This document shows, in pieces, positions 1 through 64,000 of a stretch of 64,000 nt of DNA. Source of the stretch: Mucilaginibacter cryoferens (lineage in GTDB: Bacteria > Bacteroidota > Bacteroidia > Sphingobacteriales > Sphingobacteriaceae); NCBI RefSeq assembly GCF_014205845.1, contig NZ_JACHCR010000009.1:1-64000 (forward strand), read 5' to 3'. The notes beneath the pieces are model-generated. The model did not search any database, was not told where the DNA came from, and was given only the letters and a program-made list of their open reading frames with translations. The stretch's first letter is position 1; each line of letters begins with the position of its first letter. Position numbers and translations under genes: made by a program.

Positions 1-108
1 AGACCATGATCTTTCTCTTTACCCTTTTCTTCTGATTTAAAATTATTCCTTATTTATCTCTTTTCACAATCTCCCACAAACATAGGATGACAAACGTTTT
101 TTAACATG

Positions 109-285
109 TCATGGGTAGGTACGAAGCGTCTATTCGCAGACTATACAGAGCGAATAGGCATGGCGAAGAATAGATTCTTCACTATCGTTCAGAATGACAA
201 AAGGGGTGGTTTTAAACCTTGTCATGGGTAGGGGGTACGACGAAGCAATAACGGCATGCCTTTGTATTTTTAGACAGCTTCTTAA
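109..285. repeat. Degenerate dispersed repeat upstream of the window's first gene
   Basis: The 389 bases before the susD stop hold no convincing gene. They contain a short palindrome (CTATTCGC...GCGAATAG, about 139-168), a stretch whose reverse strand reads GTCATTCTGAACGATAGTGAAG, and at about 271-281 the motif TTTTTAGACAG that also ends the better-preserved element at 37219-37403. It looks like a decayed member of that family. Bases 1-100 are AT-rich with nothing recognisable. Confidence 0.5.
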
Positions 286-323
286 AGCTTTCTACTAAAC
301 ATGCTATTATGCTACAATAATAA

Positions 324-351
324 AAGGCCACGCATTTGCTTGCGCGGCCTT
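324..351 (-). terminator. Rho-independent terminator after susD
   Basis: Stem AAGGCCACGC / GCGCGGCCTT around an 8-base loop. The single mismatch becomes a G-U pair only in RNA read from the minus strand, and on that strand the stem is followed by a T-rich tail. It ends the susC-susD transcript, 39 bases past the susD stop codon. Confidence 0.85.
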
Positions 352-389
352 AGCAGAATTAACTGATATTATATAAAGAACGATACAAA

Positions 390-2048
390 TCAGTTGGGGT
401 TTTTGATTGGAGCGCTACCTGATGCGGGTGGGTTGATAACATATTCGTCTGCGGGTACATCCCAGTAATCAAGAAAATCATAGTTGATGGTTGCGTGGGT
501 ATTCAAAACACCATCTGTGCCAAGCACAACAGCATTTGTACGCCCTCCTCCTTTAGATATGTCGTCTATAACACCCCATCGCCTTGCATCATAAAATGCA
601 AGTCCTCTAAACACTAATGCCACTCTGCGTTCTCTTCTTAGTTCTTCTTTCGCATCAGTTAAGCTTAATGCACTGCTCAAAGCAGCTAAACCGGCTCCCT
701 GGTAAGTTCTAACATTATTGATGCTTAATAAGCCCGAAGGTATGCTGCCTGTGTTTATTAAGGCTTCGGCTTTCATGAGTTCGTTCTCCTCGTAGCTTCC
801 GGCTATATATAATTCATAGTTACCCGGTATTTTATCGCTAAGTACCGCTACCCCGCCTTTATCAACACCATTGGCATCCAATAATTGCCACCTGGTACTA
901 AAGGTAAATCCACCCACCTGGTTGGTATACTGATTTGTAGCGAAATTAGTAGCAAGCCTTTTATCGCCGGTTTTATATTCCTGAATTAATCTTTCGCTAA
1001 CTTTAAAAGTGGTTGATTTAGGCAAACCTGTTGTCATAGCAGCAACAGATCCGCCGCTTGCCGAGAAAAATCCATTTGTTGCCGAGGTACGGCCGGTGAA
1101 AACAAAATCATCAGATTTGATGCCTGCATTTACCAATGTTAAAACAGCGCTCCAATCGGTGGCGGTCATCGCGGTTAATCTTTTATTTGCTAGTAAGTTG
1201 CGCGCTTTCATGGTGTTGATATTCCTTATCCACATATCAGTAGTAAGCACGCCACCTTTACCTGTTTGAACAAAATTTGGCAATAATTTACCCAAAACTG
1301 TACTATAATCTGATGTGCTTGTAATGGCGCTTAATAAAGTGCTTGCCTCATCAAAGTTTTTATTTGCCTCGGTAATCATGGCCGCACTTGTAACATAAGT
1401 TGATACCAGCGTAGATGTATTGCCAACGCCAACGGTGTTATCGATAATACCAGCGTAATAAACCGAGCCTATTTTTGAATATGCAAATCCTTTCCACCAA
1501 TAAGCCCACGCTTTTATGGTATTCTTTTTTGTTTCGGCATTACCGGTAAACTTTATATTATCAACTAAAGCTAATACCTGGTTACAGGCATTGTTTAATG
1601 AATACATATAGGCCCACTCATAAAAAAACATATTGGCGGGCTTTTTATCACGTGCATTACTTATTCTTATTACACTTTTAGAAGGGGATGTATTGGTGAT
1701 CTTACTGCCGTTATCAAGTATTACATAATCGGGCAGGTTAACCACGTTGATATTTTGATTAGATGCTTCGGCCGATATATTATCGCCCAATAATTCATGA
1801 TAACCAATGCCTAACGAAAAATAACTATCACCCAACCAGTTTTGATTGTCGATAATGGAAGGGCTGTTGCCATTAAATCCGTTTATGTACACCGCTGCGG
1901 TTGATAGCGAAATAATTCCTGGTTCATCCTTTGCCTGTTCTATTGTTGGTGAATTGGGATTTTTTACGTCCAGTTCTTTTTTGCAGGATGATACAGCTAA
2001 TGAGATAGCCGCTGCAAAACCAATTGATAAATATTTATATTTTTTCAT
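390..2048 (-). CDS. RagB/SusD-family surface lipoprotein
   Basis: This is a glycan- or nutrient-binding lipoprotein of the SusD/RagB type, expected on the outer face of the outer membrane as the lid of its SusC partner. It has 552 residues. A short hydrophobic leader ends in the lipobox LAVSSC with Cys22 as the probable lipidated residue, followed by KKELDV. The C-terminal part contains the family block ELRRERRVALVFRG..FYDARRWG, the usual SusD C-terminal signature. It lies 21 bases downstream of the susC gene, so the two are surely co-transcribed. No carbohydrate-active enzyme, sigma/anti-sigma pair or hybrid regulator is adjacent inside the window, so the substrate cannot be inferred. Confidence 0.93.
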   Translation of the reverse strand: MKKYKYLSIGFAAAISLAVSSCKKELDVKNPNSPTIEQAKDEPGIISLSTAAVYINGFNGNSPSIIDNQNWLGDSYFSLGIGYHELLGDNISAEASNQNINVVNLPDYVILDNGSKITNTSPSKSVIRISNARDKKPANMFFYEWAYMYSLNNACNQVLALVDNIKFTGNAETKKNTIKAWAYWWKGFAYSKIGSVYYAGIIDNTVGVGNTSTLVSTYVTSAAMITEANKNFDEASTLLSAITSTSDYSTVLGKLLPNFVQTGKGGVLTTDMWIRNINTMKARNLLANKRLTAMTATDWSAVLTLVNAGIKSDDFVFTGRTSATNGFFSASGGSVAAMTTGLPKSTTFKVSERLIQEYKTGDKRLATNFATNQYTNQVGGFTFSTRWQLLDANGVDKGGVAVLSDKIPGNYELYIAGSYEENELMKAEALINTGSIPSGLLSINNVRTYQGAGLAALSSALSLTDAKEELRRERRVALVFRGLAFYDARRWGVIDDISKGGGRTNAVVLGTDGVLNTHATINYDFLDYWDVPADEYVINPPASGSAPIKNPN

Positions 2049-2069
2049 GTTTTTAATTTAATAAGTCAA

Positions 2070-5000
2070 TTAAAATCCAAGGCTTAATCCCAATTGATAC
2101 GATTTGTTATTAGGAGTGGAGTCGTGATCTACCCCCCTGTCAAATGATGAATTTGAAGAGCCAGAGCTTATTTCAGGATCAAAGCCGGTGTATTTGGTAA
2201 ACGTTAAAATATTGCGGGCAGCAAACGTTAGTACTACTCTTCTGAAAACTTTATTAGCTATCAGCGAAGTAAAATCGTAGCCTACAGAAATATTTCTTAG
2301 CCTCACAAAAGATGCGTCTTCATAAAAGTAATCTTTAGTTCCGTTACGGGCGGGGCCGTTCCTTGCTCCAAAATAATCAGCATATATGCTTCGGTAATAG
2401 GCTGTATAGGCGGCTGTTTGGCCATCTATGGTTACCGGTTTATCATAATCGCTGCTTATGCCATCCCTATACATCCATTCTTTGGTTTGGTTGTATAAGT
2501 GGCTTCCATGAACCCAATCAAACTGAAAGTTGAATGAAAGGTGCTTGTAATTGAAATTATTAATAAACGACATGTTGAACTTAGGGTTTGGATCGCCCAA
2601 CGCGTAAACCTCATTGGTAAACTGCACGCCTTTGGTTGTTCTGTTTACTACCCTGCCATCCACTATTTCATATTGGTTATAATTTGCAGGTTGTATGTAG
2701 GCAACGCCCTCCTGGTTTTTTTGATCGAGACTTGTTAACGCCTTGTAACCATAAATCTGGCCAATTTTTGCGCCGGCCAGTAAAACTTCCTGGGTACTGC
2801 CTGCAGCTGATGTTAAGATAATTGGCGGACCGTTTATTTTATCAATTTTTGATGTTTGGTGACTAAAATTGGTGGTTACGTTCCAGTTAAAATCTTTCGC
2901 CTTCAATACATTGATATTTAAAGACGCCTGAATGCCGTTTGATGACATATCAATGGCGTTGGTTTTTAATGTAAGGGGACCGGTAGACGGTGCAACACTT
3001 ACATCATAAATTATATTGGAGCCTTTGCGGTTCCAATAGGTTACGCTTAAATTAATATCGCTTAGCCAATTGCCGTTAAAGCCTTTGATCCCGATATCGG
3101 TACCAGCTTCAAACTCTCTTGAAACTTCAACATGCAGGTCTGGGTTTTTTTGAGCATTTAGTAATGCAAACGTTAATGCATTGCCAACGTTTTTAGGGTC
3201 TAATGTAGGATACCTGTCAAAAGCGCCGGGCTGTATACCTGCTTTACCATAAGCCGCCCGTAATTTAAACTCGGGTATGCGATTACCAAGGCTGCTGTTT
3301 TTCCAGAAATCAAAAGACGATGGCCTTAAATAGGCATTTGCATTAGGGAACGTAAAGGGTTTTGAGCCCTGGCCAAATGCAGATGAATAATCACTTCTGA
3401 AACCCCCTCCGATACCTCCATACTCCCCAATATCAATTTTTTGGTTAACAACATACCCATAGGTTACAAAAGGTTCTGTGTAATCTTGCAGCACTTGTTG
3501 TGTTTGAGTTTGCTGAAAGTTATATATTGGATAGCTTGGTAAACTGTATCCATAAACAAAAAACTTGTTAAGGTTATTTTTCCTGTAATCATACTGCAAT
3601 AAAGTACTGGTTGTTATAGGAACGTTTAAGTGAAAATCTTTTTCAAAGTCAGTTCGGATAGTAGCTGATCCGTTAAAGTTCTGAAAGGTTGTATTGTTGC
3701 TTTGCTTATCAACCTCGCCGGTATTATCAGCGTTATTATTAAATGATACCCAGCTTTCTGTATCATTTGAATTGGCGTTTCCTGATTGGTTTTGATAAAT
3801 ATAATTTATATCCTGATGGGTGTTGTTTATCCCGTATTTGGCGCTCAGTTCAATAAACTTATTGATCTTGTAGTCGGCCTGGATGTTTTCAATGATATCT
3901 ATCCTGTTATCCTTTTTGCTTGCATATTGTAAATTATAAAAAGGATTGCTTCCGTTAACGCTCACTGTACCTGAGTTTAATGAATAGGGGTAATTTCCAT
4001 CGGGTAATTTTTGATTAAAATCATAAAAAGGAGAGGAGTTAAGCGCGTTAAATATTGCGTTTCCACCTATCCCGAATGATGGATTAAGGGTATTTTTTGT
4101 ATATATTAATTGTGTGGTTGATCTAAGTGTAAACCCTTTAAATAATTCGGTGCCAATATTTGCCGTTAAATTGGTCCTGTCGTTATATCCATTTTTAACA
4201 ATATTACTTTCCTGGTGATTGTTGGATATGGTTAAAGCATAATCGCTTTTTTCCGATCCGCCTGATACAGCTACACTATTATTACGCGTGTAGGCCGTAC
4301 GGAATAATTGTTTAAGGTGATCGTAATATTTAAGGTTGGTGCCATACTGCTGATGTGCCGTATTTAATGGGTTCGACATTGCAGTGGGGTTTCCATTGCC
4401 CGATGGATAGGCCCATGTGATGCCGGGGTAAGTGCCATCTTCATCCAGTTTAATAATGTTGCCACTGCCATCTATAAAATTCCCGTTAGCATCTGTTTTA
4501 AAACTGCTTAGCTTGGCCTGGTGCACGTTACCGTTATTGATATAACTACCTGCGGCAACACTGCTCGATAGATCGATCTTGACCTTTCCCTGAGCTCCTT
4601 TTTTGGTAAAAATCTGGATTACGCCGTTTGCACCTTGCGCGCCATAGATAGTTGAGGCGGCCGCTCCCTGCACAACCTCAATGTGATCAACAATTGATTG
4701 ATCAATTAAACTGATGTCTGTAGACCTCGATTCAACGCCGTCTATCAAAATCATTGGTGAAGTACCGCCCTGTATGGTATTGATACCGCGAAGAACAATA
4801 TTGGTACGGGCACCGGGTGTACCATCCACAGACGAGATCTGGGCACCGGCAATTTTACCCACAAGGGCCTGTTCAATGGATGCCTGTGGGGAGGGTGGTA
4901 AATTTTTACCTGAAATAGATTCAACAGCAATGCCTAAGCGGGCTTTACTTGTTGCCACGCCAGATCCTGTTACCACTACCTCGTTCAATTGCTTGTAATC

Positions 5001-5300
5001 GTTGGCTAAAGCAATAGTCACTACATCGCTGCTGCCAATTGGCACTTCGGTTTTTGCGAACCCAATAAAAGAAAACACAAGGGTTGTGCCGGATGAGGGG
5101 ACACTTAACGAAAACTTACCCGTGCCGGACGTTTGTGTGCCAATGTGTGTGCCTTTTATGGTAACACTTACCCCCGGAATGGGTAAACCATCGTCTTTAC
5201 TTGTTACAGTACCGGTAATTGTCCGGTTTTGGGCGTAGGCGTATTGGCAAAATAAAGCCAATAGAATCCCAATCAAGTTTTTGAGGAAACTTTTTTTCAT
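2070..5300 (-). CDS. SusC/RagA-family TonB-linked outer membrane transporter
   Basis: A TonB-dependent transporter that imports oligosaccharides or other large nutrients across the outer membrane together with the downstream SusD lipoprotein. It has 1076 residues: a signal peptide ending near AYAQ (about residue 24), a carboxypeptidase-regulatory-like beta domain (about 27-110, TGTVTSKDDGLPIPGVSVTIKG), the LNEVVVTGSG segment leading into the plug (about 110-235, with LRGINTIQGG and YGAQGANGVIQIFTKKG), then the barrel, ending in aromatic Phe (LGLSLGF). The length is normal for SusC proteins. The 566 bases upstream are AT-rich and carry its promoter. There is no N-terminal STN domain, so anti-sigma signalling through this protein is unlikely. 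Confidence 0.95.
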   Translation of the reverse strand: MKKSFLKNLIGILLALFCQYAYAQNRTITGTVTSKDDGLPIPGVSVTIKGTHIGTQTSGTGKFSLSVPSSGTTLVFSFIGFAKTEVPIGSSDVVTIALANDYKQLNEVVVTGSGVATSKARLGIAVESISGKNLPPSPQASIEQALVGKIAGAQISSVDGTPGARTNIVLRGINTIQGGTSPMILIDGVESRSTDISLIDQSIVDHIEVVQGAAASTIYGAQGANGVIQIFTKKGAQGKVKIDLSSSVAAGSYINNGNVHQAKLSSFKTDANGNFIDGSGNIIKLDEDGTYPGITWAYPSGNGNPTAMSNPLNTAHQQYGTNLKYYDHLKQLFRTAYTRNNSVAVSGGSEKSDYALTISNNHQESNIVKNGYNDRTNLTANIGTELFKGFTLRSTTQLIYTKNTLNPSFGIGGNAIFNALNSSPFYDFNQKLPDGNYPYSLNSGTVSVNGSNPFYNLQYASKKDNRIDIIENIQADYKINKFIELSAKYGINNTHQDINYIYQNQSGNANSNDTESWVSFNNNADNTGEVDKQSNNTTFQNFNGSATIRTDFEKDFHLNVPITTSTLLQYDYRKNNLNKFFVYGYSLPSYPIYNFQQTQTQQVLQDYTEPFVTYGYVVNQKIDIGEYGGIGGGFRSDYSSAFGQGSKPFTFPNANAYLRPSSFDFWKNSSLGNRIPEFKLRAAYGKAGIQPGAFDRYPTLDPKNVGNALTFALLNAQKNPDLHVEVSREFEAGTDIGIKGFNGNWLSDINLSVTYWNRKGSNIIYDVSVAPSTGPLTLKTNAIDMSSNGIQASLNINVLKAKDFNWNVTTNFSHQTSKIDKINGPPIILTSAAGSTQEVLLAGAKIGQIYGYKALTSLDQKNQEGVAYIQPANYNQYEIVDGRVVNRTTKGVQFTNEVYALGDPNPKFNMSFINNFNYKHLSFNFQFDWVHGSHLYNQTKEWMYRDGISSDYDKPVTIDGQTAAYTAYYRSIYADYFGARNGPARNGTKDYFYEDASFVRLRNISVGYDFTSLIANKVFRRVVLTFAARNILTFTKYTGFDPEISSGSSNSSFDRGVDHDSTPNNKSYQLGLSLGF

Positions 5301-5810
5301 GCTTAAATCAGTTAAATAGTTAATAGTTGTTAAAACACAATATAGATTGTAACAATTACATTACAGTTCGATAGCTGATTTTTAGCATTAAGGCAAAAAG
5401 GAGTATGGATTGTGGTTGGAATTAATGCTTTTTGTAAATTTTATATTGCAATATTGAGGAAGTGTTAATTCAGGTTGAGTTTACGATGGTATTTAAACGT
5501 TTTATTGGTGTTAAAACATCAAAAAATAAGATAACTTAAACGTTATAGTAAAGTTAATATAGTTGTGTATTGATTTTTTTTTAGTTTTAATCTGATTTTT
5601 ATTATTGTATTATTAATAATAGCTTATTTTAATAAAATAAAATTACTAAATGATTGAAAATTGAAATATTTTATAGTTAATAATTCAATTTTGTTCTACT
5701 TTTAAGTGATTTTGTGAAATAAATTTTAACAATATAAATACACTAAGTATATTTGGGCAATGGTTTTTTATTTCCAGAAGGTTTAATGTGTAACTGCCGC
5801 GACATACACA
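5301..5810. other. AT-rich intergenic region upstream of susC
   Basis: About 510 bases with very low GC separate the susC start from the pentose phosphate operon terminator. No ORF or clear repeat is present. The susC promoter should lie here, but I found no exact TAnnTTTG box at a sensible position on the minus strand. Confidence 0.5.
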
Positions 5811-5817
5811 TAAAAAA

Positions 5818-5842
5818 GGCTGCAAACGTAAAATTTGCAGCC
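5818..5842 (-). terminator. Terminator of the pentose phosphate operon
   Basis: Perfect 9-bp stem GGCTGCAAA / TTTGCAGCC with a 7-base loop. On the minus strand it is followed by a run of six T. It lies 24 bases past the pgl stop and closes the ppgK-to-pgl gene run. Confidence 0.92.
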
Positions 5843-5866
5843 TCCTTTATTTAAATTATGTTAGCG

Positions 5867-6598
5867 TTATTCTAATTCCTGCAAATTTGCCGCGGCGGGC
5901 TCATCTAAAAACCATTCGGTTTCGCCAACTATCGAGTCGATGAGTTGGGCAGGGTATTCTTCAATGTTTTCGTCGTCTTCCAGTACATGGTGTACAGCAA
6001 TTGCCTTGCCTTCGCCATAAACCAGAAATGCGATGTAGCGTGCATCGTTTATTAACGGTGCATTAAGTGTAATGCGCCATACCTGCTGGTCTTCCAGCCA
6101 TACTTCTTTTACACCGGGTGTGGTATCGTGCAATACCGGTGTATGCGGAAATAACGACGCGGTGTGCGAGTTATCGCCCAAGCCTAATAGTACAAGGTCG
6201 AAGCTTAACTCGTCCTCATCAAAAAAGGTAGCCGTCATTTCCCAATACCTTGCAGCAGCTTCGGCCGGCTCAAACGTGGTATCAACCGCGAAGATGTTGG
6301 CAGGGCTTATCAGTAAAGGATCAAACAGGGCTGTTTTAGCCATCAGGTAGTTGCTATCCTTATGGGTTTGAGGCACGTTGCGCTCATCGCCAAAAAAGAA
6401 ATAAACCTTGGTCCAGTCAACCTGGTCGGCATAGCTGGTAGAAGCTAAAAGCTCATACAGTTTTTTGGGCGAGCTGCCTCCCGATAGGGCTACGGTAAAT
6501 TTACCCCTGGCGGTGATGGATGCATCGGCTATTTTAACAAAATAATCTGCCAGGGCCATAAGCACTTCATCGGCAGTATTAAAGATATTTAAGTTCAT
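5867..6598 (-). CDS. pgl: 6-phosphogluconolactonase
   Basis: Hydrolyses 6-phosphoglucono-delta-lactone to 6-phosphogluconate, the second step of the oxidative pentose phosphate pathway, in the cytosol. It has 243 residues, the usual size of the DevB/SOL type. Recognisable blocks are FTVALSGGSSPKKLYELLA near the N-terminus, the phosphate-site segment VYFFFGDERNVP..HKDSNYLMAK, and LLGLGDNSHTASLFPHTP. In many homologues the last block reads GxDGHTASLFP; here Asp-Gly is Asn-Ser, with the HTASLFP part kept. It is the last gene of the operon, 117 bases after zwf. A 19-bp perfect inverted repeat begins 10 bases before its start codon. Confidence 0.93.
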   Translation of the reverse strand: MNLNIFNTADEVLMALADYFVKIADASITARGKFTVALSGGSSPKKLYELLASTSYADQVDWTKVYFFFGDERNVPQTHKDSNYLMAKTALFDPLLISPANIFAVDTTFEPAEAAARYWEMTATFFDEDELSFDLVLLGLGDNSHTASLFPHTPVLHDTTPGVKEVWLEDQQVWRITLNAPLINDARYIAFLVYGEGKAIAVHHVLEDDENIEEYPAQLIDSIVGETEWFLDEPAAANLQELE

Positions 6599-6608
6599 GT
6601 GCTATTTT

Positions 6609-6696
6609 TCAGTGGTCGGAGGTCTGAGATCGGTGCTCGGAGACCTGAAATCAAGAACAGGGTAATCCATTCATTTTTCAGACCTCCGACCACTGA
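6609..6696. repeat. Phrase-type inverted repeat between zwf and pgl
   Basis: Perfect 19-bp arms at 6609-6627 and 6678-6696 (TCAGTGGTCGGAGGTCTGA and its complement), with 50 bases between. A degenerate second copy of the phrase (TCGG..CTCGGAGACCTGA) follows the left arm. It nearly fills the 117-base gap. It has no T-run and so does not look like a standard terminator. Confidence 0.85.
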
Positions 6697-6715
6697 CTTC
6701 AGGCCACAGATTCAA

Positions 6716-8233
6716 TTAATTTTTCTTCCCGTTTACCGGTAATGTAAACCAGTTATAACCATCACGGGCAATTAATGCCTCGGCGGCTTCCGGTCCCCAT
6801 GAGTCGGCAGAATAATTAGGGAAGTTAAGGCTCTTTTTATGTTGCCATGTGCTTAGTATCGGCATAACCAATTCCCATGCAGCTTCAACCTGGTCGCCAC
6901 GCATAAACAGGGTTTGATCGCCCATCATGGTATCCAGTATCAGGGTTTCGTAAGCTTCTGGTGCCTGGTTGGTATAGGTACCTTTGTAATCAAACACCAT
7001 ATCAACGGCGTTTAGTACCATATCAATACCCGGGCGTTTAGCCTGTACCTGTAAGCGGATGCTCATTTCTGGCTGTATGCTAATGATCAGCCTGTTTTGC
7101 TGCCAGCTTTCGGTGGCTTCGGCAGGGAAAATCATGTGCGGCACATCCTTAAACTGGATGGTAATAACAGATGATGACTGGTGCATTCTTTTACCGGTAC
7201 GTAAATAGAAAGGTACACCCTGCCAGCGCCAGTTATCAATAAAAAACTTAATAGCTGCAAAAGTTTCGGTATTAGATTCGGGATTAACCTTAGGCTCTTC
7301 ACGGTATCCCGGAACTTCTTTGCCTTTCATCCAGCCGCTGCCGTACTGGCCTCTAACAGCCGAATTACGTACATCCTCTGGAGTAAATTTGCGCATGGCT
7401 TTTAATACATCAACCTTGCGGTCGCGTACTTCATCGGCGCTAAAGCTAACCGGTGGTTCCATGGCAATGTGGCAAAGTAATTGCAACAGGTGATTCTGTA
7501 TCATATCGCGCATAGCGCCACTGCCATCGTAGTAATCACCACGTTCTTCAACGCCCAGTTGCTCGGTAACCGAGATCTGTACGTGCTCAATATAGTTACG
7601 GTTCCACAATGGCTCCATAATGGAGTTTGCAAAGCGGAAAGCCATTATGTTTTGTACGGTTTCTTTGCCCAGGTAATGGTCTATACGGTATATCTGGCAT
7701 TCGTCGAAAATGCTCTTCAACAATTGGTTTAGCTCTTTGGCAGTTTCCAGATCGTGGCCAAATGGCTTCTCGATAATGATGCGTACCCGTTTTTTATCTT
7801 CGGCCAGTTTGGCTTTAGAAATATTGGATGCGATGATAGGGAAAAAGTTAGGCGCTACTGCAAGGTAAAACAATACGTTTGCCTTGGTTTTCCACTCGGC
7901 ATTGTGCTTGTCTATCCGTTTACCAAACTCTTTATAGGTTTCGGCGTCGGTTGCATCAGATACCTGGTAGTAAATGTTGTTTACAAACTCGGCCCATTTC
8001 TTCTCGTCGGTTTTACCGCTGCGCGAAAACTGGTTGATATCGTTATGCAGGTTCTCTCTGAATTGCTCGTCGGTAAGTTTGGTACGTCCGGTGCCAATTA
8101 TAGAAAATTGCTTAGGCATCCAGCCGTCTAAAAATAAATTATACAGTGCCGGGGCAATTTTACGGGAATTTAAATCGCCCGTGCCACCAAAAATAATAAA
8201 TATGGTAGGCTCTGATTTTGTGCTTGTGCTCAT
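6716..8233 (-). CDS. zwf: Glucose-6-phosphate 1-dehydrogenase
   Basis: Oxidises glucose 6-phosphate to 6-phosphoglucono-lactone, producing NADPH; entry enzyme of the oxidative pentose phosphate branch. From the chosen start it has 505 residues, normal for the family. The nucleotide-binding motif FGGTGDLNSRK is at about residues 15-25 and the catalytic block RIDHYLGKETVQ at about 182. I chose the ATG at 8233 (MSTSTKSEPTIF). A longer frame to 8332 would add 33 residues unlike the family and would run through the repeat arm at 8270-8280. It lies between gnd and pgl, giving three consecutive oxidative steps in one operon. Confidence 0.95.
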   Translation of the reverse strand: MSTSTKSEPTIFIIFGGTGDLNSRKIAPALYNLFLDGWMPKQFSIIGTGRTKLTDEQFRENLHNDINQFSRSGKTDEKKWAEFVNNIYYQVSDATDAETYKEFGKRIDKHNAEWKTKANVLFYLAVAPNFFPIIASNISKAKLAEDKKRVRIIIEKPFGHDLETAKELNQLLKSIFDECQIYRIDHYLGKETVQNIMAFRFANSIMEPLWNRNYIEHVQISVTEQLGVEERGDYYDGSGAMRDMIQNHLLQLLCHIAMEPPVSFSADEVRDRKVDVLKAMRKFTPEDVRNSAVRGQYGSGWMKGKEVPGYREEPKVNPESNTETFAAIKFFIDNWRWQGVPFYLRTGKRMHQSSSVITIQFKDVPHMIFPAEATESWQQNRLIISIQPEMSIRLQVQAKRPGIDMVLNAVDMVFDYKGTYTNQAPEAYETLILDTMMGDQTLFMRGDQVEAAWELVMPILSTWQHKKSLNFPNYSADSWGPEAAEALIARDGYNWFTLPVNGKKN

Positions 8234-8269
8234 TGTTGATTTTATTTTGTGAACAAAGATTTTTGGAGC

Positions 8270-8420
8270 AAGGAGCAAGGATTTTTGGAATAAGGACGAA
8301 GGGGCAAAGAGCAAGGATGACTTACTCATCATAACACTTCTTAACTCCTTAGTCTATTCATCTTTGTTCTTAACTCCCTTCTATCTATGTTCCTTCTTTT
8401 TTCTTTGTTCCTTGCTCCTT
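8270..8420. repeat. Phrase-type inverted repeat between gnd and zwf
   Basis: A purine-rich block of iterated AAGGAGCAAGGAT-like phrases (8265-8327) faces a pyrimidine-rich block (8335-8440) on the same strand. The best matched arms are AAGGAGCAAGG (8270-8280) and CCTTGCTCCTT (8410-8420). The block runs into the gnd stop region. The same phrase recurs at 49696-49849. Confidence 0.75.
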
Positions 8421-8426
8421 AAATCC

Positions 8427-9851
8427 TTACTCCGCCTTCGTCCACTGTGTATGGAAAGTGCCTTCTTTACCAATAAGCTCATAAGTATGTGCGCCAAAAT
8501 AATCGCGCTGAGCCTGGGTAAGGTTAGATGGCATTCTTGCACTGCGGAAAGCATCAAAGTAACTTAATGATGCGGCATAAGCAGGGGTGGCAATACCGGC
8601 AGCAATAGTTTTTGATAATAATGTTCTGATACCTTTTACAGATTCTTCAACCAGTGCCGCTACATTGCTATCTAACAGCAAGTGCTCAAGGCCGGCTTCT
8701 TTCTCGTAAGCGTTAAAAATATCGTTCAGGAATTTTGAGCGGATGATACAGCCGCCTCGCCATATCTTGGCAATTTCGCCTAAGTGCAGATCGTACTTGT
8801 ACTCGGCAGATGCATTTGAAAGTAAGTGCATACCCTGCGCATAGCTAATAATCATGGTGAAATAAAACGCCTGCTCTAATGCAACAAGTATCTCATCTTT
8901 ATCGGCATCTAAAACGATCTCGTCTGTGCTGTATATAGCGGCCGCTTTAACACGTAATGCTTTGTATTTAGACAGATCGCGCATTGATACAGCGGTATCA
9001 ACAGTAGGGATAGGTGCCTGCAGGTCCATCGCTACCTGCGATGTCCATTTACCGGTTCCTTTGGCGCGGGCCTCGTCTTTAATATCATCTAATAATAAAT
9101 GATCGGTCCCCGGTGCTTTAAAGGCGAAGATATCTTTGGTGATATCTAACAGGAACGATTGTAAACGGCCTTCATTCCACTGGGCAAATACCTTTTGGAT
9201 GGCATCATTATCAAGCTTAAGGCCTTTTTTCAATACCTCGTAGGTTTCTGCCAGTAATTGCATTAAGCCGTACTCGATACCGTTGTGTACCATTTTAACA
9301 AAGTGACCAGATGCACCCGGACCAATGTAGGTTACACAAGGTACACCATCAACCTTGGCGGCAATGGCTTCAAATATTGGTTTCATTACGTTGTAGGCAT
9401 CCTTATCGCCGCCCGGCATCATGCTTGGGCCACGACGGGCGCCTTCTTCGCCACCAGATACACCCATGCCAAAGAAATGCAGGCCAATAGCCTCCAGTTG
9501 GTCAACACGGCGGTTGGTATCGGTAAAGTGCGAGTTACCTCCATCAATTAAAATATCACCTTTTTCCAATAAAGGAATAAGCTCCTCAATTACGGCATCT
9601 ACAATTTTACCGGCAGGTACCAGCATCATAATAGCACGCGGGGTAGTAAGGCTTTGTACAAATTCTTTTACATCGCCAAAACCTTTAGCGGCCCTATCGC
9701 CTGCTTCTTCATTTAATGATGCTACTTTACCGGCATCTTTATCATGCCCGGCTACTGCAAAACCGTGATCGGCCATGTTGAGTAGTAAGCTACGGCCCAT
9801 AACGCCTAAGCCTATCATGCCAAAAGCATATTTATTTGTTGTTGCGCTCAT
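8427..9851 (-). CDS. gnd: 6-phosphogluconate dehydrogenase, decarboxylating
   Basis: Converts 6-phosphogluconate to ribulose 5-phosphate and CO2 with reduction of NADP. It has 474 residues, the size of the long homodimeric form. Visible are the N-terminal Rossmann motif GMIGLGVMGRSL (about residues 12-23), the substrate motif GVSGGEEGARRGPSMMPGG, the catalytic GASGHFVKMVHNGIEYG with its Lys, and the late blocks ISYAQGMHLL and YFGAHTYE. The start is only one base after the HAD gene's stop codon, so the two are translated from one message. Downstream, 193 bases holding a phrase-type inverted repeat separate it from zwf. Confidence 0.96.
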   Translation of the reverse strand: MSATTNKYAFGMIGLGVMGRSLLLNMADHGFAVAGHDKDAGKVASLNEEAGDRAAKGFGDVKEFVQSLTTPRAIMMLVPAGKIVDAVIEELIPLLEKGDILIDGGNSHFTDTNRRVDQLEAIGLHFFGMGVSGGEEGARRGPSMMPGGDKDAYNVMKPIFEAIAAKVDGVPCVTYIGPGASGHFVKMVHNGIEYGLMQLLAETYEVLKKGLKLDNDAIQKVFAQWNEGRLQSFLLDITKDIFAFKAPGTDHLLLDDIKDEARAKGTGKWTSQVAMDLQAPIPTVDTAVSMRDLSKYKALRVKAAAIYSTDEIVLDADKDEILVALEQAFYFTMIISYAQGMHLLSNASAEYKYDLHLGEIAKIWRGGCIIRSKFLNDIFNAYEKEAGLEHLLLDSNVAALVEESVKGIRTLLSKTIAAGIATPAYAASLSYFDAFRSARMPSNLTQAQRDYFGAHTYELIGKEGTFHTQWTKAE

Positions 9852-9852
9852 G

Positions 9853-10476
9853 TTATTTGAGGTTTTCTTTTTTTAGATCTTCTAATATTTTTTTTGTGGT
9901 TTCGAAACTGGTGTGCTGAAACGAACGGATACCCAGTTTTTGGGCCGTTGTAACAAACATCATCCTGTCATCAAAGTAAACGCATTGCTGTGGTGTTACC
10001 TGGGCAATACCCATAGCCAGTTGCCAGATACCAGGGTCGGGCTTGCGCATTTTAACCTCGCACGATGATACAAAGGCATCAAAGCACTCATGCAGTTTAA
10101 ATTTGCGTACCCGGTAATCGTTAAGCTCCTTCCCTTCGTTGTTAAGGGAGATAATACGGAAGCCGCAGTCTTTTTTCCACTCCTTTAGCCATTGCAGCAT
10201 ATTGGGCAGTTCAACCGAGGTTGAGAAAATAAAATCCTTAAAATCTTCGCGCACAAAATCCCTGGGGTGGTTAAATATTACCGTATCCAGGTATTCATCC
10301 AGCGTGATACTGCCAATTTCATATACATTGAAAATGAAATTGTGCAGGGAGTTTACTTCGGCGTAATCGAGGTTAAACCTTTTGGCCGCTTCCTCGCGTG
10401 CCTCGTGCCCCCAGCCGTTGGATAGTAAAATACCGCCAACGTCAAAAAAGAGGATCTTCAGATCAGCAACTTCCAT
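9853..10476 (-). CDS. HAD-superfamily (subfamily IA) hydrolase
   Basis: A small cytosolic phosphatase-like protein of 207 residues from the chosen start. HAD motif I is ILFFDVGGILLSNGWG, with nucleophile Asp12; the second Asp of the usual DxD is Gly, as in many FDxGGVL-type members. Motif II is IISLNNEG, motif III includes the Lys in MRKPDPGIW, and motif IV is CVYFDDR. The ATG at 10476 (MEVADLKI) was preferred to one at 10509, which would overlap tal by 23 bases; the chosen start gives a 10-base gap. Embedded between tal and gnd, it may dephosphorylate a sugar phosphate or clear a side product of the pathway; this is inference from position only. Confidence 0.88.
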   Translation of the reverse strand: MEVADLKILFFDVGGILLSNGWGHEAREEAAKRFNLDYAEVNSLHNFIFNVYEIGSITLDEYLDTVIFNHPRDFVREDFKDFIFSTSVELPNMLQWLKEWKKDCGFRIISLNNEGKELNDYRVRKFKLHECFDAFVSSCEVKMRKPDPGIWQLAMGIAQVTPQQCVYFDDRMMFVTTAQKLGIRSFQHTSFETTKKILEDLKKENLK

Positions 10477-10486
10477 CTGCTTGGGT

Positions 10487-11578
10487 TTATTTGTTTTTTT
10501 GATCTTCAATAGCTTTTAAAAGCTTCTCGAAAGGTTTGTTGAATTTCTCGATACCTTCATCCTCTAATTGTTGAGTGATAGCATCTAAATCGATACCCAA
10601 GTCTTTCAATTTAGCTAAAGTTGCAGTTGCTTCGGCTAAACCCAACTCCAGGGTGTTGGCAGCAATACCATGATCGCGGAAAGCGTCAACAGTTTCTAAA
10701 GGAACGGTATCAACAGTATCCGGACCTATCAAAGCCTCAACATATTTGGTGTCTTTAAACGCAGGGTTTTTGCTGCCTGTGCTTGCCCAAAGTAAACGTT
10801 GTGGCTGCGCGCCTTGTGCGGCAAGTTTTTGCCATCTTTCGGTGCTGAACACTCTTTTGTAAATTTCGTATGCTTTTTTGGCAGATGCTATAGCAACTTC
10901 GCCTAATAAAGCTTTTTCGCCTTTTGCTTCCAATAACGGATCAACAATAACGTCAATACGGCTTAAAAAGAAGCTGGCTACTGATGATATGTGTGCAATT
11001 TTGTGGCCTGCAGCTAAATGTTCCTCTAAGCCGGCTATGTAAGCTTCGGTAACAGCTTCGTAACGCTCTAAACCAAACAGCAGGGTAACGTTAATATTGA
11101 TACCTTTTGCAATTGATTGCTGAATAGCAGCCAAACCAGGTTGTGTACCAGGGATTTTGATCATTACGTTTTTGCGGTCAACTTTTTTCCAAAGTTCTTC
11201 TGCCTGTTTAGCGGTACCTTCGGTATCTAAAGCCAAAAACGGAGAAACTTCAAGGCTCACGTAACCGTCAACTTTGTTTGATTCGTCGTAAACACCTTTA
11301 AATAAGGCGGTAGCATTCTGAATATCTTTAACAGCTAAACCAAAAAACAATTGCTCGTTATCTGAAGTTGTTTTTGCCAGTTCGGTAATATCCTGATCAT
11401 AGTCAGAACTGCTGGTTATCGCTTTTTCGAAAATAGCAGGGTTAGAGGTTACGCCTCTTACGCCATCTTCATCAATTAATTGTTTCAGTTTTCCTGATAC
11501 CATGATCTCACGGTCGATAAAATCAAGCCAGATACTTTGTCCGAAATCGTGTATCTGTTTTACATTGCTGGTTGCCAT
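10487..11578 (-). CDS. tal: Transaldolase
   Basis: Transfers a dihydroxyacetone unit between sedoheptulose 7-phosphate and glyceraldehyde 3-phosphate in the non-oxidative pentose phosphate branch. At 363 residues it belongs to the longer type also found in actinobacteria and cyanobacteria rather than the short FSA/TalC type. Blocks seen are SIWLDFIDRE, GVRGVTSNPAIFEKAI, VSLEVSPFLALDT, the Schiff-base segment KNVMIKIPGT with probable active Lys141, ININVTLLFGLERYEAV, and RLLWASTGSKNP. It follows rpiA after a 176-base gap that has a possible promoter box of its own, and it precedes the HAD gene by 10 bases. Confidence 0.95.
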   Translation of the reverse strand: MATSNVKQIHDFGQSIWLDFIDREIMVSGKLKQLIDEDGVRGVTSNPAIFEKAITSSSDYDQDITELAKTTSDNEQLFFGLAVKDIQNATALFKGVYDESNKVDGYVSLEVSPFLALDTEGTAKQAEELWKKVDRKNVMIKIPGTQPGLAAIQQSIAKGININVTLLFGLERYEAVTEAYIAGLEEHLAAGHKIAHISSVASFFLSRIDVIVDPLLEAKGEKALLGEVAIASAKKAYEIYKRVFSTERWQKLAAQGAQPQRLLWASTGSKNPAFKDTKYVEALIGPDTVDTVPLETVDAFRDHGIAANTLELGLAEATATLAKLKDLGIDLDAITQQLEDEGIEKFNKPFEKLLKAIEDQKNK

Positions 11579-11657
11579 ATTGGTCTAATTAAATTTAAAT
11601 TTTTATTGGGTTAACGTTACAAATTGAAAATGCCTATAAAATTGATAGATATTTCTG

Positions 11658-11665
11658 CAAATGTA
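11658..11665 (-). promoter_or_regulatory. Possible -7 box for an internal tal promoter
   Basis: On the minus strand the sequence TACATTTG fits the Bacteroidota -7 consensus TAnnTTTG, 80 bases upstream of the tal start in the 176-base rpiA-tal gap. There is no good TTTG element at the usual 19-base spacing, so this is tentative. Confidence 0.3.
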
Positions 11666-11754
11666 TTCGTTTGATCCGTTTTGTAAAGTTCTTTGTTAAT
11701 ATTCTGTTTATTGTAAGCTAAATATCATCATTGCGTTACAGTGGCGTAACAAAG

Positions 11755-12462
11755 TTAATTATTTGATGCAACCAGTATCTCCAGGTTGTACCCTATAAAT
11801 AATCCGCTTTCTATTACGCCTGTAATGCCTTTAATGTCCTTTTCTAAGGTTATGGGCACCTCGTTAAAACGGCAATCTAAAACCATGTTATTGTTTTCGG
11901 TGATGATTGGTCCGTCTTTACCTTTTGCCGGTCGTACTATAATGCTGTTGGCTCCTAATTTTTCAAGCTCGGCCTCCACATGCAGCAACGCTTGTGGAAA
12001 CACTTCAATAGGGATAGGGAAATTGGTCCCTATTTTATCCACTATTTTAGAGTCGTCGACAATAATATAATTAACCCCGCTGGATGCAATAAGTAACTTC
12101 TCTTTAAACATGGCACCACCGCGACCTTTGATGAGGCTATTGTTTGGGTCAACCTCGTCGGCACCATCAAACAGCCAATCGGGTTTGTGTTCAAACAAAC
12201 TGGTAAGCGGGATGCCCAATTTGGTACAAAACATCGAAATTTCTAACGATGTAGGAATAGCTAAAACGTTTAGCTTCTCGGCCTTAATTCTATCGGCAAT
12301 AGCCAATAAAGCCATATACACGGTAGATCCCGAGCCTACGCCCAGCACATCGCCATCCTTTACCTTGTCGGCAATTTGCTGCGCTACTTTCTGTTTGCCG
12401 GCAGCATTAATGATCTCTGACGACCAGGCTAAATTTTTGATTAAACTACTTTCCCAATTCAT
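11755..12462 (-). CDS. rpiA: Ribose-5-phosphate isomerase A
   Basis: Interconverts ribulose 5-phosphate and ribose 5-phosphate, linking the oxidative branch to nucleotide synthesis. It has 235 residues. The RpiA family motifs are all present: LGVGSGSTVYMAL (phosphate loop), WLFDGADEVDP (catalytic Asp pair) and KGRGGAMFKEKLL (catalytic Glu and Lys). The gap to the upstream tkt stop is almost exactly filled by a long inverted repeat whose left arm begins 7 bases before this start codon, so a hairpin there could mask ribosome entry. Downstream it is separated from tal by 176 bases. Confidence 0.95.
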   Translation of the reverse strand: MNWESSLIKNLAWSSEIINAAGKQKVAQQIADKVKDGDVLGVGSGSTVYMALLAIADRIKAEKLNVLAIPTSLEISMFCTKLGIPLTSLFEHKPDWLFDGADEVDPNNSLIKGRGGAMFKEKLLIASSGVNYIIVDDSKIVDKIGTNFPIPIEVFPQALLHVEAELEKLGANSIIVRPAKGKDGPIITENNNMVLDCRFNEVPITLEKDIKGITGVIESGLFIGYNLEILVASNN

Positions 12463-12468
12463 GGATTT

Positions 12469-12637
12469 AGATTTGAGATGTGAGATATGAGATATGAGAA
12501 TTTTGCCAAGTGGCGAAACTCCCGATCTCTCAAATCACACATCTAATATCTGTTGTTTTTCAAATCAGATAAGAGATTAGAAACCCGTACATCCTGTGTA
12601 GCTGAGTCTCAAATCTCATATCTAACATCTCATATCT
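12469..12637. repeat. Phrase-type inverted repeat between tkt and rpiA
   Basis: Arms of 31 bases at 12469-12499 and 12607-12637 match as inverted repeats at 28 of 31 positions. Each arm is itself an iterated phrase of the GAGATATGAGAT type with a period of about 7-8. More degenerate copies lie in the loop (about 12535-12590). The right arm overlaps the tkt stop codon and the left arm starts just before rpiA. Confidence 0.9.
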
Positions 12638-14639
12638 ATAAAAGCGCTTTAGCGCGAGCCACTACATTATCAACTGTAAAGCCAAAGTGCTTGTACAGGT
12701 CTTCGGCCGGGGCCGATTCGCCAAAGGTGGTCATGCCCAGCATGTCGCCTTCGTCGGTAGTGTATTTATGCCAGCCCATTGGGGATGCCATTTCAACAGC
12801 CAAACGTTTGCGGTATGCTTTAGGGAATACCGTCTCTTTGTAAGCCGCATCCTGTTTTTCAAACAATTCCCACGATGGCATACTTACCACACGGGTTGAA
12901 ATACCTTCAGCTTCTAATTTAGCCTGTGCCTCCATGATCAAGGCAACTTCAGAACCGGTTGCTATTAATAGCAGATCAGGGTTTTTGCTGGCTTCAGATA
13001 GTATGTAAGCGCCTTTTTCAAGGTTTTCTGCCTTGCCATATTTATCCTGGTCAAGAATAGGTAAGCCCTGGCGGGTGAACACCAACACGGTTGGACCACC
13101 TTTTTTCTCGATAGCTACGCGCCATGCATGCACACTTTCGTTAGCGTCGGCCGGGCGGATGATAGTAACGTTTGGTATTGAGCGTAATGAAGCTAATTGC
13201 TCAACCGGCTGGTGGGTTGTACCATCCTCGCCTAAACCAATACTATCGTGGGTATAAACAAATATCGGGCTTATCTTCATAATGGCTGCCAAACGGATTG
13301 GCGGGCGCATATACTCAGAGAACATGAGGAAGGTAGCACCAAACGGTAACACGCCTTTTGTTAAAGCCATACCATTTAAGGCAGAGCCCATAGCATGCTC
13401 GCGGATACCGAAGTGGAAGTTACGGCCGCCCCTGTTTTCTGATGTAAAGGAATCAAACCCTTTCAGGTTGGTTTCTGTAGATGGTGATAGATCTGCCGCG
13501 CCGCCAATTAAATTTGGAAGGCTTGCCGCAACGGCGTTTAATGTTTTACCAGATGCCACACGGGTAGCTACTTTAGGATCTGACGCTTTAAATACCGGCA
13601 AGTTAGCTTTCCAGCCTTCAGGTAGTTCGCCTTTAAATGCGGCTTCGTATTCGGCGGCTAATTCTGGAAATTGTACTTTATAATCGGCAAATAACTTGTT
13701 CCATTTTTCTTCTGATGCAGCACCACGTGCTCCTTTGGAGTGGTAATACTCCAACACTTCATCAGGCACGTTGAATGATTTATCCGGATCGAAGCCAAAA
13801 AACTCTTTAACCAGTTTAATTTCGTCGGCACCAAGCGGTGCACCGTGTGACCCTGCTGTACCCGATTTGTTTGGGCTACCATAAGCGATCAACGAACGCA
13901 CGCGGATCAACGATGGTTTTTGTGCCTCGGCTTTGGCGTTTACTAAAGCCAGTTCTAAAGCATGGATATCATTAACATCGGGCAGATCCTGCACATGCCA
14001 GCCGTACGAGCGGAAACGGGCGCTTACATCTTCGTTAAAAGTAATATCGGTAGCACCCTCTATCGAGATGTGGTTATCATCGTATAAATAAATAATGTTG
14101 CCCAACTCCAGGTGGCCTGCCAATGAAGCAGCCTCTGAGGTTACACCTTCCATCATATCGCCGTCGCTCACAATAGCGTAAACGTGGTAGTTGAAAAGAT
14201 CGAAACCGGGTTTGTTGTAACGGGCGGCTAAGTGTTTTTGTGCAATGGCAAAACCAACACCATTGGCAAAACCCTGGCCCAACGGACCGGTGGTAACATC
14301 AATACCAGGAGCCAAACCATACTCGGGGTGACCGGCGGTTTTGCTGTTTAACTGGCGAAATTGTTTAATATCATCCAAACTCAAATCGTAACCGGTTAGG
14401 TACAAAAAGCTGTACTGTAACATACAGGCATGACCGCATGATAGGATAAACCTGTCGCGGTTTGCCCAATCGGGATTTTTAGGGTTGTAGTTTAATGCTT
14501 TCGACCATAAAACATGGCCCATTGGCGCAAGCGCCATGGCTGTGCCGGGGTGCCCCGAGTTTGCTTTTTGCACTGCATCTGCCGATAAGATCCGTACGGT
14601 ATCTATTGCTAATTTTTCTATGTCGGTGGTATTTTCCAT
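12636..14639 (-). CDS. tkt: Transketolase
   Basis: A thiamine-diphosphate enzyme that moves two-carbon ketol units between pentose, hexose and heptose phosphates in the non-oxidative branch. Its 667 residues match the full-length bacterial form with three domains. Seen are the N-terminal SGHPGTAMALAPMGHVLW, GIDVTTGPLGQGFANGVG, the diphosphate/Mg site SDGDMMEG..., the catalytic pyrimidine-domain block GIREHAMGSALNGMAL, and a complete C-terminal domain ending VARAKALL. It lies 54 bases after the glucokinase gene and 173 bases before rpiA. Nothing suggests a split-gene arrangement. Confidence 0.97.
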   Translation of the reverse strand: MENTTDIEKLAIDTVRILSADAVQKANSGHPGTAMALAPMGHVLWSKALNYNPKNPDWANRDRFILSCGHACMLQYSFLYLTGYDLSLDDIKQFRQLNSKTAGHPEYGLAPGIDVTTGPLGQGFANGVGFAIAQKHLAARYNKPGFDLFNYHVYAIVSDGDMMEGVTSEAASLAGHLELGNIIYLYDDNHISIEGATDITFNEDVSARFRSYGWHVQDLPDVNDIHALELALVNAKAEAQKPSLIRVRSLIAYGSPNKSGTAGSHGAPLGADEIKLVKEFFGFDPDKSFNVPDEVLEYYHSKGARGAASEEKWNKLFADYKVQFPELAAEYEAAFKGELPEGWKANLPVFKASDPKVATRVASGKTLNAVAASLPNLIGGAADLSPSTETNLKGFDSFTSENRGGRNFHFGIREHAMGSALNGMALTKGVLPFGATFLMFSEYMRPPIRLAAIMKISPIFVYTHDSIGLGEDGTTHQPVEQLASLRSIPNVTIIRPADANESVHAWRVAIEKKGGPTVLVFTRQGLPILDQDKYGKAENLEKGAYILSEASKNPDLLLIATGSEVALIMEAQAKLEAEGISTRVVSMPSWELFEKQDAAYKETVFPKAYRKRLAVEMASPMGWHKYTTDEGDMLGMTTFGESAPAEDLYKHFGFTVDNVVARAKALL

Positions 14640-14693
14640 TATAAATTATATTGTCGGTATTGTATGTTATTCTGTTGGTGTTGTTGCCAGGTG

Positions 14694-15422
14694 TCAGGCT
14701 TTGCTTTCATCATCATTAACCCATAGCCTCGATCCGCCTTTAATGCCATCGGCATTGGTCACAATCTTCATGTTCTTATCCAGTTTAAAGGTAAGCTCAT
14801 CGGAGTTGCCGCCGCCTATGTATAAAGTATCGTAATTGAATACTGTTTTTAAAATCTCAAAAACCTTTTGCATCCGCTTGTTCCATTTTTCTTTTCCCTC
14901 TTTCTCTAATGCACGTTCGCCAATATAATCGTCGTAATCTTTACCCTCTTTAATGGGCAGGTGTGAAAGTTCAAAGTGTGGCAGCAAGTGGCCATCCATT
15001 AACAACGCAGTGCCAAAACCGGTGCCCAGGGTAATTACCATTTCTAAACCTTTGCCTTTTACAACGCCAAGGCCCTGCATATCGGCATCGTTTATAACCT
15101 GGGTAGGTTTGCCCAATGTTTCGGCTAATTTTTTGGCCAGGTCAACATCGGCCCAAAGCTTGGTGTTTAGGTTTGGCGCGGTTTTAACAACCCCGTTTTT
15201 TACATAACCAGGAAAGCCCACCGAAATTTTATCATAAGCCGGAAATTTTTTTACCAGGGTTTTAATGGCGTTGATCAAATTCTCCGGACTGGCGGGTGCC
15301 GGTGTCGCGATCTTGTCGTACTCCATTTTTAGCTCGCCCTTAATGTTCAAGATAGTGGCTTTAATGTGGGAGCCACCAATATCGATTGAAAGAATTTTTA
15401 ACTGAGAAGGAGTTGTTTTCAT
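14694..15422 (-). CDS. ppgK: ROK-family glucokinase, probably polyphosphate glucokinase
   Basis: Phosphorylates glucose to glucose 6-phosphate, feeding the pathway encoded downstream. It has 242 residues, as in PpgK. The N-terminal phosphate-binding loop is ILSIDIGGSHIKATIL, a catalytic-Asp segment NDADMQGLGVVKGKG lies mid-protein, followed by VITLGTGFGTALLMDGHL and the C-terminal LYIGGGNSDELTF. The zinc-binding CxCGxxGCxE motif of typical ROK repressors and kinases is absent, as in polyphosphate-dependent glucokinases. Whether polyphosphate or ATP is the donor cannot be read from sequence alone. It is the first gene of the pentose phosphate operon, behind a 585-base upstream region. Confidence 0.82.
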   Translation of the reverse strand: MKTTPSQLKILSIDIGGSHIKATILNIKGELKMEYDKIATPAPASPENLINAIKTLVKKFPAYDKISVGFPGYVKNGVVKTAPNLNTKLWADVDLAKKLAETLGKPTQVINDADMQGLGVVKGKGLEMVITLGTGFGTALLMDGHLLPHFELSHLPIKEGKDYDDYIGERALEKEGKEKWNKRMQKVFEILKTVFNYDTLYIGGGNSDELTFKLDKNMKIVTNADGIKGGSRLWVNDDESKA

Positions 15423-16007
15423 TGAATATAGATTTTAGCGCCTTAGAAACCCGGTGTAAGCCAGGGAGTTTAATAATTGTAGCGCGTAAATATCACATTT
15501 TTAATAATATCTGTATGTTAAATTGTATAAATAACACGCAGGGCGGTAAACAGTATAAGAGTAAAGTTAGCCCTGATGTTTGCTTTGTCAACAGATATTT
15601 GAAACTATTTACTTAAATGTGGCAAAAATGTGTCATATAGACACAAATGTGCATAAGTCCGGGCGGCTTACACCGTAGTGATGGTTTTAAACCTATCGCT
15701 ACCCAGAATATTTTATGTTATTATATTAAAAACGTATCCCCACTCCGATGAAAGGATACCTTTCATCGGCCATATAAAACCGCCGATATTGCTTTTCGGT
15801 TGGTTTGCATGTACTTGTTTGAGCCTGTATTTATAATAATGGCGCTATTAAGACACAAAATTCGTTGATAATTTTCTTTAAATTTACTGTAAAAAGAATT
15901 TACTCGCCGCTTTTTTTGTATTAAACATGTTTTTTTGCTTTAAACATAAAAATATGTTGCAAATATGTTTATTTTGTCAGTAATTGTGTAATAAAACATA
16001 ATTTAAA
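15423..16007. other. Upstream region of the pentose phosphate operon
   Basis: This 585-base gap between ppgK and the glycosidase gene (both leftward) has no ORF I can support. The part near 15923-15999 is AT-rich and holds a palindrome AAACATGTTT (15923-15932) plus further AAACAT or ATGTTT half-sites at 15942, 15965 and 15994, which could be operators or simply AT-rich sequence. The operon promoter must lie in this gap, but I saw no exact consensus box. Confidence 0.4.
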
Positions 16008-18407
16008 TCATGCTTTTGGTGTATTTTTAATAAAAAATACATTTTTACCAGGTTTTATGACGTGTTTTTGTGAATCCCATATAAAAATGCCTGATAGATT
16101 TTGTGGCAGGGTTATATCTACGTTCAGCTTTTCTTTTTCGAGTTGGTATTTTACAACTATTTTACCATTAGGATGGGGTATTTCTCCGCTTATCGTTTTC
16201 AGATCGCCCAGGTGCGGTTCAATTTTTATTTTGCCGAAGCCGGGTGCATAGCTGTCTACCCCTAAAATGGTGCGATAAAACTCGATGTTGGGGCTGGCTC
16301 CCCAGGCATGGCAGTCGGATCGGTTATGTTCCAGATCCGAGATCTCAGCCCAGGTGGTAAGTCCCATTTTGATGTTGCTGCGCCATATATCGAGCCATTT
16401 TAAATAATCGTTGCCATAACCGCTTTTTATCAGGGCCTGGTGCAGGTAATATTTAAAGTAGATGGTACATTGGGTGAGGCTGCTATCGGTTGTTAGTTTT
16501 TTGCCGAGGGCGGATGCTTTATCGCCGGTTACCATGCCCGTTAAAATGGCAAGCGCGTTGGTATGTTGCGAAAAGAGTTGCTGGTCTTCTACATCGGAGT
16601 ATAGCTGCCTGCTATCTACCCAATATTTTTTTTGGATGGTGGCTTTTAACTGTGCCGCCTTATCGGCATATATTTTAGCAAAATACGGCTCACCCAATTT
16701 CTCTTGCATTTGAGCGGCTTGATTATAGGCCCACATCAATTGCAGATCCAACAAAGCCGAGCTGCCTTGCGCGCTCACCGGTGCGGCACCAAAATCCCAA
16801 CCTTTTGCGCCTACCCAATCGGCAAAGTTCCAGTATGGCGTATTTTTTAGCGATCCGCCAACCTGTTGATATTTAGCGAAAAATGCCAGTATATCCTGTA
16901 CACCTTGTAATTTATTTTGCACAAAGGAGCTATCGGGCCGATACATCCAGTAGTCGTGCAGCATGCCAATGTACCATAAAGAAAATGTAGAAATAATTTG
17001 GGGCGAAAATGAAGGGTGGCGGCTAAGGGTAATGCCTTCGGCAATGCGGGAGTGGTCCATCAGGTTAATGGCATTGCGTACCAGGCGGTCGTCGCCGCTG
17101 TTGTAGTACGATACCAGGGCCTGGATGCGGCTATCGCCTACGTATTGTAATTGCTCGTAATAAGGGCAATCGTAATAGGTTTCGCCTGCACAAAGACGGG
17201 CAGTACGCCAGCCTATTTCCAGCATCTTTTGCATTTCGGGCGTTCCGTTAAGTTTCGCGTTCAATTGAAAAGGGTAGCCGGTAAAGGTTCCGTAAATATC
17301 ATCTATTTGCAAAGGCTGGCTGCCGGTGGTTATTTTTAGCTGTATGTAACGAAAGGTGCGAAAGCTAAGCGTATTAAACGATTGAGCGGCGCTGCCATTA
17401 GAAATTATGCTATCCCGGCGGCCCGAAAATATTTTACCTTCTACATCATCACGGTTGCCTTTCACCAGGCCTTCTGGTCCGTTTAGCTTTGTAAATAATG
17501 TTTCGGCATAGCTTAAACTGATTCCAGCGTCTTTACCTAAACTAAAATTAAGTGAAACGAAGGCATTGGTTAAAAAAGTTTGATCGAGCAATAAAATAGC
17601 TGTGGTATTTGGCGGGATAACGACAGGCGTTTTAGTTGCCGGGAAGTTTTTGGGCGCCTTTATACCTTCAGCCTTGCGTAATATGGGGATGCGCTGGTAA
17701 GTTAACTCAACCGGGGGGATAGATGATGGTACCAGCATCCATCCGAAAGCGTTTACGGTGCCCTTGGGGTTGCCGTTATCTATTTTAATGGCGTTTTTCC
17801 AATTGGTTTCGTCGGTTTCCGGGGCGTTCCAGTTTTCAATTGGGGCATTCATATCTACCCGTTCGCCGGGGCCGGCTACGTAGTAGGTACCGTAGCCAAC
17901 ACCTACAATTGGTTTGTATGCCTTATTGTGGATGCAGCGCCAGGTTTTATCGGTATTAACAATAGCTTCTGCTTCACTATCACCCTGCATAATAAAACCG
18001 GTTTGGATAGAGATCTGTGCTTCGGGGCGGTAATCGCCATCGTTCCAAACTACGGCCGCTATGGCGTTATTGCCGGGTTTTAAGTAAGCGGCAATATTAA
18101 CGGTTTCATAGTTCCAATAATAGGTATCGCCCCGTGCCGGGCCTAAAGATACCAGGGTTTGGTTAACGTATAGCTTATACCGGTTATCGGCAGATACGTG
18201 TACTATAAAGGAGGCCGGTTTATCTTTTAGGGTGATGTTTTTTCTGAAATAATAAACGCCATAATCTTTAGTGGCTTCATTGGGTACGGTTATCCAGTCG
18301 GCTTTCCAGGGGGCTTTTAATAACGTTGGGTTAATGGTTTGGGCATGGCCGGATTGCGCGGAAATAAAAAACAATATCAGCAGAAGTACTTTACAGGCAG
18401 ATTTCAT
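16008..18407 (-). CDS. Secreted GH78-like glycoside hydrolase (alpha-L-rhamnosidase family)
   Basis: A probable exo-acting alpha-L-rhamnosidase or related enzyme of family GH78, exported to the periplasm. From the chosen ATG (18407, MKSACKVLLLILFF) it has 799 residues with a signal peptide ending near SGHAQ; a start at 18437 would put ten polar residues before it. N-terminal beta-sandwich segments (YYFRKNITLKDKPASF, ADNRYKLYVNQTLV) resemble the accessory domains of the family. The (alpha/alpha)6 catalytic part contains DCPYYEQLQYVGDSRIQ (about residue 410-427), with the acidic residues of the GH78 active-site block, and TTWAEISDLEHNRSDCHAWG (about 685-705), with the second catalytic Glu. The closing region IKIEPHLG fits the C-terminal beta domain. 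The first motif deviates from the usual DCPxRxERxGW form, so substrate specificity is uncertain. Confidence 0.85.
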   Translation of the reverse strand: MKSACKVLLLILFFISAQSGHAQTINPTLLKAPWKADWITVPNEATKDYGVYYFRKNITLKDKPASFIVHVSADNRYKLYVNQTLVSLGPARGDTYYWNYETVNIAAYLKPGNNAIAAVVWNDGDYRPEAQISIQTGFIMQGDSEAEAIVNTDKTWRCIHNKAYKPIVGVGYGTYYVAGPGERVDMNAPIENWNAPETDETNWKNAIKIDNGNPKGTVNAFGWMLVPSSIPPVELTYQRIPILRKAEGIKAPKNFPATKTPVVIPPNTTAILLLDQTFLTNAFVSLNFSLGKDAGISLSYAETLFTKLNGPEGLVKGNRDDVEGKIFSGRRDSIISNGSAAQSFNTLSFRTFRYIQLKITTGSQPLQIDDIYGTFTGYPFQLNAKLNGTPEMQKMLEIGWRTARLCAGETYYDCPYYEQLQYVGDSRIQALVSYYNSGDDRLVRNAINLMDHSRIAEGITLSRHPSFSPQIISTFSLWYIGMLHDYWMYRPDSSFVQNKLQGVQDILAFFAKYQQVGGSLKNTPYWNFADWVGAKGWDFGAAPVSAQGSSALLDLQLMWAYNQAAQMQEKLGEPYFAKIYADKAAQLKATIQKKYWVDSRQLYSDVEDQQLFSQHTNALAILTGMVTGDKASALGKKLTTDSSLTQCTIYFKYYLHQALIKSGYGNDYLKWLDIWRSNIKMGLTTWAEISDLEHNRSDCHAWGASPNIEFYRTILGVDSYAPGFGKIKIEPHLGDLKTISGEIPHPNGKIVVKYQLEKEKLNVDITLPQNLSGIFIWDSQKHVIKPGKNVFFIKNTPKA

Positions 18408-18528
18408 GAAAGGGTGGTTTTTGCTATTGGTTAACAAGTGCTTAAGCGCTAAATTACAATTAAAGTTAAAAGGATTGGAACTGCCTTAATTATAAATAAT
18501 GCGTATTATTTCATAATTCCGTTATCTT

Positions 18529-18536
18529 TAGTTTTG
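18529..18536 (+). promoter_or_regulatory. Possible -7 box upstream of the DUF2339 gene
   Basis: TAGTTTTG fits TAnnTTTG, 14 bases before the ATG, in the 143-base divergent gap to the glycosidase gene. There is no matching TTTG element about 19 bases upstream, so this is weak. Confidence 0.3.
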
Positions 18537-18550
18537 CTAAACCTACCAAT

Positions 18551-20959
18551 ATGGATTTTTTCACCGTTTTTTTACTGCTGCTGATCGTCATTTTAATAAT
18601 AAATAACAAAGGCAGCGTTAACCGCAATATAGAAGCACTTGAACGCCAGATACTGGAGCTGAAGCGCATGATTGAGCATTTACGGATATCCCAACAAACA
18701 GAAGAACCTGCAAAACGTGCCGAAGCGCCGAAGCCCGTTATAGACGAAGCTACGGCAGTAAAGCCACCGGCACAACCAGCTACCGCGCCGGTATGGCCAG
18801 TGGCGCAGCCCGAAATAAAACCAGAACCCGTTGAACCTGTTAAGGTAGAAAAACAGGCTGTAGTGATCAGCGATAGCGTACCTGTCATTAACCGGCCGGT
18901 TAAAACTTCGGCACCAAACCCTCCAAAACCGGCCGAGCCGAAACCATCATTTTTTGAAAGCCACCCCGATCTGGAGAAGTTTATAGGCGAAAACCTCATC
19001 AACAAAATTGGTATTGCCATATTGGTACTGGCCATTGGCTACTTTGTAAAGTTTGCAATAGATACCGGTTGGATAGGCAAGGGCGGCAGGGTAGCCGTTG
19101 GTATTGCCTGCGGTGCTATATTAATAGGCATAGCCCATTGGCTGCGCAATAGCTATAAAGCTTTTAGTTCGGTATTGGCAGGTGGTGGTTTGGCTGTGTT
19201 TTACTTTACGGTAACGCTGGCCTATCACCAGTTTGGCATGTGGGGGCAAACAACATCGTTTATTATTCTTATTGTTATCACCATTTTTGCTGTGCTATTA
19301 TCATTGCTTTATGATAAGCGGGAGCTGGCGGTTATAGCCCTGGTTGGCGGTTTTGCCAGTCCGTTTATGGTAAGTACAGGTAAGGCCAATTACGATGCCT
19401 TATTTATTTACCTGCTTATACTAAATACCGGTTTGCTTATCATCGCCTATTATAAGGCCTGGCGGGTGCTTAATATTGTATCCTTTGCGTTTACGGTAAT
19501 TGTATTTGGCGGGGTGCTGTATACGCTTACAACGCCTACTTACCATTACGGGTTTATTTATGCCAGTATATTTTATGTGCTGTTTTTTGCTATTAATGTG
19601 GCCAATAATGTACGCGAGAATAAAAAATTTATCGGGTCGGATTTTAGCATTCTGCTTATCAATACCGGTTTGTATTTCGCGGCTGGTTTGTACCTGCTCA
19701 CTGCCATGCACCAGGAGCAGTTTCGAGGGTTGTTTTGTGTGAGTTTGGCGGTGGTGAATCTCATTTTATCGTACATATTGTTCCGCAACCGTAAGGTTGA
19801 TACCAATGTGCTTTACCTGCTTATTGGCATTACGCTTACCTTTATCTCGCTGGCAGCACCTATTCAGTTGCATGGCAATAGTATTACCCTGTTTTGGGCT
19901 GCCGAAACGGTGGTGCTTTACTGGCTGTACCAGCGATCGTCTATTAAACTAATGAAAATTACGTCGCTGCTGCTGTGGGGAGCCATGCTGCTGAGCCTGC
20001 TGATGGATTGGTACCAGATTTATCCGGATAGCGCTATACAATTAACCATTATTGCCAATAAGGGGTTTATTACCACGGTTGTAGCTGCTATAAGCTCGTT
20101 CCTGCTATCGGTATTAATAAGCCGCGGGAAAAAGGAGGATACAGAGGGAATACAAGTCAGTAAATACATATTCAGCACAGCCGGGCTCGCACTGTTGTTT
20201 TTAAGCGGCCTGGCCGAGATCAATCACCAGTTTTTAAACCGCTACCCGGGTACCGACTTAAATATATTGTATATGATGCTGTATACCCCGGCATTTGTGT
20301 ACAGCTATTATTTAATATCATTAAAAGTGCCTGCCGTTAGGTTTAAAGATAGTATCCGTTTAACCTTGTTGCTCATCTGCGTTGCGGTTTACCTGATGTT
20401 GATGCCTGCTTATTTTGACCTGTTGAGCAACACCCTTATTCATCAGAAGCCAACCGCTAACCATTTTACTGCCCATTGGGCCAGCGCGTTATTGGTAGGG
20501 TTGTTGTTTTACCGCATCATCCGCGTAAGCGAAGCCGTGTTAGACGATGGTATGAAGCAATTGTTCTCCTGGCTCATAAGTGCCGGTGTTGTGGTGTTTT
20601 TAAGTTTGGAATTTTGCCTGCTCAGCAACCTGTTGTTTTATAATAAAATACACAATATTGAGCGTATAGAAACTATTTACGTTAAAACCACGCTGCCTAT
20701 TTTATGGGGCTTATTATCTTTTGCCCTCATGTGGCTGGGTATGCGGTATAAAATGCGTACCATGCGTATAGTATCGTTAACCCTGTTTTCGCTCACGTTG
20801 GTAAAACTGTTTGTTTACGATATTGTAGATATACCACAGGCCGGTAAAATAGCGGCATTCTTTTGCCTGGGTGTTTTGCTGCTTATTATATCGTTTATGT
20901 ACCAAAAGGTTAAAAAAATTATTGTTGATGATAAAACTGCTAAAAGTAAGGAAGAATAG
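18551..20959 (+). CDS. DUF2339 polytopic membrane protein
   Basis: An integral inner-membrane protein of unknown function with 802 residues. It begins with one membrane segment (about 1-18, FFTVFLLLLIVILIINN), then a short charged coiled-coil-like stretch (about 25-50) and a Pro/Ala/Lys-rich linker (about 55-140), followed by a conserved block ESHPDLEKFIGENLINKIGIAILVL and roughly twenty or more transmembrane helices to residue 790. This order is characteristic of DUF2339. The following DUF3999 gene starts inside its last 32 bases, so translation is probably coupled. No catalytic motif was recognised. Neither family has a role I can name. Confidence 0.85.
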   Translation: MDFFTVFLLLLIVILIINNKGSVNRNIEALERQILELKRMIEHLRISQQTEEPAKRAEAPKPVIDEATAVKPPAQPATAPVWPVAQPEIKPEPVEPVKVEKQAVVISDSVPVINRPVKTSAPNPPKPAEPKPSFFESHPDLEKFIGENLINKIGIAILVLAIGYFVKFAIDTGWIGKGGRVAVGIACGAILIGIAHWLRNSYKAFSSVLAGGGLAVFYFTVTLAYHQFGMWGQTTSFIILIVITIFAVLLSLLYDKRELAVIALVGGFASPFMVSTGKANYDALFIYLLILNTGLLIIAYYKAWRVLNIVSFAFTVIVFGGVLYTLTTPTYHYGFIYASIFYVLFFAINVANNVRENKKFIGSDFSILLINTGLYFAAGLYLLTAMHQEQFRGLFCVSLAVVNLILSYILFRNRKVDTNVLYLLIGITLTFISLAAPIQLHGNSITLFWAAETVVLYWLYQRSSIKLMKITSLLLWGAMLLSLLMDWYQIYPDSAIQLTIIANKGFITTVVAAISSFLLSVLISRGKKEDTEGIQVSKYIFSTAGLALLFLSGLAEINHQFLNRYPGTDLNILYMMLYTPAFVYSYYLISLKVPAVRFKDSIRLTLLLICVAVYLMLMPAYFDLLSNTLIHQKPTANHFTAHWASALLVGLLFYRIIRVSEAVLDDGMKQLFSWLISAGVVVFLSLEFCLLSNLLFYNKIHNIERIETIYVKTTLPILWGLLSFALMWLGMRYKMRTMRIVSLTLFSLTLVKLFVYDIVDIPQAGKIAAFFCLGVLLLIISFMYQKVKKIIVDDKTAKSKEE

Positions 20960-22172
20960 TATAGCCCTAACCGCGCTTTTTTGCGGATTGATGCTGTCGG
21001 CATCGGCACAAAAGAGTTTTAAGTACGGGGCGGCTTTGCAAAAGGCAGATAGTACCGGTTTTTACCGCATAAGCCTGCAACCCGCGTTTGTGGCCAAAGC
21101 CAAAGGCGATATGGCCGATATCCGTATTGCCGATGCGCAGGGTAAATTTGTGCCTTATATACAGGCAGGCAGTTTGCCGCAAAAAGATCAGAAAAGCTTT
21201 GTTGTTTTTAATACGGTAGTTGCCCGCCTGGCCACAGATACCGGTACCACTTACGTGGTTGAAAACAAAACCGGCCTGGCGCTAAACAGGCTGTGGATAA
21301 AGCTGCAAAACACCGCCGTAAGCCGCAAGGTAAACCTAATGGGCAGCGATGATCTGAAACAATGGTTTGCCATACAGGAAGATATTTCCCTGCAGGAAGC
21401 TGTGCAAAACAGCGAGGGGACATATATGCAATCGCTCTCGTTTCCGGCCAGTAGTTACCGCTATCTTAAAATTTTGGTAGATGATAAGAATAAGGCACCC
21501 ATTAAGTTTTTGCAGGCCGGTATTTATACCGAATATGCCCGTACGCTGGCTTATACGCCTGTGCCCGATATTAAATTTACCCGTGCCGATAGCGTTCAAA
21601 CTACCTTTATCAGCATAAAACTAAACGATAATTACCAGGTAAATAAACTGCACTTAAACATCACCGCGCCCAAATATTTCAGGCGGAACATAACGGTTTA
21701 CCAAATAACCGGCGATTATAAGGAAGCTGTTGCCGAGGCCGAATTAAACTCGACCAAAAACAACGATCTGCTATTTTCGGCAAAAGCCAGCCGGTTGCTG
21801 TTGCAGATAGCTAATGGCGATAACCAGCCATTAACCATTACCGGCATTGATGCCTACCAAACCGACCAGTACCTGGTTAGCTACCTAAATGGCAACCAAA
21901 GCTACCACCTGTTGGCAGGCGATTCGACAGCGCAGGCACCGGAATACGATCTGAGATTTTTTGCCGATAGCATAAAGGATAACATTCCCACTATTAAGCA
22001 TGAGGCCGTTTTTAAAAACGATGTGGTTTTACCTGTCCAGCCAAAAGCAGGCAAGGATTATACGGTACTGATATGGGTGGCCATTATAGTGGCACTGGGG
22101 CTGTTGTTGTTGCTTACTTTAAAAATGATGAAGGAAGTTGGGAAGAAAACGGGCGAGGGAGATAAGGTTTAA
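20928..22172 (+). CDS. DUF3999-like exported membrane-anchored protein
   Basis: A protein of 414 residues from the ATG at 20928 (MIKLLKVRKNSIAL), with a signal peptide ending near ASAQ, a large beta-rich periplasmic part, and one C-terminal membrane helix (VLIWVAIIVALGLLLLLTL) followed by a short charged tail. DUF3999 proteins share this architecture and are often encoded next to DUF2339 proteins, which supports the call. An upstream start at 20871 in the same frame would overlap the neighbour by 89 bases and spoil the signal peptide. The gene overlaps the DUF2339 gene by 32 bases in another frame. Function is unknown; a complex of the two proteins at the inner membrane is inference. Confidence 0.75.
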   Translation: MIKLLKVRKNSIALTALFCGLMLSASAQKSFKYGAALQKADSTGFYRISLQPAFVAKAKGDMADIRIADAQGKFVPYIQAGSLPQKDQKSFVVFNTVVARLATDTGTTYVVENKTGLALNRLWIKLQNTAVSRKVNLMGSDDLKQWFAIQEDISLQEAVQNSEGTYMQSLSFPASSYRYLKILVDDKNKAPIKFLQAGIYTEYARTLAYTPVPDIKFTRADSVQTTFISIKLNDNYQVNKLHLNITAPKYFRRNITVYQITGDYKEAVAEAELNSTKNNDLLFSAKASRLLLQIANGDNQPLTITGIDAYQTDQYLVSYLNGNQSYHLLAGDSTAQAPEYDLRFFADSIKDNIPTIKHEAVFKNDVVLPVQPKAGKDYTVLIWVAIIVALGLLLLLTLKMMKEVGKKTGEGDKV

Positions 22173-22329
22173 AATTGCGCCTTTCGCCACTCGTTATAAG
22201 TAGCTGGCGACGAATTAAAGGAAATTAAACAGCGGTAAGAAAGGCAAAATCTTAAAGGGATTATCTCCATTATATAGAATATAGCCAGGGTTTCAAACTC
22301 ATCGCTATACTGGATATTTGAACTATGGT

Positions 22330-22734
22330 TTACCCGGCTTCGTTATCCTCATCCAACTCATCTGTTGGTTCCCAAAGCTCAATAATGTTTCCTTCCGGAT
22401 CGAGTATATGGACGAATTTGCCATAATCATATTCCGCAATTTCATCAACAATGGTCACGTTTTCCTTTTTTAGTTCATCTACCAGTGCAACAATATTTTC
22501 TACCCTGTAATTAATCATAAATGGCTTGGCTGAGGGATTGAAATATTTGGTATCCTGCGGAAACGTGCACCAGGCTGTAGCTCCTTTTATCGACGGATTA
22601 TCGGTATGCCGCCACTCAAACGTTGTTCCGTATTGGCTGGTAGGCAATCCAAGGTTTTTTACATACCATTCGTTCATGCCTTGCGGGTTATCGCACTTGA
22701 AGAATACGCCGCCGAGGCCCGTTACTTTTTTCAT
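22330..22734 (-). CDS. VOC-family (glyoxalase/dioxygenase-like) protein
   Basis: A 134-residue single-domain protein of the vicinal oxygen chelate fold. The N-terminal half has FFKCDNPQGMNEWYVKNLGLP and the C-terminal half ends in HILDPEGNIIELWEP, whose Glu is the usual metal ligand of this superfamily. Members include glyoxalase I, bleomycin-binding proteins and dioxygenases; none can be assigned. It faces the DUF3999 gene tail to tail across 157 bases holding a weak nested palindrome (TCGCCA...TGGCGA). A second VOC gene occurs at 37394-37750, with low similarity. Confidence 0.85.
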   Translation of the reverse strand: MKKVTGLGGVFFKCDNPQGMNEWYVKNLGLPTSQYGTTFEWRHTDNPSIKGATAWCTFPQDTKYFNPSAKPFMINYRVENIVALVDELKKENVTIVDEIAEYDYGKFVHILDPEGNIIELWEPTDELDEDNEAG

Positions 22735-22977
22735 ATTTAAAGTGTTGTATGATTTTAAAAGTGATACTACATATTGGTAATCAACACAAAAAAATATTTA
22801 ACGCCAATTAAATGATTCTTTATGCACAATCTTTCAAGTAATTTCCATCTATTTTGGGACATTACCAAATCTGTTTTTAAATCTTCTTTTAACTTATAGT
22901 CATGTCATTATAAGTGATCATTAAGGAAAACCCGGGCGAAATGGTAATAACATGGATAACGCTCGTTTGAGAAAGCT

Positions 22978-23910
22978 TCATCCCTTTATACTCAAAATAT
23001 CATGTATCGCATGCTCCGCTTTTTCGTATTGAAAAGTAAACCCTGTATCCAGCAGGCGTTGCGGTTTTACCCAGCGGCTTTTTAAAATCAGCTCGGGCTC
23101 GGTGCCAATAACCAGGGCACCTATCTCCAGCAGCCATTGTGGTGCAGGTAAACCAATAGGCATTCCATAGGCTTTACGGATGTGGCGCATAAAATCGGCA
23201 TTTTTTTCGCCGTAGGGGGCGGTGCAGTTATAAACGCCTTCCATTTCGGGATGATCGAGCAAGAATTGGGTACTGCGGGCTACATCGTGCTCGTGTATCC
23301 AGGCCAGGTATTGTCGGCCATCGCCCTGTTTGCCGCCCATGCCCAATTTTACCAGGTTAAGCAGGCGCGGAAAAACACTATCGCTACGGCCAAGTACAAT
23401 ACCCATTCGTAGCGCTATTTTGCGGGTATGCGGGGTTTGGCTGTTATAAAAAGTGCTTTCCCAAATGTTGCATACATCAATGCTGAAGCCGTAACCTATC
23501 TCGCCGGTTGCCTCGTCCTGCGGGTGGTCTTCGGCATGGCGGTATATGGTGGCAGAGGTAATGTTGATCCAAACCTTTGGCGGATCGGTCATTTTGTGGA
23601 TCACATCGCCCAATAATTTGGTGGGTATCACTCTTGATGCAATAATTGCGGCTTTGTTCTTTTTGGTGTAGCGGCAGTTTACGTTTTTACCGCACAGGTT
23701 AATGAGCATATCGGCATGGGTAAGTTGCACTGCCCAGCCGTTTTCTGTTTTACCATCCCAAACCACGGTGCGGATATTATCCATAGCCGGCGCCTGCTTG
23801 CGGGCCAGAATGATAACCTCATCGGCCAGATCTTTATAGTATTTAGCAAGTACAGTGCCCAGGTAACCATTGCCACCGGCAAGTACTATTTTTTTATACG
23901 CTTTCATCAT
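22978..23910 (-). CDS. TIGR01777-family NAD-dependent epimerase/dehydratase (YfcH-like)
   Basis: An atypical short-chain dehydrogenase-like protein of 310 residues. It opens with the Rossmann motif KIVLAGGNGYLGTVLAKYY (GxxGxxG) and has the block NLCGKNVNCRYTKKNKAAIIASR typical of TIGR01777 proteins, plus TSATIYRHAEDHPQDEATGE and LRMGIVLGR. The C-terminal DUF1731-like end includes WVKPQRLLDTGFTFQY. The reaction of this family is not established. It starts two bases after the stop of the upstream DCC-type redox membrane gene, so the two are co-translated and may act together. Confidence 0.88.
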   Translation of the reverse strand: MMKAYKKIVLAGGNGYLGTVLAKYYKDLADEVIILARKQAPAMDNIRTVVWDGKTENGWAVQLTHADMLINLCGKNVNCRYTKKNKAAIIASRVIPTKLLGDVIHKMTDPPKVWINITSATIYRHAEDHPQDEATGEIGYGFSIDVCNIWESTFYNSQTPHTRKIALRMGIVLGRSDSVFPRLLNLVKLGMGGKQGDGRQYLAWIHEHDVARSTQFLLDHPEMEGVYNCTAPYGEKNADFMRHIRKAYGMPIGLPAPQWLLEIGALVIGTEPELILKSRWVKPQRLLDTGFTFQYEKAEHAIHDILSIKG

Positions 23911-23912
23911 TT

Positions 23913-24731
23913 TTAGTTTAAGATCAACACTAATAAAGCAATACGGTAGCTAACCCAGGTGATGGTCATTACCCAGCCGAGGCCAAGCAGCTTTGTACGA
24001 CGGATGTGTTCTAAAAACATCAGTCCGGCAACGGTCATAAAGCAAAGGGTATATACAAATGGTGCGGGTTGAAACCAATGGCTTACCGCCAGCGGAATAA
24101 GCAGCAACAGGCTTCCTGCAAAAGAGATGGTCATCATATTGCCCAGGTAGACCCATATTTTATTTTTAGCATAAATACTGATCACTAATGCCTGGAAAAT
24201 TACCTGGCCACCACATATTATGTACTCGCGGTAGGCGTTGCCCAGTGGCACCATACCTGTCAGTAAATGCGCGTACCTGGTTAATATAAAGCCTGTGCAA
24301 AACCAGGTGAACAATAAAAAAGTTATGCGGTAATGCAATTTAAACCCCGGTTGATAGGCGAAGGCGGCGTCCTCTTTTGTTGGAGGTATAATTATCCGCC
24401 TGTTGTAAGAGATAAAGGCGTAAGCCTTGCTCATAACCCAAACAAAAGGTTTAAATGCAAACAGGGGAGCAAATACCGGCCATGCATTGCCCAATATTTT
24501 AAACAGGCTTTTAATGCCGTAAGTAACCTCGCCGCTTTTAAGGTTTACGAGGGCTATCTCGTTAACGGCGCGCTGCCTGTCATAAACAGGGCAGGCATCA
24601 ACCGGCATGGTTTGGTAAGCCGCACGACCGCCGCCATCCAGCATCCCTGTTTTTACAAATGCTTTGGTATAAACACTGCACATGGGGCATTCGGCATCAA
24701 AAAGTACCACATGGTTTTTAAGCGTTTTCAT
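23913..24731 (-). CDS. DCC1-like (DUF393) thiol-oxidoreductase with membrane domain
   Basis: A 272-residue protein with an N-terminal DCC/DUF393 domain: VVLFDAECPMCSVYTKAF carries the CPMC dithiol at residues 15-18, matching the family DxxCxxC signature. The second half (about 115-272) has about four transmembrane helices, so the thiol domain probably sits at the inner membrane. DUF393 proteins are thioredoxin-fold-like, but their substrates are unknown. The gene is separated by only 2 bases from the TIGR01777 gene downstream. Upstream, 412 bases with palindromic repeats separate it from the DUF1295/peroxiredoxin operon. Confidence 0.85.
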   Translation of the reverse strand: MKTLKNHVVLFDAECPMCSVYTKAFVKTGMLDGGGRAAYQTMPVDACPVYDRQRAVNEIALVNLKSGEVTYGIKSLFKILGNAWPVFAPLFAFKPFVWVMSKAYAFISYNRRIIIPPTKEDAAFAYQPGFKLHYRITFLLFTWFCTGFILTRYAHLLTGMVPLGNAYREYIICGGQVIFQALVISIYAKNKIWVYLGNMMTISFAGSLLLLIPLAVSHWFQPAPFVYTLCFMTVAGLMFLEHIRRTKLLGLGWVMTITWVSYRIALLVLILN

Positions 24732-25143
24732 TGTATATTGTTTTTGTGATTAACGATACAAATATACAGTTTATTTTAAACTTTCAATAAATACTGAAAA
24801 TATATTAATTTAATTGGTTTTGATTTCAGCCGGGAAGAGAGGAGTAAGAAGGGGAGATGATCCATCTATTGTATTTACCCATTATTTGTACATCTGAAAT
24901 CAGCATAACAAAAGCTTGCTGGCTTCTTTTTCAAGCTGCTCATCAAATAATTGTACGCATTGGCCTGATGTTAAGATCATCGCCTCTCCTACGTTGGGAC
25001 GGAAGGGGGGCGATGAGGTTTTAATTTATTATCTGTTGCTGTTTAATCTCCTTTGTCCAAGTCGCTCTTTCCAACAAAGTTGGAGAGAGCGATGGCGAAC
25101 GCAGCAAAGCCAGGGCCTGGTTTGTCAAATTCTATTCAGCAAC
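24732..25143. other. Intergenic region with palindromic repeats
   Basis: No gene is supported here. The left half (24732-24830) is AT-rich and should hold the promoter of the DCC-type gene. The right half has CTCTCCTACGTTGGGACGG (about 24990) and a strong hairpin at 25062-25092. The phrase ACATCTGAAATC (about 24890) recurs at 44789. Confidence 0.5.
25062..25092. repeat. Palindromic hairpin repeat
   Basis: Arms TCGCTCTTTCCAAC and GTTGGAGAGAGCGA pair over 14 bp with one G-T mismatch around an AAA loop. There is no T-run on either side. It resembles the other short CT/GA-rich palindromes in gaps of this window and probably belongs to the same dispersed class. Confidence 0.7.
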
Positions 25144-25950
25144 TCAGGAGTCGGCCGGTTTCTTTTTAAACCAGGGCACAAATACACTAGTACTGGCCTG
25201 GTACGCTTTAAAAGCCTCACCTTTGGAGCGCAGGGATTGCTCTTCGGTAGCCGGGATACCCGTTACCTTAAGCAGCAGATACAAAATAACCGCCGGACTA
25301 ATTATCGCCAAAAAACCCCATGGTGAACCCAGCGCGAAAACAAAATAGGAGAACCACATCAACCACTCAAAAAAGTAATTAGGGTGGCGGGAGTAATTCC
25401 ATAAGCCAACCCCGCAGACCTTGCCCTTGTTAGCCGCAACTTTTTTAAACATAGCCAGCTGCCTATCGGCAATAGTCTCGCCGGTTACACTAATGAACCA
25501 CAAGATAAAACCCGCGTATTCCAGGGGCGATAATACTGCTTTGGTATTAAGGCAAACTATAAAAAAAGGAATTGCTAAAAGCACATTAGAGATGGCCTGG
25601 AACTGGAAGAAAAAGAAAAATTTCTTTTCGGCAATTGGAGCCCACTCTTTGCGCAGCTGCTGGTAACGGCCCTCTTCTTCATCCAGGTGCCTGATAATGC
25701 GGGTAGCCAAATGCGTACCCAGCCTTACACCGGCAATTACAACCATAGCACAAATGAGCGTTTTACGATCATGATAACCTGGAGCAAGCAGAAACAGTAT
25801 AATGGCAATAACCGGAAAATTGTACGACCAGAAGATATCAACCACCCCGGCGTTTTTAATTTTATGTGCCCATAACCATACCAACACCATAATACCGCAG
25901 CAAGCCGCCAGGCAATAGATCACCAAACACAAAAGCGAATTGTTAGTCAT
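25144..25950 (-). CDS. DUF1295-family membrane protein (steroid 5-alpha-reductase-like)
   Basis: An inner-membrane protein of 268 residues with about six transmembrane helices. The C-terminal signature KVCGVGLWNYSRHPNYFFEWLMW matches the DUF1295 and isoprenylcysteine methyltransferase/5-alpha-reductase fold, where NYSRHPNYF contacts the nucleotide or methyl donor. The ending TEEQSLRSKGEAFKAYQ also fits. Start: ATG at 25950, overlapping the stop of the small membrane gene in ATGACTAA; a TTG start at 25962 is possible. It is the last gene of a peroxiredoxin-small protein-DUF1295 operon. The substrate is unknown. Confidence 0.88.
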   Translation of the reverse strand: MTNNSLLCLVIYCLAACCGIMVLVWLWAHKIKNAGVVDIFWSYNFPVIAIILFLLAPGYHDRKTLICAMVVIAGVRLGTHLATRIIRHLDEEEGRYQQLRKEWAPIAEKKFFFFFQFQAISNVLLAIPFFIVCLNTKAVLSPLEYAGFILWFISVTGETIADRQLAMFKKVAANKGKVCGVGLWNYSRHPNYFFEWLMWFSYFVFALGSPWGFLAIISPAVILYLLLKVTGIPATEEQSLRSKGEAFKAYQASTSVFVPWFKKKPADS

Positions 25951-26278
25951 TTTTTTTACCAAATAATTCTTTTACCCCTTCGCCGGGTTTAAGCCTGAAA
26001 AGCTGGATAAGCACAAAAGCACAACTGGCAATGCTGCCCAGGGCAAATAACAATATCAGCCATATTATTTTAACAACAACGTATTTCTCTTTATAGCAAA
26101 CCCATACAAATATTACCAGCACATTGGCATAAAAATCCCAAAGGGTGGCGCGCATCCAGGGTATAGCGCCCAGGTAATCCCAGTTGGTAAAAAGGTTGCT
26201 GCTTAGGCTGGTTGTTATTACAACGTAACACATCCACACCAAAACAATACTAAAAATAACCTTTAAGGCATTTATCAT
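25943..26278 (-). CDS. Small membrane protein, DUF1475/DUF2834-like
   Basis: A 111-residue protein with three predicted membrane segments: residues about 3-22, 48-65 and 70-95. The central block PWMRATLWDFYANVLVIFVW resembles the conserved region of DUF1475 proteins, as I remember that family; this was not searched. The tail LKPGEGVKELFGKKND is charged and probably cytosolic. It sits 8 bases after the peroxiredoxin gene and overlaps the DUF1295 gene by 8 bases, so all three are translated from one message. Function is unknown. Confidence 0.8.
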   Translation of the reverse strand: MINALKVIFSIVLVWMCYVVITTSLSSNLFTNWDYLGAIPWMRATLWDFYANVLVIFVWVCYKEKYVVVKIIWLILLFALGSIASCAFVLIQLFRLKPGEGVKELFGKKND

Positions 26279-26286
26279 TGCGGGGC

Positions 26287-26817
26287 TTATTTTGTTTTGG
26301 CAGCTTTAATAAAGGCAAGGGCATCATCTGCGTGCTCTTTGCCCTGCATCATGGCTTCGTGGGTGTACACTATCTTGCCCTTTAAGTCAACAATAAATGT
26401 TTCGCGGCCAGTCATGAAAAACTTTTTGTGGATGCCAAACATGTTGTAAACCTTGTTATCCGGGTCGCTTAGTAAGGTAAAAGGCAGTTTATAATGATCG
26501 GCAAAACCTTTATGGCTGGCAACCGTGCCCCCGTTTATTCCTATCACCATAGCACCGGCTTTGGTAAACTGATCAAAACTATCGCGAAAGGCGCAGGCTT
26601 CTTTGGTACAAACCATACTTTCGTCTTTTGGATAAAAATAAATGACCAAAACTTTTTTGCCCACGTAATCGGCAGTTTTAAATTCCTTGCCGTTCTGATC
26701 GAGCAGGGAGAAGGTTGGCATGTTGTCGCCGGTTAGTAATTCTTTACCGGTTTGGGCCTGTGCCGCGCACGAGAACAGGAAAGAAGCAGCCAGGATAATA
26801 ATCAAATATTTTAGCAT
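26287..26817 (-). CDS. Exported peroxiredoxin, Bcp/PrxQ type
   Basis: Reduces hydrogen peroxide or organic peroxides using a thiol. From the ATG at 26817 (MLKYLIIILAAS) it has 176 residues. The leader has LFSC with Cys17, so it is a possible lipoprotein, or it may be cleaved after AQA. The thioredoxin-fold part has MPTFSLLDQNGKEF, VLVIYFYPKDESMVCTKEAC and AFRDSF. Cys70 is the peroxidatic and Cys75 the resolving cysteine, the five-residue spacing of PrxQ/Bcp enzymes; the residue before the active Cys is Val rather than the common Gly. The exported location implies envelope protection. It is the first gene of the operon with the small membrane protein and DUF1295 protein. An ATG at 26859 would add 14 residues before the leader. 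Confidence 0.88.
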   Translation of the reverse strand: MLKYLIIILAASFLFSCAAQAQTGKELLTGDNMPTFSLLDQNGKEFKTADYVGKKVLVIYFYPKDESMVCTKEACAFRDSFDQFTKAGAMVIGINGGTVASHKGFADHYKLPFTLLSDPDNKVYNMFGIHKKFFMTGRETFIVDLKGKIVYTHEAMMQGKEHADDALAFIKAAKTK

Positions 26818-26885
26818 GGTGGTGTCTGTTTCCATTACGTACGAAATTTTTGAGTACAAGCGATTTAACTCAGATAAATAAAAAA

Positions 26886-26912
26886 GCCATCACTTTGTTT
26901 TAAAGTGATGGC
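26886..26912 (-). terminator. Terminator after the TIM-barrel gene
   Basis: Stem GCCATCACTTT / AAAGTGATGGC (11 bp, perfect) with a 5-base loop. On the minus strand it is followed by TTTTTTATTT. It lies 28 bases beyond the stop of the isomerase-like gene at 26940. Confidence 0.92.
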
Positions 26913-26939
26913 CAGTATATTACGCTTGTAACAAAGTTT

Positions 26940-27824
26940 TTATACCAAATTCTTCTTGATATAAGATATACTTTGAGTGATGCTGTCAAACGGATCGCCG
27001 GGGCATACATCCTGTTCAACAAAAAAGTATTTCATGCCTGCTTTTTTTGATTGGGCAAGAATCTTTTTAAAGTCTACAACACCGTTACCCACTTCGGTGA
27101 ATTTCTTTTCGGGTGTCTTGTCCATATCCTTCATGTGAAACAGCGGGAAACGGCCGGGATATTTATTAAAAAAGGCTATGGGGTCCTGGCCTGCTTTTGT
27201 CATCCAATATAAATCCATCTCCATTTTTACCAGGTCGGCATCCGTTTCATTTAATAATGTTTCGTACGGGTATTTTCCGTCTTCCTGTATAAACTCAAAA
27301 TCGTGGTTGTGGTAGCAAAGCTGTATGCCCGCTGTTTTGCAGGTTTGCCCTGCTACTGTAAGCATATCGGCCACTTTCTTATAATGATCAAGGTTGCCCC
27401 GTTCTGCTTGCGATAAATAAGCACAAACCATGTATTTAAGACCGAGTGCCGCGGCATCATCAACGGCCCTTTTCCAGTCGTTTAAAATGGTACCCAGCTG
27501 CGACGCGCCGTTAACCTGTTCTTCGCCCAGGCGATAATGCGCGCTTGGCATAATTAAACCCTCCTGTTTTAAAACACTGGCAAAGCCTTTGGCATTCATA
27601 CCATAAAACAGTTCGTTGCCTGTATAAGTTGCGCCTTCAACAGATGTATAGCCTATTTTAGCCACTTTGGCCAATGCGGCTACCGGGTCTTTCGCCATGG
27701 CATCGCGTACAGTATATAGTTGCAGGCCTATTAGTTTTTTATCGTATGCAAATAAACTGGGAGCTGCCAAAAGTCCGGCAGAAAGTACAGCCGAAGTTTT
27801 AAGAAATGAGCGTCTTGTAGTCAT
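26940..27824 (-). CDS. Secreted sugar phosphate isomerase/epimerase-like TIM-barrel protein
   Basis: A 294-residue protein of the xylose-isomerase-like TIM-barrel superfamily. The N-terminus MTTRRSFLKTSAVLSAGLLA is a twin-arginine-like signal, indicating export of a folded protein. Barrel segments include IGLQLYTVRD, KMEMDLYWMTKAGQDP, FPLFHMKDMD and KYFFVEQD, with the His, Glu and Asp residues that bind metal in the family (LCYHNHDFEF, EMDLYW, FHMKDMD, EQD). Members in Bacteroidota act on sugars or inositols; the substrate is not assignable. A terminator directly follows and the gene is monocistronic. Confidence 0.88.
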   Translation of the reverse strand: MTTRRSFLKTSAVLSAGLLAAPSLFAYDKKLIGLQLYTVRDAMAKDPVAALAKVAKIGYTSVEGATYTGNELFYGMNAKGFASVLKQEGLIMPSAHYRLGEEQVNGASQLGTILNDWKRAVDDAAALGLKYMVCAYLSQAERGNLDHYKKVADMLTVAGQTCKTAGIQLCYHNHDFEFIQEDGKYPYETLLNETDADLVKMEMDLYWMTKAGQDPIAFFNKYPGRFPLFHMKDMDKTPEKKFTEVGNGVVDFKKILAQSKKAGMKYFFVEQDVCPGDPFDSITQSISYIKKNLV

Positions 27825-28028
27825 AATTATTTTTTAATAATTGGTAATGATCGGTAGTGTTGATGATTGGTGAAGTAAATATAGTGTAATAACCACACCA
27901 AAACCAAAGACTAAATTTTAATTGATTGGTTTAAATTAAACCATCCGGCCAAAATGAAGTCACATTGTTACAAAGCCCGCAATGCCTAAGTTGTTGGGCT
28001 GCTTATGTACATCTTATCACAATAACAT

Positions 28029-28676
28029 ATGAAACTCCCTGCAGGTTTGGTTTTAGTGTTCTTATTATGCGGTGCTTTAACAGCCCGTGCCCAGTCAGGC
28101 GGACTGCTTATCAGGGTAGGCGCTATGCAGCCTACGGCCAATTTATCAGACAGCAATCTCACCAAAGGCTCATTCCGGGTTAATATCGGTTACGGAAAAG
28201 TTTTTGCCGGCGGTCATGCGGGTTTAGACGTAACCGGCTTTGCCGATGTTATGAAGTACAACTTTTATTTTGATCATTTCGACAAGCGCTTTAAAGGTAC
28301 AACCTTATATTCGGGTATTGCCATAACGCCTAATTACTGCATTAATCCTGGAGGCGAGATCAGAGTTTCGATAGCCCTGTCAATAAAAACCGGCTACAAC
28401 TGGGGCTATGGCAACGTGTATGGCTATAGCGAGCGGCATGATAATTATTCAGACAAACTGGAAAGTAAGTCACTAAGCGCAAGCTACTCTTTCGCTTATT
28501 CGCCAATGGTGACATTTGCCATTCCCGGCAACTTTGGCAGTGTGGGCCTTGAACTGGGTTACGATAGTACCAACTACGGCACAGGCATTAACCGTTTACG
28601 ATCAAATTACTATGCCCCTTTAAAATACAATTCGGGATATTTGTTTGCAGGGGTATTTTTCAGGCTGCATCATTAA
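28029..28676 (+). CDS. Predicted outer-membrane beta-barrel protein, unknown function
   Basis: I do not recognise a family. The 215-residue product starts with a clear signal peptide (MKLPAGLVLVFLLCGALTARA, cleavage before QSGG). The rest is rich in alternating aromatic/hydrophobic and small residues, with Tyr and Gly frequent and short strands separated by Asn/Asp turns, ending in SGYLFAGVFFRLHH, close to the aromatic end expected of an outer-membrane barrel. It is isolated: a 204-base gap lies before it and 127 bases separate it from the cysE gene. It is not clearly part of the cysteine genes. Confidence 0.75.
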   Translation: MKLPAGLVLVFLLCGALTARAQSGGLLIRVGAMQPTANLSDSNLTKGSFRVNIGYGKVFAGGHAGLDVTGFADVMKYNFYFDHFDKRFKGTTLYSGIAITPNYCINPGGEIRVSIALSIKTGYNWGYGNVYGYSERHDNYSDKLESKSLSASYSFAYSPMVTFAIPGNFGSVGLELGYDSTNYGTGINRLRSNYYAPLKYNSGYLFAGVFFRLHH

Positions 28677-28803
28677 AAGCTATGTATGTAAAAATTACTA
28701 CTTCCATCAATTAAGTAGCCCTTTTTACAAACAAACAACATTTTTTTCGATAAACTTGCAATATCAAAATAGCTGTTGTCCCTCAACAGCGTATTAATAA
28801 AAC

Positions 28804-29634
28804 ATGAGTGAAGAATTTTACGGGCAAATTTTTACCAAGCAGCAAAAGCTTGAGTACGTGCCATCTAACAAAGAAATTACCAGGTGGGCGCTACGCGTTA
28901 TTCATTTGCTGTACCCCGAGCAAACAGCCAAGCTTTTTTCGACCGTTGATGACATAAAGGCTGAGTTTGTTTTGTTGGAGGCCGAGCTTTATAAAATTAT
29001 GGAGGCTACTAAAGCCTGCGCCGATTGCGACAATAAAAAACGCGCTGCCAATTTTTTTGAGAATCTCCCCCGGCTCTATACTATCTTAAATACAGATATC
29101 CAGGCTATTTTTAACGGCGATCCGGCTGCCCGCAGTGAGTTTGAGGTTATTCGTACCTACCCCGGCTTTTATGCCATATCGCTTTACAGACTGGCACACC
29201 AGTTATATACAAGCGATGTGCCCCTGATCCCCAGGATACTTACGGAGTACGCGCACTCTAAAACAGGCATCGATATTCACCCCGCCGCCGTTATTGGCGA
29301 ATACTTTTATATAGACCATGGCACCGGTATTGTAATTGGCGAAAGCTGCATCATAGGCTCGCACGTTAAGCTATACCAGGGTGTTACCCTTGGCGCTTTA
29401 AGCGTTGATAAAAGCATGGCCTTTACCAAGCGCCACCCAACGGTAGAAGATAATGTGGTGATCTATTCAGGAGCCACCATACTGGGCGGCGAAACCATTA
29501 TAGGGGCTAACAGTGTAGTTGGGGGTAACGTGTGGCTTACCAAAAGCCTGCCGCCAAACTCAAGGGTTTACCATACCCCAAGTATCCGCATCCTTAAAAA
29601 ACTTACAAAGCGCATCTTCGGCGAGAAAAAATAA
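28804..29634 (+). CDS. cysE: Serine O-acetyltransferase
   Basis: Acetylates L-serine with acetyl-CoA to O-acetylserine, the first step of cysteine synthesis. It has 276 residues. An N-terminal helical domain (about 1-160) precedes the left-handed beta-helix of hexapeptide repeats (about 160-250), with signature IDIHPAAVIGEYFYIDHGTG, then IVIGESCIIGSHVKLYQGVTLGA and GANSVVGGNVWL. The His in IDHGTG is the catalytic base. The cysteine synthase gene lies two genes downstream on the same strand, fitting one biosynthetic group. Confidence 0.94.
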   Translation: MSEEFYGQIFTKQQKLEYVPSNKEITRWALRVIHLLYPEQTAKLFSTVDDIKAEFVLLEAELYKIMEATKACADCDNKKRAANFFENLPRLYTILNTDIQAIFNGDPAARSEFEVIRTYPGFYAISLYRLAHQLYTSDVPLIPRILTEYAHSKTGIDIHPAAVIGEYFYIDHGTGIVIGESCIIGSHVKLYQGVTLGALSVDKSMAFTKRHPTVEDNVVIYSGATILGGETIIGANSVVGGNVWLTKSLPPNSRVYHTPSIRILKKLTKRIFGEKK

Positions 29635-29755
29635 CTGACCGACATTTATTACCCTTTTACCGAAGGTTTACCGCACCCTGCCGGTTTGCGTAATCAAACG
29701 TGCCCTTTTTTTTTCATTTTGTCATTATATGGTTCAAAACTTACCATTCGCAAAA

Positions 29756-30895
29756 ATGAAATCACTTACGCTATCTGCATTTATTTGCCTGTGTTTTACC
29801 TGCACGTATACAAACGCCCAAACCAACAAACCTTTACTAAGCGATAATCAGCTTAAAACCAAACTCGATTTGGCCGTGGATAAAGGCGCGCGCATTTATA
29901 TGGATACAGCGAATACGGTTGGTATTTCTATAGGTGTTTATAAAGATGGCAAAGCATATACCTACAACTACGGTGAAATAAAAAAAGGGACAGGCAAACT
30001 CCCTACCGCCGATAACTTTTATAACCTTGGCTCGGTTGCCAAAACGTTTGTAACCACCATGCTGGCCGAGGCAGTTATTGAAAACAAAGCCAACCTCAAC
30101 GATGATATCCGTAAATACCTGCCCGGCAATTATCCGAACCTGCAATACAACGGGCACCCCATCAGGCTGGTTAATTTGGCCAATCATACATCGGGCTTAC
30201 CGGGGCAGGCGCACATATTTCCCAAAACGGTAAAAGACAGTTTAAGAAAACTGAGCCTGCCAGAACAACTTCATTTTTATGATGTATACAAGGCCGATAG
30301 CCTGTTGAAAGATCTGCATAGCTTAAAGCCCGATACAATCCCCGGCACAAAATTCAGATACAACGGTAATGGAATGATGGTGCTGATATTATTACTGGAA
30401 CGTATTTATCATCAGCCTTATGAGCAACTGGTAACGCATTATTTAAAAACGCACTTAAATATGGCAGATACCAAAACACAAATAGATATCCATTCTGATA
30501 GGCTGGCACAAGGCTATAACAGCAATAATCAACCCCAGCCATTTTTAAATTTAACCGACTATTACAACGGCCCAAGCATGAACTCGACCATAAACGACAT
30601 GCTTAAATACATCAAAGCCAATTTAGCAGAGCAAGACCCAGCAATAAAGTTAAGTCACCGGCTAACCTGGAAAAATCCCGATAACACCGGTGTTGGCTTA
30701 GGCTGGATGATGGATGTGGATTATAAGGGCACGCCTATTATTTATCACGATGGCCATACCGGCATCGGTTTTAATACCCTGTGCCTTTTTTATCCCGGTA
30801 AAAACCTGGGCTATATTGTTATTGTGAATGATAACATCGACCAGCAACGCCTTACCGATCTGCAAACCAACATTCAAAAAATACTTGATCATTAA
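29756..30895 (+). CDS. Secreted serine hydrolase, beta-lactamase class C/PBP4* family
   Basis: An exported serine hydrolase of 379 residues from the ATG at 29756 (MKSLTLSAFICLCF); an ATG at 29729 in the same frame adds nine residues before the signal peptide. The signal ends near NAQT. Family motifs: SVAK with nucleophile Ser93 and Lys96 in NLGSVAKTFVTTM, the second motif FRYNGNGMMV where the usual YxN is Y-N-G (a variant seen in this family), and the third motif HDGHTGIGFNT. Such proteins act on peptides, esters or cell-wall stems. It lies between cysE and cysM but nothing in the sequence ties it to cysteine metabolism. Confidence 0.88.
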   Translation: MKSLTLSAFICLCFTCTYTNAQTNKPLLSDNQLKTKLDLAVDKGARIYMDTANTVGISIGVYKDGKAYTYNYGEIKKGTGKLPTADNFYNLGSVAKTFVTTMLAEAVIENKANLNDDIRKYLPGNYPNLQYNGHPIRLVNLANHTSGLPGQAHIFPKTVKDSLRKLSLPEQLHFYDVYKADSLLKDLHSLKPDTIPGTKFRYNGNGMMVLILLLERIYHQPYEQLVTHYLKTHLNMADTKTQIDIHSDRLAQGYNSNNQPQPFLNLTDYYNGPSMNSTINDMLKYIKANLAEQDPAIKLSHRLTWKNPDNTGVGLGWMMDVDYKGTPIIYHDGHTGIGFNTLCLFYPGKNLGYIVIVNDNIDQQRLTDLQTNIQKILDH

Positions 30896-30970
30896 AAGTA
30901 ATTTATAAGTCAATTCAGCGGCTTTTTGCTTTCGGCATTATGCTTTTAGCTTCTATTTAAATAATCCTGC

Positions 30971-30978
30971 TAATTTTG
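30971..30978 (+). promoter_or_regulatory. Possible -7 box for cysM
   Basis: TAATTTTG fits TAnnTTTG, 52 bases before the chosen cysM start. No TTTG element was found at the expected spacing, so it is weak. Confidence 0.3.
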
Positions 30979-31029
30979 TTTTTGGTAACCGGGAGCGATC
31001 TTGTTTACCAAAAACAAAAGAAAACAATT

Positions 31030-31902
31030 ATGGCTACACTCATCGATTTGATAGGCAATACGCCTATGGTTGAAATAAAAAAACTAAACCCAAATCCCAA
31101 CGTACAGATATTTGCCAAGCTGGAGGGTAATAATCCTGGCGGCAGTGTTAAAGACAGGGCTTCGCTGAATATGATCCGCAGCGCTATCGATCGTGGTGAT
31201 ATTAAACCGGGCACCAAATTAATAGAAGCCACCAGCGGTAATACAGGTATAGCACTAGCCATGATAGCCCGCTTATTTGATCTGGAGATTGAGCTGGTAA
31301 TGCCCTCCAACTCTACCCGCGAACGTACGCTTACCATGGAAGCCTTTGGCGCCAAAGTAACCTTATTAGAAGGTATAGAACTTTGCCGCGATTACGCTGA
31401 AGAAAAAGCAGCCACCGGCGAATTTTACCTGGTAAACCAGTTTGCCAACCCCGATAATTTTGGCGCGCATATTAAAAGCACAGGTCCGGAGATATGGAGA
31501 GATACCGAGGGTAAAATAACACATTTTGTAAGCGCTATGGGTACCACCGGTACTATAATGGGTAACTCTATATATCTGAAGCAACAAAACCCCGATATAC
31601 AAATAATAGGCTGCCAACCTACCGAAGGCTCTTCTATTCCCGGCATCCGCAGATGGCCGGCCGCTTATCTGCCCAAAATATTTGATGCATCGAGGGTGGA
31701 TAGGGTTATGGATATCAGCGAGGACGAAGCCACCCAAATGGCACGCCAGCTTGCCAGAGTTGAAGGCGTATTTGCAGGTATGAGCAGCGGCGGCGCACTA
31801 TCTGCAGCCGTAAAATTAGCTTCAGAATTAAAAGAAGGCGTAATTGTATTTATCTGCTGCGATAGGGGCGACAGGTATTTGAGCAGTGAATTGTTTGGAT
31901 AA
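31030..31902 (+). CDS. cysM: Cysteine synthase B (O-acetylserine sulfhydrylase)
   Basis: A PLP enzyme that makes cysteine from O-acetylserine and sulfide or thiosulfate. It has 290 residues from the ATG at 31030 (MATLIDLIGNTPMVEI). A frame from 30976 adds 18 residues overlapping a likely promoter and lacks family similarity. Motifs: NPGGSVKDRA with PLP-binding Lys41, the substrate loop ATSGNTGIALA, and the phosphate loop SAMGTTGTIMG. The stretch NPDNFGAHIKSTGPEIWRDT and the short C-terminus fit CysM rather than CysK. It works with the cysE product encoded at 28804. Confidence 0.93.
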   Translation: MATLIDLIGNTPMVEIKKLNPNPNVQIFAKLEGNNPGGSVKDRASLNMIRSAIDRGDIKPGTKLIEATSGNTGIALAMIARLFDLEIELVMPSNSTRERTLTMEAFGAKVTLLEGIELCRDYAEEKAATGEFYLVNQFANPDNFGAHIKSTGPEIWRDTEGKITHFVSAMGTTGTIMGNSIYLKQQNPDIQIIGCQPTEGSSIPGIRRWPAAYLPKIFDASRVDRVMDISEDEATQMARQLARVEGVFAGMSSGGALSAAVKLASELKEGVIVFICCDRGDRYLSSELFG

Positions 31903-31930
31903 CAATCCCATGCGCTCAGAAGATTATTTA

Positions 31931-32070
31931 ATTCCCTCCCTCGGGAGGGGCGTGCCGGAAATGCGTGTAAATGCAGGGAGGGGTTTCTGCGAGCGACTGA
32001 CCGTATGGCTGTTCGAGCGCCTGAATTAACCCCTTCCTTCCCTTCCCCAAGGAAGGAATCGCACATTCCC
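31931..32070. repeat. CT/GA-rich dispersed palindromes, AATCGCACATT type
   Basis: Two related blocks: CCTCCCTCGGGAGGGG (about 31935) followed by a GGAAATGCGTGTAAATGC stretch, and CCTTCCCCAAGGAAGG (32041-32056) followed directly by AATCGCACATTCCC. The same palindrome-plus-AATCGCA arrangement recurs at 50871-50900 and 55629-55664. Confidence 0.75.
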
Positions 32071-32129
32071 TCAACTTTTTATTTCTTCCGAACACCTATG
32101 GGGGCCAATTAACACTATAAATTATTTGC

Positions 32130-32194
32130 TATAAACGCACTAACCTCCCGCGTAATCCGATACTGACGGATTGCACGGGAGGTTAGTGTTTATA
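32130..32194. repeat. Long near-perfect hairpin, function unknown
   Basis: Left arm 32130-32159 and right arm 32167-32194 pair over about 28 bp with a 2-base bulge (GC after TATAAAC) and two mismatches, around a 7-base loop. The core is ACTAACCTCCCG / CGGGAGGTTAGT. No T-run follows on either strand, so it is not a normal intrinsic terminator. Confidence 0.88.
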
Positions 32195-32219
32195 GATACT
32201 TTATAAAAATTAATCCCGG

Positions 32220-32717
32220 TTACTTCCCTAAATCGTAATTAACAACTACGGTTGGCAGTAACGTAGCATTATCCATAGGCACCTGGTTGGTTGAGAGAAT
32301 AGGCTTACGATGGATATAAAAATCGTAAACGTGTTTCTCCAGGGCTTTTGTAGGCACCGCCGGCGGATTAAACCCTATTGAAAAAGGCAATATAAAATCG
32401 TGAGTTTTTTCATGATCGGGGATGATCCATTTATGGTTCGATTTTTTTAAGGCCTGTATGATCGGGGTTGTTAAAATATAATCATCGGCATAGTATACAA
32501 CTATGCGTTTAATGGTGCCCTTTTCATCGGCAGTAAATTTAAACACAGCAGTACCCGTTGCCTTTTTACTAATGATATCGTTAGATACTACCAGGCTATC
32601 TTTAAAAAAAGTGCTCATTACAGGTGCACCGCCCTGAAAAGGGAATGCCAACTCTGTTTGGGCCATACTGTATACAGACGATAGAACGGCTACTACTAAT
32701 AATATGATCTTTTTCAT
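32220..32717 (-). CDS. Exported TonB C-terminal-domain-like protein
   Basis: A 165-residue protein with a signal peptide (MKKIILLVVAVLSSVYSMAQ). Residues about 50-120 look like a small TonB-C-type alpha/beta domain: GTAVFKFTADEKGTIKRIVVYYADD followed by PIIQALKKSNHKWIIP and ILPFSIGF. This matches the conserved pattern of a strand, an EDGxI turn, a helix ending in ALK and a closing strand. It has no membrane anchor or Pro-rich linker, so it would be a free periplasmic protein rather than an energy transducer. It follows the RNA methyltransferase gene by 24 bases, so the two are likely co-transcribed without an evident functional link. Confidence 0.65.
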   Translation of the reverse strand: MKKIILLVVAVLSSVYSMAQTELAFPFQGGAPVMSTFFKDSLVVSNDIISKKATGTAVFKFTADEKGTIKRIVVYYADDYILTTPIIQALKKSNHKWIIPDHEKTHDFILPFSIGFNPPAVPTKALEKHVYDFYIHRKPILSTNQVPMDNATLLPTVVVNYDLGK

Positions 32718-32741
32718 TTATGTAAACTTTTGTTAACGTAG

Positions 32742-33926
32742 TTACTTTGGCTGCGGACGTTCACTTGGGTCGCGCTTACTACCATCGTATAACTCATATT
32801 CAAATAAGCGGCAATCCAGCTTGCCATTGTAAAATTCAATCCGGCGCGATGGGCGTAAGCCTATCTTTTTAGCCAGATCGGGGTTGCCTGTAAAAACATA
32901 ACCACGGTAGCCAAGGCATTTCTTTTTCAGAAAATCGCCCATTCTTTTATAGGTTATCTCCAGCTTGCTGTGTACCCCCAAACGCTCGCCATACTCGGGG
33001 TTAAACATAACCACTCCTGCATCTTCGGGTACGTCGGTATCTTCAAAGTCACAAACAGCAAAATCTATTAAATGTTCTACTCCTGCTGTTTTAGCATTTT
33101 TTTGAGCAATGTCTATAGCGTCTTCAGATATATCTGTGGCTATAATTTTAAAGCCGGTTTCTTTCTTAGCCTTATCTTTTAATTTACGGCGCTCCACAAA
33201 AAACACGTTTTCATCGTAGCCCATAATATGCATAAAGCCATAATTCATTCTAAACAGGCCCGGGTGCTTATCGGTAGCCAGTAAGGCTGCTTCAATAGCC
33301 AGCGTACCAGAACCGCACATGGGGTTAATGAAAGTACTCTTACGGTCCCAATTGGTAGCCATAATGGTTGATGTGGCCAAAGCCTCCAGCATAGGGGCTT
33401 TACCGGGTATTTTACGATAGCTGTGTTTGGCTAGTGTTTCGCCGGAGGTATCCATAAAAATATCGGCTTCATCATCTTGCCAGTACAGGTGTACTAACGT
33501 TTTATTGGCTTCGGAACCAGAGTTGGGGCGAACGCCTTTAACTTCTTTTATCCTATCTACAATGGCATCTTTTACCTTTACATTGGCAAACAGCGGCGTT
33601 AAAATGTGCTCGTTATTAACATTTGATGTAACGGAAAAATATCCGCTAAAATCAATCAGCTTTTCCCATTCAACGGTAACTAACTCATCGTATAGTTCCT
33701 TTGGATCGGCGGCCTTAAAGCTTTTTATTAAATAAAGCACCTGACTTGCGCAGCGCAGGTTTAAATTTAGGGCAATGGTATCTGTAACTGTGCCTTTTAG
33801 CTCAACCCCGGTTGGGAAAACGCGTGTTGGCGTATAGCCCAATGCCTCTACTTCCTGTTGCAGATAGCCCGAAAGCCTCTTGTTGCAGGTAATTATTATT
33901 TTACTCTCGTTGTGGAAAACTTGCAT
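32742..33926 (-). CDS. THUMP-domain class I RNA methyltransferase (RlmL/RlmK N2-guanine type)
   Basis: A SAM-dependent methyltransferase likely acting on 23S rRNA guanine N2, like the RlmL half of E. coli RlmKL. It has 394 residues: an N-terminal ferredoxin-like and THUMP part (about 1-155, with IITCNKRLSGYLQQEVEALG), then a Rossmann methyltransferase domain with FINPMCGSGTLAIEAALLAT, FKIIATDISEDAIDIAQKNA and VVMFNPEYGERLG. The catalytic motif is NPEYG where most relatives have NPPYG. The C-terminal RPSRRIEFYNGKLDCRLFEYEL is typical. Methylation target is inferred from the family. Confidence 0.88.
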   Translation of the reverse strand: MQVFHNESKIIITCNKRLSGYLQQEVEALGYTPTRVFPTGVELKGTVTDTIALNLNLRCASQVLYLIKSFKAADPKELYDELVTVEWEKLIDFSGYFSVTSNVNNEHILTPLFANVKVKDAIVDRIKEVKGVRPNSGSEANKTLVHLYWQDDEADIFMDTSGETLAKHSYRKIPGKAPMLEALATSTIMATNWDRKSTFINPMCGSGTLAIEAALLATDKHPGLFRMNYGFMHIMGYDENVFFVERRKLKDKAKKETGFKIIATDISEDAIDIAQKNAKTAGVEHLIDFAVCDFEDTDVPEDAGVVMFNPEYGERLGVHSKLEITYKRMGDFLKKKCLGYRGYVFTGNPDLAKKIGLRPSRRIEFYNGKLDCRLFEYELYDGSKRDPSERPQPK

Positions 33927-34009
33927 GATATTTTGCGAAATTAAGCATTAAAAACGCCCTATTTTAATTTCTTATCTATTAACTTTACATTTTAAATTAT
34001 TTGAAGATT

Positions 34010-34375
34010 ATGGAAGTTAAAGGTAAAGTACACGAAGTGTCGCCAACACAGCAGGTAACCGACTCATTAAAGAAGCGCGAACTGATAATTGAATACGTTG
34101 AAAACCCTCAATATCCTGAGTATTTGAAGTTCGAAGCTATTCAAGATCGTTGTGCTCTGATGGACAATGTGAAGATTGGCGATGATGTTGAAGTGTTTTT
34201 TAACCTTAAAGGTCGCCCATGGACTGATAAAGCAGGCAAAAAAAGCTACTTTAACTCATTACAGTTATGGAAAATTAATGTTTTGGCTGGTGCAGGCGCC
34301 GCCTCAACACCAGAATACGCAGCTCCGGCAGCAGATATCAGCTCATCAAGCGATGACGACGATCTGCCATTTTAA
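34010..34375 (+). CDS. DUF3127 domain protein, probable OB-fold nucleic-acid binder
   Basis: A 121-residue protein specific to Bacteroidota. The core MEVKGKVHEVSPTQQVTDS, KRELIIEYVENPQYPEYLKF and DDVEVFFNLKGRPW fits DUF3127, which is predicted to resemble single-stranded DNA-binding OB folds. The end is a low-complexity acidic tail (SSSSDDDDLPF), strikingly like the acidic DDxLPF tip that SSB proteins use to recruit partners; that parallel supports an SSB-like role but is inference. The ATG at 34010 is preferred to a TTG three codons earlier. A strong terminator follows. Confidence 0.88.
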   Translation: MEVKGKVHEVSPTQQVTDSLKKRELIIEYVENPQYPEYLKFEAIQDRCALMDNVKIGDDVEVFFNLKGRPWTDKAGKKSYFNSLQLWKINVLAGAGAASTPEYAAPAADISSSSDDDDLPF

Positions 34376-34400
34376 TTAGCAGGCTGCTTATCCGATATAA

Positions 34401-34430
34401 AAAAAGACCTCTTTTTAGGGGTCTTTTTTT
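34401..34430 (+). terminator. Terminator after the DUF3127 gene
   Basis: Stem AAAAAGACCTC / GGGGTCTTTTT (one G-T pair) with a 6-base loop, then a run of T. It lies 26 bases past the stop. Confidence 0.93.
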
Positions 34431-34552
34431 ATTTACACCACGCCATCCTTCTTTAGCTAAAACATAAAGTAATAGGTTAAATTTCAAAGCGTTATTGCGT
34501 ATTAACAATTGTTAAATTTTGTTAAAAGGCCCGTTTGTTGGGTTATTTAAAA

Positions 34553-34560
34553 TATTTTTG
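34553..34560 (+). promoter_or_regulatory. Possible -7 box for the histidine kinase gene
   Basis: TATTTTTG fits TAnnTTTG and lies 11 bases before the kinase start. TTTG at 34534 is too close (15-base spacing). Weak. Confidence 0.3.
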
Positions 34561-34571
34561 CTTGTTAACAA

Positions 34572-36392
34572 ATGAAAAAACGTAGCATAGGGTTGATTAT
34601 TGGGTTGATGGGGCTTGCACTTTTAGGTGTAATGGCTATGCAATTGTATTTTTTAAGGCAATCGTACCAAATGCAGTCCGAACTTTTTGATCGTTCTGTT
34701 AACGAAGCCCTTAATAACGTGGTATCTAAAGTAACCAAGCAGGATGCCAACAACTTTTTAAGCGCCAAAGCACTTGCCAAAGAAAACGGCACCGACGAAC
34801 CCGGGATAAAAATTGTTAAAAGTAACGGCAATATCCCTTACCTTTCAAAAACGGGTAAGCGCCAAACCTACCGCGAAAAAAAAATAGCGCTATTACGCGA
34901 TAGTCTGGAGCGGATGCTTCTCCATAAAAAAATGGATGATGAGCTCAGCAATCTGTTACAACAGGAAGGCACTGTAGATATACAGGTAAAAATGGAAGAG
35001 TTTACCGACGAGAACGGCATAGTACATGCCCGGTACAAACAACAGGTAGTAGGCACCCATTTAACCCACAATATTAAAGTGCAAAAAAAACTGCACAAAT
35101 ACGATACTTTACGATTTGAATACCCCGACCCACAGTTTGGTAAACAAATGTTATCTGTGCTTGAACCCAACCCACTTTGGCAGCGCGAACAATTACGCAA
35201 GCATAAGGAAAAGCAGCTGGCCCAGATCAAAAAAATACTGGTTACCGATTCTCTTCAAAATTTAGGTTCGCCAACAAATGAGAGCAGCAAAACAAGCGTT
35301 ATAGAAAACCTGGCAGAAGATTACCGCAAATCGGGCCAACCTTTAACCATGCGCTTAAATCCCTTTTGGATAGATACGCTCCTGCGGTTCGAATTGCATA
35401 ATAAAGGCATTTACCTGCCCTTTAGCTACGAGGTTTCTACAACCAACGATTCACTAATATTTTCGAAGGCTAATGACCAGCATGGCGATAAGCCTGTATT
35501 TATAGCAGCCAATACCTATCAAACGTCCATCTTCAGTAAAGATGTGATCAATGATCCGGGAAAGATCAAACTGGCTTTTCCGCAAAAAAACTCACTCATA
35601 TTAAGCCACATGACGGCTACTATGGGTACTACCGGCGGTTTATTGCTGGTACTTATCTTATGCTTCAGCTACACTATCTTTTCAATTTTGAAACAGAAAA
35701 AGGTATCTGAGATGAAGATCGATTTCATCAACAACATGACCCACGAGTTTAAAACTCCGGTTTCAACCATCATGATTGCCAGCGAAGCTTTAAAAGATAC
35801 CGAGATCACCAGCGATCAAAATAGGGTTACCCGACTGGCCAACATAATTTTTGAAGAAAATGAACGTTTAGGTAGCCATATAGAACGGGTACTTAATATT
35901 GCCCGGATAGAAAGAAATGATTTTAAGCTGGATAAAAAGCCGCTGGATGTAAACGAAATGATAGCCGTTGTATTGGATAGCATGGCGCTTAAACTGCATA
36001 AATGCAACGCCAAAACAACGCTAAACCTGGAGGCCGAATACGCAGTTATTATTGCAGATGAGCTTCATTTTTCTAACGTGTTGTACAACCTGATAGATAA
36101 TGCCATTAAATACAGCGATCAAAACCCGGATATTACCATCAGCACATCAACAAAAAATGGGCAGGTGATTATCAAAGTTGCCGATAAGGGTATAGGTATG
36201 AGTCGCGATCAGCAGACTAAAATATTTGAGCAGTTTTACCGTATACCAACCGGTAACCTGCACGATGTTAAAGGTTTTGGACTGGGTTTAAGCTATGTAA
36301 ACACCATAGTGAAACGTTTAAACGGCACCATAGGTGTAAAATCTGAAAGAGAAAAAGGATCTGAATTTGAATTAAAGTTTTCGGTAGTTTGA
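34572..36392 (+). CDS. Two-component sensor histidine kinase
   Basis: A membrane-bound sensor of 606 residues: one membrane helix (about 8-28), a large extracytoplasmic sensor region (about 29-350, many charged residues, no recognised domain), a second helix near 355-378 (GLLLVLILCFSYTIFSIL), then the kinase core. The HisKA H-box is INNMTHEFKTPVS with phosphoacceptor His391. The ATPase domain has the N-box NVLYNLIDNAIKYSD, G1 VADKGIGM and G2 GFGLGLSYVNT. It is followed by an OmpR-type regulator gene 120 bases downstream, with a phrase-type inverted repeat in between. The stimulus is unknown. Confidence 0.94.
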   Translation: MKKRSIGLIIGLMGLALLGVMAMQLYFLRQSYQMQSELFDRSVNEALNNVVSKVTKQDANNFLSAKALAKENGTDEPGIKIVKSNGNIPYLSKTGKRQTYREKKIALLRDSLERMLLHKKMDDELSNLLQQEGTVDIQVKMEEFTDENGIVHARYKQQVVGTHLTHNIKVQKKLHKYDTLRFEYPDPQFGKQMLSVLEPNPLWQREQLRKHKEKQLAQIKKILVTDSLQNLGSPTNESSKTSVIENLAEDYRKSGQPLTMRLNPFWIDTLLRFELHNKGIYLPFSYEVSTTNDSLIFSKANDQHGDKPVFIAANTYQTSIFSKDVINDPGKIKLAFPQKNSLILSHMTATMGTTGGLLLVLILCFSYTIFSILKQKKVSEMKIDFINNMTHEFKTPVSTIMIASEALKDTEITSDQNRVTRLANIIFEENERLGSHIERVLNIARIERNDFKLDKKPLDVNEMIAVVLDSMALKLHKCNAKTTLNLEAEYAVIIADELHFSNVLYNLIDNAIKYSDQNPDITISTSTKNGQVIIKVADKGIGMSRDQQTKIFEQFYRIPTGNLHDVKGFGLGLSYVNTIVKRLNGTIGVKSEREKGSEFELKFSVV

Positions 36393-36398
36393 GGCGTT

Positions 36399-36500
36399 GA
36401 AAAATCGGGAAAGTCCGTAAATCAACAAAACACTCCAACTAGTGGTAAACTATATAATACACTAATAACCTTCGGGACTTTCGGACTTTTCCGACTTCCG
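36399..36500. repeat. Phrase-type inverted repeat between kinase and regulator genes
   Basis: Left arm around 36399-36418 (ATCGGGAAAGTCCG) and a right block at about 36469-36500 made of iterated CGGGACTTTCGGACTTTTCCGACTTCC-like phrases, complementary at about 14 of 17 positions. It fills the 120-base gap and ends 12 bases before the regulator ATG. Confidence 0.75.
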
Positions 36501-36512
36501 GACTAACATAAC

Positions 36513-37205
36513 ATGAAGAAAATACTACTGGTTGAAGACGATGCCAATTTGGGTTTACTGTTACAGGATTACCTGCAGTTGAAAGGCAAATTTGATGTTA
36601 TTTTGTGTAAAGACGGCGAAGAAGGCCTACGTACTTTTACCAAGCATGTATTTGATTTATTGATACTGGATGTAATGATGCCCAAAAAAGATGGCTTTAC
36701 ATTAGGTAAGGATATCAGGAAGATAAACCCAACCGTACCCATCATTTTTGCTACCGCGAAGGGTATGATAGAGGATAAAACACAGGCCTTTAACCTGGGC
36801 GGCGACGATTATATTACCAAGCCATTCCGCATTGAAGAACTGCTGCTGCGCATAAACGCTTTACTTAAACGCACCAGCGGTACCGAAAAAACCGAAGAGG
36901 AAAAACAAACCAGTTTTAAAATAGGCCGCTACACCTTTGATTATACCTCACAGATTATCACCATAGGCGAAGCAAACCAAAAGCTATCAACCAAAGAGGC
37001 CGAATTATTACGCCTGCTATGTATGCGTAAAAACGAAGTACTTACCCGCGAAGAAGCCCTGCTCAACATCTGGCACGATGATAACTACTTTAACGGCCGC
37101 AGTATGGATGTGTTTTTAAGCAAGATTCGCAAGTACCTGAAAGATGATCCTAATGTGGAGATCATTAACGTGCACGGCAGGGGTTATAAATTGCTCATCA
37201 ATTAA
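36513..37205 (+). CDS. OmpR/PhoB-family response regulator
   Basis: A DNA-binding response regulator of 230 residues, partner of the upstream kinase. The receiver domain (1-120) has acidic Asp9 and Asp10, the phosphoacceptor Asp53 (LLILDVMMPKKDG), Thr81 and Lys103 (YITKPF). The winged-helix DNA-binding domain (about 130-230) has LSTKEAELLRLLC, VLTREEALLNIW and the closing VHGRGYKLLI. All key residues are present, so it should be an active phosphorylation-controlled transcription factor. Its targets are not evident from the window. Confidence 0.95.
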   Translation: MKKILLVEDDANLGLLLQDYLQLKGKFDVILCKDGEEGLRTFTKHVFDLLILDVMMPKKDGFTLGKDIRKINPTVPIIFATAKGMIEDKTQAFNLGGDDYITKPFRIEELLLRINALLKRTSGTEKTEEEKQTSFKIGRYTFDYTSQIITIGEANQKLSTKEAELLRLLCMRKNEVLTREEALLNIWHDDNYFNGRSMDVFLSKIRKYLKDDPNVEIINVHGRGYKLLIN

Positions 37206-37218
37206 ACTTCTCCTGGGA

Positions 37219-37403
37219 AGCTGTCTCAATTTGATTTATTAATGCTTTTATAGTTCTAATGAAACATCTATCCAAGCGTCGTTGCGAGGCACGAAGCAAT
37301 CTCTACATAGGCAGATCAGACATACAAACCCGCTCCTCAGTATAGCATAGAGATTGCTTCGTGCCTCGCAATGGCGGTTTACTTTTTGTGTTTTTAGACA
37401 GCT
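37219..37403. mobile_element. MITE-like palindromic repeat, about 185 bp
   Basis: Bounded by 8-bp terminal inverted repeats AGCTGTCT (37219-37226) and AGACAGCT (37396-37403). Inside are perfect 23-bp inverted repeats at 37283-37305 and 37348-37370 (core TTGCGAGGCACGAAGCAATCT and its complement), 42 bases apart. No coding capacity. Related pieces lie at 271-281, 50975-51031, 51089-51099 and 55789-55890. Its right end overlaps the VOC gene's last codons. Confidence 0.8.
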
Positions 37404-37750
37404 CCTAAAATATCTTCACCAAAATGGATGATGTTGCCGTTATTATCCAGAATGCTAAACTGGCGCCTTCTCCAGGGCATATCTTTAAGCTTGCCATTGG
37501 GGTGCACCACGCCTTTGGGAGTATATTCGGCGTATAGCTTATCTACTTCGGTTACATTGATATAACAGCCAGTATTTTTAGGAATCTCGGGGTCATCAGT
37601 AGGCCACAGGTGAATGGTAATATTATCGCGGTTAAAAATAAGATACCCGTCCCAGTTAGCCACTGATGTAAAGCCCAGTTTTTCGGTGTAAAACTGAATA
37701 GTTTCTTCGGCATTTAGTGATGCTAAAATGGGGATGGCTGTTTGTAGCAT
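37394..37750 (-). CDS. VOC-family bleomycin-resistance-like protein
   Basis: A 118-residue vicinal oxygen chelate protein. Visible are IPILASLNAEETIQFYTEKLGF at the N-terminus, ITIHLWPTDD mid-protein with a possible metal His, and FSILDNNGNIIHFGE at the end, the usual closing strand with Glu. The last codons GCT-GTC-TAA (Ala-Val-stop) coincide with the terminal inverted repeat of the adjoining MITE-like element, so the element supplies the present stop codon. The core fold appears complete, so the gene is probably still functional. Ligand unknown. Confidence 0.85.
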   Translation of the reverse strand: MLQTAIPILASLNAEETIQFYTEKLGFTSVANWDGYLIFNRDNITIHLWPTDDPEIPKNTGCYINVTEVDKLYAEYTPKGVVHPNGKLKDMPWRRRQFSILDNNGNIIHFGEDILGAV

Positions 37751-37779
37751 GGCTTTAAGATTAGGATTAGTAAATATTA

Positions 37780-37986
37780 TTACTTCTCTCTGGTTCTTAC
37801 ACTAAATACTGTTTTATCAATCCTCGGAGGCTCATTCTCTGGATAATTGTAAGCAACGCTGTTAAGATAATTTGCTACACGCAACCTCTCCTGCCAGGTA
37901 AGATTCTTATAATAGCTCGAATGATCTGCTGCCTCTTTAGCTGTTTGGGCTTTAAAAGCGGTCCGGTCCAATCTAAAGTCGCTCAT
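37780..37986 (-). CDS. Small conserved-looking hypothetical protein
   Basis: A 68-residue charged, soluble protein (MSDFRLDRTAFKAQTAKEAA ... SVAYNYPENEPPRIDKTVFSVRTREK) with no signal or membrane segment. It has a helix-rich middle (HHSSYYKNLTWQERLRVANYL-like) and repeats a DxTxF motif near both ends (LDRTAF and IDKTVF). The pattern resembles short proteins I associate with Sphingobacteriaceae, but I cannot name a family. It precedes the VOC gene by 29 bases and probably shares its message. Confidence 0.65.
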   Translation of the reverse strand: MSDFRLDRTAFKAQTAKEAADHSSYYKNLTWQERLRVANYLNSVAYNYPENEPPRIDKTVFSVRTREK

Positions 37987-38064
37987 AACTCAAATATACC
38001 TCAAAAACTTTTACATGTAACAACTTTGTTAAATCGCATTTTCGGTTTTGTCGCTATTAATAAA

Positions 38065-38072
38065 TAGGTTTG
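38065..38072 (+). promoter_or_regulatory. Possible -7 box for the M28 peptidase gene
   Basis: TAGGTTTG fits TAnnTTTG, 29 bases upstream of the start. A TTTG at 38047 sits 14 bases before it, shorter than the usual 19. Weak. Confidence 0.3.
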
Positions 38073-38101
38073 TTATCGACTGATCTCATTAATTATTAAC
38101 T

Positions 38102-39670
38102 ATGAAACTAAAACTACTTTTTTCATGTCTCCTTTCTGTAGGCATAAGCGCCCAGCTGTTTGCGCAGGAAACGGTTGACCCGGCAATGGTTCAAAAGATC
38201 CGCGAGGAAGGCCTCAACCATTCAAAAGTAATGGAAACCGCATTTTATTTAACCGATGTATCGGGCCCGCGTTTAGCAGGTTCGCCGGGATTAAAGCGTG
38301 CACAAAACTGGGCTGTTGAACAATTGAAAACCTGGGGAATATCCAACGCCAAACTAGAATCGTGGGGCAAATTTGGTAAGGGCTGGGAAGTTCAAAAAAA
38401 CTATGCCGCCATAACCGTGCCTTACTACCACGCCATTATCGCTATCCCTAAAGCCTGGACACCTGGCACCAATGGCCTCATCAAAGGTGATGTAATGGTG
38501 ATAAAAGCAGATTCAGCATCCGATCTGGAAAAATACAAAGGTAAGCTGGCAGGTAAAATTGTAATATTTGATACCAAGCCACTTACCGAGCGTACCTTTA
38601 AATCAGACGCTGCCCGTTATACCGACGAAGAGTTGGATAAAATGGAAAAAGCAACCATGGCTCCTGCCCGTCAGCGTCCTGTGGTTGATCCAAATTCACC
38701 ACAATTTGCGGCTATGCGTAAGCTGCGTGCATTCCGCGCTTCTTTAGGCATCTTTTTACAGCAGGAAAAAGTAGCCCTGGTATTAAGCCAGGCCCGCGGA
38801 ACCGACGGCACCGTATTTACCACCAACGGCGCTTCTTACGCCGATACAGCCAAAGCAGTTGCACCAGAGCTGGAAACCAGCAGCGAAGATTTTCAGCGAA
38901 TTTTACGCCTGGCTAATGCCGGCAAACAGGTACAGATTGAAGCCGAAATTAAAACCCAGTTTTTTACCGACGACCTGCAAGGGTATGATGTAGTTGGCGA
39001 AATACCCGGCACCGATAAAAAACTGAAAGAGCAGGTAGTAATGATAGGCGGGCACCTCGACTCATGGCATGGCGCAACCGGCGCAACAGACAATGCCGCA
39101 GGCAGCGCTGTAATGCTGGAAGCTATGCGTATATTAAAAACCATTGGCTTTAAACCAAAACGCACCATTCGTATTGCCTTGTGGAGCTCTGAAGAGCAAG
39201 GTTTGTTTGGCTCACGCGGCTACGTGCTTAACCATTTTGGCGATCCAAAAACAATGGAGCTAAAGCCCGAGCAGGCCAAGCTATCTGCTTACTACAACCT
39301 GGATAATGGTACCGGTAAAATCAGGGGCATCTATTTACAGGGAGATTCGGCAGCCGGGCCGATATTTAAATCGTACCTGGAGCCATTTAAAGACCTTGGA
39401 GCCACTACAGTAACTATAAGCAACACCGGAGGCACAGACCATCAATCGTTTGATGCTGTTGGCATCCCGGGCTTCCAGTTTATACAGGATGCTATTGATT
39501 ATGGCTCACGTACCCACCACAGCAACCAGGATACTTATGATCGTTTAATTGAAGACGATTTGAAACAGGCAGCCACCATTGTTGCATCATTTGTATACAA
39601 CACCTCGCAGCGCGAGCAAATGATACCACGCAAAGAATTACCCAAGCCACAACCGGCACGGGGATTTTAG
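38102..39670 (+). CDS. Secreted M28-family zinc aminopeptidase
   Basis: An exported exopeptidase of 522 residues with a signal peptide ending near LFAQ. A PA-like insert (about 115-250, VMVIKADSASDLEKYKGKLAGKIV) precedes the metal site. Zinc ligands can be assigned: His318 and Asp330 (GGHLDSWHGATGATDNAAGS), Glu364 as catalytic base with Glu365 (LWSSEEQGLFGS), Asp401 (DNGTGK) and His472/473 (THHSNQDTYD). This is the complete M28 set, so it should be active. It is likely a periplasmic or surface aminopeptidase or dipeptidase. Monocistronic: its own -7-like box lies upstream and a strong bidirectional terminator follows. Confidence 0.93.
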   Translation: MKLKLLFSCLLSVGISAQLFAQETVDPAMVQKIREEGLNHSKVMETAFYLTDVSGPRLAGSPGLKRAQNWAVEQLKTWGISNAKLESWGKFGKGWEVQKNYAAITVPYYHAIIAIPKAWTPGTNGLIKGDVMVIKADSASDLEKYKGKLAGKIVIFDTKPLTERTFKSDAARYTDEELDKMEKATMAPARQRPVVDPNSPQFAAMRKLRAFRASLGIFLQQEKVALVLSQARGTDGTVFTTNGASYADTAKAVAPELETSSEDFQRILRLANAGKQVQIEAEIKTQFFTDDLQGYDVVGEIPGTDKKLKEQVVMIGGHLDSWHGATGATDNAAGSAVMLEAMRILKTIGFKPKRTIRIALWSSEEQGLFGSRGYVLNHFGDPKTMELKPEQAKLSAYYNLDNGTGKIRGIYLQGDSAAGPIFKSYLEPFKDLGATTVTISNTGGTDHQSFDAVGIPGFQFIQDAIDYGSRTHHSNQDTYDRLIEDDLKQAATIVASFVYNTSQREQMIPRKELPKPQPARGF

Positions 39671-39697
39671 TTAAGCGGTGATATATTGTGATTATTT

Positions 39698-39733
39698 AAA
39701 AAAGGCGATGGGGTTAACTCCATCGCCTTTTTT
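39698..39733. terminator. Bidirectional terminator between M28 peptidase and RES toxin genes
   Basis: Stem GGCGATGGGG / CTCCATCGCC with a TTAA loop, flanked by A-runs on the left and T-runs on the right, so it can serve both converging transcripts. Confidence 0.95.
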
Positions 39734-40181
39734 ATTGCTTTATTCTTTTATCAAACACAAAGGGTTCTGTTTTAACCAGTGTGATGGATTTAAAATCGTC
39801 GTGTTTCGGATTGATCAGATAGTTTATCTCTTCTTCAATTATAGATGATGGAACCGCCAATAATACCGATGCTTTTTCCCTGATCCATTTTTCGCCCATT
39901 TGCTGGGTAAATAACATTCGGTCGTATTGTTGCCAGTTGGGCGGTAGGTCTTCTTTTTTTATGCTGATGATTGGCAAAGTATCGGGCACTCCAATAGTCA
40001 TTACGCTAAAGGCAAGATTAAGCCCCACCTGGTTGCGGTGAACAACATTTTCGAGGCAAGCCAGCGAGCGGGATGAAGCCGTGTAAATCATCTCCACATC
40101 ATTAGGATTCCAGCGCGCCGCCCTGCCCGAGGCCACCAGCTTATGCGCATATTTTTCGAGCGCTATCCGATAGATCAGCAT
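39732..40181 (-). CDS. RES-domain toxin of a type II toxin-antitoxin system
   Basis: A 149-residue RES-domain protein. RES toxins paired with Xre/DUF2384 antitoxins deplete NAD+. The N-terminal signature fits: IYRIALEKYAHKLVASGRAARWN supplies the conserved Arg, and EMIYTASSRSLACLENVVHR supplies the Tyr-Thr and Glu of the active site; a Ser occurs late (PSSIIEEE). The first RES glycine motif (GxGGRWN) is altered to SGRAARWN. The start is two bases after the antitoxin stop, as usual for this system. Toxicity is inferred from the family. Confidence 0.9.
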   Translation of the reverse strand: MLIYRIALEKYAHKLVASGRAARWNPNDVEMIYTASSRSLACLENVVHRNQVGLNLAFSVMTIGVPDTLPIISIKKEDLPPNWQQYDRMLFTQQMGEKWIREKASVLLAVPSSIIEEEINYLINPKHDDFKSITLVKTEPFVFDKRIKQ

Positions 40182-40183
40182 CG

Positions 40184-40675
40184 CTAAGCCAGATCGCCAA
40201 ATTGAATCCGGATGAGCTCTTCCTCTATGAGTTGGATGCCGGTAATGGTATCCATCATATCAAAGGGTAGCCTGTTACCCAGCCCATATGCAGGCGTAGT
40301 AAGCCACTGATGAAAAGCCTGGCCCGAACCAAATAACTCAATACCTATATCAAACAAAGCGAATGATTTGAGTAATTTTTCGCTTAATGCAGCATCCAGT
40401 TTTAAATCCCGGCTAACATGGTTTTGGATAGTTTTAACCGTAGTTTTAAACGTTTCCTGAAACTCATCCTGTGTAAAGCCCGATAGCGATAAAAAATCAA
40501 GTGCTGTTTTTGCTTCCAGGCCTTTCTTTGATGTATTTAGTAAGCTAATGGCATCGGTATATTTGGGCTGCCGGATATAAGCACCCTCAAAATCAGAAAC
40601 GTAACTAACCATAGCTGTATCTTTATAAGTTACAGCCTCCTTTTTTTTACCCGCTTGTTGCTTATCTTTTGCCAT
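40184..40675 (-). CDS. Xre/ParS-type antitoxin (DUF2384)
   Basis: A 163-residue antitoxin partner of the RES protein encoded just downstream. The N-terminus is Lys-rich (MAKDKQQAGKKKEA), followed by a helical Xre-like region SLSGFTQDEFQETFKTTVKTIQNHV and the C-terminal DUF2384 part ALFDIGIELFGSGQAFHQWL..PAYGLGNRLPFDMMDTITG, which binds and covers the toxin active site in characterised pairs. Antitoxin-first gene order and a 2-base gap are typical. Such antitoxins repress their own promoter, expected in the 61 bases upstream. Confidence 0.9.
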   Translation of the reverse strand: MAKDKQQAGKKKEAVTYKDTAMVSYVSDFEGAYIRQPKYTDAISLLNTSKKGLEAKTALDFLSLSGFTQDEFQETFKTTVKTIQNHVSRDLKLDAALSEKLLKSFALFDIGIELFGSGQAFHQWLTTPAYGLGNRLPFDMMDTITGIQLIEEELIRIQFGDLA

Positions 40676-40736
40676 AGCATTTACATCTTCAATACAAATT
40701 TAGAAAATTTTCCAAAGAAATAAGATTTTTTTCCAG

Positions 40737-42140
40737 TTATTTTAATTCAATTTTTTGATGCTGATAAGGAATTTCTACGTTCTTAAAACCATTCTCTTTC
40801 AGCGTTTTGCTAAAATGTTGCTGCACGTTGTACTCGCCGTGTACCAGGTAAATTTCTTTTACATTTTCGGGGTTTTGGCAAGCCAGAAAATGCAGCAGGT
40901 CTTCATAATCGCCATGGGCACTCATTGATCTTATCGATCGTACTTCGGCATTAACTTTATACATTTCGCCAAAAATATGCACCTCCGGGTCGCCGTTAAG
41001 CAAATGTCCGCCTAATGAGTTTGGCTCGCAGTAGCCTACCATTAAAATGGTGTTTTTATTACTGTTAATATTGTTTTTAATATGATGCTTCACCCGCCCG
41101 GCCTCGGCCATACCCGATGAAGATATGATAACGCAGGGTCTCGGATCGTCATTCAAAGCTTTTGATTCCTCGGTTGATTGAATAAAACGCAAGCCTTTAA
41201 AGCCGAATGGATTGGCATCAGTTTTTAATACTTCCTTTACCTGTTTATTGTAAACTTCGGGGTGGTTCATTAATACCTCCGTAGCTTTTTCTGATAGCGG
41301 GCTATCCACATAATAATGCAAATTGGGCAGCACACCTTTTAATTCAAGCGCGTTTAAAGCATATAATAACTCTTGGGTGCGGCCAACGCTAAAGGCGGGG
41401 ATAATTACTTTGCCTCCCTTAACTTCGCAGGTTTGCTTAATTATTTCCAATAAGGTATCCTCAATTGGCCCTATATCTTTATGTAATGAATCGCCGTATG
41501 TAGATTCGAGCAAAATATAATCGGCCTGGGCAAACGGCTGCGGATCATTTAGCAACATATCATCATAACGACCAACGTCGCCGCTAAAGGTTATGTTGGT
41601 TGTTTTACCATCCTCGGTTATAGCCAAATGTACCGATGCGCTACCCAAAATATGGCCGGCATCGGTAAGCTTCAGTTTTATCTGCGGCGTAATCTCAAAC
41701 TCCTGGTTGTATTCTACAATTTTAAATAACCGTAAGGCTTCCATCGCCTGCTCATCAGTATAAAGTGGCTCCAGCAAGGGCTGGCCTTTGCGGGCACGAT
41801 GTTTATTATCATAGGCAACATCCTGCATCTGAATATGTGCCGAGTCCATCAGCAGTATACGGGTAAGATCCATAGTTGCCGATGTACAATAGATTGGGCC
41901 ATCATAGCCCTCTGCAGCCAGGCGGGGTATTAAACCGCAATGATCTATATGGGCATGTGACAATACCATATAGTCGACCTTTTTAGGGTTGAAACCAAAA
42001 TGTTCATTTAAATCTTCAGATTGGTCGCCCATGCCCTGAAACATGCCGCAGTCCAGTAAAATGCCGGTCTCATCTTTTAAGCGGATAAGATGTTTGCTGC
42101 CGGTAACGTTACGGGCAGCTCCATGAAAGGTTATATTCAT
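40737..42140 (-). CDS. Beta-CASP metallo-beta-lactamase RNase-like protein
   Basis: A 467-residue MBL-fold hydrolase of the CPSF73/beta-CASP group with an RNA-specificity C-terminus. Metal-binding motifs are LSHAHIDHCGL (HxHxDH), TFSGDVGRYDD and DAGHILGSASV. The beta-CASP segment includes VIISSSGMAEAGRVKHH, and the C-terminal motifs IRSMSAHGDYEDLL and VHGEYNVQQHF hold the last His ligands. Homologues process or degrade RNA; the RNA target here is unknown. It lies 61 bases upstream of the antitoxin gene on the same strand and diverges from blaI across 166 bases. Confidence 0.92.
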   Translation of the reverse strand: MNITFHGAARNVTGSKHLIRLKDETGILLDCGMFQGMGDQSEDLNEHFGFNPKKVDYMVLSHAHIDHCGLIPRLAAEGYDGPIYCTSATMDLTRILLMDSAHIQMQDVAYDNKHRARKGQPLLEPLYTDEQAMEALRLFKIVEYNQEFEITPQIKLKLTDAGHILGSASVHLAITEDGKTTNITFSGDVGRYDDMLLNDPQPFAQADYILLESTYGDSLHKDIGPIEDTLLEIIKQTCEVKGGKVIIPAFSVGRTQELLYALNALELKGVLPNLHYYVDSPLSEKATEVLMNHPEVYNKQVKEVLKTDANPFGFKGLRFIQSTEESKALNDDPRPCVIISSSGMAEAGRVKHHIKNNINSNKNTILMVGYCEPNSLGGHLLNGDPEVHIFGEMYKVNAEVRSIRSMSAHGDYEDLLHFLACQNPENVKEIYLVHGEYNVQQHFSKTLKENGFKNVEIPYQHQKIELK

Positions 42141-42306
42141 TTATAATTGGTATAAAACAACATAACGAAGATGCGGATTTAAAGTTTAATAAAACAAAAC
42201 TAAGCCTTTAGTTGTTAATTTGACTTATAGTATTTAACTTAGATCAACCAATTGGATAAGCTGATGTTATTTTAAATAAACATCGGCATTTTTTTATACG
42301 AAGCAC

Positions 42307-42678
42307 ATGGAAATTAAAGAATTAACCCGCGCCGAAGAACAACTTATGCAGGTATTATGGCAACTGGAAAAAGCGTATGTAAAAGATGTAATAGATGTGT
42401 TACCCGAGCCCAAACCGGCCTATAACACGGTATCAACCATTATCAGGATACTGGAAACCAAGGGGTTTGTTGGGCACACGGCATTTGGCAAAAGCCACCA
42501 GTACCACCCCATAGTAAGTAAAGACCAATACCAGGATTTTGCATCTGATAAATTACTGAGCGGCTATTTCGATAATTCGGTTAACCGCATGCTGTCCTTT
42601 TTTGTAAAAAAGGAAAAGATCGATCTTAAGGAGGCTGATGAGATCATGAAACTGATTGAAAAACTTAAAGACAAATAG
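42307..42678 (+). CDS. BlaI/MecI/CopY-family repressor
   Basis: A 123-residue winged-helix repressor. ELTRAEEQLMQVLWQLEKAYVKDV and KPAYNTVSTIIRILETKGFVGH are the DNA-binding part; the remainder is a dimerisation helix region (SVNRMLSFFVKKEKIDLKEADEI). BlaI-type proteins are cleaved when an M56 partner is triggered; that partner gene begins two bases downstream. The pair probably controls its own expression and perhaps other genes. There is no beta-lactamase gene next to it. Confidence 0.93.
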   Translation: MEIKELTRAEEQLMQVLWQLEKAYVKDVIDVLPEPKPAYNTVSTIIRILETKGFVGHTAFGKSHQYHPIVSKDQYQDFASDKLLSGYFDNSVNRMLSFFVKKEKIDLKEADEIMKLIEKLKDK

Positions 42679-42680
42679 CT

Positions 42681-44642
42681 ATGATTTGGTGGCAATATCT
42701 GTTACTGGTAAATATTTACCTGGTGTTGTTTTATGCGTTTTATGTGGTACTGCTGCGTAAAGAAACCTTTTTTCAGCTTAACCGCATTTACCTGGTAACG
42801 GCATCCTTACTGTCGTTTTTTATACCAGTTATTCAGGCCGACTGGGTGCAAAACCTGTTTATTACACAGCAGGTAAAGTACACAATTTACAATATTCCGG
42901 TAATAGAATACCACTTTAAACCCATAGAAGAAAGCCACATTAATATGGGCCAATTATTTGTGGTTTTATATTTAGGCGGCATCCTGGTTTTATCGGCTAA
43001 GCTTACGTGGCAGTTATTTAAGCTAAAAAAGCTGATCAGTATGCCCAAGGCCGCTGTTCCGTATTCTTTTTTTAAAACCGTAAAGTTGGATGAAAACAAC
43101 CCCGACAATGCAGTAATTGAAGCCCACGAGCAGGTACACGCCCAACAATGGCATTCGGCAGATGTATTGTTTATAGAAATGGTGATGATCATCAACTGGT
43201 TTAATCCGGTTGTTTACCTATATCGCTTTGCCATAAAACACATTCACGAATACATTGCCGACAGGCAGGCTGTACAGGCGGGCACCAGCAAAGCCGACTA
43301 TGCGCTGCTGTTATTAAGGCAAACATTTAACGCGCCGGCTCACCAGCTGGTTAACCCGTTTTTTAACCACAGTTTGCTTAAAAAACGTATTATTATGCTT
43401 CAAAAAAACAAATCGCAACGTATTTCGCTCATCAAATACGGGCTGTCGGCGCCGCTATTTATATTAATGCTTATCCTATCGTCGGCTACTATTAACAACA
43501 GTAAAACAATTACTGCCATTAATGATAAGGCCCAGGAGATATTTATTACGCCGGCGGCGCAGGTTAATCTTTCTACCATACTCCCTGATGATAAAGATCC
43601 TTCGATAGCTACCAAAAAAAGAGTAGAACAGGATACCTCAAAAGTATTTACGTCTGTAGAGCAGCTACCTGTGTTTCCGGGAGGCATTGATGCCTTCGGT
43701 AGGTTTTTAAGCGCCAATACCCGGTACCCTAAGGATGCAAGGGAGAAAAACATACAAGGTAAGGTAATATGTAAGTTTGTTGTTGAAGAAGACGGTTCTC
43801 TATCAGATATTCAAACTGTAAAAAGTGTTAGTCCCGATATTGATGCCGAAGCTATAAGGGTACTCAATCTTTCGCCCAAGTGGAACCCTGGCGTGCAAAA
43901 TGGATTAAAAGTAAGAACACAATATGCTGTACCTATAAACTTTACTTTAGCCGGCGATGGAAATAAACCAACCGAACCCGCGCAAACAATAACCGACGAC
44001 AATGTTTATAGTTCGGTAGAAGAGCTTCCGGGTTTTCCGGGTGGCGTTGAGGCTCTTGGTAAATTTTTAAGTGCCAACATAAAATACCCTGCAAACGCAA
44101 GAGAAAAAGGGATAGAAGGGCGGGTAATTTGTACGTTTGTTATAGAGACCGACGGCTCGTTATCAAACATAAAGATAAGCCGCGGCGTTAGTCCCGACCT
44201 GGATGAAGAAGCCCTTAGGGTACTCAAACTCTCACCTAACTGGACTCCCGGCAAACAAGGCGACAAAAAAGTACGGGTGCAATACAGCATCCCAATCAGT
44301 TTTACGCTTGCCGATGAGAAAAAGCCTTTAAAAGCCACCGAAAATAAATCTGGTGCGGTTATATCGTTAACTAGCAAATTCCCGTCATACGCCGGCGTTG
44401 AAATTCCGAGAGATACTGCTATTAAAGGCCACCCAGTTGGCAAATACCAGTATTCCAGCATTTTAAACCAGGCAAATCCTCCCCTTTACGTTCTCAATAA
44501 CAAAATTGCATCAGAAGCCGTGATTAAACAGCTCGACGTTAACACGATTGAAAGTATAGCCGTTTTAAAAGATAAAAATGCCACCGCGTTATGGGGCGAC
44601 AAAGGCATAAACGGCGTTGTAATGGTAACAACTAAAAAATAG
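42681..44642 (+). CDS. M56 peptidase with two TonB-C domains and a plug-like end
   Basis: A 653-residue membrane protein of unusual build. The N-terminal part is an M56/BlaR1-type membrane metallopeptidase: helices at about 3-24, 32-52, 93-110 and 251-270, with the zinc motif HEQVH at residues 149-153 and EYIADRQAV providing the third ligand. In place of a penicillin-sensing domain there follow two tandem TonB C-terminal domains of about 100 residues (about 324-421 and 443-545; each starts SVEELP/SVEQLP..FPGG and ends PI.FTLA), then a stretch like a TonB-dependent receptor plug (about 590-653, ending KDKNATALWGDKGINGVVMV). It is translationally coupled with blaI. How a signal reaches the protease is unknown. 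Confidence 0.9.
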   Translation: MIWWQYLLLVNIYLVLFYAFYVVLLRKETFFQLNRIYLVTASLLSFFIPVIQADWVQNLFITQQVKYTIYNIPVIEYHFKPIEESHINMGQLFVVLYLGGILVLSAKLTWQLFKLKKLISMPKAAVPYSFFKTVKLDENNPDNAVIEAHEQVHAQQWHSADVLFIEMVMIINWFNPVVYLYRFAIKHIHEYIADRQAVQAGTSKADYALLLLRQTFNAPAHQLVNPFFNHSLLKKRIIMLQKNKSQRISLIKYGLSAPLFILMLILSSATINNSKTITAINDKAQEIFITPAAQVNLSTILPDDKDPSIATKKRVEQDTSKVFTSVEQLPVFPGGIDAFGRFLSANTRYPKDAREKNIQGKVICKFVVEEDGSLSDIQTVKSVSPDIDAEAIRVLNLSPKWNPGVQNGLKVRTQYAVPINFTLAGDGNKPTEPAQTITDDNVYSSVEELPGFPGGVEALGKFLSANIKYPANAREKGIEGRVICTFVIETDGSLSNIKISRGVSPDLDEEALRVLKLSPNWTPGKQGDKKVRVQYSIPISFTLADEKKPLKATENKSGAVISLTSKFPSYAGVEIPRDTAIKGHPVGKYQYSSILNQANPPLYVLNNKIASEAVIKQLDVNTIESIAVLKDKNATALWGDKGINGVVMVTTKK

Positions 44643-44715
44643 ATTCGCGGATGATATGCAAGTCTGCCTTTTACCTTGTTGCCAAGCTCGATGAAGATTA
44701 GAATTTTACCATCAT

Positions 44716-44754
44716 AAAAAAAGGCAGATGAAAATTAATTTCCATCTGCCTTTT
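44716..44754. terminator. Bidirectional terminator between M56 and TPR genes
   Basis: Stem AAAAGGCAGATG / CATCTGCCTTTT with an AT-rich loop, A-run before and T-run after, placed between two converging genes. Confidence 0.92.
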
Positions 44755-44812
44755 AATTTAATATCAAATTATTTGCAGCTTTCATTTGCACATCTGAAAT
44801 CTAAAACCCTCC

Positions 44813-46216
44813 CTATTTTGTATACCTGTTAATGATATCTACAACAACTTTATTGGTTTGTAGCTGCGGCAGGTAATCAAACAAAATATAATGCTTTTCC
44901 GGGTCGCTGCTTAACGCAGTTTCCAGTTGGTTTAGCGCTTCGTTATAGTCGCCTTTGGCAAATAAATAGGCCACCATGCGATAATATAGTTCTGCTGCCT
45001 CAGGATTGTTCTTTATGGCTTGCGAAATGATCTCGATAGCACCAACCAATCTCTGCTGTTCATATAATATAGAAGAGTAATCCAGCCAGGCATCAATATC
45101 CAGCGGATTAAGCTCAACCACTTTTTCATAGGCCTGCTCGGCTTCGTCCATGTGACCAAGCTTGTATTCGGCATCGGCAATGGCAAACCAGTAATCGGCA
45201 TTGGCAATATCAAGGTCTAATGCCTTTTTGTAAAAGTGCAGAGCCTCAAAATAGCGCTCTTCAAAATCGAGGGTTACACCAATCCCAAACCAGGCATCGG
45301 CCAGCTTAGGGTCCATTTTAACCGATTTTTTGTAGAAAGCCCGGGCATCATCCATCTGCTCCAGCTTTTCGTAACACTCGCCTATGGCACAGTAAGTATC
45401 TGCATTAGGCTGCTCGTACTCAAACGTTTGGCGGTATACCTCAATAGCCTCGGCATATTTTTCCAGGTTAACCAGGGCATTACCCTTGTTAAAGTAGGCC
45501 GATGCAAAACTATCTTTGATCAGTATGGCATAATCATACGCATCAATAGCTTTTTCGAACAGGCTTAGCTTGGTATATGCGTTGCCCAGGTTATACCACG
45601 CGGCATAACTATAAGGCTCGTTATCAATATACTGCTGATAAAACTGCACACTCTCTTGCTGGTTGTCCATTACATCGTAGCAAAAAGCCAACTCATAAAG
45701 GGCATCCTGGTTTTCCATATTTTGCTTAAGGCAAAGCTTAAGATAGCTTATGGCAGTTTCATAATCGCCCATGTTTTGGTAAACGTAGGCTATGTGCAGT
45801 AGTATCTCGTCGGTTTCCTCGGCAAGGCCAAGGGCCTTTTCGTAGTTTTCCAGGGCTTCGCTAAACCGTTCCATACTTTCGTACAGGTTACCGCGAATAA
45901 CATAGATATCGGCATCAGAAGCCTCCAGCATAGCAGCCTTTTCAAGGGCGGCAAAAGCTTCGGGCACTTTATTACTTACTACAAGCAACTGGGCCTCTTT
46001 AATTAAAAATACCGCTGCAAAAGGGTGCTGATTACGTGCATACTCTGCCACTTGCAGTGCTTTGGCCGGATCATTTTTTTCGATGTAATAGTCGATAATG
46101 TTCTCAAACGCCTGGGCATCAAAAAAGTACTGGTCGTGATTTCTGATCATCTCCTCGTACCGTTCTACCGAAAACTTTGGATCTTCGGTAAAACCAAATT
46201 CAAATTCTTCTTCCAT
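44813..46216 (-). CDS. Tetratricopeptide-repeat protein
   Basis: A 467-residue soluble protein made almost wholly of TPR helices, about a dozen repeats of 34 residues. Examples are AWYNLGNAYTKLSLFEKAIDAYD, AYFNKGNALVNLEKYAEAIEVY and DAWFGIGVTLDFEERYFEAL. The acidic start MEEEFEFGFTEDPKFSVERYEE is non-repetitive. There is no signal peptide or membrane helix, so it is a cytosolic scaffold for protein partners not identifiable here. It is divergent from the aldehyde dehydrogenase gene and faces a bidirectional terminator at its end. Confidence 0.92.
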   Translation of the reverse strand: MEEEFEFGFTEDPKFSVERYEEMIRNHDQYFFDAQAFENIIDYYIEKNDPAKALQVAEYARNQHPFAAVFLIKEAQLLVVSNKVPEAFAALEKAAMLEASDADIYVIRGNLYESMERFSEALENYEKALGLAEETDEILLHIAYVYQNMGDYETAISYLKLCLKQNMENQDALYELAFCYDVMDNQQESVQFYQQYIDNEPYSYAAWYNLGNAYTKLSLFEKAIDAYDYAILIKDSFASAYFNKGNALVNLEKYAEAIEVYRQTFEYEQPNADTYCAIGECYEKLEQMDDARAFYKKSVKMDPKLADAWFGIGVTLDFEERYFEALHFYKKALDLDIANADYWFAIADAEYKLGHMDEAEQAYEKVVELNPLDIDAWLDYSSILYEQQRLVGAIEIISQAIKNNPEAAELYYRMVAYLFAKGDYNEALNQLETALSSDPEKHYILFDYLPQLQTNKVVVDIINRYTK

Positions 46217-46435
46217 TCAATTTTGTTTGCAGAACATCCGCTTTAGGTTAACAATTGGTATTGCCGCTTAAAGACTTATTTAGTTGAAAATACAACAACT
46301 AAGCAACCCAACTGCAATTTAGTTTTCAACATTCAAACATTGTTAACACGTGTTAATTACAAACTATTGATAATTAACATCAATTACTAAAACAGGCAAT
46401 GGATGTACGATCTAAAAAATTGCCTTAAAGATTTC

Positions 46436-46443
46436 TACCTTTG
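46436..46443 (+). promoter_or_regulatory. Possible -7 box for the aldehyde dehydrogenase gene
   Basis: TACCTTTG fits TAnnTTTG, 15 bases before the chosen ATG. It argues against a start at 46441, which would lie inside the box. No well-spaced TTTG is seen. Confidence 0.35.
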
Positions 46444-46458
46444 ACAAAAGTAACAATT

Positions 46459-48000
46459 ATGAGGTTCGATATTTCAGATATTCTAAAACGTTTACATATA
46501 AACGATGTTAACGATGCTTTTAGTACTGGCAGCGCCTGGGGCAGCAGCCCTAATGCTGCAATTAAAGATATTACATCGCCGGTTGACGGCAACAAAATAG
46601 CTTCGGTAAAATTTGCTACCGAGGGCGATTATAACCAGGTAGTTGAACAGGCTGCCAAAGCATTTAAAACATGGCGTACCACCCCTGCTCCCAAGCGTGG
46701 CGAGATTGTACGCCAGATAGGCGAGGCCCTGCGCGCCAATAAGCAAGACCTGGGCATCCTGGTATCTTACGAGATGGGCAAAAGCCTGCAGGAAGGCCTG
46801 GGCGAAGTACAGGAGATGATAGACATTGCCGATTTCGCGGTAGGATTAAGCCGCCAGTTATACGGCTTAACCATGCACAGCGAAAGGCCGGAGCACCGCA
46901 TGTATGAGCAGTATCACCCGCTGGGTATTATCGGCATTATATCGGCATTTAACTTTCCGGTTGCAGTATGGAGCTGGAACTCGCTACTGGCCATGGTTTG
47001 CGGCGATGTGTGCATCTGGAAACCATCAGAAAAAACACCCTTAACCGCCATTGCCTGCCAGCACATAGCGCAGGCTGTTTTACAAAAAAACAACATGGAA
47101 GAAGGGGTATTGAACCTGGTAATTGGCGACCGTATTATTGGCGAGCTAATGGCCAATGATACCCGTGTACCACTGGTATCTGCCACCGGATCTACCCGTA
47201 TGGGTAAGGCCGTAAGCGCAGCAGTAGGCGCCCGCCTGGGTAAAAGCTTATTAGAACTTGGCGGTAATAATTCCATCATCATCAGCGAAAATGCTGATCT
47301 GGATATGTCGCTCATCGGTGCCGTATTTGGCGCTGTGGGTACGGCCGGGCAGCGTTGCACCAGCACACGCCGCCTTATTATACACGAAAGTGTTTACGAA
47401 GCATTTAAACAAAAGCTGGTAAGCGCTTACGGGCAGATCCGCATTGGTAACCCTTTGGATGAGCATAATCACATGGGGCCGCTTATTGATGCAGACGCGG
47501 TTGCGCTTTATTTAAATTCTATTGAAAAGTGCAAAGCCGAGGGCGGTAATTTTGTGGTTGAAGGCGGTAAGCTGGAAGGCGATGCCTACTCATCTGGCTG
47601 TTACGTAAAACCTTGTATTGCCGAAGTAGAAAATCATTTTAAAATTGTACAGCACGAAACCTTTGCTCCCATACTTTATTTAATCAGATACAGTACTATA
47701 GAAGAGGCTATCGACCTGCAAAATGGTGTGCCGCAGGGCTTATCATCGGCCATTATGACCAATAATTTACGCGAGGCAGAACAATTTTTATCATACGCTG
47801 GTTCTGATTGTGGAATTGCCAATGTAAACATAGGTACATCCGGCGCCGAGATAGGCGGCGCTTTTGGCGGCGAAAAAGAGACCGGCGGCGGCCGCGAATC
47901 TGGTTCGGATGCATGGAAAGTTTACATGAGGCGACAAACCAATACTATTAATTATTCTAAAACGTTGCCATTAGCCCAGGGGATCAAATTCGACCTCTAA
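46459..48000 (+). CDS. Aldehyde dehydrogenase, ALDH7 (alpha-aminoadipic semialdehyde) type
   Basis: An NAD-dependent aldehyde dehydrogenase of 513 residues from the ATG at 46459 (MRFDISDILKRL). Motifs: GIIGIISAFNFPVAVWSWN, the nucleotide loop SATGSTRMGKAV, catalytic Glu266 in LLELGGNNS, and nucleophile Cys300 in GTAGQRCTSTRRL. The LELGGNNSIII and TAGQRCTSTRRL forms and the C-terminal EKETGGGRESGSDAWK fit the ALDH7/antiquitin group, which oxidises alpha-aminoadipic semialdehyde in lysine breakdown or other semialdehydes. The exact substrate is inferred only at family level. It is followed 24 bases later by a subtilase gene. Confidence 0.9.
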   Translation: MRFDISDILKRLHINDVNDAFSTGSAWGSSPNAAIKDITSPVDGNKIASVKFATEGDYNQVVEQAAKAFKTWRTTPAPKRGEIVRQIGEALRANKQDLGILVSYEMGKSLQEGLGEVQEMIDIADFAVGLSRQLYGLTMHSERPEHRMYEQYHPLGIIGIISAFNFPVAVWSWNSLLAMVCGDVCIWKPSEKTPLTAIACQHIAQAVLQKNNMEEGVLNLVIGDRIIGELMANDTRVPLVSATGSTRMGKAVSAAVGARLGKSLLELGGNNSIIISENADLDMSLIGAVFGAVGTAGQRCTSTRRLIIHESVYEAFKQKLVSAYGQIRIGNPLDEHNHMGPLIDADAVALYLNSIEKCKAEGGNFVVEGGKLEGDAYSSGCYVKPCIAEVENHFKIVQHETFAPILYLIRYSTIEEAIDLQNGVPQGLSSAIMTNNLREAEQFLSYAGSDCGIANVNIGTSGAEIGGAFGGEKETGGGRESGSDAWKVYMRRQTNTINYSKTLPLAQGIKFDL

Positions 48001-48024
48001 TATTTTATTTTCTAAAACTTGTAC

Positions 48025-49671
48025 ATGTTTAATTTTCGCCCATTCATTTTCAGCGCTCTTTTATCTACAGCACTCATTACAAACCTAACGGCATCGGCCC
48101 AAACGGAGATGCCCAAAACGGAGCCAGATCCGCCTAAACAGTGGCACCTGATGGACCTTAAAGAAGATGGCTATTTTGGCATCAGCATAAAACAGGCCTA
48201 CCTTTTTTTAAAAGGCAAAAAAAGCAAACCCGTAGTTGTTGCCACTATTGATAGCGGAGTAGATACTTTGCAAAAAGACCTGAAAAGCATTTTATGGGTA
48301 AACACTAAAGAAATTCCGGGTAACGGTATTGACGACGACCATAACGGCTATGTTGACGACATACATGGCTGGAACTTTTTGGGCGGCGCGGGCGGCAAGG
48401 CCGATTTTACCGAAACCACCGAAGAAGTACGTGAGTATAACAAGCTTAAAGGTAAATACGCCGATTTGAGTGAAGCTACAGCTACCGATAAAAAAGCATT
48501 TGCTTACTGGCAACGGGTTAAAACTGTTTATGATACCACGGTAAACAAAGCCCGTACCGAAACAGAGCAGCTTCAACCGATCATGAACGCGTTGATGGCC
48601 ACCAGCGGTTACATCAAAAAATCGTTACAGATAGGCGCAAACGGTACTTTTAAAGAAACCGACCTGGTTAGGGTTAAAACAACTAACGATACCTTAAGCC
48701 AGAGCAAATATGTTTGGAGTACCATATTTTCGCAAGAGGGCGGCAACAAAACAAATGCAACCATTATTAAAGACCTGAGCGAATACCTGGCCAAGCTTAA
48801 TAACGACCTGTCGCCAGACCTGGATGCACGCAAAAGAATTGTTGGCGATAACGTAGATACCATGGATCATAAGCCATACGGCAACAACCTGCTTAAGTTT
48901 GCCGATGCATCGCACGGTACCGGAGTTGCAGGTTTAATTGGCGCTGTACATGGCAACAACTATGGTATTAACGGAGTTGCCGATAACGTAAGAATAATGG
49001 CCATTAAAGCCGTACCCAACGGCGATGAATACGATAAAGATATAGCCAACGCCATTCGCTACGCGGTTGATAATGGAGCCAGGATCATCAACATGAGCTT
49101 TGGTAAAAAAATATCACCCCACAAAGAATGGGTTGACGACGCTTTTAAATATGCGGCATCAAAAGATGTATTGCTGGTAATGGCGGCAGGTAACGATAAC
49201 GATGATATGGATAAACAACCCGATTATCCGAATGATACATTTTTGGATGGTTCATCAACAGATGCCGATAACGTGATTAACGTAGGCGCATCATCGGCAA
49301 AATTAGGAGACCATTTGGCCGGAGATTTCAGCAACTACGGTCAAAAAAATGTAGATGTTTTTGCACCGGGCGTTAAGGTGACCACTATTGATACCGACGC
49401 TGAATTTAATACCGAAGACGGTACCAGTTTTTCATCGCCAATAACTGCGGGCATAGCAGCCTTGGTATTGGAGTACTATCCAACCTTAAGCGCCAAACAA
49501 CTAAAACAAGTAATACTGCAATCGGCCACACCATTAAGTGGCACTATGGTTTACAAGCCAGGCAGCAAAACCGAAAAGGTTGATTTTACCACCCTAAGCA
49601 AAACCGGCGGAATTGTAAATGCCTACAAAGCATTGCAGTTAGCAGCCACGTTGCAGGGAGAGCGGAAATAA
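48025..49671 (+). CDS. Secreted S8-family (subtilisin-like) serine protease
   Basis: An exported protease of 548 residues from the ATG at 48025, with a signal peptide ending in ASAQ. The catalytic triad is complete: Asp76 (VATIDSGVDT), His297 (ASHGTGVAGLIG) and Ser468 (GTSFSSPITAGIAAL). An insert of about 220 residues lies between Asp and His, including a helical segment rich in Lys/Thr (about 125-250); long inserts here are usual in Bacteroidota members. The oxyanion Asn is probably in MAAGNDNDD. There is no C-terminal sorting domain. It is probably co-transcribed with the dehydrogenase gene upstream. Confidence 0.92.
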   Translation: MFNFRPFIFSALLSTALITNLTASAQTEMPKTEPDPPKQWHLMDLKEDGYFGISIKQAYLFLKGKKSKPVVVATIDSGVDTLQKDLKSILWVNTKEIPGNGIDDDHNGYVDDIHGWNFLGGAGGKADFTETTEEVREYNKLKGKYADLSEATATDKKAFAYWQRVKTVYDTTVNKARTETEQLQPIMNALMATSGYIKKSLQIGANGTFKETDLVRVKTTNDTLSQSKYVWSTIFSQEGGNKTNATIIKDLSEYLAKLNNDLSPDLDARKRIVGDNVDTMDHKPYGNNLLKFADASHGTGVAGLIGAVHGNNYGINGVADNVRIMAIKAVPNGDEYDKDIANAIRYAVDNGARIINMSFGKKISPHKEWVDDAFKYAASKDVLLVMAAGNDNDDMDKQPDYPNDTFLDGSSTDADNVINVGASSAKLGDHLAGDFSNYGQKNVDVFAPGVKVTTIDTDAEFNTEDGTSFSSPITAGIAALVLEYYPTLSAKQLKQVILQSATPLSGTMVYKPGSKTEKVDFTTLSKTGGIVNAYKALQLAATLQGERK

Positions 49672-49695
49672 TTTTTAGGAGTAAAGATTTTCCGG

Positions 49696-49849
49696 GAGTA
49701 AGGATTTGAGGAGCAAAGAATAAGGACGGGAAAGAAAGGACAACAGATTGGTATTACTACCAGATCTGTTGTCCCTTCTTTTTTAATAGCCGGCATCAAG
49801 GAATCCATTATCCAAGAATCCTTGCTCTTTGCTCCCCAAATCCTTATTC
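49696..49849. repeat. Phrase-type inverted repeat enclosing a terminator-like hairpin
   Basis: Outer arms of 31 bases at 49696-49726 and 49819-49849 match as inverted repeats at 27 of 31 positions, made of AAGGATTTGAGGAGCAAAGA phrases like those at 8265-8440. They enclose a smaller hairpin at 49738-49774. Convergent genes end on both sides. Confidence 0.85.
49738..49784 (+). terminator. Terminator of the subtilase gene
   Basis: Perfect 11-bp stem GGACAACAGAT / ATCTGTTGTCC with a 15-base loop, then CTTCTTTTTT on the plus strand. It lies 66 bases past the protease stop, inside the larger phrase-type repeat. Confidence 0.85.
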
Positions 49850-49857
49850 CAAAAGAG

Positions 49858-49989
49858 TTACTTTTTCTTATCAGCATTAATTGGTTTTACCACATTGCTT
49901 TTGCCCGATTGATAATCAGATGGGGCTTTTTTGCTACCCTCTGCTGCGGGTTTCTTTTTTTCTTTTACGGCTTGTCTGTCCTTGCTCAT
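49858..49989 (-). CDS. 43-residue lysine-rich small protein
   Basis: A short gene of 43 codons, too short for common ORF cut-offs. The product starts MSKDRQAVKEKKKPAAEGSK, continues KAPSDYQSGKSNVV and ends KPINADKKK; about a third of residues are Lys or Arg. There is no signal or membrane helix; it is likely disordered. The codon choice and the block KPAAEGSKKAPSDYQSGK look constrained rather than random. It stands alone on the minus strand, its stop directly beside the repeat arm ending at 49849. Function unknown; binding to nucleic acid or an acidic partner is only a guess from charge. Confidence 0.65.
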   Translation of the reverse strand: MSKDRQAVKEKKKPAAEGSKKAPSDYQSGKSNVVKPINADKKK

Positions 49990-50300
49990 GGTTTTATTGT
50001 TTATAGATGTTAGTTTTTAACAGGATGCAAGTGTTGCTGCCTGGTTTTAGTTGATTAGTACGGATAATTTGCGGGCTTAATGTAGGGCCCGGTCATTAAA
50101 GAAAGAAAGGGATTGCATTATTTTTTAAAACGCCTATATTTGGCCAATTATTACAGCAATCAATTAAAGGTAGCTGTAATTAATTAATAATAGGTAAGCA
50201 TTCAACTTTAAATATCAAAAGCTTGTATAAATGCTTAACTTTGAAACAATTTTTAATAGACAGATATTAATATAAATACACCACAACAATAGCTACGAAA
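49990..50300. other. Intergenic region upstream of the SPW-like gene
   Basis: 311 bases between two divergent starts with no ORF. It contains a consensus-like promoter (50113-50142) and a second box TAACTTTG at 50236-50243 closer to the gene. Confidence 0.5.
50113..50142 (+). promoter_or_regulatory. Promoter candidate for the SPW-like gene
   Basis: TTG (50113-50115), 19 bases, then TATATTTG (50135-50142), matching the Bacteroidota pattern TTG-N19-TAnnTTTG. The start codon is 159 bases downstream, implying a leader of about 150 bases. Confidence 0.45.
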
Positions 50301-50708
50301 ATGAAAAGCTTCATTCCTACAACATTTTATGCAGTTTTAAATTATGTAATTGCTCTTTTACTAATTTCAACACTGTGGACATTTGATACCATACACATTG
50401 GCGGTGCTGCTTTGTTCCTACCTTTACTTATTGGATGGCTGCAACTTATCATGGCTATTTTTGCCGATAACAAGGGTGGCTTTTTAAAAGTATTCCCAAT
50501 GACGATGCACAATGTTAATGATGTAATTATGGGTTCGTTTTTAATGTGCTCTCCATGGATATATGATTTCCACTCAAAACTTTGGGTTCCACAGGTATTG
50601 TTTGGTGGCGCGTTATTTATCATGGGTATTTTCACCCAAGGCTCACCATTATTGAATAAAGACCACAAATTGCAACAGGGCGGTTTAACATCAACCGATT
50701 CGTTGTAA
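50301..50708 (+). CDS. SPW-repeat-like four-helix membrane protein
   Basis: A 135-residue inner-membrane protein with four hydrophobic helices (about 9-27, 33-52, 70-88 and 94-112) and a polar C-terminal tail. Two half-repeats each hold a short Trp motif at the membrane edge: STLWTF in the first half and CSPWIYDF in the second, the pattern that gives SPW proteins their name. The family role is unknown. The gene is single, with its own promoter candidate and a very strong terminator just after its stop. Confidence 0.7.
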   Translation: MKSFIPTTFYAVLNYVIALLLISTLWTFDTIHIGGAALFLPLLIGWLQLIMAIFADNKGGFLKVFPMTMHNVNDVIMGSFLMCSPWIYDFHSKLWVPQVLFGGALFIMGIFTQGSPLLNKDHKLQQGGLTSTDSL

Positions 50709-50728
50709 TTAGCTATAACCTATTACAA

Positions 50729-50762
50729 ACCAAAAGAGGCGCAAATTTGCGCCTCTTTTGGT
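50729..50762. terminator. Perfect palindromic terminator after the SPW-like gene
   Basis: A 34-base perfect palindrome (ACCAAAAGAGGCGCAAA and its complement, 17 bp arms), with TTTT after it on the plus strand. It lies 20 bases past the stop. Confidence 0.9.
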
Positions 50763-50870
50763 TTTACAGCTTTTCTTCCTCCCCGGCCAACAGGCTATAC
50801 ATGATGGGAAGCGCGGTAGCAGAGGTGTATTTTCCGTGTTTCATTGCGCGGGCATAAACACACCCCTCCG

Positions 50871-50900
50871 CCCCTCTCGAGAGGGGAATCGCACATTTCC
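50871..50900. repeat. Dispersed palindrome of the AATCGCACATT type
   Basis: CCCCTCTCGAGAGGGG palindrome (50871-50886) followed by AATCGCACATTTCC. The same suffix follows palindromes at 32041 and 55629. Confidence 0.8.
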
Positions 50901-50974
50901 ACCACTTTTTTAAAGAGGCCCCGTTATTATTTAGTCCACAACCGCCCATTTGCAACCATGTCATTACTGTTTTT

Positions 50975-51099
50975 TCCAGGTATCACTGGTTGTCACTCGC
51001 AATGACGATCTGTTGCTATATTTTTAGACAGGGGTTTAGACTTTCAACCAAATGCTAAGCGGCAATTTATCCGATCCGATCTTACCAGCTGTCTAAAAA
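50975..51099. repeat. Partial copy of the MITE-like element
   Basis: GGTTGTCACTCGCAATGACGATCTG and ATTTTTAGACAG (ending 51031), then CTGTCTAAAAA (51089-51099) 57 bases further on, giving an 11-bp inverted repeat identical to the end motif of the element at 37219-37403. It ends just beside the stop of the barrel gene at 51109. No gene is present in 50763-51108. Confidence 0.6.
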
Positions 51100-51108
51100 A
51101 CCAATCGC

Positions 51109-52398
51109 TTAAAACACTTCGTTAACCCCTAAAAAAAAGCCGCTGGACCCGTAGCTGCCACGGGCATAATCAAAGCACATATTCGATCGGGTATATTTGT
51201 TAAACAGCAGTCGTAAACCAACACCTGCGCCCGGCTCCCAACGGCTCCACAATTTAATGTCGCGCTGGTTATTGGCCGATTCAACATTTGCAAACGCAAC
51301 GCCGCTCAACAATTTATTGGCCGTTAAGGGAAAACGGTATTCCATTTCGTTATAAACAAAAGACGGCCCTTTAAACCGGCCTATAATAAACGCGCGGCCT
51401 ATGCGCCCATAAGCATCACTCCCCGTACCGGGCAGATCGAGATAAGGTACCGACCCACTGATGAGGTAATTTGCCCAGTGCCAAAAGGCCAGCACATTTT
51501 CGGGGTCGGCATCGCTCAGGCTCCAGTATTTTCTAAATTCGGTTTTTATCTGTACCGCGTTATGATTACTGCCCAGCCAGCCCTGGTTGGCCCTTAAAAT
51601 AACATCGGCATAAATACCCTTAAAAGCCCGGTTTGGCTGGTCGCGGCTGTTGTATTGAAAGTTGAGCAATATTCCATTGGCATTGTACCTGAACGGATTG
51701 TAGCCTTTACGAATACTATAGCGGTAGTTGTGGGTATCCTCTACCGGAATGCTCTTACGGTCGTCGTCAATATTATTATAAAAATTAAAACTGAGACCAG
51801 CGCCTACATAAATATGTTCGGTTATTTTGCGATAAACGCGCTCGTTTATTTTGATATAAGTGTACCGGATAGGGAACTCATCGGGATTATTACCAAACTG
51901 CTGCCCGTCCATATGAAAAGGGCCATCGCCAATACTACGCCTTCCGGTACCCAGGCCGTTATCTTTGGCTATGGTTTTACCAACCTGCAAAGTACCCTGC
52001 AGGTTCCAGATGTTTCTGGAAGTAAAAGCGTTATGTTTTAGTTCGAGTGTTGACAGGCCATTGGTAGAAATGTAAGCACCGGCATTCATTACAGATAGAA
52101 TGGTATTACGCCTGTCGCCAAAGTATTTGCCCGCGGCAGATGTTGCCCCTATGGCAAACCCCACACTTGGGTTATAAGCTGCAGATGGCAATATGGCCCA
52201 AAAAAAGTTTTTCTCCTGTATGCTGGTATCTGCCGTAACCGGCTTTTTACTGCTGAAAATAGAATTTAAAAACCCGCTGGCATCCCTTTGCATTTTCAAA
52301 GAATCTTCAATACTTCTGTTAGTTTGAGCCAACAGACCGCATGCGCCGAAAATAAAAAAGCATAGCGCAAGCACAAACCTGCAATAGTGTGATATCAA
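51109..52398 (-). CDS. BamA/TamA-family outer-membrane beta-barrel protein
   Basis: A 429-residue outer-membrane protein with a signal peptide ending near LLAQ. The C-terminal two thirds resemble the surface-antigen (D15/BamA) barrel: ANGILLNFQYNSRDQPNRAFKGIY is the characteristic strand pair, later WEPGAGVGLRLLFNKYTRSNMCFDYARG, and it ends GFFLGVNEVF with aromatic C-terminal Phe. It is too short for full BamA with five POTRA domains, and none is evident, so it is a barrel-only member. It reads away from the ribosomal genes across 323 bases. Function unknown. Confidence 0.85.
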   Translation of the reverse strand: MISHYCRFVLALCFFIFGACGLLAQTNRSIEDSLKMQRDASGFLNSIFSSKKPVTADTSIQEKNFFWAILPSAAYNPSVGFAIGATSAAGKYFGDRRNTILSVMNAGAYISTNGLSTLELKHNAFTSRNIWNLQGTLQVGKTIAKDNGLGTGRRSIGDGPFHMDGQQFGNNPDEFPIRYTYIKINERVYRKITEHIYVGAGLSFNFYNNIDDDRKSIPVEDTHNYRYSIRKGYNPFRYNANGILLNFQYNSRDQPNRAFKGIYADVILRANQGWLGSNHNAVQIKTEFRKYWSLSDADPENVLAFWHWANYLISGSVPYLDLPGTGSDAYGRIGRAFIIGRFKGPSFVYNEMEYRFPLTANKLLSGVAFANVESANNQRDIKLWSRWEPGAGVGLRLLFNKYTRSNMCFDYARGSYGSSGFFLGVNEVF

Positions 52399-52636
52399 CT
52401 TAGGGGCATTATAATAGTTCGTCGCTAATATAAAGCTATCAGGTTAAAAATAAGCGCGTAATACGTTAATTTATTGTTGCCTTAATATAACCGCGCTAAT
52501 GTGGCTATATCTGCTAACTATCAATATCATAACCAAACACACCATTCCCGGGCAACACACATAGGCCCAATTAAACCAACAATTTGCTACTCGGCTCATC
52601 CTTTACCAATTAGGCATAAAAATTAGTGTAAAACTA

Positions 52637-52667
52637 TTTGCTAATAAAATAAATAACTGTATCTTTG
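52637..52667 (+). promoter_or_regulatory. Promoter of the rplM-rpsI-rpsB genes
   Basis: TTTG (52637-52640), exactly 19 bases, then TATCTTTG (52660-52667): a full match to the Bacteroidota sigma-A consensus. Transcription should begin near 52674, giving a leader of about 50 bases with a small hairpin CCCG...CGGG (52672-52685). Confidence 0.85.
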
Positions 52668-52721
52668 CAGTCCCGAAAATGCGGGGTATAATAAACGTTT
52701 AAACAATTTAATTTAAAGCAA

Positions 52722-53159
52722 GTGAATACGTTAAGTTACAAAACTGTCTCAGCCAACAAAAAAACCGTTAACAAGCAATGGGTTGTTGTTGACGCACAAG
52801 GCGAGATTTTGGGGCGCTTGTCCACTAAGATCGCAATGATCATCCGTGGTAAAACCAAGCCAGATTTCACCCCGAACGTAGACTGCGGTGATAATGTAAT
52901 AGTTATCAATGCAGACAAGGTAAAGTTGACCGGAAACAAATTTAGCGCAAAGCAATATGTTTCTTACACTGGTTATCCAGGTGGTCAGCGTTTCATTTCT
53001 CCTAAGGAGTTAATGGCAAAACATCCAGAGCGCGTAATTGAAAAAGCCGTTCGTGGTATGTTACCTAAAAGTCGTTTGGGTAAAGCATTATTTGGTAACC
53101 TGTATGTATATGCAGGTGCAGAGCATCCACATGAGGCCCAAAATCCAACAACCATTTAA
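52722..53159 (+). CDS. rplM: 50S ribosomal protein L13
   Basis: A structural protein of the large ribosomal subunit, 145 residues. NKQWVVVDAQGEILGRLSTKIA, IRGKTKPDFTPNVDCGDNVIVIN and YTGYPGGQRFISPKELM are typical L13 blocks, as is VRGMLPKSRLGKALFGNLYVYAGAEHPHEAQ. The start is GTG at 52722; no ATG upstream gives a sensible N-terminus. A strong promoter lies upstream. It heads the rplM-rpsI-rpsB cluster, the normal Bacteroidota arrangement. Confidence 0.97.
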   Translation: MNTLSYKTVSANKKTVNKQWVVVDAQGEILGRLSTKIAMIIRGKTKPDFTPNVDCGDNVIVINADKVKLTGNKFSAKQYVSYTGYPGGQRFISPKELMAKHPERVIEKAVRGMLPKSRLGKALFGNLYVYAGAEHPHEAQNPTTI

Positions 53160-53185
53160 CTTTTTAATTTTAAAGGAGAAAAAAA

Positions 53186-53572
53186 ATGCCAACAACTAAC
53201 ACTTCAGGCAGAAGAAAAACAGCCGTTGCCCGCATCTACCTTTCAGAAGGAAATGGCGCGATCATCGTTAACGGTAAAGATTACAAAGAGTACTTCCCAA
53301 CATTGCCATTACAGTACATCGTAACTCAGAGCACTGAGGTTTCTGGTAGCACCGGAAAATTTGATGTTAAAGTAAATGTTGCAGGTGGTGGTGTAAAAGG
53401 ACAGGCAGAAGCCGTTCGTTTAGCTATCGCTAAAGCCATCGTTGAACTGGACCCTGAGAAGAAGCCAGCGTTACGCGCTAAAGGTATTATGACACGTGAT
53501 GACCGTATGGTTGAGCGTAAGAAACCAGGTCGTAAGAAAGCACGTAAGAAATTCCAATTCAGCAAACGTTAA
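53186..53572 (+). CDS. rpsI: 30S ribosomal protein S9
   Basis: Small-subunit ribosomal protein of 128 residues. NTSGRRKTAVARIYLSEGNG is the S9 N-terminus, GGGVKGQAEAVRLAIAKAI the core helix, and the C-terminal KKPGRKKARKKFQFSKR tail reaches the decoding site. It begins 26 bases after rplM behind a clear Shine-Dalgarno site (AAAGGAG), unusual in this window where most genes lack one. Confidence 0.97.
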   Translation: MPTTNTSGRRKTAVARIYLSEGNGAIIVNGKDYKEYFPTLPLQYIVTQSTEVSGSTGKFDVKVNVAGGGVKGQAEAVRLAIAKAIVELDPEKKPALRAKGIMTRDDRMVERKKPGRKKARKKFQFSKR

Positions 53573-53590
53573 TCACAGGAGGACAACACA

Positions 53591-54454
53591 ATGGCAAGAA
53601 CAACATATCAGGATTTACTGGATGCAGGTGTACACTTTGGTCACCTTACCCGCAAATGGGATCCGAAAATGTCTCAGTACATTTTCATGGAGCGTAACGG
53701 TATCCACATTATAGATTTAAATAAAACCTTAACTAAGGTTGAAGAAGCTGCTGCAGCTATCAAACAAATAGTAAAATCAGGCCGTAAGGTATTATTCGTA
53801 GCTACAAAGAAACAAGCGAAAGATATCGTTGCTGATTATGCAAAAAGCGTAAACATGCCATACATCACCGAGCGTTGGTTAGGTGGTATGTTAACCAACT
53901 TTGCAACCGTACGTAAGTCGATCAAAAAGATGTCTAACATCGATAAATTGACTAAAGACGGAACTTACAGCAACCTTTCTAAAAAAGAAAGACTGATGAT
54001 ACAACGTGAGCGTATCAAATTAGAAACCCTTTTAGGTGGTATTGCTGATTTGAACCGTTTACCTGCAGCATTATTTTTGATCGACGTTAAGAAAGAGCAC
54101 ATTGCAGTTTCTGAAGCTTTGAAGTTGAACATCCCTACATTTGCTATGGTTGATACCAACTCTGATCCTTCAAACATCGATTTCCCTATTCCGGCGAATG
54201 ACGATGCTACCAAATCAATTTCATTGATCACCAGCATTATCATCAAAGCTATTGAAGAAGGTTTGGAAGAACGCAAACGCGATAAAGAAGACGAAGCAGA
54301 GAAAGAAGCTGTTGCAGCTAAATCAAAAGCGGATGCTCCTGAAGTAAAAGACCGCAGCGAAAACGAAGGCGGTAAAAGAACCAGGAAAACTGCTGATGTT
54401 GCAGACGTTGTAGCCGACGCTGAAACTGAAGCACCTGCCGAAACAGAAGAGTAA
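53591..54454 (+). CDS. rpsB: 30S ribosomal protein S2
   Basis: Small-subunit ribosomal protein of 287 residues. Blocks are DAGVHFGHLTRKWDPKMSQYI, GRKVLFVATKKQAKDIV, ITERWLGGMLTNFATV and AVSEALKLNIPTFAMVDTNSDP. Beyond the core (about residue 225) there is a low-complexity charged extension rich in Glu, Lys, Ala and Asp, ending ETEAPAETEE, so the protein is longer than E. coli S2 (241 residues). A strong Shine-Dalgarno site (AGGAGG) lies 8 bases before the ATG and 19 bases separate it from rpsI. Confidence 0.97.
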   Translation: MARTTYQDLLDAGVHFGHLTRKWDPKMSQYIFMERNGIHIIDLNKTLTKVEEAAAAIKQIVKSGRKVLFVATKKQAKDIVADYAKSVNMPYITERWLGGMLTNFATVRKSIKKMSNIDKLTKDGTYSNLSKKERLMIQRERIKLETLLGGIADLNRLPAALFLIDVKKEHIAVSEALKLNIPTFAMVDTNSDPSNIDFPIPANDDATKSISLITSIIIKAIEEGLEERKRDKEDEAEKEAVAAKSKADAPEVKDRSENEGGKRTRKTADVADVVADAETEAPAETEE

Positions 54455-54463
54455 TTTTATTTT

Positions 54464-54532
54464 AGTCGTAAGTACTAAGTACTAAGTCTGGAATTACTCT
54501 GAGGCTTTAGACTTAATACTTACGACTTTTTG
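54464..54532 (+). terminator. Phrase-type inverted repeat with T-run after rpsB
   Basis: Arms AGTCGTAAGTACTAAGT (54464-54480) and ACTTAATACTTACGACT (54511-54527), 16 of 17 pairs, 30-base loop, followed by TTTTT. The left arm continues in further TACTAAGT copies, so it is also a phrase-type repeat. It lies 9 bases past the rpsB stop and would end or attenuate transcription before tsf. Confidence 0.75.
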
Positions 54533-54623
54533 ATATAGGTTGTAGAATATAAGGTATATATACCGATACTTTACAACCTGTATTTTTTAATACTAAAAAC
54601 AGCTACAGGTTATAGTACAACTA

Positions 54624-54631
54624 TATTTTTG
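54624..54631 (+). promoter_or_regulatory. Possible -7 box for tsf
   Basis: TATTTTTG fits TAnnTTTG, 43 bases upstream of tsf, in the 220-base gap after the terminator-like repeat. No TTTG at standard spacing. Confidence 0.35.
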
Positions 54632-54674
54632 CCGGTAGCTATATCACATTAATTACAATAAAAAATTTATAATC

Positions 54675-55526
54675 ATGTCTACAGTACAAATTTCTGCAGC
54701 CGACGTAAATAAACTGCGCCAACAAACAGGTGCCGGTATGATGGATTGCAAAAAAGCATTAACCGAAACTAACGGTGATTTTGAGGCAGCTATTGACTTT
54801 TTGAGAAAAAAAGGCGCTAAAGTTGCAGCAAGCCGTCAGGACAGGGAATCAAACGAAGGTGTTGTTATTTCACGCACAAGTGCTGATGGCAAAACCGGTG
54901 TTATCATCGAACTTAACTGCGAAACTGATTTCGTGGCTAAAAACGCTGAGTTTATCGCTTTCGCTAACGAAGTTGCTACCAAAGCTGTTGAAAACCAACC
55001 AAAAAGCATCGAAGAGCTTTACGCTCTTTCTATCGATACAGACAGCACCACTACTACTATTGGTGAAGCTATTATCGACAAAACAGGTAAAATCGGCGAA
55101 AAAATTGGTGTATCTAAATTAGAGATCATCACCGGCGAAAAAGTTATCGCTTACGTACACGGTAACTTCCGTTTAGGCGTATTGGTTGCTTTAAACTCAA
55201 ACCCAGAAGGTGCCGACGACGCAGGTAAAGACGTTGCTATGCAAATTGCAGCTATGAACCCTATCGCGGTTGATAAAGATGGTGTTGATGCTTCTGTAAT
55301 TGAGCGTGAGTTAGAAATTGCTAAAGATGTGATCCGTGCCGAAGGTAAACCAGAAGAAATGGTTGAAAAGATCAGCTTAGGTAAACTGAACAAGTTCTAC
55401 AAAGATTCAACCCTGTTAAACCAGGAGTTTGTAAAAGATTCATCAAAAAGCGTTGCCCAGTTCCTGGCCACCGTTGAAAAAGGCCTTACAGTAACCGCAT
55501 TTAAGCGGGTAGCTTTAGGAGCTTAA
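54675..55526 (+). CDS. tsf: Translation elongation factor Ts
   Basis: Guanine-nucleotide exchange factor for EF-Tu, 283 residues. The N-terminal UBA-like domain has ADVNKLRQQTGAGMMDCKKAL and DFEAAIDFLRKKGA; the core has VIELNCETDFVAKNAEF and the later DVAMQIAAMNPIAVD. These are the diagnostic EF-Ts motifs, all intact. It follows rpsB, as in most bacteria, but 220 bases and a terminator-like repeat separate the two here, suggesting partly independent transcription. A very strong terminator follows. Confidence 0.97.
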   Translation: MSTVQISAADVNKLRQQTGAGMMDCKKALTETNGDFEAAIDFLRKKGAKVAASRQDRESNEGVVISRTSADGKTGVIIELNCETDFVAKNAEFIAFANEVATKAVENQPKSIEELYALSIDTDSTTTTIGEAIIDKTGKIGEKIGVSKLEIITGEKVIAYVHGNFRLGVLVALNSNPEGADDAGKDVAMQIAAMNPIAVDKDGVDASVIERELEIAKDVIRAEGKPEEMVEKISLGKLNKFYKDSTLLNQEFVKDSSKSVAQFLATVEKGLTVTAFKRVALGA

Positions 55527-55533
55527 ATATTTT

Positions 55534-55568
55534 ATCCCCCTCGTTTTTAACGAGGGGGATTTTTTTTG
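55534..55568 (+). terminator. Terminator after tsf
   Basis: Perfect 12-bp stem ATCCCCCTCGTT / AACGAGGGGGAT with a TTT loop, followed by eight T. It begins 8 bases past the stop. Confidence 0.96.
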
Positions 55569-55591
55569 CGATATTGTTTCGTAAATGCACA

Positions 55592-55751
55592 GCGGCGACG
55601 ACTCACCCCGACATCGCTGCGCTTGTCACCCCTCTCTCCGCTTCGCGCATAGAGGGGAATCGCAAAGAAAACGGAAGTCTTCAATCCCCTCTTTCCACCG
55701 AAGGTGAAGAGAGGGTGGTCCAGCGAAGCGTAGACCGGGTGAGTGGTCGCC
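55592..55751. repeat. Dispersed palindromic repeat, about 160 bp
   Basis: A long imperfect palindrome: outer arms GGCGACGACTCACCCCG (55594-55610) and CGGGTGAGTGGTCGCC (55736-55751), inner CCCCTCT / AGAGGGG (55629-55657) followed by AATCGCA, and CCCCTCTTTCC...GAAGAGAGGG. A short frame through it encodes nothing recognisable. A half copy lies at 63853-63912. Confidence 0.8.
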
Positions 55752-55788
55752 AGCGTTAAGCGAATGTTAGTGTAAAATCAAATCCGTA

Positions 55789-55890
55789 ATTGCGAGGTAC
55801 CAAGCAACCTCTTTGCTGTACAGAGAAATAAAAAAGGGTTAACCTGTATTACTGCCCTGCCTGTGTAGAGATTGCTTTGTTCCTCGCAAT
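55789..55890. repeat. Core copy of the MITE-like element upstream of nagA
   Basis: Inverted arms ATTGCGAGGTACCAAGCAACCTCT (55789-55812, written in two parts: ATTGCGAGGTAC and CAAGCAACCTCT) and AGAGATTGCTTT plus GTTCCTCGCAAT (55867-55890), 21 of 24 pairing. It is the same core as in the element at 37219-37403 but without its TTTTTAGACAG end. It stops 23 bases before the nagA ATG. Confidence 0.8.
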
Positions 55891-55913
55891 TACTTGTTAA
55901 CCAAATAGCAGTT

Positions 55914-57035
55914 ATGGTAACAGCACTCCACAATCTCCAACTCATTTCAAACGGGCAAATAGCCCAGGGCAAAGCTGTTTTAATCTCCGGCGCAACAATT
56001 ATCGATGTTATTGATGATACCGCTATCCCGGCAGATGCTCAAAAACACGATCTTTCTGGCGCTTACCTCGCCCCCGGGTTTATCGATCTGCAAATTTATG
56101 GCAGCGGTGGCCAGCTTTTTGGCGGCATCCCAACACCAGAGGCCTTAGAGCGCCTGGAAACCGACCTGCTAAACCAGGGCACCACAGGCATTTTTGCTAC
56201 CATAGCTACCAATGCCAACCAAATTGTTGAAGCTGGCATTGCAGCAGCTAAAATCTATCGTAAAAAAGCTAAAGGGGCTTTCTGGGGCCTGCACCTGGAG
56301 GGGCCCTATTTAAACCCGGCCAAAAAAGGCGCGCATCCCGAAAAGTATATTAAAAAGGCAACCCTTGCCGAAGTTAAAGGCTGGGTAGAAAGCGCCGAAG
56401 GCGAGATAAAAATGATAACCATTGCTCCCGAACTGCAGGACCAGGAAGTAATTGACTACCTGCACGGCGCAGGCATCATTATATCATCGGGCCATAGCAA
56501 TGCTACTTATGCCGATGGGAAAGCATTTTTAAATAAACCAATCCCGGCGGTAACGCATTTATTTAATGCCATGCCGCAAATGCACCACCGCGAGCCGGGC
56601 TATATCCCTGCTATTTTTGAAGAACGGCCTTACGCCAGCATTGTTGCAGATGGCAACCATGTAGATTGGGCTATGATACGCCTGGCTAAGCGCGAACTGG
56701 GCGATAAACTATTTTTAATTACCGACGCCGTTACCTCAGCCACAGAAGGAGCCTATCAGCACCACTTGGTTGGCGATAAATATGTAATGCCCGACGGAAC
56801 ACTTTCGGGCTCATCCCTCACTATGCTAAAGGCGGTAGAAAATTGCGTAAAACAGGTAGGCATTGAGCTGGCCGAGGCGGTAAATATGGCGTCCTTATAT
56901 CCGGCCCAACTGGCAAAGCAATTAAAAAAAGGCAAAATTGAAAAAGGTTTTGATGCCGACCTGGTTGTTTTCGACTCCGGTTTTGAGGTGCAGGCAACCT
57001 ACCTTTCGGGGCATTTATTAACAAAGAGAACATAA
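55914..57035 (+). CDS. nagA: N-acetylglucosamine-6-phosphate deacetylase
   Basis: Removes the acetyl group from GlcNAc 6-phosphate, giving glucosamine 6-phosphate in amino-sugar use and cell-wall recycling. From the ATG at 55914 (MVTALHNLQLISNGQ) it has 373 residues; a start at 55872 would read through the dispersed repeat. Amidohydrolase-fold motifs are YLAPGFIDLQIYGSGG, HLEGPYLNPAKKGAH with metal-binding Glu129, SSGHSNATYADG with His194, THLFNAMPQMHHREPG with His215, and FLITDAVTSA with catalytic Asp271. All are present. It stands between tsf and pyrH, an unusual position; the repeats around it suggest insertion or rearrangement. Confidence 0.95.
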   Translation: MVTALHNLQLISNGQIAQGKAVLISGATIIDVIDDTAIPADAQKHDLSGAYLAPGFIDLQIYGSGGQLFGGIPTPEALERLETDLLNQGTTGIFATIATNANQIVEAGIAAAKIYRKKAKGAFWGLHLEGPYLNPAKKGAHPEKYIKKATLAEVKGWVESAEGEIKMITIAPELQDQEVIDYLHGAGIIISSGHSNATYADGKAFLNKPIPAVTHLFNAMPQMHHREPGYIPAIFEERPYASIVADGNHVDWAMIRLAKRELGDKLFLITDAVTSATEGAYQHHLVGDKYVMPDGTLSGSSLTMLKAVENCVKQVGIELAEAVNMASLYPAQLAKQLKKGKIEKGFDADLVVFDSGFEVQATYLSGHLLTKRT

Positions 57036-57060
57036 AATTTTAACACTAATTTTTATTCGC

Positions 57061-57068
57061 TACTTTTG
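57061..57068 (+). promoter_or_regulatory. Possible -7 box for pyrH
   Basis: TACTTTTG fits TAnnTTTG, 93 bases upstream of pyrH and just after the nagA stop. No clear TTTG element upstream. Confidence 0.35.
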
Positions 57069-57161
57069 CCGAACGACTCCTCATATGAACAAAGCTTTAT
57101 CAAGTCATGATATCTACAAAAGCACGTTCCCTTTATTTCTATTAATAACAAATCATACCAA

Positions 57162-57866
57162 ATGAAATACAAAAGAATCTTACTAAAGCTTTCGGGCGAA
57201 TCGCTGATGGGCACCAGGCAATATGGCATTGATAATGCACAGGTTTTGCAATATGCCCAGGATATTAAAAGTGTTTACGACACAGGAATGGAAATTGCGA
57301 TAGTTGTTGGTGGCGGTAATATTTTCAGAGGCTTAAGCGCCGAAAAATCGGGCATGGAGCGTGCACAGGCCGATTATATGGGTATGCTTGCTACTGTTAT
57401 TAACTGTATGGCCCTACAAAACGCACTGGAAAGTATTGGGGTAGAAACCCGCCTGCAATCGGCCATTAAAATGGAGCAGATTTGCGAGCCGTATATTCGC
57501 CGCCGTGCTATGCACCATTTAGAAGTTGGTAAAATTGTAATTTTTGGCGCCGGTACCGGTAACCCATATTTTACTACAGATACCGCCGCATCACTGCGCG
57601 CCATAGAAATTAAAGCCGATGTGGTACTAAAAGGTACCCGTGTTGACGGCATCTATACCGCCGACCCGGAGAAAGACCCATCTGCAACCCGTTACGACGA
57701 GATCAGCTTCCAGGAAGTATACGATAAAGGCCTGAATGTTATGGACATGACCGCCATTACCCTTTGCCAGGAAAACAAGCTGCCTATCATTGTATTTGAT
57801 ATGAACAAAGAAGGCAACTTTATGAAAATTGCCAAAGGCGAAGCCATTGGTACGTTGGTGAAATAG
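57162..57866 (+). CDS. pyrH: UMP kinase
   Basis: Phosphorylates UMP to UDP using ATP in pyrimidine nucleotide synthesis; the bacterial hexameric amino-acid-kinase fold type. It has 234 residues. [69 protein letters not shown] and [18 protein letters not shown] are the family blocks. In many Bacteroidota and other bacteria frr (ribosome recycling factor) follows; here no frr is found in the next 6 kb. Confidence 0.97.
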
Positions 57867-58483
57867 GAGGCCCAAGCCCCACTATCCCTAATGTTATCTG
57901 GTTAAGGTTAACTACCTTATCGTTAGCTACTATAATTAAAATTTAACTCATGTATAGAAGCCAGGCCGCAAAGCAATCCATTTATTTCTTTTGCGGCTTG
58001 GCATTTTAGCTTGAAAAGAAAACGCTTTTGAATGCGATATTTCGAGCAGTAATTACTCCCTACCATAGCCTATAAAATTTAAACGCCATCAGGCGTCTTT
58101 CAGACCACACCTGTCTTTTTCCTACATCAGGTATATTCATTAAACCCGCGAGAATCGGATTGAGGCTATTAAAGAGGGGATTTCTGCTGTCTCTTTGGTC
58201 AGGAGTCAATACTAATGGCATTTTGTCTTAGCCTTTACCTTTACCTACGGGAAGGCCTTATGATTCTCCCCTGGGCACAACGCTTGCACGAGGTAGCCGT
58301 ATTTTAAATACCACTTTATATGCTTGCCCAGGCATAAACAGACTCGCTCAAAGTGCCATAAAAAAATCTTTTTACCGCTGCCATTTAAATAAATTAGTTA
58401 TATTGTATTCGCTTATTAACTACCTGACTAATAGTAGTTTTAGTTAATAATAATTAATTAGATTTACTTAAACCTTAACTTTT
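57867..58483. other. 617-base gap after pyrH without a recognised gene
   Basis: No ORF longer than about 20 codons looks real. It contains the hairpin at 57960-58002 and then mixed sequence with no RNA family I recognise. The promoter of the following secreted-protein gene must be in the AT-rich last 100 bases. Confidence 0.5.
57960..58002 (+). terminator. Hairpin, weak terminator after pyrH
   Basis: Stem GCCAGGCCGC / GCGGCTTGGC (one G-T pair), extended by AAAG / CTTTT, with a 14-base loop, then ATTTT. The T-run is short, so termination may be partial. Confidence 0.6.
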
Positions 58484-59221
58484 ATGAAACCACTGCTACT
58501 AACCCCGGTATTATTACTTTCGGTGTGCATTTTTAAAGTAAACGCACAAAGTAACAAACAACTTGTAAAAAATAAATTAGATTCGGCCAAAAACGCCACG
58601 GTTAACGGAGCCATTAACGATCCAGTCGGTAGTGTAAAAGGCGTAATGGGCTTATTTGGTCATAAACAAAAGACAGTAGCTAACGCTACAGTAGCTGCTC
58701 CTGCGGCCGCAGCGCCGGTATCATCCGTTGGTGGCCCGGTAAATAATACGTCTACACCCAGTGCTCCTTTATCAAATAATGTAGGCTTAATTACCGGCAA
58801 TTCAAAAAACATCAATAACGGCCTGGTGTTTTCTATTATTCAATGTACCGGTGATAAGGCTTCACAGGTTATTACCATCACTTATACCATTTCAAATCCG
58901 GCTAAGGCCAACCAAAACCTGTTAGTTGGTTCCTTAAATGCGTATTCAAATAACAATCCCGGTTTTGCTATCGATGAAAATGGCAGTAAGTTATCCGTTG
59001 GTAGTATTTCAATGGGTAATGGAGCAGCATCACAAACAGCTACAGAACTGCCTACGGGTATTAAAATAAAAGGGTACTTAACGTTAATAAACGCACTGCC
59101 CACATCGTCAAACCTGCAGTATTTTAAATTGCCGATAGTAAGTGCCAATGCACAAGGCAATGGCGATCGCCAGGCGACTATTGTTGAGGAAAGAAATATT
59201 CCGGTAACCTGGATAAATTAA
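58484..59221 (+). CDS. Secreted protein of unknown function
   Basis: I do not recognise a family. The 245-residue product has a signal peptide ending near NAQS. Residues about 25-110 are low complexity (Asn, Ala, Val, Pro, Ser; VAAPAAAAPVSSVGGPVNN), likely a disordered linker. Residues about 110-245 look like a beta-sandwich: FSIIQCTGDKASQVITITYTIS and IKGYLTLINALPTSSNLQYFKLPI, ending NIPVTWIN. A single Cys makes disulfides unlikely. It stands alone, ending in a terminator just before the lipocalin gene. Confidence 0.75.
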   Translation: MKPLLLTPVLLLSVCIFKVNAQSNKQLVKNKLDSAKNATVNGAINDPVGSVKGVMGLFGHKQKTVANATVAAPAAAAPVSSVGGPVNNTSTPSAPLSNNVGLITGNSKNINNGLVFSIIQCTGDKASQVITITYTISNPAKANQNLLVGSLNAYSNNNPGFAIDENGSKLSVGSISMGNGAASQTATELPTGIKIKGYLTLINALPTSSNLQYFKLPIVSANAQGNGDRQATIVEERNIPVTWIN

Positions 59222-59343
59222 ATAGCTGTTGAGAGATCAGGCTATTACCGTTTTCATCGTTAAGAGTCCGGATAGCCAACCCTATCCCTAAAGAACAGGC
59301 TTAACGAAGACTACAACCCTCTGCTCTACACTAAAAAAATCTT

Positions 59344-59390
59344 TAAGCCCCGTATTTCCGTAATTGGATTTAACGGGGCTTAATTTTTTT
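59344..59390 (+). terminator. Terminator directly before the lipocalin start
   Basis: Stem TAAGCCCCGT / ACGGGGCTTA with a 19-base loop, then ATTTTTTT. It ends the transcript of the secreted-protein gene. The T-run ends 5 bases before the lipocalin ATG at 59395. Confidence 0.88.
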
Positions 59391-59394
59391 AGTT

Positions 59395-59904
59395 ATGAAA
59401 ACAATTTGCACAGCGGTAATATTATTCTTCACCAGCATTACGGCACCCGCCAACAAACCGGTTGGCAAGGTTGATCTGAATAAATTTGCGGGTAAATGGT
59501 ACTCCCTGTACTCTATACCTACCATGTTTGATAAAGGCACGCGCGAAACCACCACCACCTATACCCTTAATAAAGATGGGTACTACAACGTAGTAACCGT
59601 TGCCAAAAAGGGCGAAGATAACGAGGTGAAAACCTATAACTCCAAACTTTTCCCCGATAAGGAAAACAACGCCGCCGAAATGAAAGCCCAGTTTGTATGG
59701 CCTATTAAGGTAGCCTATTGGGTAATTGATATTGCCGACGACTACTCATACGTTGTTGTTGGTCACCCCGATTATAAGTTTCTGTTTATCATGAGCCGTA
59801 AGCCCGGCATGCCACAGGATGAGTACAATAAGATTGTAGCTAAATGCAAAGCGATGGGATACCCGGTGGAAAAACTGGTATCGCAGCAGCAGAAAGCCAA
59901 TTAA
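59395..59904 (+). CDS. Lipocalin (Blc-like)
   Basis: A 169-residue lipocalin with a short N-terminal hydrophobic leader (MKTICTAVILFFTSITAPA). The lipocalin motif FAGKWYSLYSIPTMF (GxW) is at about residues 31-45, then TTTYTLNKDGYYNVV and the strand AYWVIDIADDYSYVVVGHPD, and the C-terminal Arg in MSRKPGMP near the closing helix. Bacterial lipocalins of this kind bind lipids or bilins in the envelope. The leader has a Cys at position 5 but no proper lipobox. A terminator hairpin stands within a few bases upstream, so where its own transcript begins is unclear. Confidence 0.88.
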   Translation: MKTICTAVILFFTSITAPANKPVGKVDLNKFAGKWYSLYSIPTMFDKGTRETTTTYTLNKDGYYNVVTVAKKGEDNEVKTYNSKLFPDKENNAAEMKAQFVWPIKVAYWVIDIADDYSYVVVGHPDYKFLFIMSRKPGMPQDEYNKIVAKCKAMGYPVEKLVSQQQKAN

Positions 59905-59909
59905 ATTTT

Positions 59910-60107
59910 ATCACGAAGTTTCACGAATTGAGGCAAATTTCACAAACCCATATTGGGATTAAGGCATTTTAAATACCACGCTCAAACGATTTTTTTTCAA
60001 CGTGGAGATGCAATTATGCGTCTCTAAATAAAAACTTCCGAAGTTTTTAACCTTCGGAAGCCGCTTATCATTCGTGAAATTCGCCTTAATTAGTGAATAT
60101 TCGTGTT
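59910..60107. repeat. Phrase-type inverted repeat between lipocalin and SPFH genes
   Basis: Outer arms of 34 bases at 59910-59943 and 60074-60107 match as inverted repeats at 28 of 34 positions, with iterated TTCACGAATT-like phrases. They enclose the smaller hairpin at 60035-60060, and the right arm touches the SPFH stop codon. Confidence 0.8.
60031..60060 (-). terminator. Terminator of the rhodanese-SPFH operon
   Basis: Stem CTTCCGAAG / CTTCGGAAG (9 bp, perfect) with an 8-base loop. On the minus strand it is followed by TTTTTATTT. Confidence 0.85.
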
Positions 60108-61014
60108 AGTTCTTATCGCTCAGCATTATGGGGTTCCCCTTGCCTCCGCCTATAATAATTACTTTGGCGTTAGGTGAGGTAGCAATGGCTATCTGGGCTT
60201 TGATGGCTTCGTATTGCAATTGCTTGTCGGATAGGCCGGTGGAGAGTATCTTTTGGTAGTCGGCAATACCCTGCGCTTCTACGCGCTTACGTTCGGCCTC
60301 CTGCTTTTCTTTTTGCAGTACAAACTGCATTTTCTGGGCATCCTGCTCCGCATTTATCTTCGACTCGATACTGGCCCTTACAGAGGCTGGCAGGGTAATA
60401 TTACGTACCAGTATCTGTTGCAACTCTAACCCTCGTTTGGCAAAGTTGGCGGTAATGTAGCGGTTTATTTTATCCTGAAACTCTTGCCGTTTGGTAGAAT
60501 ATAAATCAACAGCAGCGTAAGCCACTGCATTATCGCGTATAGCAGTACGGGAAACGGGCCGTACTATTTTATCTAAATAGTTTTCCCCTATGTTTTGAAG
60601 AATAAATGGTGCCCTATCTGGTATTACCTTATATAATACCGAAAGATCGATGGTAACCTCCAATCCATCAGAAGATAATACGCGAATAGCATCATCGCCC
60701 TCCTTTTGCCCTTCGCTGCTAACAGCGCTCATGGTATAAGTTTGGGTTTGGATATCGAAAATAGTGATCTCTACAGCGGGATTAATAATATGCAACCCGC
60801 TCTCTAAAACATTATCCTGCACCTTGCCAAAAAGGGTTTGTACCCCTACTTTGCCGGGCTCAATAACCTTAAACATGGATAGTAACAGGCCCAGGGCCAC
60901 CATTACTACCCCTACTATACTTACCGTATTACTAAAGTGATTGGCCGGCTCTGGTGAGCGTTTGAGTACGATGCCCACCACCAGCACTATAACTCCTAAA
61001 ATTGCTATAAACAT
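60106..61014 (-). CDS. SPFH/Band 7 (prohibitin-like) membrane protein
   Basis: A 302-residue membrane-anchored SPFH protein. Two hydrophobic stretches (about 1-16 and 30-48) precede the SPFH domain (about 50-215, VIEPGKVGVQTLFGKVQDNVLESGLHIINP, IFDIQTQTYTM, SDGLEVTIDLSVLYKV), then a Glu/Lys/Gln-rich coiled coil (about 215-260, EQDAQKMQFVLQKEKQEAERK). The end has VIIIGGGKGNP. Prohibitin-like proteins form large rings that organise membrane proteases or lipids. It is the last gene of the rhodanese operon, 9 bases after the 62-aa protein. Confidence 0.92.
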   Translation of the reverse strand: MFIAILGVIVLVVGIVLKRSPEPANHFSNTVSIVGVVMVALGLLLSMFKVIEPGKVGVQTLFGKVQDNVLESGLHIINPAVEITIFDIQTQTYTMSAVSSEGQKEGDDAIRVLSSDGLEVTIDLSVLYKVIPDRAPFILQNIGENYLDKIVRPVSRTAIRDNAVAYAAVDLYSTKRQEFQDKINRYITANFAKRGLELQQILVRNITLPASVRASIESKINAEQDAQKMQFVLQKEKQEAERKRVEAQGIADYQKILSTGLSDKQLQYEAIKAQIAIATSPNAKVIIIGGGKGNPIMLSDKN

Positions 61015-61023
61015 GCAATGAAG

Positions 61024-61212
61024 TTACACCTTTTTCTGCGAGTTCTTTACGTCTTTTAACAGTCTTACTTTTAATACAATAACAACCACACCGGCAGCTA
61101 TAGAACCAGCCATAATGGGATAGTTTTTGGCCAAAAAATACTGGTAGGCCACAAAAGCGCACAATACCATACCAATGGTATATAATACGTTAAGCACTAA
61201 TTTAAATGCCAT
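61024..61212 (-). CDS. Small two-helix membrane protein
   Basis: A 62-residue protein with two hydrophobic segments (about 3-26 and 31-50) and a Lys-rich end (RLLKDVKNSQKKV). No known family is recognised. It begins one base after the rhodanese stop and lies 9 bases before the SPFH gene, so it is translated as part of the operon and may be a membrane partner of the SPFH protein. The length and tight spacing make it a credible gene despite its size. Confidence 0.75.
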   Translation of the reverse strand: MAFKLVLNVLYTIGMVLCAFVAYQYFLAKNYPIMAGSIAAGVVVIVLKVRLLKDVKNSQKKV

Positions 61213-61213
61213 A

Positions 61214-61528
61214 CTAATAAACGCTTAATTCGGGATCAATTTCGGCAGCCCAGGCTAAAATACCGCCACGCAGGTTATACAAATTGGTAAAACCCCTTTG
61301 CTCCAGTTGCATAATGGCAGCCGCGCTGCGTTTTCCGCTGCGGCACATTACTACTACCGGCTTATCTTTATTTACTTTTTCGCTCTCAATTAAAATACCA
61401 CCCAGGGGGATAGATATACCGCCAAGGTTTGAAGTTTCGTATTCAAAATCTTCCCTGACGTCAATAAGTTGAAAATCTTCGCCTTTGTCTATTTTTTCTT
61501 TTAATTCCAGTACGGTTATCTCGTTCAT
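61214..61528 (-). CDS. Single-domain rhodanese-like sulfurtransferase
   Basis: A cytosolic 104-residue rhodanese. FQLIDVREDFEYETSNLGG is the family N-terminal block, and the active-site loop VVVMCRSGKRSAAAI has catalytic Cys62 in a CRSGKRS loop, typical for GlpE/PspE-type enzymes. It could move sulfur to a thiol acceptor; its acceptor is unknown. It is first in a three-gene operon with a 62-aa membrane protein and an SPFH protein, separated by one base from the former. Confidence 0.93.
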   Translation of the reverse strand: MNEITVLELKEKIDKGEDFQLIDVREDFEYETSNLGGISIPLGGILIESEKVNKDKPVVVMCRSGKRSAAAIMQLEQRGFTNLYNLRGGILAWAAEIDPELSVY

Positions 61529-61737
61529 GATTAATAAAATTATACTCCAAAGGTAGCTTTTTTTCTATTGCAAATAATTACGTTCAATTTTTGTAACAAT
61601 CAATGCCCACAAGCGTTTATTATATGATTTACTGCACAATAGCTATTTTTGGCCGCAAATAGCAGTAAAGTACTACCGTCCGTTTTAATAATTTTACATA
61701 AATATTAAGCCGGCATCAAATTTAATACAACGTATAG

Positions 61738-62838
61738 ATGAAAAAAGTTACCCGCTTTTTCTGGTTTTGTTCAGGAGCACATATAGATACACTTAAAAAA
61801 TACCCCATAGAGCATAATAAATATGTAGGCATTGGGGCCACCATATTCTTCACCGCTTTGTTTGCCTCGCTCTCTGGCGGTTACGCCATGTTTTTTGTTT
61901 TTAACGGCGATGCCTTTGCCGTTGGTTTTGCCATACTGTTTGGCCTGCTATGGGGAACGGCCATTTTTAACATGGACCGTTACATCGTATCGAGCATTAA
62001 CAAAGATGGCAGCACCAACCAGCAGATATTACAGGCTTCGCCCCGTATTTTGCTGGCCATAATGATAGGCGTGGTAATATCGCGACCATTGGAACTCAAG
62101 ATCTTTGATAAAGAAATTCGCCAGAAACTGAAATCGTCGTACCTTAAAGGCCAGCACCGTAAAATTGATACCCTCGAAAAAACATACAACCAAAAGTATG
62201 CTATGGAGATGGGCAAAAACGGCGACTTGAAGAAAGAAAAAGACTCGCTGGAAAAAGATATCAACCGTTCGCGCTTCCAGTTAAACCAGGAAGTGTTTGG
62301 CGATAAAAGCAATCAAACATCGGGCATTAGCGGCTATGGCACCTATGCCAAGCAAAAGCAGGCCATACTGGAAGAAAAAGAAGCCCGCCTGAAAACAGTT
62401 ACCGAAAGCCAGGGCCAAATGGATGAGTACCTTGGTCATCGGAAAGATTATGAGGGACTAAACAGCCTGCGGCTTTTTACCGACCATCAACTGGATAGTT
62501 TGGCTAACATAGCCGGCTTCTCCGACCGTAACTGGGCCCTGGGGCAGCTATCTTACAACGAGAACGGCACGCGCGACCTGGACACCTACCTGGCTATCTC
62601 TTTTATTGGCTACCTGTTTATATTGTTTGAGTGTTTACCGGTGTTTGTAAAGCTAATGTCGCCCAAGGGGCCTTATGATGTTGCCATAGCCAAAACTGCC
62701 GAGGCCAACATGTACATGGCCGATAGGGATAAGGATATGAACATTACAGTTACCGACAACACGTACGATCATCACCTCGATACGGATATAGAACGGCGAA
62801 AGCGATCTATTTCATCCGAATCTAAATACGAGTTTTAA
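61738..62838 (+). CDS. DUF4407 membrane protein
   Basis: A 366-residue inner-membrane protein. MKKVTRFFWFCSGAHIDTLKKYP is the DUF4407 opening, followed by helices at about 30-50, 57-75 and 97-112, the conserved FNMDRYIVSSINKDG and GVVISRPLELKIFDKEI, then a long charged coiled coil (about 115-235, EKTYNQKYAMEMGKNGDLKK), and a fourth helix (about 278-296). The tail is charged. The function of DUF4407 is unknown. Single gene with a strong terminator downstream. Confidence 0.9.
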   Translation: MKKVTRFFWFCSGAHIDTLKKYPIEHNKYVGIGATIFFTALFASLSGGYAMFFVFNGDAFAVGFAILFGLLWGTAIFNMDRYIVSSINKDGSTNQQILQASPRILLAIMIGVVISRPLELKIFDKEIRQKLKSSYLKGQHRKIDTLEKTYNQKYAMEMGKNGDLKKEKDSLEKDINRSRFQLNQEVFGDKSNQTSGISGYGTYAKQKQAILEEKEARLKTVTESQGQMDEYLGHRKDYEGLNSLRLFTDHQLDSLANIAGFSDRNWALGQLSYNENGTRDLDTYLAISFIGYLFILFECLPVFVKLMSPKGPYDVAIAKTAEANMYMADRDKDMNITVTDNTYDHHLDTDIERRKRSISSESKYEF

Positions 62839-62878
62839 GAACAAATTACTTCAAAAAAAATGTCACCCCGAAGTACTG

Positions 62879-62930
62879 GAAAACTGTTAACCTACCTGCA
62901 CTCACAAACAGGATAGTTAACAGTTTTTTT
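62879..62930 (+). terminator. Terminator after the DUF4407 gene
   Basis: Stem AAACTGTTAAC / GTTAACAGTTT (11 bp, perfect) with an inner partial pairing CTACCTG / CAGGATA, followed by T-run. It lies 41 bases past the stop. Confidence 0.88.
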
Positions 62931-63013
62931 GTACCTCAGCGCGACAGTTTTCTGTTTTCGAGGTGTGTAGGGTTGTCTATCTTGACAAAAAAGCTTAAAA
63001 ATTGCGGCGCTTG

Positions 63014-63706
63014 TTATTTTATTTCAAACACAGCGTTAATCTGTAAGCTGATCTTGATCTTCTTAAAGTCAATATCAGATTCGGCAGGGGGGGCAGCTGC
63101 CACGGTTGATTTAAACATCATGGTGTTGTACTGGCGCGGCTGCGGAAAACTGCTGTTATCACTTTCGGTAATGTTTAATACATCACCCAGTTTATTGCCC
63201 AGCCCGGCTAATAAGTAGGTTGCTTTATCGCGGGCTGATAGCAAGGCCTTCAGCTTCAACTCGTTCTTCAGCTCGTTCAATTTCGAATAGTCGTAGCTGT
63301 CTACATTGGTTGATTGGATGCCTTTAGGATCAATTTTGGCCATTATCTGGTTAAATTTGTTCAGGTCGCGTACGCGGATGCCATATTGTTTGCTGGCTAA
63401 AAAATCGGGGGCTTTTTTCTTTTGATAAGTGTTGTTCCAGGCCGATACGTTGTTCACCGTAAAATCTGTAGCCGGAATGCCGGCTTCTTTAACGGCTTTC
63501 TCCAGCTGATTTTCCAGGTCATCTATCTGGATGTGTTTTTTACCGTCCATATATTCCTGTAAGGAGATAGATACGTTGATGATATCGGGGGTAATTTCCT
63601 GTTCGGCAATGCCGGTAACTTCAATTTTGCGACGCAGATCAACAGCCTGCGCAAAGGCTCCGTAAGTAAATGTTAGCAGGGTGGCAATGATAAATAGCTT
63701 CTTCAT
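63014..63706 (-). CDS. Secreted SIMPL-domain (DUF541) protein
   Basis: A 230-residue exported protein. From the ATG at 63706 it has a signal peptide (MKKLFIIATLLTFTYGAFAQ); the frame extends to 63862, but that would put 52 unrelated residues ahead of the leader. The SIMPL domain spans about 22-230: RKIEVTGIAEQEITPDIINVS, YGIRVRDLNKFNQIMAKID and LKALLSARDKATYLLAGLGNKLG are its usual blocks. SIMPL proteins occur in the periplasm, and some form oligomers linked to oxidative stress; no function can be fixed here. Confidence 0.9.
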   Translation of the reverse strand: MKKLFIIATLLTFTYGAFAQAVDLRRKIEVTGIAEQEITPDIINVSISLQEYMDGKKHIQIDDLENQLEKAVKEAGIPATDFTVNNVSAWNNTYQKKKAPDFLASKQYGIRVRDLNKFNQIMAKIDPKGIQSTNVDSYDYSKLNELKNELKLKALLSARDKATYLLAGLGNKLGDVLNITESDNSSFPQPRQYNTMMFKSTVAAAPPAESDIDFKKIKISLQINAVFEIK

Positions 63707-63852
63707 GTGTAATGTGTGTATGGTTATATTTTTTGTACGTATGACTATGGTAACGTATAGATAGTTTAATTTGTAACAGCGGTGATGATTTAAATGTTGA
63801 GCGACATTAAGGAAAACGAAGGAAAATTGTTTGGGAAAGTTTCCATAGCGGT

Positions 63853-63912
63853 AGCTCCTCACCCGGCTACGCAGCGCTGGCTACCCTTTCTTCGCTTCGC
63901 GGAAAGAGGGGG
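63853..63912. repeat. Half copy of the 160-bp palindromic repeat
   Basis: CTCACCCGGCTACGCAGCG, CTGGCTACC and CTTTCTTCGCTTCGCGGAAAG match the outer arm and inner part of the reverse strand of the repeat at 55592-55751. The remainder to 64000 holds nothing recognisable. Confidence 0.65.
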
Positions 63913-64000
63913 GGCAGCTGCGGATAAATCAGCGTTTAACCCCATTAAATAAGCAGGGCAAAACACTCCCCTAAAAGGCCGGATGAACAAGAAAAATGCT

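Follow-up and report, generated by a model that had tools for sequence, protein, structure and literature searches.

Inverted repeats at the gene junctions of the window

In the window (that is, the whole stretch of 64,000 nucleotides that was analyzed), the gap between rpiA and tkt, the latter identified by a TIGR00232 match in a profile search, is entirely occupied by an element without an open reading frame (ORF) that ends in two inverted arms (Table 1). Each arm consists of five heptads of the form NRG-N4, and the stop codon of tkt is itself the first TAG of the minus-strand arm. A sequence-only reading of this DNA had pointed to seven inverted repeats made of iterated short phrases, and all seven were found at the positions that it gave. 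The iterated nature of the arms was confirmed by TRF and by the 7-nt autocorrelation (0.75 at 6609 and 0.82 at 12468), the phrase GGAGCAA is indeed common to the loci at 8270 and 49696, and the idea of a recurring class whose phrase differs in most places was borne out. One of the seven, at 59909-60108, is an inverted repeat of another kind and was excluded from the class, as the strict comb (NRG every 7 nt) is absent there and its phrase unit is 9-10 nt.

Table 1. Features of the focal gap and of the other inverted-repeat loci of the window. Strict units are NRG triplets at exact spacing.
Feature	Position	Strand	Inverted repeat (length, complementarity)	Strict units	Setting
rpiA	11755-12462	-			downstream of focal element
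Focal element, ORF-less	12463-12635	.	12468-12499/12607-12638 (32 nt, 91%)	5+5	whole tkt-rpiA gap
Focal arm, phrase GAGATNT	12468-12498	+		5 (TAG GAG GAG GAG GAG)	
Focal inner third arm, partial	12525-12546	-	82% complementary to 12467-12488		
Focal opposite arm	12608-12638	-		5	
tkt	12636-14639	-			upstream of focal element
Class member, GTCTGAG/GTCGGAG	6609-6706	.	6609-6627/6678-6696 (19 nt, 100%)	4 (6683-6706, minus strand; one arm only)	between zwf (6716-8332, -) and pgl (5867-6598, -)
Class member, GGAGCAA	8264-8434	.	8270 region, several registers (71-81%)	5 (8286-8316, +); 4 (8396-8419, -) and 4 (8411-8434, -)	between gnd (8427-9851, -) and zwf
Octad variant, AAGTCCGA	36402-36504	.	36402-36423/36476-36497 (22 nt, 82%)	4 (period 8; one arm only)	between histidine-kinase-like and response-regulator-like genes, both under NCBIfam cut-offs
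Class member, GGAGCAA	49695-49850	.	49695-49726/49819-49850 (32 nt, 88%)	3+3	
Class member, AAGTACT	54463-54528	.	54464-54489/54502-54527 (26 nt, 81%)	4+4	after rpsB
Other kind, TTTCACGAA, about 10 nt	59909-60108	.	59909-59946/60071-60108 (38 nt, 82%)	none	excluded from class

At 49696, the comb is interrupted by a single 8-nt step, and five units can be counted by eye. Some further observations concern the same stretch. The listed start of zwf (8332) falls within a hairpin region (8284-8332), and the gap lengths of its orthologues suggest a later start. The TTTCACGAA-like repeat looks like a separate repeat family. There is an inverted repeat with AAGCAATCTC at 37274-37379 (32-nt arms, score 24.5), and the word AAGCAATC, found again at two other loci of the same genome (L086 and L122), represents another dispersed family.

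Excess over chance and spread in the genome

Whether such repeats could be expected by chance was a question that the sequence-only reading had left to random shuffling, and they proved to be far above it. Among 262 gaps (those of the window and of 20 further 20-kb stretches from the same genome), an ungapped inverted-repeat score of at least 15 was reached in 38, compared with 1 of 262 Markov-shuffled gaps, the 38 being a mixed set in which many are terminator-like hairpins of convergent gaps or members of other repeat families and the class described here is only a part. The 7-nt spacing can also be detected without reference to inverted repeats. In 464 kb, four RAG triplets in a row were found 22 times at spacing 7, between 0 and 5 times at any other spacing tried (4 to 14), and never at spacing 7 after shuffling. 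The peak at 7 nt is not shared by all 14 words, since CAN at four units was found 45 times at spacing 6 against 33 at spacing 7.

In the complete genome (6.95 Mb, with a transketolase 96% identical to those of the nearest named relatives, M. dorajii and M. flavus), the pattern GAGATNTGAGATNTGAGAT occurs 123 times with up to one mismatch, and its reversed control does not occur. The same genome also has expanded heptad runs of 12-15 units at L105, L125 (16348-16448) and L110 (7251-7333), with phrases such as TTGGTCA, GGCTAAA and GAGATAT.

Genes for IVP lie between the arms

One GAGATNT copy of the genome has a gene inside, coding for the four-helix-bundle protein IVP (also called S23p; PF05635/TIGR02436). 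GAGATNT arms occur with and without an IVP gene, as terminal inverted repeats common to ORF-less and gene-bearing copies. TIGR02436 has no match in the window and six in the genome, all of which also match PF05635 (“23S rRNA-intervening sequence protein”) and lie between period-7 inverted arms, each pair with its own phrase. Their settings include sdhA-sdhB, nuoF-nuoG (the nuoG match being partial), pyrR-pyrB and the positions before nuoN and before argG. The phrase of one of these copies (L129), TTGGTCA, is also that of an expanded run.

The association extends to other genomes. An inverted-repeat score of at least 13 between the flanks was observed at 6/6 IVP genes of this genome, 21/28 of the genus and 11/26 of the phylum (after exclusion of loci too short to be scored, 1/29 and 3/29, respectively), while neighbor genes reached it in 0/6, 0/34 and 4/42 cases and shuffled flanks in none. 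The remaining IVP loci, 7/28 in the genus and 15/26 in the phylum, were below this threshold. The family itself is common, being present in 60 of the 61 Mucilaginibacter and 75 of the 99 Bacteroidota genomes sampled, and its gene is co-directional with both neighbors in 95 of 102 loci. Structures have been solved for two relatives, 2gsc and 2rld, and both consist of five chains.

The arms usually have five units

Whatever the phrase, the arms consist mostly of five NRG triplets placed 7 nt apart. This rule was noticed by eye in the tkt gaps before it was counted in them, and there the maximum strict comb length at 7-nt spacing was five units in 18 of 34 species, six in one, four in two, three in seven and fewer in six. 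The count covered the first 60 nt after tkt in 33 Mucilaginibacter loci and the window, out of 80 tkt loci, and excluded L022, whose sequence ends with the gene. Shuffled sequences reach a comb of five or six in about 0.2% of cases, and other spacings in the same gaps gave at most three units (spacings 5, 6 and 9) or five units in a single species (spacing 8). By eye, no heptad arms were found in the tkt gaps of four loci from other genera (L032, L033, L037 and L059).

The number five is also the most frequent elsewhere. GAGATNT arrays, listed from three units upward, have exactly five units in 31/38 cases in this genome, 9/12 at tkt loci and 52/59 at IVP loci. At 129 distinct IVP loci, strict counts gave 37 combs of three units, 26 of four, 97 of five, 24 of six and 10 of at least seven, where the shuffled counterpart gave 41 of three, five of four and one of six. 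Units of 8 nt at IVP loci were found five times per arm in 10 arms, four times in 5 and six times in 1, together with 23 chance-like threes, so that the unit number five seems to be kept even when the unit length changes. A strict comb of at least four units is present in at least one flank of 85 of the 129 loci (62 have it in both flanks), against 3 after shuffling. The rule is not universal, as no strict comb of four was found at the other 44. In this genome, for instance, three of the six IVP loci have a strict comb and the other three (L128, L130 and L131) do not, yet these have period-7 inverted arms. As for the units themselves, many arms of the AAGCNNA loci (L229-L249) have one AAGACC or AAGACT unit, and several other families end the arm in RAGAC, a distinct inner unit.

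The phrase follows the protein

There were 102 distinct IVP loci with both neighbors, of which 78, in 31 linked contexts, had flanking arms scoring at least 12. When the contexts differed and the IVPs were at least 70% identical, the phrase was shared in 57 of 62 pairs, and this figure was the same whether different sites were defined pair by pair or by linked contexts, although the cross-site match leans on few families, mainly AAGCNNA. When the contexts differed and the identity was below 45%, the phrase was shared in about 1% of pairs. Conversely, within one context, IVPs less than 55% identical shared their phrase in 0 of 39 pairs. As judged from these comparisons of sequences, the phrase goes with the IVP protein and not with the site. 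In the IVP cluster that includes the GAGAT type, joined at 60% identity or more, 18 of 22 members are in the sdhA-sdhB context; with so many IVPs of a lineage at one site, the transfer of ORF-bearing copies looks rare.

The number of copies of a phrase in a genome is also associated with the presence of the corresponding IVP. Among 149 Mucilaginibacter genomes, the median number of GAGATNT copies was 73.5 in the 22 genomes with their own IVP type and 14 in those without it (p 2e-7). The equivalent medians were 41 (9 genomes) and 4 for AAGTNNA (p 5e-6), 60 (23 genomes) and 17.5 for AAGCNNA (p 1e-5), and 17 (25 genomes) and 0 for AAGTATC (p 9e-9). These p values are optimistic, the genomes being related by descent, and the cross tests of an IVP type against a foreign phrase serve as the control: 11 of 12 were null (p 0.11-0.91) and one gave p 0.044. 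Presence of the GAGAT and AAGTNNA types was scored by identity to one query each, and that of the other two by a block of the hit list of one or the other query (47-58% identity for AAGC and 45-54% for AAGTATC), where the phrases of some members were known beforehand and members with other phrases were retained. There are exceptions. G230 (108 GAGATNT hits) and G206 (86) have only broken pieces of IVP with no matching arms nearby, and GAGATNT is abundant in G008, G051 and G199, which have no IVP of the GAGAT type at 75% identity or more.

The same gaps in related genomes

In most Mucilaginibacter relatives, the tkt gap has an inverted repeat, but its phrase varies widely between species (e.g., GAGATNT, AAGTATC, CAAGAAT, GTGAGTA and GTTGTGA, among others). 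By eye, such repeats are also present where the gene downstream looks like rpiB instead of rpiA. The zwf-pgl gap (6599-6715 in the window) is at most 8 nt from stop to start in 16 of 31 relatives, and 9 of the 32 gaps, counting the window, have inverted arms built of 7- or 8-nt phrases, the repeats of the others being weak, different or absent. The empty zwf-pgl gaps and the varied phrases of the tkt gaps indicate that sites may be filled or empty and that unrelated phrases are possible at one site. Inspection by eye of empty and filled zwf-pgl gaps gave no evident target duplication, and the interiors of the element copies are not alike.

Pairing and reading of the arms

The RNA of the focal gap is predicted to fold strongly (z = -6.95, with 0 of 200 shuffles as stable), and its terminal inverted repeats are of the stem-forming kind found in the 23S rRNA intervening sequence (IVS; about 28 bp). 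Two ordinary candidates for such a structure were ruled out: a scan of 12300-12900 for terminator-like sites, which would show a GC-rich stem ahead of a U run, found 0 at the focal gap (0.4 being expected in shuffles), and the window has 0 matches to the known RNA families of Rfam.

Arms maintained by pairing would be expected to agree in register at their variable bases. Over 29 GAGATNT elements, such bases match at 25 of 116 positions, although 44.9 matches (sd 5.7) are expected when the arms are dealt among elements, and 1999 of 2000 deals reach 25. Our guess is that this depletion reflects an avoidance of perfect palindromes. In two further families, AAGCNNA (13 usable loci out of 17) and AAGTATC (7 out of 11; two of the seven, L133 and L215, are the same place), identity in register was about equal to that of shifted or dealt arms; for AAGTNNA, the test had 2 usable loci of 11. 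Upkeep of the hairpins by compensatory change was consequently rejected. As the arms do not match in register, it seems that a sequence reader, and not pairing, keeps them.

IVP genes outside Bacteroidota

An IVP match was present in 30 plasmid records, of which 10 were analyzed (nine cyanobacterial and one from Azospirillum). The flank score was at least 15 in 8 of these 10, and the arms had period 7 in all seven that were long enough to measure. In the Azospirillum record (L258), the IVP frame is inside an IVS of a 23S rRNA gene (Rfam LSU), with 5 and 5 NRG units. Contigs classed as viral contained 11 IVP relatives, with a flank score of at least 15 in 4 of the 9 that were scored, and heptad-like arms were seen by these relatives at L264, L266, L268 and L269. 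Additionally, a Pseudanabaena plasmid (L254) carries, between cas6 and cas4, an IVP gene accompanied by long runs of AAAAGCT heptads.

Proposed explanation and its rivals

Our preferred reading, to which we give a probability of about two in three, is that the hairpins represent IVS-type mobile elements in copies that lack the ORF, with a cognate pentameric IVP recognizing them. The anatomy of the elements, their association with IVP, the specificity pattern and the empty sites are observed, and from them we infer binding and mobility. The ORF-bearing copies have a single IVP gene between two inverted arms. An arm is an array whose units are 7 nt long (8 nt in some cases), usually number five and mostly consist of NRG plus a family-specific 4-mer. 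In this proposal, the IVP would read its own phrase in RNA, in single-stranded DNA or at DNA ends, each subunit of the ring taking one heptad, and might act in trans on the ORF-less copies. These could then spread into co-directional gene junctions, where they would ride host transcription, and RNase III, which acts in this way on rRNA IVSs, would probably cleave the hairpin once it is transcribed.

The strongest competitor, which we consider unlikely, also assumes that IVP reads the arms, but for another purpose. It holds that the sites are a post-transcriptional regulon. A TRAP-like IVP ring would bind the five NRG units of leaders between cistrons and control the gene that follows, autoregulation would account for the arms around the IVP gene, and sites would be gained and lost by selection. 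The location of the sites at gene junctions, the co-directional IVP genes (95/102), the copy numbers that track the IVP of the same phrase, and arms that behave as reading arrays and not as pairing stems would all be accounted for in this way. A conserved regulon, however, would not be expected to show unrelated phrases, or none, in the same gaps within a genus; moreover, the named flanking genes are of mixed function and there is a copy in an rRNA gene (L258).

Explanations in which IVP has no role are much less probable still. The arms could be of mutational origin only, with slippage producing the heptad arrays, fold-back template switching their inverted copy, and the link to IVP arising by hitchhiking; long runs, such as a 14-unit GAGATNT array and one of 15 units at L125, are what slippage would give. 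Slippage alone was rejected because the unit number peaks at five, template switching predicts arms identical in register, which they are not, and the phrase follows the IVP instead of the site. We regard as equally improbable that the repeats are structural hairpins of any sequence, acting as terminators or RNase III sites for mRNA processing at gene ends. The sequence-only reading had leaned toward this type of explanation (a structural need for hairpins at gene ends or a process that makes them there), and the strong RNA fold and the location of the window sites at gene ends agree with it. It fails, nonetheless, on the orthologous zwf-pgl gaps that lack an inverted repeat (at most 8 nt long in 16 of 31 relatives), on arms that change without compensation (in two families no better than shifted or dealt arms and in a third depleted) and on the negative terminator scan, and it leaves the sharing of phrases with IVP genes unexplained.

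A broader and more tentative generalization, which we think has perhaps less chance of being right than wrong by a good distance, is that IVP/S23p is a sequence-reading ring whose code would be one NRG-N4 heptad or octad per each of five subunits, with the 4-mer set by few residues. The same principle might then be behind rRNA IVSs, the hairpins between cistrons in Bacteroidota and some, at least, of the cyanobacterial heptanucleotide repeats, and IVP elements could be among the commonest small mobile elements of these phyla. IVP/S23p has been described as functionally uncharacterized (in a passage of PMC11270868) and as having no known function (in one of PMC4990558). This common family now gains a candidate partner, a predicted stoichiometry (five heptads per arm and five subunits) and a putative specificity code that can be read from genomes. 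For two puzzles, how rRNA IVSs arose and the cyanobacterial heptanucleotide repeats, it supplies a candidate reader. Among the papers found by searching open PubMed Central, no title or abstract opening reports a link between heptad arms and IVP.

Relation to known systems

The nearest system is the 23S rRNA IVS, which resembles the elements described here in having an inverted-repeat stem of about 28-35 bp around an optional PF05635 gene. According to excerpts of one report (PMC4990558), a published IVS ends in a 28-bp stem, and its S23p ORF is directly preceded by heptamers in tandem, three of them (two in some strains) followed in the count by a degenerate copy; the S23p of Xanthomonas is cited there as a toroidal homopentamer, and that of one 23S IVS was concluded to be probably not made in its host. 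No link between the heptamers and the pentameric protein is made in these excerpts (PMC4990558). The copies of the window differ in being located between protein genes, in lacking an ORF and in having phrase families matched to IVP lineages. The sequence-only reading had stated that no named element class fits, which holds insofar as this nearest class, with its S23p/IVP gene, is described inside rRNA genes in the excerpts available, but IVS-type elements are the nearest class nonetheless. It had also argued against one mobile sequence. The many phrases do rule out a single one, and what takes its place are parallel families, each phrase with its own IVP lineage.

MITEs are non-autonomous copies of transposons, short and ORF-less, with inverted repeats, that outnumber the gene-bearing ones. 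The elements studied here are similar in this respect, but they share only their arms and have no target duplication evident by eye. The STRRs of cyanobacteria are heptanucleotide repeats. Repeats of TAACTGA are reported from Beggiatoaceae, cyanobacteria and some Bacteroidetes (PMC4679880). Like the arms, such repeats are 7-nt tandem intergenic units, often placed just before start codons; by contrast, the arms are inverted pairs, usually of five units, with a different candidate reader protein.

Regarding the protein, Avd (4DWL), an accessory protein of diversity-generating retroelements (DGRs), has been related by homology to the PF05635 structure 2GSC in a passage of PMC10053308, whose reference list describes 2GSC as five four-helix bundles. 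A profile search against solved structures did not recover Avd from sequence. TRAP (trp RNA-binding attenuation protein) is a ring of eleven subunits, each of which binds one regularly spaced (N)AG triplet. The combination of a ring protein with spaced NAG-type triplets is reminiscent of the arms and their putative binding by IVP, where five is the commonest unit number and also the number of chains in 2gsc and 2rld. As TRAP has another fold and eleven subunits, it is an analogy only for how IVP might act.
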